Shown: positions 1 to 32,251 of the stretch, in pieces
Layout of the letters: each line of letters opens with the position of its first letter
Position numbering within the stretch: the stretch's first letter is position 1
Origin: Deltaproteobacteria bacterium
Lineage (GTDB): Bacteria > Myxococcota_A > UBA796 > UBA9615
Length of the DNA stretch: 32,251 nucleotides
Assembly (NCBI GenBank): GCA_002724675.1
Contig: PBPL01000210.1
Location: forward strand, 1-32,251
Direction of reading: 5' to 3'
Notes under the pieces: generated by a model
What the model was told of the DNA's origin: nothing
What the model saw: only the letters and a program-made list of their open reading frames with translations
Databases searched by the model: none
Translations under genes and position numbers: made by a program

Positions 1-1489
1 CGATGCTCGTGCTTCCGAGATCCACGACCCCCTCGACGACATCCGTGGGACGGAGGCTTTCGATGCCTGTGTTCGTGCCCCAAGTCGCCAGGCGCAGGGC
101 CCCATCGGCGACGAGCATGGACCGACCATCCGGGTAGACGTCGCTCAGTCGGACCATCAAGTCGGTGTCGGGGCGGTCGATGCGCACGAATAGATGGGCT
201 TGGACCCTTCCGGTCACCTCCACGGGTTCGGTGAGGGACTCGGTGGAGAACACGACCACATCATCGCGGTTCTCGATGGGTCGCTGATCGTAGGGTCCCG
301 CGTCGATGTAGAGGTTGGCACCTCCGATCGTGGGCACCGGGCGTTCCGGATCATATCGATAGCGGGTGGTCGCATTGGCCGAGGTTGGGCAGCGCTCGGC
401 AAGCAGGTTGTCCTGTTGAAGATGAAGACGAACCTTGGCGCCTTGAGGTGGCCAGTCGGGCGCAGTGCGCCACTGGTTCCCTGGTGCGGTGGGGTCGTCC
501 ACGTCGCCCATGACGTAGTACTGCACCGGCGGGATCGCGTCGTAGTTGTCGGCGATCGTGTCCCACCGCGTTCCAAGGGTCTCGTCGAGCAGAGTATTCA
601 GGACATCACCTACGGGATAGGGGGCGTGCTTTGCCTCGGCCGGCAGCCGGAGCTGCCCTTGCTCCTGTTTGTGGAACCTGTCGTGGGTCCATGGCCCCAT
701 CACAAGCTTTTGGCGTCCCCGGGCACCGGGCCCAGCTTGATGCTGGTAGCGCAGGAACGCATCGATGGTTCCTTGCGTGAAGATGTCGTACCAGCCGCCT
801 AGGTGCAGCGCTGGGACCTTGATGACGTCGAGCTTGTTGCTGGCCTGGACGGGATCCCAGAAGGCATCGACGTAGGGATGGGCCTCGATTTGTTCCAGAT
901 AGCCCTTGCTGCCCTGATCGATCAGCCACTGGACGACAAGCTGATGGCGGAACACACCGCCGGGAAAGTAGATCTCGTCGTAGAGATCCCCTACGGCTGC
1001 TGCCGGATGCATGGCGACGAGTCCAGGAGGGGCCGAGGCAGCCTGTAGGTACTGGACAATGCCGAGTGCTGAGCCCCCGAAGGTCGCGATTGTGCCGTAC
1101 GCCCAGGGTTGCTCCCGAATCCACACAAACGTGTCGTAGCCGTCTTGCAGTGCGCCGTCGCCGTCGGAGTGATACACCGGGTCGGTGCCTTCGGAGTCCC
1201 CGCGCCCCCGCATGTCTTGGACCACCACAGCCAAGTCCACGCTGGCGTAGTCGCGAGCCACCTCTGACTGGAGTCCCCGGCCGTACGGGGTGCGAATGAG
1301 CAGCGTGGGCCAGGGCGGATCGCCCGACGGTAGATAGACATCTGTGGCGAGGGTGGCGCCATCGCGCATGGGGACCGCCACCGTCACAGGCTCCTGGCCA
1401 GGCTCCGGCTGTGCCTGGACGGAGCTTGGGATCGACAGCCCGAGGACCGTTGCCAGTACGAACCCGGAGGATGAGAACCACTTGCCCAC
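1..1489 (-). CDS. CocE/NonD-family (S15-type) secreted alpha/beta hydrolase, 3' end outside window
   Basis: The ORF track misses this gene because it runs off the left edge; 496 codons are present. The GTG start at 1489 begins a signal peptide: a short basic start, a hydrophobic stretch and a probable cleavage after SVQA. The mature protein opens with RDGATLATDVYLP and RTPYGRG, followed by QDMRGRGDSEG, the nucleophile elbow GGSALG (catalytic Ser), GGWYDIF (expected catalytic Asp) and GPWTHDRF (expected His). This order is that of the CocE / X-Pro dipeptidyl-peptidase S15 family, whose members hydrolyse esters or amides, with a C-terminal jelly-roll that begins before the edge. Substrate is unknown. 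I see no Shine-Dalgarno; a TAGTCT hexamer lies 7 nt upstream. It is divergent from the phosphofructokinase gene. The listed minus-strand ORFs 606-1481 and 991-1362 are other-frame shadows of it. Confidence 0.9.
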   Translation of the reverse strand, partial: MGKWFSSSGFVLATVLGLSIPSSVQAQPEPGQEPVTVAVPMRDGATLATDVYLPSGDPPWPTLLIRTPYGRGLQSEVARDYASVDLAVVVQDMRGRGDSEGTDPVYHSDGDGALQDGYDTFVWIREQPWAYGTIATFGGSALGIVQYLQAASAPPGLVAMHPAAAVGDLYDEIYFPGGVFRHQLVVQWLIDQGSKGYLEQIEAHPYVDAFWDPVQASNKLDVIKVPALHLGGWYDIFTQGTIDAFLRYQHQAGPGARGRQKLVMGPWTHDRFHKQEQGQLRLPAEAKHAPYPVGDVLNTLLDETLGTRWDTIADNYDAIPPVQYYVMGDVDDPTAPGNQWRTAPDWPPQGAKVRLHLQQDNLLAERCPTSANATTRYRYDPERPVPTIGGANLYIDAGPYDQRPIENRDDVVVFSTESLTEPVEVTGRVQAHLFVRIDRPDTDLMVRLSDVYPDGRSMLVADGALRLATWGTNTGIESLRPTDVVEGVVDLGSTSI

Positions 1490-1496
1490 GGATTCG

Positions 1497-1502
1497 AGAC
1501 TA
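1497..1502 (-). promoter_or_regulatory. Candidate -10 element (TAGTCT) for the CocE-like gene
   Basis: On the minus strand TAGTCT ends 7 nt before the GTG start, the spacing expected if transcription begins at or next to the start codon. No convincing -35 or Shine-Dalgarno is visible. Part of the recurring TAGNNT pattern described in the findings. Confidence 0.35.
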
Positions 1503-1531
1503 CCCGACGGGCCTCGAGAGTCCTGGGGGGG

Positions 1532-1537
1532 TAGACT
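1532..1537 (+). promoter_or_regulatory. Candidate -10 element (TAGACT) for the phosphofructokinase gene
   Basis: TAGACT lies exactly 7 nt before the preferred GTG start at 1545, in the context GGGTAGACTCCC. A near-identical string occurs upstream of the GNAT gene. The G-run before it is too far from the GTG for an ordinary ribosome-binding site, so a leaderless mRNA is possible. Confidence 0.4.
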
Positions 1538-1544
1538 CCCGCAG

Positions 1545-2852
1545 GTGACAAAGTCTCCCACCAAGAGGCCAGCTTCTGGCAAGACAGAGCGTATCGCGCT
1601 GGTCTTTTCGGGCGGTCCCGCTCCAGCCGCCAACGCGGTCATCTCTGCAGCTTGTCTCTCTTTCTTGGATGACGGTGCGGAGGTCATCGGCTTGCTCAAT
1701 GGCTACACCGCGCTCCAGCACTACGACCGGCAGGAGGCTCCTCTGGTCGAGGGCGAGCACTACCGCGTGTTGCGAGAACGGGACGTCAGCGGGATCCGGA
1801 ATGCGCGCGGAGTTCTCATCGGGACCGGGAGAGCCAATCCTGGGAAGGGGATTGATGGGCCGGCAGACCTGGCCGACCCCGTCCGCTGTCAGGGGCTGGC
1901 TCGTGTCTACCAGGGCATCGTCGATCTGGGCGTGGATGCTCTGATCTCCATCGGCGGAGACGACACCCTGAAGACGGCAAACTTGCTCTACCGCTATCAG
2001 CAACAGTTGCCCGCCGAGTCTCCTCGTTTTCGTGTTGTCCATCTGCCCAAGACCATCGACAACGACTACCGGGGTATCGACTTCACCTTTGGTTTTTTTA
2101 CGGCCGTCGACGTCATGGCCAAGGAGGTTCAGAACCTGCGTGCCGATGCCATGGCGACCCGCAGTTGGTTCGTTGTGGAGACCATGGGGAGGAAGGCTGG
2201 CTGGCTGTCATACGGGGTGGGGATCGCTGGAGACGCGAACCTCGTCATTGCTGTGGAGGATCTGGACCAGGACCTCTGCCCGGCGGTCGAGGGCGGCCAG
2301 CGTGAGTTGAACCTGGTGGCTCTGGCTGATCGCATCGTGGATCTTATCCAGGTCCGTGAGCGGCGGGAGAACAAGCACTACGGAGTGGTTGTGGTGGCGG
2401 AGGGACTGGCTGAGTTTCTCGCTCCGCGCTACTTGGATGGTGTCTCGAGGGATGACCATGGACACATCTCGTTGGGCAACTTGGATCTAGGCAAGTTCTT
2501 GGCGGGCATCGTGGCCGAGCGCTACCACGAGCGTGTGGGACGAGACCGCAAGGTGAAGGGGATCCAGCTGGGCTACGAGTCCCGCACCGCTCCGCCTCAT
2601 GCCTTTGACGTGATGTTGGGCAGTCAGCTGGGCGTTGGGGCCTATCGTGCGCTCGAGGAAGAGGGGCTCGATGGGCACATGGTCAGCGTCCTTGGCCAAC
2701 TGCAGCTTCAGTATGTGCCTTTTGCCGATCTCGTGGACCCGGAGACTCTCGTGACGGAACTGAGGTCTATCGTGCCCGGCAGTGACTTCCATCGACTTGC
2801 TCGGTTCCTAGAGACGCGGGTAGATCGATTGTCGGGCTGGGATGACAGCTGA
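1545..2852 (+). CDS. pfp: 6-phosphofructokinase, pyrophosphate-dependent type
   Basis: Phosphorylates fructose 6-phosphate to fructose 1,6-bisphosphate in glycolysis; the PPi-linked enzyme is reversible. The 435-residue protein has the PFK-A fold signatures FSGGPAPAANAVI near residue 25, GGDDTL at 137-142 and PKTIDND at 168-174. ATP enzymes carry GGDGS and PGTIDND; the second Asp of GGDD and the Lys of PKTIDND are the established markers of PPi as phosphoryl donor. The ORF track starts at 1344, but the first 67 codons overlap the divergent CocE-like gene and read as non-coding. I prefer the GTG at 1545, just before the conserved N-terminus. The last 11 bases overlap the downstream amidohydrolase start. 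ATP use cannot be excluded without assay, but the motif pair is strong. Confidence 0.9.
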   Translation: MTKSPTKRPASGKTERIALVFSGGPAPAANAVISAACLSFLDDGAEVIGLLNGYTALQHYDRQEAPLVEGEHYRVLRERDVSGIRNARGVLIGTGRANPGKGIDGPADLADPVRCQGLARVYQGIVDLGVDALISIGGDDTLKTANLLYRYQQQLPAESPRFRVVHLPKTIDNDYRGIDFTFGFFTAVDVMAKEVQNLRADAMATRSWFVVETMGRKAGWLSYGVGIAGDANLVIAVEDLDQDLCPAVEGGQRELNLVALADRIVDLIQVRERRENKHYGVVVVAEGLAEFLAPRYLDGVSRDDHGHISLGNLDLGKFLAGIVAERYHERVGRDRKVKGIQLGYESRTAPPHAFDVMLGSQLGVGAYRALEEEGLDGHMVSVLGQLQLQYVPFADLVDPETLVTELRSIVPGSDFHRLARFLETRVDRLSGWDDS

Positions 2853-3828
2853 AGCAATAGATCGGTTGTTGACGCCCTGTTTGAGCTCCCACCCGGCCTG
2901 TGCTCAAGCCCCGGGAACCGTTGAAGAACGTGTGGAGGGCCAGCTGGCCACTCCCATGCCGGCCCTGGCCGACGAGGAGGGAGCAGCGCTCCCGAAGGGT
3001 CTCCCTGAGGTCATAGACGGCCACGTCCATCTGTTCCCAGAACGCCTGTTCGAGGCCATCTGGGATTGGTTTCACGAGCACGGGTGGCCGATTCGCTACC
3101 AACTCCATGCGGAGGCTGTGCTCCAGTTTCTGTTCGAGCGGGGGGTCTCTCGTGTGGTGGCCCTCCACTACGCCCACAAACCCGGGATCGCACGGGACAT
3201 GAACCAGTGGATGAGCTCGCTTGTCGCTCGCTGGCCTCGTGTCCTGGGAACCGCGACAGTGTTCCCGGGCGAAGAGGGCGCTGTGGAGATCTTGCGTGAA
3301 GCCTTCGCGCTCGGCCTGGGCGGCGTGAAGCTTCACTGTCACGTTCAGTGCTTTGGCCCCGATGAGCCAGCCATGCACGAGGTCTACTCCACCTGTGCGG
3401 AGCACTCGATGCCGCTGGTCATCCACGCCGGTCGTGAGCCCAAGAGCCCGGCCTATCATTGTGACCCGCACGAGCTGTGTGCTGCCTCCAAGATCGAGAG
3501 GGCACTGACGGACTACCCCGATCTTCGGATCTGCGTCCCCCACTTGGGGGCCGACGAGTTCGACGCGTATGCCCGACTGCTGGAGAGGCACGACAACCTC
3601 TGGCTCGATACGACGATGATGCTGGCGGACTACTTTTCTTTGGAAGGCGCTTGGCCGCTGCTGGAGGTCCGACCTGACCGCGTTCTCTATGGCACCGACT
3701 TTCCCAACCTGCCCTATGCCTGGGATCGGGAGGTCCGCAGGCTCGCTAGCCGCGGCTTGCGCGATGAACATTTAGAGCAGGTGTTGGGGGGCGTCGCTCG
3801 CGACCTGTTCGGCTTGGACCCACTCTGA
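2842..3828 (+). CDS. Amidohydrolase-2 family metal-dependent hydrolase
   Basis: A 328-residue TIM-barrel hydrolase of the amidohydrolase superfamily. After about 55 unconserved residues it shows the metal-binding pair DGHVHLF (H61, H63), then KLHCHVQC, VIHAGREP, a later HLGADEFDAY and YGTDFPN, whose Asp is the usual catalytic/metal residue near the end of the barrel. The family includes hydrolases and decarboxylases acting on small aromatic or acyl substrates; the substrate here cannot be told. Its ATG lies inside the last codons of the phosphofructokinase gene (ATGACAGCTGA overlap), so translation is probably coupled. The next gene begins 17 nt downstream, making a three-gene run. No signal peptide is seen, so it is probably cytoplasmic. 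Confidence 0.87.
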   Translation: MTAEAIDRLLTPCLSSHPACAQAPGTVEERVEGQLATPMPALADEEGAALPKGLPEVIDGHVHLFPERLFEAIWDWFHEHGWPIRYQLHAEAVLQFLFERGVSRVVALHYAHKPGIARDMNQWMSSLVARWPRVLGTATVFPGEEGAVEILREAFALGLGGVKLHCHVQCFGPDEPAMHEVYSTCAEHSMPLVIHAGREPKSPAYHCDPHELCAASKIERALTDYPDLRICVPHLGADEFDAYARLLERHDNLWLDTTMMLADYFSLEGAWPLLEVRPDRVLYGTDFPNLPYAWDREVRRLASRGLRDEHLEQVLGGVARDLFGLDPL

Positions 3829-3845
3829 GGTTTCCGAGAAGTCCT

Positions 3846-6698
3846 GTGCGTCTCCGACTGGCCATCACGGCGTTCTTCCTGTTGTCCGGTGCAACGGGAC
3901 TGATCTACCAAGTGATCTGGGTTCGTCTCTTGGGCCTCATCGTTGGGCACTCGGTGCTGGCTATCTCTACGGTCGTCGCCACGTTCATGGCGGGGCTGGG
4001 TATTGGTGCACGACTGGCAGGTGGCCGCGCCCAGCGTTCGTCGCATCCGTTGGTGATCTACGGGGTGCTCGAGATCGGGATCGGCTTGCTCGCGGCGGTC
4101 TCTCCCTGGTGGCTGGGGATGGGCACATCGCTCTTCCATGCCGTGGGCGCGGGCGCCGGCGGAGCAGGAGGAGGCCTGTCGCTGGTGGGCGTCCTGTTGG
4201 TGGCTGTGCTCGTGTTGCTGCCACCCACATTGGCTATGGGTGCCACGCTGCCGCTCCTGACGCGCTGGTACGCCCGGGATGAGGCGAGCCTTGGTCTCGA
4301 CATGGGTTGGCTCTATGCCATCAACACCACGGGGGCGGTGGGTGGCGCCGCCTTGGCAGGCTTTGTCCTGCTCCCTGTCTTGGGGCAGCCGACGACACTG
4401 GGTCTTGCGGCAACAGTGAATGGACTCGTGGGGCTCTGTGCCGTCCTGTTGGGCCGGCTCTATCCCCTAGCGCCGAAGCGAGCGAGCACCGAAGAGACCG
4501 TGGCCCCGTCCCCTCCGTCCGCTCCCTTGCCGGGCCTGGACAGTGGGCAGGTGGCTGTGGGCGGTGTCCTGTTGGCTTTCGGGCTCTCGGGTGCTGCGGC
4601 GATGGTCAACCAAGTGGCTTGGAGTCGTTCGTTCGAGTTGTTCGTCGGCTCTACGACCTACGCGTTCAGCTTGATCGTCTGTGCCTTCATCTCGGGCCTG
4701 GCGCTCGGTGGACATGTGTTTGCCCGTCGGGTGGATAGGTCTCCAGATCGTGTGGCCTTGCTGGCCTCGGTGAATGTGGGCATCGCCATAGCTGGTGCAG
4801 TCCTCATCCCTCTCTTGGGCGAGCTGCCGCTCTTGCTCCTCCGTCCTGTCGCTGCCCTCTCTGGCTCGTTCCTGGCAATGCAGTGGTTCACCTTTGGCTC
4901 GCTGTTCGCCCTGGTGCTCTTGCCGACTTTCTTGATGGGGGCGACCTACCCCGTGGCGACCCGCGCGCTCGTGGGCGCGCCGGACCAAGCGGCCATTGCA
5001 GTCGGTCGGGCTTACGGCTGGAACACTGCCGGGGCGGTGCTTGGCGCTCTCTGCGCGGGCATGGTGATGGTCCCCTGGTTGCAGCTGCGCGGCACGCTGT
5101 GGCTGGCGGTGGCGCTCAACCTGGCGGCGGCGGCGGTGTTGTTGGGACCCCGACGCAAGCTGTCCTACGCCCTGCCTCTCTTGGGCGCGCTGGGGATGAT
5201 CGCGACCCCTGCTTGGAATCCGCGCCACATGAACTTGGCCCCCCACATGTATGCCCGGGACCTGGTTGAGGACCCGGAAGCACTCCGTGCAATGCGCGAT
5301 CAGGGCAGCGTGCTCTTCCATGAAGAGGGCATGGGCGCCACCGTGACCGTGCTTCAGCGGCCGGAGGGGGCTCGTGTCTTGCGCATCAACGGCAAGACCG
5401 ATGCCTCGACCCAGAGCGACCGGCTCGGTCAGGGCTTTCTCGGCCATCTACCGCTCTTGCTGGCTCGTGATCGTGGAAGCGCGCTGATGATTGGCTTGGG
5501 CTCGGGCATGAGCCTGGGCTCGGTGTTGTCCCATCCTGTCGAGCGCTTGAAGGTCGTTGAGTTGCTCCCCGAAGTGTACCGGGCCGCAGAACACTTCGAC
5601 GCCATGCTGGGAGGTCCGCTGACCGATCCGCGCACCGAGGTGGTGTTGGGTGACGGTAGACAAGTGCTGCTCTATGGCGAGCAGCAGTTTGATGCTGTGA
5701 TCAGCCAGCCCACCAATCTGTTCGTCTCGGGGATCAGTTCTCTGTTTACCGTGGAGGCCTTCGAGGCCATGGAGCAGGCCCTGCGCCCTGGGGGCGTTGC
5801 TGCAGTGTGGCTGCAGGGCTACTTGCTGCCCAGTGACGACTTCAAGACTATTTGCCGCACCTTTCAGGAGGTCTTTCCGGGCGCAACGCTCTGGAACGCA
5901 GGCCCCTTTGACTACTATCTGGTGGGCCGCGAAGCCAAGGGGGCCGCCGGCGTGGTGCCAGTCGCCTCTGCTCTGCTCGACCAGCGCCTGGCAGAGACCG
6001 CGGACTCTCTAGCTGGCAACTGGACCGGTCTGCAGGAGGTGGTCGATCTGCAGCGCCACTTCCTCATGGACTCGTCGGCGCTGCGAGACTTCGTTGGCCA
6101 GGGCCCCGTACAGCGTGACAGGGATCCGTTCCTGGAGTTCAGCGTCCCGCGTGGCCTCTATGGTGGCGAGGGGCTTCTGGATGTGCCCGAGCTGCTAGAG
6201 CAGCGGCTTCTGTTGCCTGTCGAGCCGCCCAACCCCCAGCTAGAGGCGCTGCTCTTAGCTAGGCGTACGGCGGTGGGCCCCATTGAGCGGGCCGCGCTCG
6301 CTTCGGATCTCCCGGAACTCCTGGAGAGTGAAGCCGGCGATCTCGGCCACCCCTTCTTGCGGGAGCGGAAGGCTCGACTACTGCACGAGGATGCCTTGGC
6401 GCGGGGACGAGCGGGGGACCTCCAAGCCGCAGAGCGTGGTGCGCGCGAGGTGTGTGAGCTGGCGCCCGACTCGTTGCCAGGTTGGCGCCTTCGATCGTTT
6501 CTCAGGCATCTTCAGGGGGACTCGGTGGGGGCGGTGGAGATGTTGCGGACAGCAACGGCGGTGCAGCCGTGGAATGTCTACGCTCACCTGGCTCTCGCTC
6601 GCTACCTGGAGCAGGAGGGCCGCACCGAAGAGGCCTCCCTGGCTTACGAAGAGGTGCTCAGGCTCGACCCGTCGTTGCCGGAGCTCGACACTCCCTGA
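3846..6698 (+). CDS. Fused multi-spanning membrane protein with spermidine-synthase-like and TPR domains
   Basis: A 950-residue protein starting at a GTG 17 nt after the amidohydrolase. Residues 1 to about 460 are a chain of hydrophobic helices in two similar halves, each with GLIYQVIWVR / AAMVNQVAWSR and AMGATLPLLTRW / LMGATYPVATRAL motifs, as in the fused MFS/spermidine-synthase family. Residues about 500-760 hold a Rossmann methyltransferase-like fold: MIGLGSGMSLG, then VVELLPEV, LGDGRQVL and DAVISQPTN. True spermidine synthases have an acidic D-S-[ST]-D-P type active site; here that stretch is SQPTN, as in the membrane-bound relatives, so polyamine synthesis should not be assumed. The tail, about 855-945, forms TPR-like helical pairs ending EEVLRLDPSLPEL. 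Substrate and role are unknown. Its 3' end overlaps the convergent MFS gene by 55 nt. Confidence 0.85.
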   Translation: MRLRLAITAFFLLSGATGLIYQVIWVRLLGLIVGHSVLAISTVVATFMAGLGIGARLAGGRAQRSSHPLVIYGVLEIGIGLLAAVSPWWLGMGTSLFHAVGAGAGGAGGGLSLVGVLLVAVLVLLPPTLAMGATLPLLTRWYARDEASLGLDMGWLYAINTTGAVGGAALAGFVLLPVLGQPTTLGLAATVNGLVGLCAVLLGRLYPLAPKRASTEETVAPSPPSAPLPGLDSGQVAVGGVLLAFGLSGAAAMVNQVAWSRSFELFVGSTTYAFSLIVCAFISGLALGGHVFARRVDRSPDRVALLASVNVGIAIAGAVLIPLLGELPLLLLRPVAALSGSFLAMQWFTFGSLFALVLLPTFLMGATYPVATRALVGAPDQAAIAVGRAYGWNTAGAVLGALCAGMVMVPWLQLRGTLWLAVALNLAAAAVLLGPRRKLSYALPLLGALGMIATPAWNPRHMNLAPHMYARDLVEDPEALRAMRDQGSVLFHEEGMGATVTVLQRPEGARVLRINGKTDASTQSDRLGQGFLGHLPLLLARDRGSALMIGLGSGMSLGSVLSHPVERLKVVELLPEVYRAAEHFDAMLGGPLTDPRTEVVLGDGRQVLLYGEQQFDAVISQPTNLFVSGISSLFTVEAFEAMEQALRPGGVAAVWLQGYLLPSDDFKTICRTFQEVFPGATLWNAGPFDYYLVGREAKGAAGVVPVASALLDQRLAETADSLAGNWTGLQEVVDLQRHFLMDSSALRDFVGQGPVQRDRDPFLEFSVPRGLYGGEGLLDVPELLEQRLLLPVEPPNPQLEALLLARRTAVGPIERAALASDLPELLESEAGDLGHPFLRERKARLLHEDALARGRAGDLQAAERGAREVCELAPDSLPGWRLRSFLRHLQGDSVGAVEMLRTATAVQPWNVYAHLALARYLEQEGRTEEASLAYEEVLRLDPSLPELDTP

Positions 6699-7897
6699 CG
6701 CATGAGCAGCTGCCAGGCTAGGAGGGCTCCCACCAAGCTGACTACCGCGAGCCCCTTGAAGGTCATGCTCGTTCCGATGCGGTCCAACAGGACGGCGGCT
6801 CCCGCCATGGCTAGGAGGCTCCCGAGGCCGTGCCCCGAAGCCAGAAAGAGGCCCTGTGCGGAGTTGCGGAGTTGGCTCGGGGCATGTCGGCTGACGAGCG
6901 CGATGGCCCCGACCCACCACGCGCCGAATGTCAGCCCATGGCTAGCTTGAACGGCGATTAGCGCGGCGGGCGAGGTGAGGATCCCTGAGAGCCACCAGCG
7001 GGGAATACTGATCGTGATTGCGATGAGGACCAGTCTGCGCGGACCCAGCCAAGCCAGCAGTGATCGCCCCCAGGCCATCACCATGACCTCGACGCCAACC
7101 CCGAGAGCGATCGCCTGGCCCGCGATCGCCGGAGACAACCCGAGGCTCTTGACGTGGAGCGCGAAGAAGTGGTCGTAGATCGAGACGGTGGCGCTGTGGA
7201 TGACTGCGATGATGCAGAGGGCGCGGAGCACCGGCTGACCTAAGAGCAGCCTGATGGCCCCACCCCTGGGGCGCGCCGATTCGGTTTCACTTGCAGGTGT
7301 GCGGAGGGCTTCGCCGTGTCCCGGGCCGGCGGTCTCCTCGTTGGCCTCTCTGCCCACTGTGGGCAACGTCCAGGTCACGGCAAGGGTCCCCAGAAGAAGC
7401 AGGGCGCCCAGCGCGAGAGGAGCTCTCGGCTCCGTCTCGTAGAGTCCGCCGGCCAGTGCGGCCGCGGCGATGAATCCCACCGAGCCCCAGAGTCGCACCT
7501 GACCGTAGGAGTCCATCCCCTGGGGCAGCCCGCGAACACTCAGGTTGTCGACGATCGCACTGGATGGGGCGCGGCAGAGAGCGATCAGGATGGCTGCTGG
7601 GATCATCCACTGCCAGGAAGGTGCAACCACGAGCCCTACCGCCCCGATCGCGGCGAGAGCCAGAGAGAGGCGAAGTACCAGATCTGCGCGGCCCGAGCGG
7701 TCCGCTAGGAGCGTGCCGAGCGGTCCAGTGGATAGGAGGCCGATGGGGAACAGCGCAAGAATGCCGGCCGTGGCAGCGCCGGAGGCGCCCAAGTCTCCGA
7801 GCACGACCGCCAGAAAGGGGCCCACGGCCCCAATGGCCCCGAGGTACAGGAAGTACCAGGTAGCCAGTCGAACCCGGGGATCTCGGAGAGTCACCAC
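6644..7897 (-). CDS. Major facilitator superfamily transporter
   Basis: A 417-residue inner-membrane protein with about twelve hydrophobic helices in two bundles joined by a hydrophilic loop (about residues 182-220). The first loop carries GTLLADRSGRADLVLR, the MFS loop 2-3 signature in variant form, and VRLWGSVGFI resembles the MFS_1-like group that contains nucleoside and phenylpropionate carriers. The substrate cannot be predicted. The GTG start at 7897 lies 7 nt after the GNAT stop, with no visible Shine-Dalgarno, so it is probably translated from the same mRNA. Its 3' end runs 55 nt into the coding end of the convergent membrane/spermidine-synthase-like gene. Confidence 0.85.
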   Translation of the reverse strand: MVTLRDPRVRLATWYFLYLGAIGAVGPFLAVVLGDLGASGAATAGILALFPIGLLSTGPLGTLLADRSGRADLVLRLSLALAAIGAVGLVVAPSWQWMIPAAILIALCRAPSSAIVDNLSVRGLPQGMDSYGQVRLWGSVGFIAAAALAGGLYETEPRAPLALGALLLLGTLAVTWTLPTVGREANEETAGPGHGEALRTPASETESARPRGGAIRLLLGQPVLRALCIIAVIHSATVSIYDHFFALHVKSLGLSPAIAGQAIALGVGVEVMVMAWGRSLLAWLGPRRLVLIAITISIPRWWLSGILTSPAALIAVQASHGLTFGAWWVGAIALVSRHAPSQLRNSAQGLFLASGHGLGSLLAMAGAAVLLDRIGTSMTFKGLAVVSLVGALLAWQLLMRQGVSSSGNDGSSLSTSS

Positions 7898-7904
7898 GAG
7901 GCGG

Positions 7905-8351
7905 TCAAGATTCTGTGGGTTCGGAGCGGAGGGGTTTGCGCATGGCCTGGTGCGGGATGCGAGCGTCGAGAAACTGAGGTCCGAAGGGCTCGTAGCCGCG
8001 CCGGGTGTAGAAGGGTACGACCTCTACCTGAGCATGGAGCACCACTGCAGCCTCGCCACGGCGACGCGCCTCGTCTTCGAGAGCGTCCATGAGCAGTGCT
8101 CCCAGCCCCAGCCCGCGTGATGAGGCTCGCACCGCCACGCGCTCGGCTCGGACCTCCCCATCGTCGGTCTTGCGCATGCGAGCAGTGCCTACGGGGCCCT
8201 CGTCGGTGATTGCCAGGAACTGAACGCATTGGGCGTCTAGGCCGTCCAGGTCTTCTTCCACCGTGACCGCTTGCTCCAGCACGAACACGTCGTGTCGGAT
8301 CGCGAGGCAATCGCTGAGTTCCTCTGGTGTGGCGATACGAACTTGCGGCAT
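7905..8351 (-). CDS. GNAT-family N-acetyltransferase (ElaA-like)
   Basis: Transfers an acyl group from acyl-CoA to an amine. The 148-residue protein begins RIATPEELSDCLAIRHDVF, continues with the ElaA/GNAT-like VLEQAVTVEEDLDGLD and VGTARMR, and has the acetyl-CoA-binding strand and pyrophosphate loop RVAVRASSRGLGLGALLM, then FYTRRGYEPFGPQFLD. The track starts at 8453, but the ATG at 8351 begins at the conserved domain and has a good Shine-Dalgarno (GGAGG five bases upstream), so I trimmed the extra 34 residues. It is first in a probable operon with the MFS transporter. The acceptor is unknown: small molecule or protein. Confidence 0.88.
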   Translation of the reverse strand: MPQVRIATPEELSDCLAIRHDVFVLEQAVTVEEDLDGLDAQCVQFLAITDEGPVGTARMRKTDDGEVRAERVAVRASSRGLGLGALLMDALEDEARRRGEAAVVLHAQVEVVPFYTRRGYEPFGPQFLDARIPHQAMRKPLRSEPTES

Positions 8352-8374
8352 CGGGCCTCCGGCTGGGGAAGGGG

Positions 8375-8380
8375 AGTCTA
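8375..8380 (-). promoter_or_regulatory. Candidate -10 element (TAGACT) for the GNAT-MFS operon
   Basis: Minus-strand GGGTAGACTCCCC, sharing GTAGACTCCC with the phosphofructokinase promoter region. It is 23 nt before the ATG at 8351, leaving room for a short leader holding the GGAGG ribosome-binding site. No clear -35. Confidence 0.4.
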
Positions 8381-8400
8381 CCCGTGTGCTGGCGGTTCCA

Positions 8401-8429
8401 TTGACCTGCTGGCGGGGACAGTGTGAAGT
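8401..8429 (+). promoter_or_regulatory. Candidate promoter for the rlmL-like gene
   Basis: TTGACC at 8401-8406, a 17-nt spacer and TGAAGT at 8424-8429. The GTG start is 6 nt after the -10, which would place transcription start on the start codon. The -35 is good, the -10 is weak. Confidence 0.3.
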
Positions 8430-8435
8430 ACGCGA

Positions 8436-9689
8436 GTGCCAGACTCTGATCAAGCGTTGTTATTGACTGCGACCTGCGCCCGAGGAATCGAAGAGATCCT
8501 GGTGGGCGAACTGCAGGCTCTTGGCATGGGTGGTATCGAGCCGGGTCGAGGCGCCGTCACCTTCCAGGGCAGCTGGTTGGATTGTTACCGAGCGAATCTT
8601 TGGCTTCGCACTGCCAATCGAGTTTTGGTGGAGCTCGCGCGCTGGCCTGCTCCCGATGGCGATGCTCTGGGTGCGGGTGCGTTCGCGCTTGTTTCCGGGG
8701 TTCGTCGCCGGCCTGGCGACACACGGGCCCGCGTTGCACCAGCCCCGGGCATCGACATCGCCGCCCTCTTCCACCCAGATCACTCTCTCGTGGTGCATGC
8801 CAGCGCCAGTGCGTCCCGGCTTCGTGATGTGAGATGGATCGCCGTCAAGACCAAGGACGGCATTGTGGACGCGCAGCGTGCGCTTCACGGTAGACGGTCC
8901 GACGTGGACAAAGACAACCCCCACTTGGCTTTGCGGGTTCGAGTACACCGGGATCAGGCCACCTTGTTGCTGGACACCTCGGGCCAGTCTCTGGATCGAC
9001 GGGGCTACCGGGAGCGGAGCGTCGAGGCGCCCCTCCGGGAACACCTGGCGGCGGCTTGTATCCTGGCCGCAGAGTGGGATGGCGTGGGACCTGTGGTGGA
9101 TCCCATGTGTGGCTCCGGCACTCTGCTGGTGGAGGCCGGCTGGTTGGCCCTGGGGCGTTCTCCCGGCTTCTTGCGCGACACCTGGGCCTTTCAGAACCTA
9201 CCGTGGTTCGACAAATGGGCCTTCCAGGCCTTGCGTGCCGACCGCGCCCGTGTGGAGTCGGCGGTCGACCCGGAGACGGACTCGGTGGAGGCCTCAGAGG
9301 ATGAGGCCCCGGACTCGGGGCCTCGTCGACGCACTGTCCGCCTCATTGGACTCGACCGCAACGAGGCGGCAGTGGAGGCGGCCCGTGCGAACCTCAAGAA
9401 GGCGTTCCTCAGAGCCCGCATTCAGCATGGCTACGCAGGGGAATTCTCGCCTCCCTCTGGGCCCGGCTTGTTCGTGCTCAATCCCCCGCATGGAGAGCGC
9501 TTGGTCGAGCAGCATCGTCAGTGGGAGCGGATCGGAGAGTTGCTCAAGCAGCGCTACAAGGGCTGGAGGGCGGTCCTGTTGGCCGGTGGGGACGACCGGG
9601 GACGCGGGATCCACCTGCGGCCCACCCGCGAGTTTCAGCTCTGGAACGGCCCGCTGGAGGCCAGCATCTTGGTCTACGACCTGTACTGA
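8436..9689 (+). CDS. rlmL: 23S rRNA guanine-N2 methyltransferase, RlmL type
   Basis: Predicted SAM-dependent methyltransferase making N2-methylguanine in 23S rRNA (G2445 in E. coli). Residues 1-185 form the N-terminal ferredoxin-like/THUMP region (TATCARGIEEILVGEL, later ALRVRVHRDQATLLLDTSG and SLDRRGYRE). The catalytic fold follows: DPMCGSGTLL at 222-231 (SAM motif I), IGLDRNEAAVEAARAN, and motif IV NPPHGERL at 349-356, then LWNGPLE near the end, matching RlmL. Motif IV is normally NPPYGERL; Tyr is His here. An acidic insert sits around 278-299. At 417 residues it is a free-standing RlmL without the RlmK half fused in E. coli. The GTG at 8436 is preferred. The 3' end overlaps the convergent M50 gene by 16 nt. 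Confidence 0.83.
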   Translation: MPDSDQALLLTATCARGIEEILVGELQALGMGGIEPGRGAVTFQGSWLDCYRANLWLRTANRVLVELARWPAPDGDALGAGAFALVSGVRRRPGDTRARVAPAPGIDIAALFHPDHSLVVHASASASRLRDVRWIAVKTKDGIVDAQRALHGRRSDVDKDNPHLALRVRVHRDQATLLLDTSGQSLDRRGYRERSVEAPLREHLAAACILAAEWDGVGPVVDPMCGSGTLLVEAGWLALGRSPGFLRDTWAFQNLPWFDKWAFQALRADRARVESAVDPETDSVEASEDEAPDSGPRRRTVRLIGLDRNEAAVEAARANLKKAFLRARIQHGYAGEFSPPSGPGLFVLNPPHGERLVEQHRQWERIGELLKQRYKGWRAVLLAGGDDRGRGIHLRPTREFQLWNGPLEASILVYDLY

Positions 9690-10642
9690 CGCAGCCCGCT
9701 GAGGACCTCGCTGGCGGGAAGGAGCAGGGCGCCGGAGACTAGCGCCGAGAGTTGGCCGCTGGAGAGCTGGCCGAGCGGCCCTTCCGAGAGCCACATCCCG
9801 AGCGCGAGGATCGCCAGCACGCCGAAGTAGCCCGCGCCGACGCTGACTCGCTTCCACTGGGGGATAGCGTAGTAGCCAGGGGTGGGTCGCTTCCACCCGC
9901 GGTAGATGGTCACGAGCCCTACGATGAGGATCAGAGCGACGATGGGGGACATCGTGATCAGGAAGACACCGATCCCGATGAGGTAGCCCACGAACCAAAA
10001 CTGACGACTCACGGCTCCCGCTACCCGCCCTCCGTCCAACGGACTGATGGGGATCATGTTGAAGAGGTTGATGAGAAAGCCGGTCGCAGCCAGGGCGTAG
10101 AAGAACAGGGAGCCGGTGGCGTACGCAACTACCAGGCACAGCCCGGCAGCCAATCCACCCAGGACCGGCCCGCCAATGCCCACAATCGCCTCCACATAGG
10201 CATCGCGGGGCCGTCCCTTCATAGCGATCACTGCTCCCACGAAGGGGATGAACACGGGAGCACCTGCGGGGATCCCCTGCTGGCGCATGGCGACCAGGTG
10301 CCCGAGCTCGTGCAGGAGAATCAGCAGGACGAAGCCCACTGAGAATGGCCAGCCGAAGTATTGGGCATAGACAGCAACGCTGAGCACCATGGTGATGAGG
10401 CTGCCGAACTTGAGAAACTTGAGAGCTGCCAGGACCCACTTGAGCTTCCCAAAGACGAAGGCAAGTAGAAGTCCGATGGAGCCCCAGCGGCGCAAGCCAG
10501 TGGCGCGACCACGAGGGCTCGTCGGATGCCCCCACTGGCCGTGGGGTTCGCTGGCACCAGGCAGAAGTTCGGGTGTTGGCTGCCCAAGGGGCCCCCACCG
10601 ATCGTTGCTAGGTCTGTGCGGAGTCGAGCCGGTGGGGTCCAT
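9674..10642 (-). CDS. Site-2 protease family (M50) intramembrane zinc metalloprotease
   Basis: A polytopic inner-membrane peptidase that would cut substrates within the membrane. From the ATG at 10642 the protein is 322 residues: a Pro/Gly-rich soluble leader of about 50, then hydrophobic segments, the zinc motif HELGH at 111-115 in a helix (LLILLHELGHLVAMR), GGPVLGG near 157-163, and the third-ligand motif NMIPISPLDGGR at 195-206. These are the hallmark M50 elements. The track begins at 10804, but that extension overlaps recX and looks non-coding. Target unknown: M50 proteases commonly process anti-sigma factors or membrane regulators, but none is adjacent. It is divergent from recX across about 98 nt. 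Confidence 0.87.
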   Translation of the reverse strand: MDPTGSTPHRPSNDRWGPLGQPTPELLPGASEPHGQWGHPTSPRGRATGLRRWGSIGLLLAFVFGKLKWVLAALKFLKFGSLITMVLSVAVYAQYFGWPFSVGFVLLILLHELGHLVAMRQQGIPAGAPVFIPFVGAVIAMKGRPRDAYVEAIVGIGGPVLGGLAAGLCLVVAYATGSLFFYALAATGFLINLFNMIPISPLDGGRVAGAVSRQFWFVGYLIGIGVFLITMSPIVALILIVGLVTIYRGWKRPTPGYYAIPQWKRVSVGAGYFGVLAILALGMWLSEGPLGQLSSGQLSALVSGALLLPASEVLSGLRQYRS

Positions 10643-10646
10643 CGCT

Positions 10647-10702
10647 GTACTCTGTGTCCGGAACTGCGGTTGGCAAGTACATAGTTCGAGGTACTCTTTG
10701 TC
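10647..10702. promoter_or_regulatory. Shared control region of the M50 protease and recX, with repeats
   Basis: Three overlapping signals are visible: a perfect inverted repeat AGTAC-N10-GTACT (10676-10695); a direct repeat GTACTCTGTGTC / GTACTCTTTGTC at 10647 and 10691 (11 of 12 bases identical, 44 bp apart); and a plus-strand promoter guess TTGGCA (10670-10675) with TACTCT (10692-10697), 16 nt apart. The inverted repeat covers the spacer and part of the -10, a usual place for a repressor. recX genes are often SOS-controlled; I cannot match this to a known LexA box with confidence. Confidence 0.4.
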
Positions 10703-10740
10703 GCCTAGAGAACCCCCATGGAGTAGGGCTTGTTCCATCG

Positions 10741-11355
10741 ATGATGCGACACGACGACAAGCAGGCTGACTCGGGGCGAAGGACGCGCACTCGCCGTCCC
10801 CCAAAGCGCATCACAGAACCCTATCTGGAGCGATCCGCCGTTCACTATTTGCGCCGCTATCCCGCCCCCAGCGCCCACCTGCATCAGGTCCTCATGCGAC
10901 GGGTTCGTCGGTCTGTGGCCTACCATGGCGGGGACCTGGCGGAAGAGGAAGCCAAGGTTCGCAAGGTGGTCGCGGAGCTCTGTGATCGGGGCCTGCTGGA
11001 CGACGCTTTTTTTGCCCGTGCTCGAGCAGAGGAGCTCCATCGTCGGGGCAGCTCGCAGCGGGCTATTCGGTCCAAGCTGACAGCCAAAGGCCTATCTCGG
11101 GACCTGGTGGACGATGCGCTCGCTGCGTTGCAGGAGAGCACAACCGATCCCGAACTGGTGGCAGCTATTCGATACGCTACTCGACGGAGACTGGGTCCAT
11201 TTGCTGCCAGTTCAGATGTGGAGCAGCGCCGAAGCCGACGTCAGAAAGACCTGGCTGCGATGGCTCGCGCCGGTTTTGCATTTGGCGTTTGTTGTCGTGT
11301 TCTGGACGCCCCCGACCCGGAGTCGGTAGAGGCTCTCGTGGAAGACCGCTGGTAG
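10741..11355 (+). CDS. recX: Regulatory protein RecX
   Basis: RecX binds RecA and blocks filament extension, tempering recombination and the SOS response. The 204-residue protein has the typical array of three-helix repeats: AVHYLRRYPAPSAHLHQVLMRR, then KVVAELCDRGLLDDAFFARARAEELHRRGSSQRAIRSKL split over the second repeat, and GLSRDLVDDALAAL, with a weaker third repeat near KDLAAMARAGFAFGVCCRVL. The start is taken at ATG 10741 (an ATG ATG pair); the track's longer version from 10654 crosses the regulatory repeats. The N-terminal 25 residues are very basic. No recA is seen in the window. The next gene is 64 nt downstream. Confidence 0.85.
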   Translation: MMRHDDKQADSGRRTRTRRPPKRITEPYLERSAVHYLRRYPAPSAHLHQVLMRRVRRSVAYHGGDLAEEEAKVRKVVAELCDRGLLDDAFFARARAEELHRRGSSQRAIRSKLTAKGLSRDLVDDALAALQESTTDPELVAAIRYATRRRLGPFAASSDVEQRRSRRQKDLAAMARAGFAFGVCCRVLDAPDPESVEALVEDRW

Positions 11356-11365
11356 TGGAAAAACC

Positions 11366-11371
11366 TAGCCT
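11366..11371 (+). promoter_or_regulatory. Candidate -10 element (TAGCCT) before the SEC-C gene
   Basis: TAGCCT just after the recX stop, 48 nt before the GTG at 11420. It fits the TAGNNT pattern but has no evident -35; read-through from recX is also possible. Confidence 0.25.
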
Positions 11372-11419
11372 GTGCCAACATCGGGCCCGGCGATAGATCG
11401 CCCTTTGGAGGGGAAGCTC

Positions 11420-11734
11420 GTGTCGATGACCCACTCTCAGAGTCCACCCGGACGAAATGATCCCTGCCCGTGTGGAAGCGGCAAGAAATTCAAGCAGTGT
11501 TGCCTCGGCAAGAAGGCTGAAGCGGCTCAGGGCGAGAAGCAGATTCTGCCCATCGTGTTGGCGGTGATCGCTGTGGTGATAGGCATTGTCGTCGGTGTCA
11601 TGCGCGATGCTGGCTCGGGTCTGGTGGTCGCTATCTCGCTGCTGCTCGTGGCGGGTGGCGCCTATGCATTCATGAACGTGCCGCCGCCCGATCCAAAGGG
11701 CGGCAACCCGGGGGCCATCAACTTCGGAAACTAG
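11420..11734 (+). CDS. Small SEC-C motif membrane protein
   Basis: A 104-residue protein. Residues about 12-27 are a SEC-C zinc-binding motif, NDPCPCGSGKKFKQCC, the element found at the end of SecA and in many small proteins. Then come two hydrophobic helices (ILPIVLAVIAVVIGIVVGVM and LVVAISLLLVAGGAYAFM) and a Pro/Gly-rich tail. The zinc motif would be cytosolic, anchored by the hairpin. The start is the GTG at 11420, placed 8 nt after GGAGG; an ATG two codons later is possible, and the track start at 11372 lacks a ribosome-binding site. Function unknown; a link to SecB/SecY or the ribosome is only an analogy. It is convergent with the lipoprotein hydrolase, 18 nt away. Confidence 0.8.
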   Translation: MSMTHSQSPPGRNDPCPCGSGKKFKQCCLGKKAEAAQGEKQILPIVLAVIAVVIGIVVGVMRDAGSGLVVAISLLLVAGGAYAFMNVPPPDPKGGNPGAINFGN

Positions 11735-11752
11735 TGTGCCCAGTGCACCCGA

Positions 11753-13753
11753 TCAGTCGGGATCACAGGGCCCTTCACAGAAGTGCATCACCTGTCCCTC
11801 GGGCTGGAAGAATGCACCCATCTGAAGTTGAGCACCCTCGGTGTAGCGCTGGTCACCATGGGTGTCATTGTCTTCGCTAGGCGCCTGGTTTCCTTCCGGT
11901 GGAGCTTCGGCATTGAAGTCGTAGTAGACGTAGGCTGAGTCCACGGGGCCTGCAGCATCCGACACGCCCCAGATGGGTTCCCGGGCCGGAGCAAGTTGGG
12001 GGATCTCCATTGTCCTTACCGCGATGTCGGAGGCGAGGTTGGGCACCTGGGAGTCGTGCCGAGCCACCTGGTAGAGAATTTGCTTCGCTGGTGTGTTGGG
12101 TGCTGGGTCGCGCACCAAGTGGGGCATCCAGGCGTTGGGCTCGGCTCCGTCCCAGAGGGTGATCATCAAGCTCATGAGGATCTCCCGGTCGATGCGCTCC
12201 GGGTACCAGGTCTTGTAGATGACTTCGTACTCCTCGAAGTCTACGGACCGTCCGATCATCAGGGGATAGTTCATGGCACCCACCAGCAGAGCACCCTTGA
12301 GGGTGTCTTGGCTGAGGCCCATGACAGTTCCTCCCATGATTCCGCCCTGCGAGATGCCTAGGTAGTAGGGCTCGCCCTCGGCGATCACTTGTACCCCCTT
12401 GGCTTGTAGCTGGGGGAGATCTCGGCAAGCGCCCAGGAACGATCGGACCATGACCAATTGGTTAATCACACCCTGCATGAGCCGATCGCCTACGGCTGGA
12501 AACGAGCTCACATTGGAGAGCGCAGTGCCCACCACGACGATGTCCCGCTCGGACATGCCTTGCCAGTCGGTGGCGACACTCACGAAGTTGAAGCGATTGG
12601 CGAAGCGACGGACAAAGTTGCTGCCGCCCTCGTCGGCTGCCGCGCCCATGAGTCCATGGCCAAAGCTGAGCAGATGTCCCGGTCCCCGAGCGGTCAGCGC
12701 CGAATGGGGGACCATGAGGGTGAAGGGGGCATCCGCCCAGCCCTGGAACTCGGGTAGGCCATCTGGCCCCCGGACAACGCGAGCTCCTGAAACATCACGG
12801 TCCATATAGAGCGGGATCTTGAAGGTGCCGTCCAACCGCCGGAAGACTTGGTCCGAGTAGTCCTCCCGAACAGTCTCGACTGTGCACTCGCCACCACCGA
12901 CCGGAACCCGCTGCATGGCGTCGTCTCGCATCGCGAGGAGGTCACCGCGTGTCGTCTGAGCGCTGGCGGTGTGGAATCGCCAGGCTTGAACCAGTTCTGT
13001 GCGGTCCACACCCGCGCGCTCGAGGGTCTCGAACAGTTCTTCGTAGCTGGCCCGGCGGTCTTCGATGATGGCCGAGGTCGTGGGTGTACCGTCCCGCAGG
13101 GCACGGAATGGTGGGAACGTCTCTGCGTCGGTGCCATCCACCAGCCGGAGATTCCGTAGCGCCACGCCATAGTCGGTGTCTTCGTCCAGACGCCAAGCGG
13201 GCCTGAGGTACAGCAGTGTGGGGGCTGGAGCCAACCCCTCGGGGATGTCTTCCTGGGCTCGGGCGTCAATCTCGACCATGTGGGGGACCCACTCACCCGT
13301 GTCCAGGTTGATCAGTATGGTCGGGCTCTCTGCTGCCAGTGACAGTCCCCACTCACCCTCGACCGCTAGCCCTGGAGTCGCCTCGGTGTCCACAGCGCTA
13401 GGGAACACCGTGAGCAGTGTCGACGACGGCGAGAACCCGTCACGGATGTTGTATGCGCTGACATCAAAGGTGTCCCGTTGGATGTTTTCGGGGATCGCGA
13501 GCGGGTCGTAGTTGAGCCGGTAGCCGGTCTCAGTACTGGGATCGTCGGTAAGCCAGCGGTCGGACGGCCAGGGCAACATGCAGTGCATGGGGTTTGTGCC
13601 CTCGCACCACGAGTCGACTGCGACTTCAATGGGATCCGGGGCGAGCTCCCCGCAGGCGACCAGCATGCAGAGAGTCGCGATCGTCGCCGGGATGGAGCGC
13701 CGGACCGGGCGAGATGACCGGACCAGAGACCGGGAGGCTACGGACGGAAGCAT
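11753..13753 (-). CDS. Lipoprotein alpha/beta hydrolase, VolA-like
   Basis: A 666-residue predicted lipoprotein. The ATG at 13753 is chosen because it opens a basic, hydrophobic signal ending in the lipobox LVACG; the track start at 13798 adds 15 residues and spoils it. The early part (NPMHCMLPWPSDRWLTDD) resembles the N-terminal region of VolA-type surface lipases, in which Pro-Phe-Pro and Asp-rich text precedes a variable domain. The hydrolase core is in the second half: FGHGLMG (an HG oxyanion-hole type motif) and the nucleophile elbow GISQGGIMGG. A lipid or ester substrate is plausible but not shown. The protein ends CEGPCDPD. It is probably anchored to the outer membrane, and is divergent from the exported protein at 13819. 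Confidence 0.75.
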   Translation of the reverse strand: MLPSVASRSLVRSSRPVRRSIPATIATLCMLVACGELAPDPIEVAVDSWCEGTNPMHCMLPWPSDRWLTDDPSTETGYRLNYDPLAIPENIQRDTFDVSAYNIRDGFSPSSTLLTVFPSAVDTEATPGLAVEGEWGLSLAAESPTILINLDTGEWVPHMVEIDARAQEDIPEGLAPAPTLLYLRPAWRLDEDTDYGVALRNLRLVDGTDAETFPPFRALRDGTPTTSAIIEDRRASYEELFETLERAGVDRTELVQAWRFHTASAQTTRGDLLAMRDDAMQRVPVGGGECTVETVREDYSDQVFRRLDGTFKIPLYMDRDVSGARVVRGPDGLPEFQGWADAPFTLMVPHSALTARGPGHLLSFGHGLMGAAADEGGSNFVRRFANRFNFVSVATDWQGMSERDIVVVGTALSNVSSFPAVGDRLMQGVINQLVMVRSFLGACRDLPQLQAKGVQVIAEGEPYYLGISQGGIMGGTVMGLSQDTLKGALLVGAMNYPLMIGRSVDFEEYEVIYKTWYPERIDREILMSLMITLWDGAEPNAWMPHLVRDPAPNTPAKQILYQVARHDSQVPNLASDIAVRTMEIPQLAPAREPIWGVSDAAGPVDSAYVYYDFNAEAPPEGNQAPSEDNDTHGDQRYTEGAQLQMGAFFQPEGQVMHFCEGPCDPD

Positions 13754-13760
13754 GGCAGGG

Positions 13761-13766
13761 ACCCTA
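13761..13766 (-). promoter_or_regulatory. Candidate -10 element (TAGGGT) for the lipoprotein hydrolase
   Basis: Minus-strand TAGGGT lies 7 nt before the ATG at 13753. Only a weak AGGG could act as ribosome-binding site, and it overlaps the hexamer, so a leaderless start is possible. Confidence 0.3.
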
Positions 13767-13788
13767 CACCACGGCTGGTGACGGTGGG

Positions 13789-13794
13789 TAGACT
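13789..13794 (+). promoter_or_regulatory. Candidate -10 element (TAGACT) for the exported protein gene
   Basis: GGGTAGACTTC on the plus strand, 24 nt before the GTG at 13819. The leader would contain the GGGAG ribosome-binding site at 13808-13812. Divergent from the TAGGGT element of the neighbour. Confidence 0.4.
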
Positions 13795-13818
13795 TCAAGC
13801 CTGTCTCTGGGAGTTCTC

Positions 13819-14706
13819 GTGTTGCACTGTGTTTCCTCTGGCCCCTGGTCTCGTCGGGGATGCCTGGGCCTCTTTCTCCTCTGTGCGTGGAGCGTCGCGC
13901 TGGTCGCTCCGCCGCCGTGTGATGCAGCGCCGCGGTCGGTCACTCTCGAGCCCGTGTGGAACGTTGGAGACAGGTTCCAGGTCAGTCACGGCTCCGTCTT
14001 GGAGATGACACTGGCGGTGGCCGTTGAGGGTCGCGTCGAGACTATTCAGATAGTCAATGACGATCAGTTCCAGCTCTCAGTTGAGGTGGATCAAGTCGAT
14101 GACGAGCGCTTGCGACGAAGCACCCTGGTGGTCCAGGAGGTGCTCCGCAAGGCGACACCTCGCGGCGGCGGACCGGCTCAGGAACTGCTTCGAACCACAC
14201 AGCCCCAACAGTTTGTGGCCCGGTGGGGTCGCGATGGAACCTTGGTTGAGCTCCGTGGCTTGGGGGGAGCGGCTGCGTTGGCGCCGGACTCTCCGGAGGC
14301 AGCCCTGACAAGAGAGGTGCTGGATAGCGCAGTGGACACGGTGAGGTGTGAGGCTGCGGACTTCGGAGTGGGTGGGCTGGCAACGGTGGGCTCGAGTTGG
14401 ACGATCACGCGCAGTCTCTTTCTGGGTGGTGGTGGTCGGGTCCAGGGGGCGTCCACGCTCGACCGGGTCGAGTTGATCGATGGGCGAGAGGTTGCTGTGC
14501 TCAAGGTGCAACTGGAGGTTCAGGAGGAGCACGGGCAGCTGGGAGGAGCCATGCTCGCGCACCTCGAAGGAACGGTTCGAATCCCACTGGCTACAGGGCG
14601 TTGCAGTGCGGTGTTGCTGGAGGGGCCCATTACCCTCGAGGCGAAGCTGGGCGGAGTGCCCATGACAGGGTCGGGCAGGCTCAGTATTCGCTCCGACTGG
14701 AGGTGA
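13819..14706 (+). CDS. Exported protein of unknown function
   Basis: A 295-residue protein that I cannot assign to a family. The GTG start has GGGAG six bases upstream. A signal peptide with a hydrophobic core (LGLFLLCAWSVALVA) ends near CDAAPRS. The rest is rich in beta-strand-like segments with alternating hydrophobic residues (FQLSVEVDQVDDERLRRSTL, VAVLKVQLEVQEEH, ITLEAKLGGVPMTGSGRLSI), suggesting a periplasmic beta-sandwich or shell of repeated strands. The pattern of a measured value 'VWNVGDRF', a threshold-like middle and a closing GSGRLSIRSDW recurs in uncharacterised Myxococcota exported proteins, but that is impression only. It is convergent with lgt, 7 nt apart, leaving no room for a terminator. 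Confidence 0.7.
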   Translation: MLHCVSSGPWSRRGCLGLFLLCAWSVALVAPPPCDAAPRSVTLEPVWNVGDRFQVSHGSVLEMTLAVAVEGRVETIQIVNDDQFQLSVEVDQVDDERLRRSTLVVQEVLRKATPRGGGPAQELLRTTQPQQFVARWGRDGTLVELRGLGGAAALAPDSPEAALTREVLDSAVDTVRCEAADFGVGGLATVGSSWTITRSLFLGGGGRVQGASTLDRVELIDGREVAVLKVQLEVQEEHGQLGGAMLAHLEGTVRIPLATGRCSAVLLEGPITLEAKLGGVPMTGSGRLSIRSDWR

Positions 14707-14713
14707 GTTGGCG

Positions 14714-15496
14714 TCAACGCCCCTTGCGTGGAGCCAGGAGCACCCAGCCAACCGCAGCGGCGCACAGCATGGCGATGGAGACTCCCTGGGCCGATGTCAG
14801 AGATTCCCCGAATACTGTCGGCAGAAAGTAGCCTCGCTCGGAGTCGTCTCGGAGTAGCTCGTTTCCGAACCGCAGAACCGGGTAGATGGAAAAGTAGCTC
14901 AAGGTCACCTGTCCGTTGAACTGGGCTCTGGGGCGAAGCCAGATCAAGTAGGCAGCCAGCGCCGCACAGTACAGGGCGGCATACAGTTGAGTGGGGTGCA
15001 GGGCGATGTCTGTCGGGGCAATCGACTGCTCGTCGGTGAATGTGACCGCCCAGGCAACGTCGGAAGCTCCTCCGTAGCAGCAGCCGGCAAAGAAACAGCC
15101 CAGTCGTCCGATGACCTGCGCCACTGTGGCAGCCGGGATGATGGTGTCGATGAGTGCGAGCGCGGAGAGCCGGTGACGTCGTGCATACAGCACGAAACAG
15201 ATGAACATGAGGATCAGGCCACCGTAAAAGACCTGTCCCCCGGAGCGCAGGTCGACAATGGCCCATAAGTCGTCTTCGAACTGATGCCAGTTGGTTCGGA
15301 CGTACTCGCCTCGGGACCCAATGAGGGTGCTGCCGAAGCCGATGAGGACCAGGTCGAGCCCAAAGTCTTTGGGCATGTTGCTTCGTCGACCCCAGCGATG
15401 GGCGAGGAGTATGGCGGTCCCGATCGCCAGAGTCAGGGCGACGCCGTAGGTGTGGACGGCGATTCCGCCGGGCAGGGTGAAGAGAACTGGGTGCAT
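14714..15496 (-). CDS. lgt: Prolipoprotein diacylglyceryl transferase family protein, atypical active site
   Basis: Lgt moves diacylglycerol from phosphatidylglycerol to the lipobox Cys of prolipoproteins. This 260-residue polytopic protein has the family layout: HTYGVALTLAIG, GSRGEYVRTNW, GGQVFYGGLI, IGRLGCFFAGCCYG, HPTQLYAALY and FGNELLRDD. Compared with E. coli Lgt, the His of the HGG motif is Tyr (FYGG), the Asn of GRLGN is Cys, and the Glu of NGE is Cys; the Arg of IGR and the late Arg are kept. The Cys-rich GCF-x-GCCYG variant is a recognised divergent Lgt form, but its activity is uncertain. Several lipoproteins in the window would need an Lgt. The ATG at 15496 lacks a ribosome-binding site. 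It is divergent from thyA. Confidence 0.8.
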   Translation of the reverse strand: MHPVLFTLPGGIAVHTYGVALTLAIGTAILLAHRWGRRSNMPKDFGLDLVLIGFGSTLIGSRGEYVRTNWHQFEDDLWAIVDLRSGGQVFYGGLILMFICFVLYARRHRLSALALIDTIIPAATVAQVIGRLGCFFAGCCYGGASDVAWAVTFTDEQSIAPTDIALHPTQLYAALYCAALAAYLIWLRPRAQFNGQVTLSYFSIYPVLRFGNELLRDDSERGYFLPTVFGESLTSAQGVSIAMLCAAAVGWVLLAPRKGR

Positions 15497-15505
15497 GGGG
15501 GGCCG

Positions 15506-15511
15506 AGCCTA
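15506..15511 (-). promoter_or_regulatory. Candidate -10 element (TAGGCT) for lgt
   Basis: Minus-strand TAGGCT, 9 nt before the lgt ATG. The bases between (CGGCCCCCC) offer no ribosome-binding site, so transcription would start at or one to two bases from the start codon. Confidence 0.3.
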
Positions 15512-15556
15512 CATGGTTGGTGACCCTGGGTCCCGATCTCCACTCGTGTGGATCCT

Positions 15557-15615
15557 AGGAGGCGCACCGGGTACCATGCGGCCGCGGGTCCTGGCCCGAC
15601 CCCTGGACGCCTCCT
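15557..15615 (+). promoter_or_regulatory. thyA leader: AGGAGGCG / CGCCTCCT stem and a possible upstream ORF
   Basis: An excellent ribosome-binding sequence AGGAGG (15557-15562) does not precede thyA directly. It lies 13 nt before an ATG at 15576 that is out of frame with thyA and opens 58 codons overlapping its start. AGGAGGCG (15557-15564) is exactly complementary to CGCCTCCT (15608-15615), which ends one base before the thyA GTG. The loop holds a second hairpin, CGGG-TCCTGG-CCCG. Pairing would hide the ribosome-binding site. Confidence 0.4.
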
Positions 15616-15616
15616 C

Positions 15617-16459
15617 GTGCAGCCTTATCTACATCTCTTGCAGCGCATCCTCGATGAAGGCAAGGCCCGAGAGGACCGAACCGGAACGGGCACACTCGGT
15701 GTCTTTGGGCACCAGATGCGCTTCGATATGGCCGACGGCTTTCCGTTGTTGACCACCAAGAAACTGCACCTCCGGTCGATCATTCATGAGCTCTTGTGGT
15801 TCCTGTCTGGAGACACGCATGTGGCCCCACTGCAGGCGCAGGGGGTGCGCATCTGGAATGAGTGGGCGACGGCCGAGGAGTGTGGACGCTTTGGCCGGGC
15901 AGAGGGGGACTTGGGACCTATCTATGGTCACCAGTGGCGCAACTTTGGGGCTACCGTCACTGCAGACGGAGCCTACGAAAAGGACGGGGTGGATCAGATC
16001 CAGCGGCTGCTGGATGGCATTCAGAACAACCCGTGGAGTCGTCGACACATCGTGACGGGCTGGAATCCCAAGGAGGCCGATCAGGTCACTCTTCCCCCCT
16101 GTCACACGCTGTTCCAGTTTCATGTTCAAGACGGAAAGCTGAGTTGCCAGCTCTACCAGCGCAGCGCCGACGTGTTTCTGGGGGTACCGTTCAATATTGC
16201 CAGCTATGCGCTGCTGACGATGATGATCGCCCAGGTCTGTGGGCTGCAGCCTGGGGACTTCGTGCACACCCTGGGGGATGCACACCTCTACAGCAATCAC
16301 CTGGACCAGGCACGCTTGCAGCTGAGCCGTACGCCTCGGCCCCGGCCTCGTATGGTCTTGAACGACACCGTGACCCGGTTGTTGGATTTCCGATACGAGG
16401 ATTTCCGACTCGAGGACTACGATCCACATCCACACATCAAGGCGGCGGTGGCGGTCTAG
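15617..16459 (+). CDS. thyA: Thymidylate synthase
   Basis: Makes dTMP from dUMP using methylene-tetrahydrofolate as carbon donor and reductant, yielding dihydrofolate. The 280-residue protein shows RTGTGT (phosphate loop, residues 21-26), [42 protein letters not shown], the catalytic Cys in [11 protein letters not shown] (C162), [20 protein letters not shown] and the closing [10 protein letters not shown]. Length is normal for the family. The GTG at 15617 is chosen because [15 protein letters not shown] aligns with the usual ThyA N-terminus; the track's GTG at 15548 adds 23 unlikely residues. folA follows after 23 nt, and its product recycles the dihydrofolate made here, so the two are surely one operon. 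Confidence 0.95.
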
Positions 16460-16482
16460 ACCCGCCGCTTCAGGGCGAGTAA

Positions 16483-16986
16483 GTGGCCATGGAGGTTCTT
16501 CCGGAGGCAGCGCCCTTGGCTCTGGTCGTCGCGGTGAGTCGGAATGGGGTGATCGGTCGCGATGGCGGACTCCCGTGGCACTACCGAGAGGATCTTCGTC
16601 ACTTTCGGGCTGTGACACTGCACCACGCAGTCATCATGGGTCGGAAGACCTGGGAGTCCATTGGAAAGCCCCTGCCCAAGCGGCGCAACATTGTTGTCAC
16701 TCGGCAGCGCGAGCTGGTTCTTCCTGGTTGTGAGGTTGCGGGCAGTCTTGACCACGCCATTACGCTGGCCCGTACTACCGACACGGAGCCTCGCATCATT
16801 GGCGGTGCGGCTCTGTATTCCCTGGCGCTGCCGTTGGCTACTCGACTGCTCTTGACTGAGATCGACGAGGAGGTCGATGGAGACACCCATTTTCCTCCAC
16901 TGGACCCGAGTCGTTGGTTGGAACACTCCCGGCGCGTCGGTGAAGATCCGAAGCTCGTGTTTCGTGACCTTCGGGTCCGGCGTTGA
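16483..16986 (+). CDS. folA: Dihydrofolate reductase
   Basis: Reduces dihydrofolate to tetrahydrofolate with NADPH, closing the thymidylate cycle with ThyA. The 167-residue protein has ALVVAVSRNGVIGRDGGLPW (substrate and cofactor loop), the acidic active-site residue in REDLRHF (D37), VIMGRKTWESIGKPLPKRRNIVVTR (NADPH-binding), RIIGGAALYSLAL and LLLTEIDEEVDGDTHFP. This is the full canonical set and normal length. The start may be GTG 16483 or ATG 16489, with the purine-rich AGGGCGAG upstream. It lies 23 nt after thyA. The final codons contain a perfect TTGACA used below as a -35 for the next gene. Confidence 0.95.
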   Translation: MAMEVLPEAAPLALVVAVSRNGVIGRDGGLPWHYREDLRHFRAVTLHHAVIMGRKTWESIGKPLPKRRNIVVTRQRELVLPGCEVAGSLDHAITLARTTDTEPRIIGGAALYSLALPLATRLLLTEIDEEVDGDTHFPPLDPSRWLEHSRRVGEDPKLVFRDLRVRR

Positions 16987-17012
16987 CAGAGCGTCCGACG
17001 GCACCCTAGCGT
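16983..17012 (+). promoter_or_regulatory. Promoter for the CX3CH lipoprotein gene (TTGACA - 18 nt - TAGCGT)
   Basis: A perfect -35 TTGACA overlaps the folA stop codon, and TAGCGT follows after 18 nt. The -10 matches the TAGNNT form seen in other gaps. A start about 7 nt downstream would leave a leader of roughly 30 nt with GGAGG before the ATG at 17052. This is the best complete promoter in the window. Confidence 0.5.
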
Positions 17013-17051
17013 TACGTCGTCTGCGCTGTTTGTTCTTGGAGGACCTGCCCG

Positions 17052-17429
17052 ATGGCTCTGCGACTGTTGCTCCCCGCTGCTCTAGCTCTTTCCCTCTCCC
17101 TGGCTGTGGGCTGTGGAGACCCGGGAGAGGATGGTTTGCCCCAAGGGCTGGGTGACTGTCCGGAGGAGTCCACGGTAGTTTGGGCCACTGTTCAGCCCAT
17201 TCTCGACGAGAACTGCAGCAACCGCTGCCACAGCTCGGTTCTCGACGGCGGCGATCGCCAAGGGGCACCCGTGGAGTCGAACTACGACACGTCAGCGGCT
17301 GCCGCGCTCAATGCTGAGTACACCTGGCAGCGGATCCAGACAGGGCAGATGCCCAACGACGAGCCCATGAGCAGCGATGCCGACGCCCTCACGATTCGGG
17401 AGTGGCTGGCCTGCGGGGCACCCGAGTAG
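17052..17429 (+). CDS. Small lipoprotein with cytochrome-c-like CX3CH motif
   Basis: A 125-residue predicted lipoprotein. The ATG has GGAGG nine bases upstream. The signal peptide ends in lipobox LAVGC (C21). The mature part resembles small periplasmic cytochrome-c-like domains: TVQPILDENC leads into C55-S-N-R-C59-H60, a later TGQMPND gives a Met (M100) in the place of a haem axial ligand, and ALTIREWLACGAPE matches the usual closing helix. Standard c-type haem sites are CXXCH; this one has three residues between the cysteines. It may be a CX3CH haem site, or a domain that has lost haem and uses a disulfide. The exported TPR gene follows 28 nt downstream. Confidence 0.78.
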   Translation: MALRLLLPAALALSLSLAVGCGDPGEDGLPQGLGDCPEESTVVWATVQPILDENCSNRCHSSVLDGGDRQGAPVESNYDTSAAAALNAEYTWQRIQTGQMPNDEPMSSDADALTIREWLACGAPE

Positions 17430-17457
17430 TAGGGAGCCGACTGGCTATTGCGCTGAG

Positions 17458-18867
17458 GTGCTGACCCGTACACACCCCGAGGGCCTTGTTCGGTTCTTGC
17501 TTCTAGTCTGGGTCGGAGGCGTCCTGCTTCATGGGGCATCGGCCGTCGCTGGGGAGAAGATGTCTTCCCAAAAAGCCAAGGAGCCTGCCGAGTACCTCTA
17601 CGCCTTGCGTCTAGGCTGGTCGTTCTTCGATGCGGGCAACTTGAGTGGAGCGCTAGAGGCCTTCGAGGAGGCACTAGCGACTGAAGAGGGGCGTCATGCC
17701 GCCGAGGCTCACTACGCCTTGTCGGCGGTCTGGTGGCAGCGTCGTAACGCTTTTGCTGCCCACAGCCGATTGGCCGAGGCTCTTCGTGTTCGCGAAGAGG
17801 CCTGGGCCTGGAACAGCGGCGTCGACAATGAGTGGGATCGTCGCATCGAGAGCAGGTTGCGCTACATCTCCCGCAACTTCTCTTCCGTTCGGCTGCGTCC
17901 GCCCCAGGCACCTCGTGCTCTGGCACCGCTCCCGGATCCTGCCCCTCGAGATCCTCTCCTGCGGTCGTTCTTGGAAGCAACGCTGGGTGAGTCGGGTACG
18001 GTCCCGGTCCTAGCGGATGGTGTGCAGCACGTGTTCTTGCCATCGGGGTCGTACTGGGTGGGGAACGAGTCCTACACGCTGGAGCCTGGCGAACTGGCTC
18101 CTGGGCAAGCCCAGAGCTGGGACCTTCTGCCGGATCGAGGTCGGTTCCGTCGAGCGCACCGGGAGCGACTCGCGGCCATCGAGGCTGAGCACGGCGCCTC
18201 GAGTCGAAAGTCAAAGCACTCGGCCCGCTCGGCGAGGACCACGTCACCTGAAGGGTCACGTCGGGCACCTCCGCCTAGCCGTTTGCCGACTAGCCAGGGC
18301 GGAGCCGTTCAGTCCGTCGTGGTGGAACTGAGACCCATGGGTGAGGACACTTCTGGGGGGCTCGCCGAGTCCGACCCGGAGCGGAGTCCTGTGGCGTTCG
18401 TGAGTCAGCCCGCAATCGAGTTTGAGGTTGTCCGGTCGTACATGGCTGAGTCGGTGAGCGAGGAGATTGGTCAGCGCTGGCGGGCTCCGACCTTTCACCT
18501 TCAGTACGTCATTAGCTGTCCGTCTCTAGACAGCGAGCACGGGTTCTCGTTTCCGGATCATGACTTCTACGTTCGGGTCGACCCGGGTGGTTCCCTGCGC
18601 GTTCGGGGCGCTGAGCAGTTGACGGTTCAGCTCCGATCCGACTGGCAAGTGGGTGATCAACACGTGCTCAACTACGTGGATATTTGGTTCGACGGGACGC
18701 ATGTGCTGGTCGCGGTCAATGGCGTGGAGTTTGGGCCAGTGCGGGTGCTGGACCAGCCCCTGGACCGCCGCGATGGTCGGTGGTCGATTCGTATTGGAGA
18801 CTCGAAGGCCCGAATCAGCCACTTGCGGGTCGAGTCCTGGGCAGGATTCAGGGGCTCGGGACCGTAG
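17458..18867 (+). CDS. Exported TPR protein with C-terminal beta-sandwich-like region
   Basis: A 469-residue protein of unknown function. The GTG at 17458 is preferred because it opens a signal peptide (RFLLLVWVGGVLLHG, cleavage near AVAGEK); the track start overlaps the previous gene. Residues about 40-120 are TPR-like (YALRLGWSFFDAGNLSGALE, then AEAHYALSAVWWQRRNAFAA). A Ser/Arg/Pro-rich linker (about 240-290) follows. The C-terminal 120 residues look like a concanavalin/laminin-G or DUF1080-type sandwich: FYVRVDPGGSLRVRG, NYVDIWFDGTHVLVAVNGVE and SIRIGDSKARISHLRVESW. Such domains often bind polysaccharide. With the lipoprotein 28 nt upstream it may form an envelope pair. The stop codon touches the tandem repeats. 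Confidence 0.7.
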   Translation: MLTRTHPEGLVRFLLLVWVGGVLLHGASAVAGEKMSSQKAKEPAEYLYALRLGWSFFDAGNLSGALEAFEEALATEEGRHAAEAHYALSAVWWQRRNAFAAHSRLAEALRVREEAWAWNSGVDNEWDRRIESRLRYISRNFSSVRLRPPQAPRALAPLPDPAPRDPLLRSFLEATLGESGTVPVLADGVQHVFLPSGSYWVGNESYTLEPGELAPGQAQSWDLLPDRGRFRRAHRERLAAIEAEHGASSRKSKHSARSARTTSPEGSRRAPPPSRLPTSQGGAVQSVVVELRPMGEDTSGGLAESDPERSPVAFVSQPAIEFEVVRSYMAESVSEEIGQRWRAPTFHLQYVISCPSLDSEHGFSFPDHDFYVRVDPGGSLRVRGAEQLTVQLRSDWQVGDQHVLNYVDIWFDGTHVLVAVNGVEFGPVRVLDQPLDRRDGRWSIRIGDSKARISHLRVESWAGFRGSGP

Positions 18868-18902
18868 AACTCACTGTGTTGACCTTAGAAGTCACTGTGT
18901 TG
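18867..18902 (+). repeat. Two direct 15-bp repeats, GAAsTCACTGTGTTG, 21 bp apart
   Basis: GAACTCACTGTGTTG (18867-18881) and GAAGTCACTGTGTTG (18888-18902) differ at one base. The 21-bp period is two helical turns, so a dimeric or cooperative regulator would bind both on one DNA face. They lie at the start of the 152-nt gap before the DUF4388 gene and just after the previous stop codon. Confidence 0.7.
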
Positions 18903-18924
18903 GTTGGGAAAGCGTTGTGCCACA

Positions 18925-18955
18925 CGATCAACTGATCGGCTCAACGCGTTATCCT
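18925..18955 (+). promoter_or_regulatory. Palindromes and candidate -10 upstream of the DUF4388 gene
   Basis: CGATCA-AC-TGATCG (18925-18938) is a perfect inverted repeat, closely followed by the palindrome AACGCGTT (18943-18950) and TATCCT (18950-18955), a possible -10. No good -35 is visible, which would suit an activator-dependent promoter served by the tandem repeats 20-60 bp upstream. Confidence 0.35.
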
Positions 18956-19019
18956 GCTGAATCATCCAAAGCGCGATTGTTGCGGGCTTTGGAGCGGCTC
19001 CACACACCTTGGGGTTTAG

Positions 19020-20789
19020 ATGGCTGCGAAGGAGGCAACGCCGGGCGGCCCACACACACGTCGCGGTTACATCGCGCTCGTGTATGGGCTTCAGAAGGCT
19101 CGGCGAACGGGGATTCTAGAGGTCCGCAGCGCGAGGCACTGGCGTCGCCTGTACGTGATCGATGGCGTCCCCTGTTGGTCAGCGAGTGACCGGATCGATG
19201 ATGAGCTTGCTCGTTCGCTGGTGCAGTCGGGGGCGATTCGAGAGAAGGAGCTCTCGCAGTTTCGGCGCGAGTTGGGTCCTTATGATGGGCTCGGCAAGGC
19301 ACTTCTGGCCGCAGGCAAGCTGGATGGGTCTAGCCTGGCCGAACACCGCTTGATGCTCGTAGAGCCCGGTGTGGGTGCGCCTGTGGGCTGGGACCGAGGG
19401 GACTGGAGCTTCACAGCTCGCGACGGGCTGCCTCTGGACGCGTTGGATCCGGGCCTGTTGCCCCCGGTGTCTGCGCTCCGGGGTCTCTGGGAGGCGGTGT
19501 GTCATTTCGTTCGTATGGATGAGGCGCTGCCTGCGGTTGTGGATACCGCGGCTGGTCCACTGCGGCCCGAACCCGGCTTGACCCGGACCTTGCCGACGCT
19601 GGGCCTCAAGGATCCACTGGATGGATTCGCTGCGAGTCTGGGTGAGGGCATTGCCGTGGATGCTCTGTTCAAGAAGATCCCGGATCGGTCGGGTCACCTT
19701 GTCTTGCTGGTGTGGTTCTTACAGATGGTGGGCCTCATCCGGCGTGACGAGGCTGCCATGGAACAAGGGCTGCTCAAGCTGGCGGAGGGGCGCGATCTGC
19801 TGTCGGCATCTGCTCTCATGTGGCCCGACTACGGTGAACCCTCCCCCGATTCTTCCCAGCCGGCACAGGGACCTGCTGGCCGTGTTTCTCCGCCGGTCAA
19901 GGCGCCGAAGGCCAAGGCCCAGGCCGCTGGGCCGAAGGTCGCCCCCTCTGCGCGCAAGGCTGTACAGGGTCAAGGAACCCGCCGAACTGGCTCCCGTGCG
20001 GAGGGGACCTTTGCTCACGAGAACCGCCGGGCGAAGAAGTCCAAGGGGCTCGGGAAGGAAGTGGAGCACCTGGCGCGGCTCATTCGCACCGCACACCGCC
20101 ATCGTATGGGCCAGGACTTCTATGGGTTCCTCGATCTTGCCCGCACTGCTGATGGCGGTGAAATTCAAGATGCCTACGACCGACTGACACGGGGATGGCA
20201 GGCGGCTGCAAGCAATTCAGGCCTGCCCGAGGAGGACCGGCGGCTGGTGGATGAGTTGAACGCGGCGGCCATTCTGGTCTGGCAGACCCTCTCCGATGCT
20301 CGGCAGCGCGACGAGTATGACAGTCGCCTGGCGGCGGGAACGGCGCCGGTCTTGTCTGGGGGGGGGCAAGAGGACCTGCTGCCGCCCACCTCTGCTCTCG
20401 GCGAAGGGGATCTACTTCCGGAGCACGCGAAGGCTCGCAAGCTCATGGAGCGGGGCAACTTTCGGGAGGCGCTCCTCATGCTGGAAGATCTGCGCGAGGG
20501 CCAACCCTCGTCGCCCGAAGTGCTCGCCGACTTGGGCTGGTGTGCTTGGCGTACCAAACACATGGGTGGCGACGGGAATGATGGCCCAGAGGACTTCCTG
20601 TTGCTGGCCCACACCTTCGAGCCCCGATGTGTTCGGGCCCTGGAGTTCCTCGCTCGGATAGCGAAAGAGAAGCAGGACCTGGCGAAGCTCAAGACCTGGA
20701 CAAAGCGGCTCATAGCGGTCGTACCCGATCACGCGTGGGCCAAGTCCGAGTTGAAGAAGGCCTCTGCCGGCCGTGGCTCGCGCAAGTAG
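19020..20789 (+). CDS. DUF4388 (PATAN) protein with degenerate J-like domain and TPR tail
   Basis: A 589-residue cytoplasmic protein. Residues about 15-125 match DUF4388/PATAN (ARRTGILEVRS, RLYVIDGVPCWSAS, GAIREKELSQF, GLGKALLAAGKLD, WDRGDWSFT). A second helical module covers 185-265 (DALFKKIPDRSGHLVLLVWF). A Pro/Ala/Lys linker (about 280-345) leads to a J-domain-like segment (about 362-440: FYGFLDLARTADGGEIQDAY, then WQTLSDARQRDEYDSRL) in which the HPD tripeptide needed to stimulate DnaK is absent. The tail is TPR-like (ARKLMERGNFREALLMLEDL, FEPRCVRALEFLARIAKEKQ). PATAN domains are known in cyanobacterial phototaxis regulators and motility-linked Myxococcota proteins. Start ATG with GGGG upstream. 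The pseudo-receiver gene follows 28 nt later. Confidence 0.8.
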   Translation: MAAKEATPGGPHTRRGYIALVYGLQKARRTGILEVRSARHWRRLYVIDGVPCWSASDRIDDELARSLVQSGAIREKELSQFRRELGPYDGLGKALLAAGKLDGSSLAEHRLMLVEPGVGAPVGWDRGDWSFTARDGLPLDALDPGLLPPVSALRGLWEAVCHFVRMDEALPAVVDTAAGPLRPEPGLTRTLPTLGLKDPLDGFAASLGEGIAVDALFKKIPDRSGHLVLLVWFLQMVGLIRRDEAAMEQGLLKLAEGRDLLSASALMWPDYGEPSPDSSQPAQGPAGRVSPPVKAPKAKAQAAGPKVAPSARKAVQGQGTRRTGSRAEGTFAHENRRAKKSKGLGKEVEHLARLIRTAHRHRMGQDFYGFLDLARTADGGEIQDAYDRLTRGWQAAASNSGLPEEDRRLVDELNAAAILVWQTLSDARQRDEYDSRLAAGTAPVLSGGGQEDLLPPTSALGEGDLLPEHAKARKLMERGNFREALLMLEDLREGQPSSPEVLADLGWCAWRTKHMGGDGNDGPEDFLLLAHTFEPRCVRALEFLARIAKEKQDLAKLKTWTKRLIAVVPDHAWAKSELKKASAGRGSRK

Positions 20790-20817
20790 TGGAAGAGAAG
20801 GGCCTAGGAAAGACTCG

Positions 20818-23800
20818 ATGACGTCTCTCGAAGACACCAACTACGTGCTGGTCGCCGACTCGGACGCCCGATCTGCTCGTTACTTTCGCGGTCGCCTGTC
20901 GGAGAGCGGTATGGAGGTCGTGGTGTTGTCGGAGCCCGATGCCGTGGTCGACGAGGCCAAGCGGACTCGGCCAGCGCTGATCGCGCTCTCGGCTGACGAG
21001 GGTGACTGGCAGACCCTCTGCTCTCGCCTCCGGGGCCAGGAAGGGTTGTCGGATGTCCCCCTGGTGGTGATGACGGCGGGCTTGTCTGCCGCCGAGATGG
21101 TACTGCACTGGTTCGAAGAGGAGCGTGCTGCGGCTTACGTCCGCAAGCCACTCGATGGTGACTTCCTTGATGAGCACCTCCTGGCGTTGTTCCCGGGCAA
21201 GGTCAGCCTGAGGCCGCTGGGGGCTGCCTGGGAAGAACGGCCTACGGGAGTCTTGGAGGCGATCGAAGACGACGACGACGAGCTCGAGGATGAGGTCGCA
21301 CCGGTCCGCGCGCCGGCCTCGCAGGCTCAGATCGACGAATTGCAGTCGATGGCAGCTGCGATGGCTGGGCTCGAAGCGGAGCTGGAGGAACTCCGTGCGA
21401 GGGCGGCAGAGGGCGACGCACTCAGAACTGAGTCCGAGTCGCTGCGGGATGAGTTGGCGTCACTGCGCAGCCAGTCGGCAGACGAGACGAGCGGGTTGGA
21501 CTCAGTGCGCAAGCAGCTGAAGGAGGCCCAGGACGAGCTCGCGCGGCGCAGGGGTTTTGTGGAGGACCAGGCGCAGCGCCTCAAGGAGATGGACGCTAAG
21601 GAGCGTTCTCGGGCTGCGGAGCAAGCTGGCATTCAGGCCACGCTCACCGAGACACTCGAGACTCTGGATGCCGTTCGGGCGGAGGCCGATCGTCGGGCGC
21701 AAGAGAGTGAGATGGCCGCGGACATGCTCAGGGCTCGTCTCCAGACCATCATCGCCGAGCGGGATGAACTCCAGACCTCTGTGAAGGACCTCCAGGTGGC
21801 CCGGGAGACTGACGCAGCTCAAGGTGAAGAGTCTCTGCGCATGGGCCAAGAGGCTGCGGAACGTGAGGCATCCGCCCTGGAGAGAATCGAGGCCTTGGAG
21901 GTCTCGGCTCGGGCGGCGGCACAGGACGCTGCTCGTGCCGCTGAGGAAGCGGCGAAACGGCACGCTGCCGAGCTGGATGGGCTGCGTAGCGAGCTCGAAG
22001 AGGCCGCAGCGAGCCATGTGGAGCAACTAGAAGCACTGCGCGCTGAACACTCGTTGTCCGAGGGTCGTCTGTCCGAGGCCGCTGCGATCCGTGAAGAACT
22101 CGAAGCGGCTGTTGTGGCGGAGAGGACCGAGGCGGAGGCTGTTAAGTCCGCACTCGAGGGAAGCGTTGCTGAACATCAAGCTCAGGCTGAGGCTGCCCGT
22201 GCTCGGCTGGAAGAGGTCGTCGCTTCCCAGAAGGCTGAGCTGGAGGCCATGGAGGCTCGCCTCGAAGAGACCGCTGCTGCCGGGGCAGCGGAGTCTGAGG
22301 CCGCTCGCACCGGGTTCGAGCGGGACCTCGCCGAGAGGACGGCCGAGTTGGAAGCCTCGCGCACCGAGCTGGAGCGCGCGGTTGCCTCCCACGAGCAACA
22401 GGTTGCGCTCCTGACATCCCAACTCGAGGCTGGAGCGGCGACGCAGGCTGAGTTGGTCGCATCGCTCGAGGGTCAATTGGCGCAGGCCATGACGGACAAG
22501 GACGAGGCGGCCGAGCGGGTGGGTGCCCAGCTGGAGCAGGCTGCTGAGCGCCACCAGGAGGAGGTCCAAGCGCTGCGGTCTCAGATGGAAGAAGCAAGAG
22601 AACGCCACGATGGAGTTGCGGCGGCACTACAGGCTGAGTTGGAGCAAGCGGCTGATCTGCATGCCGAGCAGACTCGAGTCCTCCAAGCGACGGTGGACGC
22701 TACCCAGGCCGAGCATAGCGATGAGACCTCGTCCCTACGGGCTGAGCTGGATGCGCTGCAGGACCAGCAGGACAGCCGCGAACGCTCGGCGGCTGAGGCG
22801 CTCGATGCCGCCAAGCTTGCCCAAGCCGCAGAAGTGGAGGCCCTCCAGGACCAACTGAAGATCACTATGGCCGAACACGCCGAGGAGATCGCAGAACTGC
22901 GCCTCAAGCTCCAGGCCGATGCGGACGGTCACGCCGAAGAAGCGGCCTCGCTGCGTCGCTCGCTCGAAGAGGCGAGAGCCGAGTCGGAGCTCCAGGTCGC
23001 GTCTCTTCGCGTCGAGCTGGAGAGCGCTCTGGCCGAGCGAGACCTGGAAGAGAGCTCGCTCCGGGAGGAGTTGGAGTCCCTCCGAGCCCTGGGTGAGACG
23101 CAAGAGAGTTCCTTGCGGGATCAGCGGGAAGCGGAGCGTGCCGAGCACGATGCAGAGCTCCAGACGCTGAGGGGGGAGTTGGCGGAGCTCCGGGAAGAGT
23201 ACGAGGACTTCTGCGACTCCAGCGATCGCGAACTGGCGGATCTCTTGACCCAGATCGAGTCTGCCGAGGAGCATGCCGCCGACGGTCTAGAGGACGCAGA
23301 GCAGCGCATCGCGGCGCTCCGCACCGAGCGAGATTTGCTGCAGGGTTCCGTGAGTCGACTTCAGGCAGAGACCCACACGCTCGAAGACCGGCTGGCGGAG
23401 AGCGCCCGAGCAATCCAGAAACAGGCCGATGACTTCGAAGAGCGCAGCCTTCGTCAGGAGTCCGATGCTGCTGCACGAGTCGATGCCCTCGTCGCAGAGA
23501 GCGCAGACGAGCTAGAGGCCGCTCGGCAGCGGGCATCGGATCTCGAGGAGTGGAGTCGTGCCGAACTGGAGGCGGCCGAACAACGGCTGAGCTCCGTGGT
23601 GGAGGAGCGGGACCGCTTGCGTGGTGATCTGGAAGCTCGGGAGGAGAGCCTTCGCGGCGAGTTGAACGCTCTCAGAGAGCGTGCGGAACAGGAAAGCCAG
23701 GAACTGAAGAACACCTTGGACAGCGTCCGCCAGGCTGCCGAGGAGCAGGCGGCTTCGAGTCGCCAGGACCTGCTTGCTGCCAATAAGCGGGAGGCTGAAT

Positions 23801-23979
23801 TGGAGGCCCAATCCGAGCAACTGCGTGAGGAGATGCGAGTCAAGGAAGCACTCTTTGCGGAAGACGAGGAGTTCCGTAAGGACGAGAATGAGTTCCTTCG
23901 CGACGAACTGGACGAGTTGCGCGAGGAAGTGGACACGCTGCGTCGCGAACTCGAGTCATCGGATGGGCAGGAAGATTGA
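20818..23979 (+). CDS. Pseudo-receiver / long coiled-coil protein (FrzS/AglZ-like architecture)
   Basis: A 1053-residue protein. The ATG at 20818 has AGGAAAG five bases upstream; the track's start at 20773 runs into the previous gene. Residues 8-125 fold as a response-regulator receiver (YVLVADSDARSARYFRGRL, PLVVMTAG, AYVRKPLDG). Acidic D14/D16, T86 and K110 are kept, but the phosphoacceptor position reads PALIALS, with Ser58 in place of Asp. An acidic hinge (EDDDDELEDE) follows. Residues about 170-1050 are an almost unbroken Ala/Glu/Leu/Arg coiled coil. The same layout is found in the Myxococcus polarity and motility proteins FrzS and AglZ, where the receiver binds partners without phosphorylation. 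Family identity is inferred from architecture alone. A filamentous scaffold is likely. Confidence 0.8.
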   Translation: MTSLEDTNYVLVADSDARSARYFRGRLSESGMEVVVLSEPDAVVDEAKRTRPALIALSADEGDWQTLCSRLRGQEGLSDVPLVVMTAGLSAAEMVLHWFEEERAAAYVRKPLDGDFLDEHLLALFPGKVSLRPLGAAWEERPTGVLEAIEDDDDELEDEVAPVRAPASQAQIDELQSMAAAMAGLEAELEELRARAAEGDALRTESESLRDELASLRSQSADETSGLDSVRKQLKEAQDELARRRGFVEDQAQRLKEMDAKERSRAAEQAGIQATLTETLETLDAVRAEADRRAQESEMAADMLRARLQTIIAERDELQTSVKDLQVARETDAAQGEESLRMGQEAAEREASALERIEALEVSARAAAQDAARAAEEAAKRHAAELDGLRSELEEAAASHVEQLEALRAEHSLSEGRLSEAAAIREELEAAVVAERTEAEAVKSALEGSVAEHQAQAEAARARLEEVVASQKAELEAMEARLEETAAAGAAESEAARTGFERDLAERTAELEASRTELERAVASHEQQVALLTSQLEAGAATQAELVASLEGQLAQAMTDKDEAAERVGAQLEQAAERHQEEVQALRSQMEEARERHDGVAAALQAELEQAADLHAEQTRVLQATVDATQAEHSDETSSLRAELDALQDQQDSRERSAAEALDAAKLAQAAEVEALQDQLKITMAEHAEEIAELRLKLQADADGHAEEAASLRRSLEEARAESELQVASLRVELESALAERDLEESSLREELESLRALGETQESSLRDQREAERAEHDAELQTLRGELAELREEYEDFCDSSDRELADLLTQIESAEEHAADGLEDAEQRIAALRTERDLLQGSVSRLQAETHTLEDRLAESARAIQKQADDFEERSLRQESDAAARVDALVAESADELEAARQRASDLEEWSRAELEAAEQRLSSVVEERDRLRGDLEAREESLRGELNALRERAEQESQELKNTLDSVRQAAEEQAASSRQDLLAANKREAELEAQSEQLREEMRVKEALFAEDEEFRKDENEFLRDELDELREEVDTLRRELESSDGQED

Positions 23980-24070
23980 CCCGTGGGCGCGCTCGCGACC
24001 CCAGCAGTTCTTCGTGTTTCAGCTGGACTCGGGTCTCGATGGCCCCCGCATGCACCGAGGCTCGGACTGG

Positions 24071-24076
24071 TAGGCT
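24071..24076 (+). promoter_or_regulatory. Candidate -10 element (TAGGCT) for the metalloprotease operon
   Basis: GGTAGGCT lies in the 150-nt gap after the coiled-coil gene, 53 nt before the ATG at 24130. It fits the TAGNNT pattern. No clear -35. The leader would carry the GGGAG ribosome-binding site. No intrinsic terminator is evident in the gap. Confidence 0.35.
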
Positions 24077-24129
24077 GATGCCCTTGGTGCGCGGTCTCGT
24101 CCACGGTTCGTACTGAGGCAGGGAGTTCC

Positions 24130-27100
24130 ATGATGAAGTTTCAAGGTCGCCTCTCGATGCCAGTCTGGCTTTCCGTAATAGTCCTCGCCTTACTGGGCCT
24201 CACCGTGACGGGCTGTCCCGAAGCCCGCCCACCGGTCGATCAGACCCAGGCGCTTCCCATCGCCAAGGCCATGTTCGATGGCGAGTGGTACTTCCAGCGC
24301 ACGGTCATCGACACACCTTGGGCGTCCGAGTTCACATTCGTGGGGGACCAGGGAGAACTGGACCGAGTCCGGTGGCGCATCGAAGAGGGCTTTCTCGTGG
24401 CGGTTCGTAGCTACGAGCGCTTCGATGGCTCGGACCCTGATCGCAACGCTGATGGGAACTATGAGGGTGAACCGGTGGCAGCGTGGCCCATCGTTAGTCA
24501 CTTCGATGTGCGACGCGAGTACAACACCACAACCGGCGAAGAGACGAACGTCATTGTCGAGAACACAAGTGATCGCCAGTGGTTCGAGCGAGACTACATT
24601 CGGGTCGACTGGTCGCAGAACGTCATCACGAACTGGAACTTCTGGGCGCCCAACTTCGTCGAGATGGATGCCCTGGCCTATGCCGTCAGCGACCCGAGCG
24701 ACCCGAGGGCACCCGTGGTCGAGGACAACTACCTGGATGTGACCTCGGCGTTCGTGGCCAAGCCGCTGACGGCGGTGGACCCCGATTACCCTGAGGATGG
24801 GGCGATGCCCCTGTGTTGGTATTTCTATCACTTCGATGACTGCACGGCGGCGGAAGTGGTGGTCCGCAACTCGTTCCTGAAGGTGGAGGACCGGCAGTTC
24901 GAGGCGCAGCCGTGGGACGGCATCGACATGGAGCTGTTCGGCTACTTCGATGTGCAGCGGCCCACGTACGACGAGCAGTACGGTCCCACCAATACGGGTC
25001 GGCTTCGCTATCAGTCCAAGTGGAACATCTGGGAGAGCAGCCACGATGGGCGAAGCTGCAGCCTGGATGCGGAGTGCGAAGACGTCGTGGGCTCGCACTG
25101 CGACGAGCTGGAGGGGCAATGCACCCTGCCGTACCGGGAACGCGAGACACGCCGCATTGTCTGGCACACGTCCCCGGATCTGGACTCTCGCTTTGCCGAA
25201 GTGGTGGACGAGGTGGTCGACCAGTGGAACGAGCCCATGCGGGACACTGTGAACACCTTGCGTGTCTACGAGTGCATCGACGCCGGTGGTGACGAGGGGG
25301 ATTGTCAGTCAGAGATCGATGACGACATCGAGATCTTCGCCTTCTGTCCCAACAACCCGGTGCAGGAAGACGATCCGTCCTACTGCGGTGAGGCCGGCTT
25401 GGCCCCGCGCCTGGGAGACCTTCGCTACAACTTTCTCTACAACGTGCCCCATGCTGGTCGTGGCAATCCCTTTGGCTTCGGCCCGGCACAGCTCGATCCC
25501 CTGACCGGTGAGATCGTCTCGGCGGCCGCCTTGGTCTACGAGGCTGAGATCCGTTCGTACGGGGCTTGGGCCCGAGATCTCGTTCAGCTCATCAATGGTG
25601 AGATCGCAGAGGAAGACTTCATCGACGGTGAGAACGTCTCCGATTGGATTGCAGCGCGCAATTCCGTGCCCACCCAGCCGGTGGAGTACAGCGAAGAGGA
25701 GGCGGAGCGGCTGGCTTCCAAGGTCCAGCTGCAGTATCGCCACACGTTACCCTCGCTGGGTAATGGCGACCGCAGTCCTCGAGCGAAGGTCGAGATGAGG
25801 CGTGCGGTGCTCGATGTCTTGAGGGACCACCCGGCCGTGTCTTCGGATCACGGCGGAGCTTCTGCGCGCCTGGACGCCTTGATTGGTTCCCCATTGGAGC
25901 AACTGGCCCTCACCGAAGAGGACTTGCTGGCAGCGGCGATGGTGCCGGGTGGGCCCACGTCAGACGCAGTCTTGGAGGCGGCCTCTCCGTTGCGGCAGGT
26001 CCGCGCTCAGCGCTTTCGAAAGGCTCGGAACGCGAGGCTCGAGCGGAATGCTCGCAGGTGCGCCTACTTCCGGGACTTCGTGGACCCCTCGGTGGAGGGC
26101 GAAGCCCACCGCTATGCAGGGATGGATCCCGAAGAGATCCGGTGGGAGATCATGCTCGGGGTCTACCGTGGAACGATGGCCCATGAGATGGGCCACACCA
26201 TTGGGCTTCGCCACAACCTGGAGGGGAGCGCTGACCCCTTCAACTACGACTCGATGTATTGGCTGCTCCGCGACGATGGAGACATGGGGCCGCGCTACCT
26301 GGATCCAGAGACGTCCATTGAGGTGGAGGCCGGCATTCGGCAGCATCAGTACTCGTCGGTCATGGACTACCTGAGCCGGTTCAACAGCGACCATCTGGGT
26401 GCGCAGAGCTACGACAAGGCGGCGGTCAAGTTCGGTTACGGCCGGGTGATGGAGGTGATGACCGACGCAGGGTTCAATGACTGGCTGCTCAACGACGAAT
26501 ACATCGCCCACCTCACCGGATTCCTGCAGCCCTTTAACTATGAGGATGATGGGTCACTGTGGGGCATCCACTACACAGATTACCCCGCCTACTATGGTGA
26601 CCTGCAGGCTCGTCGCGACGTGCCCCAGCGCTTGCTGAGTGACTTCCACGGTATTGCTGAGTGGTGGGGGTCTCCGCACACGCAGCTGGCAACGGAACTG
26701 GGCGAGCCGGTTGTCCCTTATCGATTCTGTTCGGATGAGTTCGTTGGCTCGGCCTTCAAGTGTCTCTACTTCGACGAGGGGGCCGACCTGTATGAGATCC
26801 CTACGGATCTCGCGCAACGCTACGAGCGCTATTACATCCTCAACAACTTCGCTCGAGACCAGATGTACTTCAACGCTGATGGGCACGCGTGGCGCATCTG
26901 GGACAGGTATTTCGACCCCATGATCGGCTTGAACCAGTGGTGGGTTCTCGAAAACCAGTTCCTCCATGCCGGTGAAGAGGAGGACGCCGATGTGGATGGC
27001 TATTTCCAGAGGTATGACGGCTATGGGCCATTCACGATGGGCGTGCGAGAGAGCTTCAATGTGTTCGCTCGCACTCTGGCTCGACCAGAGCCCGGCGGCT

Positions 27101-27903
27101 ATGGCCTGGTGACCGATGCGGACGGAAATCAGCAGTGGAACCCGCTGTGGTGGTCTGAAGATTTCACCGTCGGCGTGAATGATGGGCGCTACCTGAGCAC
27201 GGACTGGGACTACGAGGAGGGATACTTTTGGGACGAGGCCATTACGCGGGTAGGGTTCTTCTCCAACAAGATCCTGGCCATGGAGGCGCTCTTCGACCCG
27301 ACGACCTATTTCCTGGGACAGGACACGGCGGCGGATCTGCGGGGCTTCCGAGTCAACTACGGCGCGAACTTCTTCGAGCCGCTCATGGACCTTGTGGGCG
27401 ATCTCATCGTAGGGGACACGGCAGGCTTTGCCCCCTACGAGGTGGATGGTCAGGTCGTCTTTCCCGACTACGCGGACTATCCCGCCACAGCCCCAGGCGG
27501 TGGTGTTCCCATTGATCCCAACGCAGGCTTCACGATTCAGCTGCACACCATGTTGTTGGGGCTCGCCCTCTTGCCAGACACGTTCGACTCGGACTTCATC
27601 GACTCGACTCGTCTCTGGCTCGACGGTGACAATGCGCCAGTGACCGATCGCCCGCTTGTCTCGCACTCCGATCCGGAAAGCGGTCTCACCTGGGTGGCGA
27701 TATCGTATGCAGATGACGAGGGCGTAGAGGAGGGGATCGGAGCTCGTATGCTGATCCGAGCCAACGCGTACGCGAGCCATCTGGAAAGCGGTAGTCTCAC
27801 GGAAGAAGAGACGGTGCGTGTCGAACAACAGCTCGGTCTGCACCGCGAGAACCTGAACCTGATGCGCGCGATCCACATGGAGTTGGGCGTGCTGAGTTAC
27901 TGA
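24130..27903 (+). CDS. Large zinc-dependent metalloprotease lipoprotein (metzincin)
   Basis: A 1257-residue predicted lipoprotein. The ATG follows GGGAG by four bases; the signal ends in LTVTGC. The zinc site HEMGHTIGLRHN (685-696) is an HExxHxxGxxH metzincin motif, and the Met-turn SSVMDY lies near residue 745. The HE[MV]GHT[IL]GLRHN plus S[SV]VMDY combination is that of the DUF4953/DUF5117-type bacterial metalloproteases. The first 650 residues are beta-rich, with Cys clusters around 315-340 (RSCSLDAECEDVVGSHCDEL); the last 450 residues have many aromatic residues and no motif I recognise. It would act on the cell surface or outside. Substrate unknown; nutrient or predatory proteolysis is a guess. 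A small lipoprotein gene follows after 28 nt. Confidence 0.87.
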   Translation: MMKFQGRLSMPVWLSVIVLALLGLTVTGCPEARPPVDQTQALPIAKAMFDGEWYFQRTVIDTPWASEFTFVGDQGELDRVRWRIEEGFLVAVRSYERFDGSDPDRNADGNYEGEPVAAWPIVSHFDVRREYNTTTGEETNVIVENTSDRQWFERDYIRVDWSQNVITNWNFWAPNFVEMDALAYAVSDPSDPRAPVVEDNYLDVTSAFVAKPLTAVDPDYPEDGAMPLCWYFYHFDDCTAAEVVVRNSFLKVEDRQFEAQPWDGIDMELFGYFDVQRPTYDEQYGPTNTGRLRYQSKWNIWESSHDGRSCSLDAECEDVVGSHCDELEGQCTLPYRERETRRIVWHTSPDLDSRFAEVVDEVVDQWNEPMRDTVNTLRVYECIDAGGDEGDCQSEIDDDIEIFAFCPNNPVQEDDPSYCGEAGLAPRLGDLRYNFLYNVPHAGRGNPFGFGPAQLDPLTGEIVSAAALVYEAEIRSYGAWARDLVQLINGEIAEEDFIDGENVSDWIAARNSVPTQPVEYSEEEAERLASKVQLQYRHTLPSLGNGDRSPRAKVEMRRAVLDVLRDHPAVSSDHGGASARLDALIGSPLEQLALTEEDLLAAAMVPGGPTSDAVLEAASPLRQVRAQRFRKARNARLERNARRCAYFRDFVDPSVEGEAHRYAGMDPEEIRWEIMLGVYRGTMAHEMGHTIGLRHNLEGSADPFNYDSMYWLLRDDGDMGPRYLDPETSIEVEAGIRQHQYSSVMDYLSRFNSDHLGAQSYDKAAVKFGYGRVMEVMTDAGFNDWLLNDEYIAHLTGFLQPFNYEDDGSLWGIHYTDYPAYYGDLQARRDVPQRLLSDFHGIAEWWGSPHTQLATELGEPVVPYRFCSDEFVGSAFKCLYFDEGADLYEIPTDLAQRYERYYILNNFARDQMYFNADGHAWRIWDRYFDPMIGLNQWWVLENQFLHAGEEEDADVDGYFQRYDGYGPFTMGVRESFNVFARTLARPEPGGYGLVTDADGNQQWNPLWWSEDFTVGVNDGRYLSTDWDYEEGYFWDEAITRVGFFSNKILAMEALFDPTTYFLGQDTAADLRGFRVNYGANFFEPLMDLVGDLIVGDTAGFAPYEVDGQVVFPDYADYPATAPGGGVPIDPNAGFTIQLHTMLLGLALLPDTFDSDFIDSTRLWLDGDNAPVTDRPLVSHSDPESGLTWVAISYADDEGVEEGIGARMLIRANAYASHLESGSLTEEETVRVEQQLGLHRENLNLMRAIHMELGVLSY

Positions 27904-27931
27904 GATCCAAGGAACCGAGAGGGCAGCTCAC

Positions 27932-28771
27932 ATGGAAGGCAACGATGTCGAACGAACTAGGGCTCGGGGGCGGCTGCTCGCTTCGTTCTTGCTTGTGGCC
28001 CTTGCGTCACTGACGCTCTCGGCTTGTGGGCCCGCATTCCGGTTCAGGCCGGCCAATATCCTGCCGAAGGGGGATGTGGAGATCGGTGGCGGGCTGGGCA
28101 CTGGAGCCCGGGCGGAGAATGGCAGTTGGGGCGGCGCAGAACTCCAGGCCTGGGTCCGCTGGGCCCCGAAGAAGCGGTTTGAGACCAGCCATCGCTTCTG
28201 GACCCATACCTTCTCCAGCATTGGTTGGGAGCCCGAGTTCCGCATCCAGGCTGTCCGTGGGCCCTTCGACCTGACCATTGAGTTCGCGCCCATGTTTTCG
28301 CTGTGCTGTGGCGTGGGCACCGAGCAGAAGTTCCTCTCGGCGGGGCTGGGCTTTGACGTGGGCATCGCTGTGGGCAAGCGATTTGGAGGGCCTCAGTCTG
28401 CGGCCATCTATTTTGCGCCGCACTACCAGATGACTTGGACCTTCCCGCCCGATGCGGGGTGGGATGGACATCGGCTCCTCAACCTGCCGGTGGGGCTCGA
28501 CATTCCCATGGGGAAGTCACCGTTCGCGATTCGGCCCGAGATTATGGTCGTCAGCGTGATTCGACCCAGCGGATTCGCACCTTTGTGGCGTGTGGGTGGC
28601 GGTGTGGCCATCGCGCTGCAGGGAATGGGCCCCAAGAAGCTCAAGGCGTTCAACGAGGCCAAAGCGGCGGGCAAGCCTCTTCCCGATGATTGGGACAAGA
28701 AGAAGAAGAAGGGCAAGAAGGGCAAGAAGGTCCCCGAGGCCAAGGAGGAGGAGCCGGCCCCGGCGCCGTGA
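27932..28771 (+). CDS. Lipoprotein with beta-rich body and Lys-rich tail
   Basis: A 279-residue predicted lipoprotein of unknown function. The signal peptide is long (charged first 14 residues) and ends in lipobox LSACG. The body has alternating, glycine-rich beta segments (VEIGGGLGTGARAENGSW, LTIEFAPMFSLCCGVGTEQK, AIYFAPHYQMTWTFP), like an outer-membrane-associated barrel or sandwich. The last 30 residues switch to a highly charged tail, DKKKKKGKKGKK followed by Glu- and Pro-rich sequence. GAGAGGG precedes the ATG at a slightly long spacing. It lies 28 nt after the metalloprotease, so the two are probably co-transcribed; a chaperone, inhibitor or anchor for the protease is possible but unsupported by motifs. 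Confidence 0.72.
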   Translation: MEGNDVERTRARGRLLASFLLVALASLTLSACGPAFRFRPANILPKGDVEIGGGLGTGARAENGSWGGAELQAWVRWAPKKRFETSHRFWTHTFSSIGWEPEFRIQAVRGPFDLTIEFAPMFSLCCGVGTEQKFLSAGLGFDVGIAVGKRFGGPQSAAIYFAPHYQMTWTFPPDAGWDGHRLLNLPVGLDIPMGKSPFAIRPEIMVVSVIRPSGFAPLWRVGGGVAIALQGMGPKKLKAFNEAKAAGKPLPDDWDKKKKKGKKGKKVPEAKEEEPAPAP

Positions 28772-28831
28772 GAGTTGGGTGGGCTCTGAAGGGCGCCTAG
28801 TCGCCAGGGTATCTGTGGGCCTCTCGACCCC

Positions 28832-30010
28832 TCAGAGCGAGGGGGAGCCTGATGCTTCTTGTGGGGCCTGTTCTTCGACGCGTTTGTTGGCTACTCGTGA
28901 ACGACGGGCCCGCTGTACCTCCGCCTCCACCATGGCTACTGGCGAGAACGTGACATCGATGTAGATCTGCGACCATCGGTTGGCTACTGGGTTGTACCAG
29001 CTGCCGTCGGGAGTCATGCCCCCCAGGGTCCAGAGCCCCACGGAGAGGCCAAGGCCTGGATGAAGCTGATAGCTGATGTCGAAGATGAACTCGGTGCTCA
29101 GGGTCACAGGGCTGCCCCCCCCATTGCCGGGAACGGTCAGGGTGCTCTCCTCCCATCGGTCGGACGGGCTCTTCGGATGCAGGAAGCCGTGGGTGAGCGC
29201 GAAGCTGCCGCTGATCCCCAGTCGTTCCTTGGCGAGAGCCAGGGCCAGTGAGATCTCGTTGCCCAGCTGGAGCGCTGTGTTGCGTTGGCCTGTGTTTGTC
29301 GTTGCTCCCAGTGTGCACCCAACCGCTGGAGAACAGGGCCGTGGGACCAGCAACTGGCTGGTTGTGTAGCGCTGGAACCGGGGGGTGGGGCTCAGGCGAT
29401 AGGCCAGGGTCAGACCATCGAGTAGTGGTGCTGTGACTCCAAACTCGAACCAGGGGGTTAGGGCGAGGATCAGGCTCTCTGCCTGGGAAGCCTTGCTCGT
29501 CGGACCCTCTACTGAGAGGCCGGTCGATACGGCCAGGCCGGTAGCCAGTGGCTTCGGAACGGGCAGCGTCAGGCTGGCACCAGCCCCGATGTCGCCGAGA
29601 AGAATCTCCATGGGGTAGGTGGTGTCGGTCACTGTTAGAGCCCGGGCGATTGCCAGGTCCACGTCCAGTGTGAGGGACCTTGTTGCCCGGAACGAGGGCG
29701 AGAACTTCACTATGCGGTCCAGGCTCCGGGTGTACTGAGGCGAGAGGTTGAGGTGGTGAAGAAACGTGAAAGCGTGTTCGACCAGGATCGACGTGCCAGC
29801 GAATCGGTCGGCGAGAGTCAGCGGGACCTGGGTGGCCTGCACCGTTGGCGAGTCGTGGTCCTCGCTGGGGGCAGGGGTTGGTTCGCTGGACTCCTGTGCC
29901 CAGACCGGCGAGGTCCCCACTGCGCTCAGAACGGTCAAGACGACCCCCACGAGGACCGGAAGGAAAGACCGCCTCTTGTGGGGTGAACGCTCTGGTCGTT
30001 CTCGTGGCAT
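28832..30010 (-). CDS. Exported outer-membrane beta-barrel-like protein
   Basis: A 392-residue protein. A basic N-terminus, hydrophobic stretch and cleavage after VWA (VWAQESSEP) give a clear Sec signal peptide. After a Pro/Glu/Ser segment the sequence alternates hydrophobic and polar residues in short strands ending with aromatic or charged residues (SLTLDVDLAIARALTV, LATGLAVSTGLSVEG, GLTLAYRLSPTPRFQRY, GLGLSVGLWTLGGMTP, SQIYIDVTFSP), typical of a transmembrane barrel of 12-14 strands. A short, basic tail follows instead of a terminal aromatic residue, so insertion by the Bam pathway is not certain. No Shine-Dalgarno is seen before the ATG; TATACT sits 7 nt upstream. It converges on the Lys-tail lipoprotein gene, 60 nt apart. 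Confidence 0.75.
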   Translation of the reverse strand: MPRERPERSPHKRRSFLPVLVGVVLTVLSAVGTSPVWAQESSEPTPAPSEDHDSPTVQATQVPLTLADRFAGTSILVEHAFTFLHHLNLSPQYTRSLDRIVKFSPSFRATRSLTLDVDLAIARALTVTDTTYPMEILLGDIGAGASLTLPVPKPLATGLAVSTGLSVEGPTSKASQAESLILALTPWFEFGVTAPLLDGLTLAYRLSPTPRFQRYTTSQLLVPRPCSPAVGCTLGATTNTGQRNTALQLGNEISLALALAKERLGISGSFALTHGFLHPKSPSDRWEESTLTVPGNGGGSPVTLSTEFIFDISYQLHPGLGLSVGLWTLGGMTPDGSWYNPVANRWSQIYIDVTFSPVAMVEAEVQRARRSRVANKRVEEQAPQEASGSPSL

Positions 30011-30017
30011 GGGGTCA

Positions 30018-30023
30018 AGTATA
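30018..30023 (-). promoter_or_regulatory. Candidate -10 element (TATACT) for the barrel-like gene, leaderless spacing
   Basis: Minus-strand TATACT matches the sigma-70 -10 consensus at five of six bases and ends 7 nt before the ATG, so transcription would start on or beside it. An odd palindrome AGGTC-G-GACCT (30023-30033) abuts it and could be an operator. No ribosome-binding site is present. Confidence 0.45.
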
Positions 30024-30121
30024 GGTCGGACCTCTTGTCATGCGTTGGCGCCCCACGCCACTTTGGCCCTGGCTTTGTCTCGATGCGCTCTCTGTGAACG
30101 CTTCTGTGGGGCACGGCGTGG

Positions 30122-30127
30122 TAGCTT
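30122..30127 (+). promoter_or_regulatory. Candidate -10 element (TAGCTT) for the SGNH/MORN gene
   Basis: TAGCTT ends 6 nt before the GTG at 30134 and its TAG is an in-frame stop, so the coding region cannot extend further upstream. There is no ribosome-binding site. Again compatible with a leaderless mRNA. Confidence 0.35.
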
Positions 30128-30133
30128 GGTGCC

Positions 30134-32251
30134 GTGATCAAGGACCCTCCGGTCCCGACGAAGGGACGCCGAGCGCCGACACTCTGGCTGGTCGCTCCGT
30201 TGGCCGCTCTGCTTGTGGCAGAGGTGCTTGCTCATCTGGCTCTTCCAGCCGGCCAGTTGGCCCTCTTCGCCCCCTTTCCTGATGATCGCTCCGCTTATCT
30301 TCAGGAGGGTGGTGGCGAATCCAACTTGCCCTGGTTCGTTCCAGGGGCGATGGGGGAGAGCGGCTCCGGGACCGTTCGCATCAATGCGCTGGGGCTGCGC
30401 GATGCCAGCAACTATCCACCCAAGAAGCCGTCGGGTTGTTACCGCGTGTTGGCGCTCGGCGACTCTCGAACCTTTGGCGCGGGGGTCAACGAGACCGAGA
30501 GCTGGCCGGGGATTCTCGAGACCAACCTGAAGGCTGGTTACCCCTCAGCCTGCGTGGAGGTCCTGAACGGTGGCATGCCCGATACCGACCTGCACGATCA
30601 GGTGGCCTTGCTCGTGGATCGCTGGAAGGACCTCGACATCGACCTGGTGCTCGTGGGCTTGTCTGCGCCGGATGACATTGGGAACGGTGGGCCCGACACC
30701 GCAGCAGCCTCACGGCCGAGGTCTCTGGTCATGGAGCAGCCCTGGCTTGCTCACTCGGCGACGCTACGTTGGTTCTTGGACTCGGGCGTGCGTGACGAGG
30801 TGCATGCAGCACTGCATCCCGAGCTGCCCAGGATCAAGGCTCCCGATGATCCTGCTTGGGTTCGGTTCGAGAGCGCGGTTGCCGACCTCCGCACCACAGG
30901 GGACAGGATCGGGGCGCGAGTGGCCATCCTCTTGCTGCCCGCTCCGGTCGCTGCGGACAAGCACCCTGTGTCGGAGACTCACCGGCAGCTGGCCGCTTGG
31001 TTCCGAGACGAGTGGCATCTTCCTGTGGTGGATCTGGTGTCGTCCCTCGGCACCGTGGATGGACAAGAACTGCGAGTGCACGCGGCCGAACCGTGGCCTT
31101 CCGTTGCTCTCCATCGGGCCTATGCGCGCCGGGTTGAGGTGGAGTTGCCCTGGAACCAGTTTTTCCAGCGATGTCCCCCAGAGACGAAGCTCCGCACGGA
31201 GGGGCGAGCATCGAGCTGCGTGGACGCTGCTGGGCTACGACATGGGCCCCACCGAGAGGTGGGAGTGGATGGCGCCATCTTGTTGGAGGCCACCTATGGG
31301 AAGGGGAAGCTCTCGGGGCCCTTTCGTAAGGTCGAGCTGGGTGCCCTTGGTCTGGAGGAGGGCACTTACCTGTCGGACGTGAAGGAGGGACCTTGGTGGG
31401 AGGTGAAGCAGCCATCTCAGGAAATGCGTGACGTGGCTCGCGGTGAGTATCGAAGCGGCTTGCGTACAGGACCCTGGGTGGAGACGAGTATCCGGGGGGC
31501 AGAAGAACTGCGTCGGGAGGGCACCTATCAGGATGGGAGTCGGCACGGTCATTGGGTGGTCGGCAACCACATCGAAGGGCGGTGGCGGGTGGCCGGCGAG
31601 GGGGGCTACAGCAACGGGGAGCGAGCTGGCCGGTGGCTTCGGTGGCAGCCAGAAGGGGAGGGACGGTCCGTACTGGAGAGGATCCGTTGTTACGTGAGCC
31701 CCGGCGCGATCCTTGTCTGGGAGTGGACGGCTTTCGACCTGGGCCCCGAGGGGCTCGATGGAGAGTTTCGCTCTGTGGATGGTGGAGCCGGGGAGTCCAA
31801 CTGCGCGGATGGCATCGACGATGAGGGGGATGGTCGCATGGACTGTGACGATCCGGAGTGCCTCCGCGATCCGGCATGTGCTCACCTCAGTCAGGTCGCT
31901 GAGCCCGTAATCCCCGAGTCCAACTGTGGCAACGGGGTCGACGATGACAAGGACTCGCTGGTGGATTGCGATGACTCGGACTGCCGCAACGATGCAGCTT
32001 GCGCGCATCTGAGTGCCGATGACTCGACCGTTCGGCGCTTCGAGGGCAATTGCTCCGACGGGCTCGATGGCAGTGACGCGGATGGCCTGGTGGACTGTGC
32101 GGATTCGGACTGTGCCGACGATCCTGCCTGCGCTCACCTCGTGTGGCCCACGCCTGCGGAGGCCGAAGGCTCCTCGGATCAGAGGCGGGTGCTGGCGGTG
32201 GACGCCTCGGAAGCCGTGCTCCCGGGGACCGGCAATGTACGCGTCCTGGGC
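30134..32251 (+). CDS. Membrane-anchored SGNH-fold protein with MORN-like repeats and Cys/Asp modules, 3' end outside window
   Basis: The ORF track misses this gene because it has no stop before the right edge; 706 codons are present. From the GTG, a basic start precedes a membrane anchor (LWLVAPLAALLVAEVLAHLA). Residues about 100-360 are SGNH-hydrolase-like: VLALGDSRTFGAG (Ser111), NGGMPDTD and LVLVGLSAPDD. The Gly-x-Asn-Asp block reads APDD, and the C-terminal Asp-x-x-His block appears as EPWP, so catalysis may be lost. Residues about 410-509 carry MORN-like repeats. Residues about 554-669 carry three Cys/Asp modules. It probably faces the periplasm or cell surface. An in-frame TAG ten bases upstream fixes the start region. 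No function can be given. Confidence 0.82.
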   Translation, partial: MIKDPPVPTKGRRAPTLWLVAPLAALLVAEVLAHLALPAGQLALFAPFPDDRSAYLQEGGGESNLPWFVPGAMGESGSGTVRINALGLRDASNYPPKKPSGCYRVLALGDSRTFGAGVNETESWPGILETNLKAGYPSACVEVLNGGMPDTDLHDQVALLVDRWKDLDIDLVLVGLSAPDDIGNGGPDTAAASRPRSLVMEQPWLAHSATLRWFLDSGVRDEVHAALHPELPRIKAPDDPAWVRFESAVADLRTTGDRIGARVAILLLPAPVAADKHPVSETHRQLAAWFRDEWHLPVVDLVSSLGTVDGQELRVHAAEPWPSVALHRAYARRVEVELPWNQFFQRCPPETKLRTEGRASSCVDAAGLRHGPHREVGVDGAILLEATYGKGKLSGPFRKVELGALGLEEGTYLSDVKEGPWWEVKQPSQEMRDVARGEYRSGLRTGPWVETSIRGAEELRREGTYQDGSRHGHWVVGNHIEGRWRVAGEGGYSNGERAGRWLRWQPEGEGRSVLERIRCYVSPGAILVWEWTAFDLGPEGLDGEFRSVDGGAGESNCADGIDDEGDGRMDCDDPECLRDPACAHLSQVAEPVIPESNCGNGVDDDKDSLVDCDDSDCRNDAACAHLSADDSTVRRFEGNCSDGLDGSDADGLVDCADSDCADDPACAHLVWPTPAEAEGSSDQRRVLAVDASEAVLPGTGNVRVLG
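31361..31660 (+). repeat. MORN-like repeat region inside the SGNH-fold gene
   Basis: Four related units with a G-x-Y-x-x-G/D-x-x-x-G-x-W pattern: GTYLSDVKEGPWWEV, GEYRSGLRTGPWVET, GTYQDGSRHGHWVVG and GGYSNGERAGRWLRW. MORN-type hairpins of this kind mediate membrane or protein contacts in other proteins; here they sit between the SGNH-like and Cys/Asp regions. Confidence 0.75.
31793..32140 (+). repeat. Three tandem Cys/Asp-rich modules (NCxDGxDDxxDxxxDCxDxDCxxDxACAHL)
   Basis: Copies start at 31793, 31916 and 32042, so the period is 123-126 nt (41-42 residues). Each has four Cys and a dense Asp cluster and ends in ACAHL. Related 'DGxDDDGDGxxDCDDxDC' modules are common in Myxococcota surface proteins and are thought to bind calcium and be disulfide-locked. 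More copies may follow beyond the window edge. Confidence 0.8.

Follow-up and report, generated by a model that had tools for sequence, protein, structure and literature searches.

In Myxococcus xanthus, the protein SgmX is recruited by MglA. SgmX contains 14 TPRs and binds MglA (PMC11580455), and it is reported to be bound by the pseudo-receiver of FrzS and to bring about the polar placement of PilB (PMC11580455, PMC12632262). In the same accounts, the coiled coil of FrzS is described as sufficient on its own for polar localisation (PMC11580455, PMC12632262). Two PATAN proteins co-occur with SgmX (PMC11580455). The FrzS pseudo-receiver carries Ser at the position of CheY Asp13 and Ala at that of Asp57, retains Lys105, and has essential residues in His92 and Tyr102. 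Asp55, at the +2 position, is dispensable, and neither Mg2+ nor BeF3 binds to FrzS (PMC1974792).

PATAN domains are also found, in combination with CheY-like receivers, in cyanobacterial regulators of the PixE, PixG and PatA type. Cyanobacterial PATAN domains are reported to bind PilB directly (PMC10519157, PMC7690835), and PatA, a PATAN protein of cyanobacteria, has been connected with the divisome (PMC7380572).

Both kinds of component occur in two neighbouring genes, here called A and B, within a stretch of 32,251 nucleotides from a deltaproteobacterium (contig PBPL01000210.1 of assembly GCA_002724675.1), referred to as the window. A preliminary description, made from the sequence alone, had given the pair as open reading frames of 589 and 1053 residues with 28 nt between them, and the coordinates were confirmed on the plus strand. 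The pair shares with the PixE/PixG/PatA-type regulators the combination of PATAN and receiver, and differs from them in that its pseudo-receiver resides on a separate scaffold protein and in that A adds J-like and TPR domains. Pfam detects no receiver in gene A, which does not itself unite PATAN and a CheY-like receiver in one protein. The features of A, and the gap that follows it, are:

19020 to 20789, plus strand: gene A, encoding a 589-residue protein with PATAN (DUF4388) domain, helical middle, linker, J-like domain and TPRs; open reading frame with ATG start, AF2 model with mean pLDDT 73
19089 to 19415, plus strand: PATAN/DUF4388 domain, residues 24-132; Pfam 19.5 bits against a cut-off of 25, strands and helices in the AF2 model
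20025 to 20333, plus strand: J-like helical domain, residues 336-438, with the Pfam DnaJ match at 366-434 (19.3 bits); helices in the AF2 model
20199 to 20207, plus strand: tripeptide equivalent to HPD, Gln-Ala-Ala (residues 394-396), read from the sequence
20418 to 20768, plus strand: C-terminal TPR domain, residues 467-583; Pfam, family profile and PDB fold matches are TPR domains
20790 to 20817, plus strand: intergenic gap of 28 nt between the stop of A and the start of B, read from the sequence

Single-sequence Pfam matches in both proteins fall below the cut-offs, and the domain reading of the preliminary description (PATAN/DUF4388, J-like and TPR for A) therefore required testing. In A, these sub-threshold matches are to DUF4388 (19.5 bits, residues 24-132), DnaJ (19.3 bits, 366-434) and TPR_16 (25.3 bits, 470-513). 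With relatives included the reading becomes firm: DUF4388 exceeds the Pfam cut-off in three orthologs of A (26-43 bits), and a profile of 14 A relatives matches solved DnaJ structures at 1.5e-8 as well as TPR structures. In the AF2 model of A (pLDDT 73, pTM 0.45), a PATAN-like sheet accompanied by helices is followed by a helical middle; a disordered linker (residues 271-342) then leads to a helical J-like unit and to the TPR block at 467-583. The leading Foldseek matches of the model are TPR folds. In the family alignment the TPR block is the best-conserved region of A.

The J-like unit shares its helical fold with DnaJ/Hsp40 co-chaperones, as the profile match indicates, and differs from them in its key residues. 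Absence of HPD had been read from the window sequence, where Gln-Ala-Ala occupies residues 394-396, and it extends to all 12 family members that retain the segment. In the A copies at L072 and L073 the segment is missing entirely. A role of the segment as a DnaK co-chaperone is thereby rejected. As to the earlier suggestion that the J-like domain is a pure binding surface, two copies of the module have lost it and remained paired, so the segment is dispensable and probably does not provide the main site of binding.

As a TPR protein, A is comparable to SgmX, of which it is the proposed functional counterpart, docking on a FrzS-type pseudo-receiver and acting on PilB. SgmX has an array of about 14 TPRs with an MglA-binding C-terminus; A differs from it in having only a short TPR block together with PATAN and J-like domains, and in coming from a genome in which no MglA was found.

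The genome of the window also encodes two proteins, at L077:448-2802 (G000:C256) and L078:2-1900 (G000:C171), in which receiver, PATAN, J and TPR parts form a single chain. Their receivers are N-terminal and carry the canonical acidic residues; the PATAN, J and TPR parts are common to these proteins and A, in identical order, the receiver being fused only in the former. No receiver-coiled-coil partner was seen next to either gene. The fusions independently support a functional connection of the PATAN-J-TPR parts with a receiver, and A is related to the larger response-regulator family that they represent. A second A-type paralog of the family, present without a B gene at L075:8124-9827 and L076:6594-8657, adjoins a gene for an FAD-dependent oxidoreductase.

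Gene B encodes the putative scaffold, with the following features:

20818 to 23979, plus strand: gene B, encoding a 1053-residue protein with pseudo-receiver and long coiled coil; open reading frame with ATG start
20842 to 21189, plus strand: pseudo-receiver domain, residues 9-124; FrzS is the best match by phmmer, profile and Foldseek
20860 to 20862, plus strand: Ser15, by alignment at the position of CheY Asp13 (FrzS Ser10)
20989 to 20997, plus strand: Ser58 (phosphoacceptor position) and Asp60 (+2), by alignment the equivalents of FrzS Ala53 and Asp55
21106 to 21138, plus strand: output-face residues His97 and Tyr107, by alignment the equivalents of FrzS His92 and Tyr102 (FrzS mutant data, PMC1974792)
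21358 to 23976, plus strand: coiled-coil tail, residues 181-1053, without proline and with heptad-like period

An alternative GTG start at 20773, 15 codons upstream, would make B overlap A. The single-sequence Pfam match of B is to Response_reg (19.4 bits at 10-119). Among PDB sequences, the best phmmer match of the receiver is FrzS (2gkg, 4.7e-7), and the receiver profile matches FrzS at 2.7e-14. The Foldseek comparison returned the same protein as best domain match of the AF2 receiver model (pLDDT 81). In a phylogenetic tree with some long branches, B, FrzS and FrzS-like receivers are grouped apart from other receivers (98/90), and the B receivers constitute a subgroup of their own (90/83) within the FrzS-containing group. 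The likeness of B to FrzS and AglZ drawn in the preliminary description is thus supported by sequence, fold and phylogeny, with AglZ being likened by architecture and not by sequence.

B and FrzS have in common an N-terminal pseudo-receiver followed by a long coiled coil, the replacement of Asp13 by Ser, the loss of Asp57, the +2 Asp, and the retained His, Tyr and Lys, the latter being Lys110 in the window's B (the counterpart of FrzS Lys105). They differ in several respects: identity is only about 28%; B belongs to a separate clade that always adjoins a PATAN-J-TPR gene and occurs mostly in genomes without strong MglA; and the CheY Thr87 position is occupied by Thr in B and by Gly in FrzS. 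Across the 11 B receivers, Asp is never present at the CheY Asp13 position, and the phosphoacceptor Asp (CheY Asp57 position) is lost in eight and retained in three relatives. The +2 Asp is kept in nine, the output-face His in eight and the Tyr in nine. Judged by its residues, the receiver of B is a pseudo-receiver as defined in PMC12632262.

Ser58 does align with CheY Asp57, as had been stated. An alternative is that B is a phosphorylated response regulator acting through Asp60 (or through the standard Asp in three relatives), with A as its output protein. Such a role would fit the +2 Asp in 9/11 receivers, the phosphoacceptor Asp in three, and the canonical acidic residues of the fused paralogs. 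However, none of the 11 sequences has Asp at the metal-binding position of CheY Asp13, and FrzS neither needs Asp55 nor binds Mg2+ or BeF3 (PMC1974792). Since this FrzS counterpart is unnecessary for FrzS function, Asp60 does not rescue a phosphorelay; it is unlikely to be a functional phosphosite, and we consider the phosphorylated regulator a very poor prospect.

Beyond residue 180, B consists of 873 proline-free residues with a hydrophobic period of 3.58 residues, the power of which was equalled by none of 300 shuffles, and the nearly 900 residues of coiled coil noted previously are borne out. Relatives of B reach about 1600 residues, with the same arrangement of receiver and very long coil. 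A conserved C-terminal module of about 90 residues (W..KE.AIG..I.ELL...P..VY.LL..LQ) ends the B proteins of L066, L067, L070, L072:1-663 and L074; the window's B (23780-23976) and its nearest relative terminate instead in FAEDEEFR..EN..LR.ELD.LREEL.

Conserved adjacency in relatives had been named as a check on the pairing. When 58 related genomes were searched for A and, separately, for the B receiver, the matches lay next to each other in ten genomes, which belong to four families; A is immediately 5′ of B there, and both genes share a strand. This recurrence shows that the adjacency is not due to chance. Spacing in the relatives is tighter than the 28 nt of the window, the genes overlapping by 1 nt at one extreme and being separated by about 10 nt at the other. 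In a scan of 71 genomes of the class, 11 B-type receivers were found in ten, all of them directly 3′ of an A gene, and no unlinked B-type receiver was found. The receiver profile gives these 11 values of about 1e-43 to 1e-50, against 1e-23 or worse for the receivers that follow; it was built from the linked B receivers and so matches them by construction. None of 42 other receiver loci (flanks up to 1.5 kb) has an A neighbour, and none of nine FrzS-like loci of other classes, with larger flanks, has an A-like neighbour. A search with a J-TPR fragment in 189 genomes gave matches in nine genomes, mostly of this class; a contig search with a tighter A alignment gave seven loci, and one with the single A protein gave no match.

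One family (f9) carries two A-B pairs, one of them without the J segment, so the module was duplicated as a unit. The second pair, lacking J, lies at L072:6575-8056 and L073:2707-4341. Since L072 begins with the end of the B gene of the first pair (1-663), the two pairs lie a few kb apart. Divergence of A (TPR) and of B (receiver) is correlated (r=0.75, 0/5000 permutations) in a comparison that ignores species relatedness.

The window itself places the genes for thyA and a dihydrofolate reductase (15548-16986) ahead of the pair, and four genomes of the window's family preserve the order thyA-folA-A-B. This preserved block is what one would see if A and B were unrelated genes without shared function, held together by the general synteny of a thyA-folA neighbourhood. 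Outside the family, however, the flanking genes vary while A and B stay together, with the genes touching, and one family has duplicated the pair; hardly any weight is left to synteny. A-B is a genuine, conserved two-gene module. The partnership of A and B is well supported, and linkage supports the earlier proposal that A is the dedicated partner of the pseudo-receiver scaffold. That the two proteins bind each other is probable.

Only A-B is retained beyond the family, and as a clue to function the neighbouring genes are uninformative. Directly after B, at 24130-27903, the window contains a 1257-residue Met-zincin (DUF4953) metalloprotease whose nearest relative is 73% identical. Farther away are a 950-residue protein that combines a spermidine synthase-like domain with TPRs at its C-terminus (3846-6698) and a 680-residue protein without Pfam match (11753-13798), the nearest relative of which is 61% identical.

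The distribution of MglA sets the module apart from the M. xanthus system. In the window's genome, which is 90% complete, MglA gave no match even at E<=1, using a probe sequence for which strong matches in other genomes of the class served as positive control. Strong MglA (42-54% identity) is present in 26/58 genomes but in only one of the ten carriers of the pair (p 0.017, with relatedness ignored), and the depletion among carriers persists within PilB-positive genomes (p 0.006, again ignoring relatedness). Three further carriers have weak MglA-like matches only (32-34% identity). The module is therefore not simply an MglA-SgmX-FrzS circuit, and any action on pili would be MglA-free in most carriers.

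The same distribution bears on the possibility that B is of the AglZ type and that the module serves gliding motility within an MglA-dependent complex. B does resemble AglZ in combining a receiver with a very long coil. Against this, only 1/10 genomes has strong MglA together with the pair, no MglA was detected in the genome of the window, and A is missing next to the nine FrzS-like genes examined in other classes; a gliding role is accordingly improbable.

PilB exceeds the cut-off in 9/10 carriers and in 27/48 other genomes (p=0.07, relatedness being ignored), a link that is weak and confounded by descent, since PilB is common in the class (36/58). Most families of the class have PilB; in the genomes of family f3, none has PilB over the family cut-off. 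The window's genome has PilB (G000, C165:22989-24662) but contains 11 matches to PilB-type ATPases in all, and the client of the module could thus be a secretion ATPase.

We tentatively propose that A-B is a cytoplasmic module in which a FrzS-type scaffold and an adaptor recruit the type IV pilus motor without MglA. The coiled coil of B would form a long multimeric rod at a fixed cell site, for which the pole is the likely location. The polarity function that the preliminary description had given to the pair is thus a reasonable, if tentative, extension. The pseudo-receiver head, without the residues for a normal cycle of Asp phosphorylation, would offer its His97/Tyr107 face as a docking site. 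On this head A would dock, most probably through its TPRs, by analogy with SgmX on FrzS. The PATAN domain of A might then hold or activate a PilB-type ATPase, as in the cyanobacterial PATAN regulators, and the motor would be recruited in the absence of MglA.

Some points tell against this proposal. The PATAN match is sub-threshold in A itself and PATAN-PilB binding is known only from cyanobacteria; PilB is put forward as client with some reserve. In addition, not every member of the B clade has the His and the Tyr, and the phosphoacceptor Asp persists in three relatives.

A and B may also constitute a scaffold pair with another client, namely the division site, the envelope, secretion machinery or another PilB-like or GspE-like ATPase, and not type IV pili. 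The reported divisome link of PatA (PMC7380572) and the 11 PilB-type ATPase matches agree with such a client. So does the neighbourhood: the neighbours examined beside the pair include no recognisable pilus or motility gene, and those in the family are thyA and the dihydrofolate reductase gene. Type IV pili are nevertheless what FrzS and the PATAN regulators act on, the characterised proteins to which the two halves are most closely related, and true PilB is present in 9/10 carriers. We regard a client of this kind as a serious, if somewhat doubtful, prospect.

The scaffold of the A-B module is of the known FrzS class; its partner is new, as is the apparent lack of MglA. The stronger claim, that this is an undescribed MglA-independent module which places pilus extension motors and which, in a single deltaproteobacterial lineage, takes the place of the MglA-SgmX-FrzS chain, is unlikely on present evidence. 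FrzS belongs to a small number of pseudo-receivers for which a partner has been identified, and the way in which these heads function when they are not phosphorylated is an unsettled matter (PMC12632262). A-B offers a natural two-gene version of this arrangement, in which linkage points to the partner and MglA is apparently not involved. If the pilus motor reading of A-B is true, the FrzS-type scaffold would be a docking platform open to reuse, and one easily reconstituted complex would unite PATAN domains with FrzS-type heads, two kinds of pilus regulator otherwise known separately.
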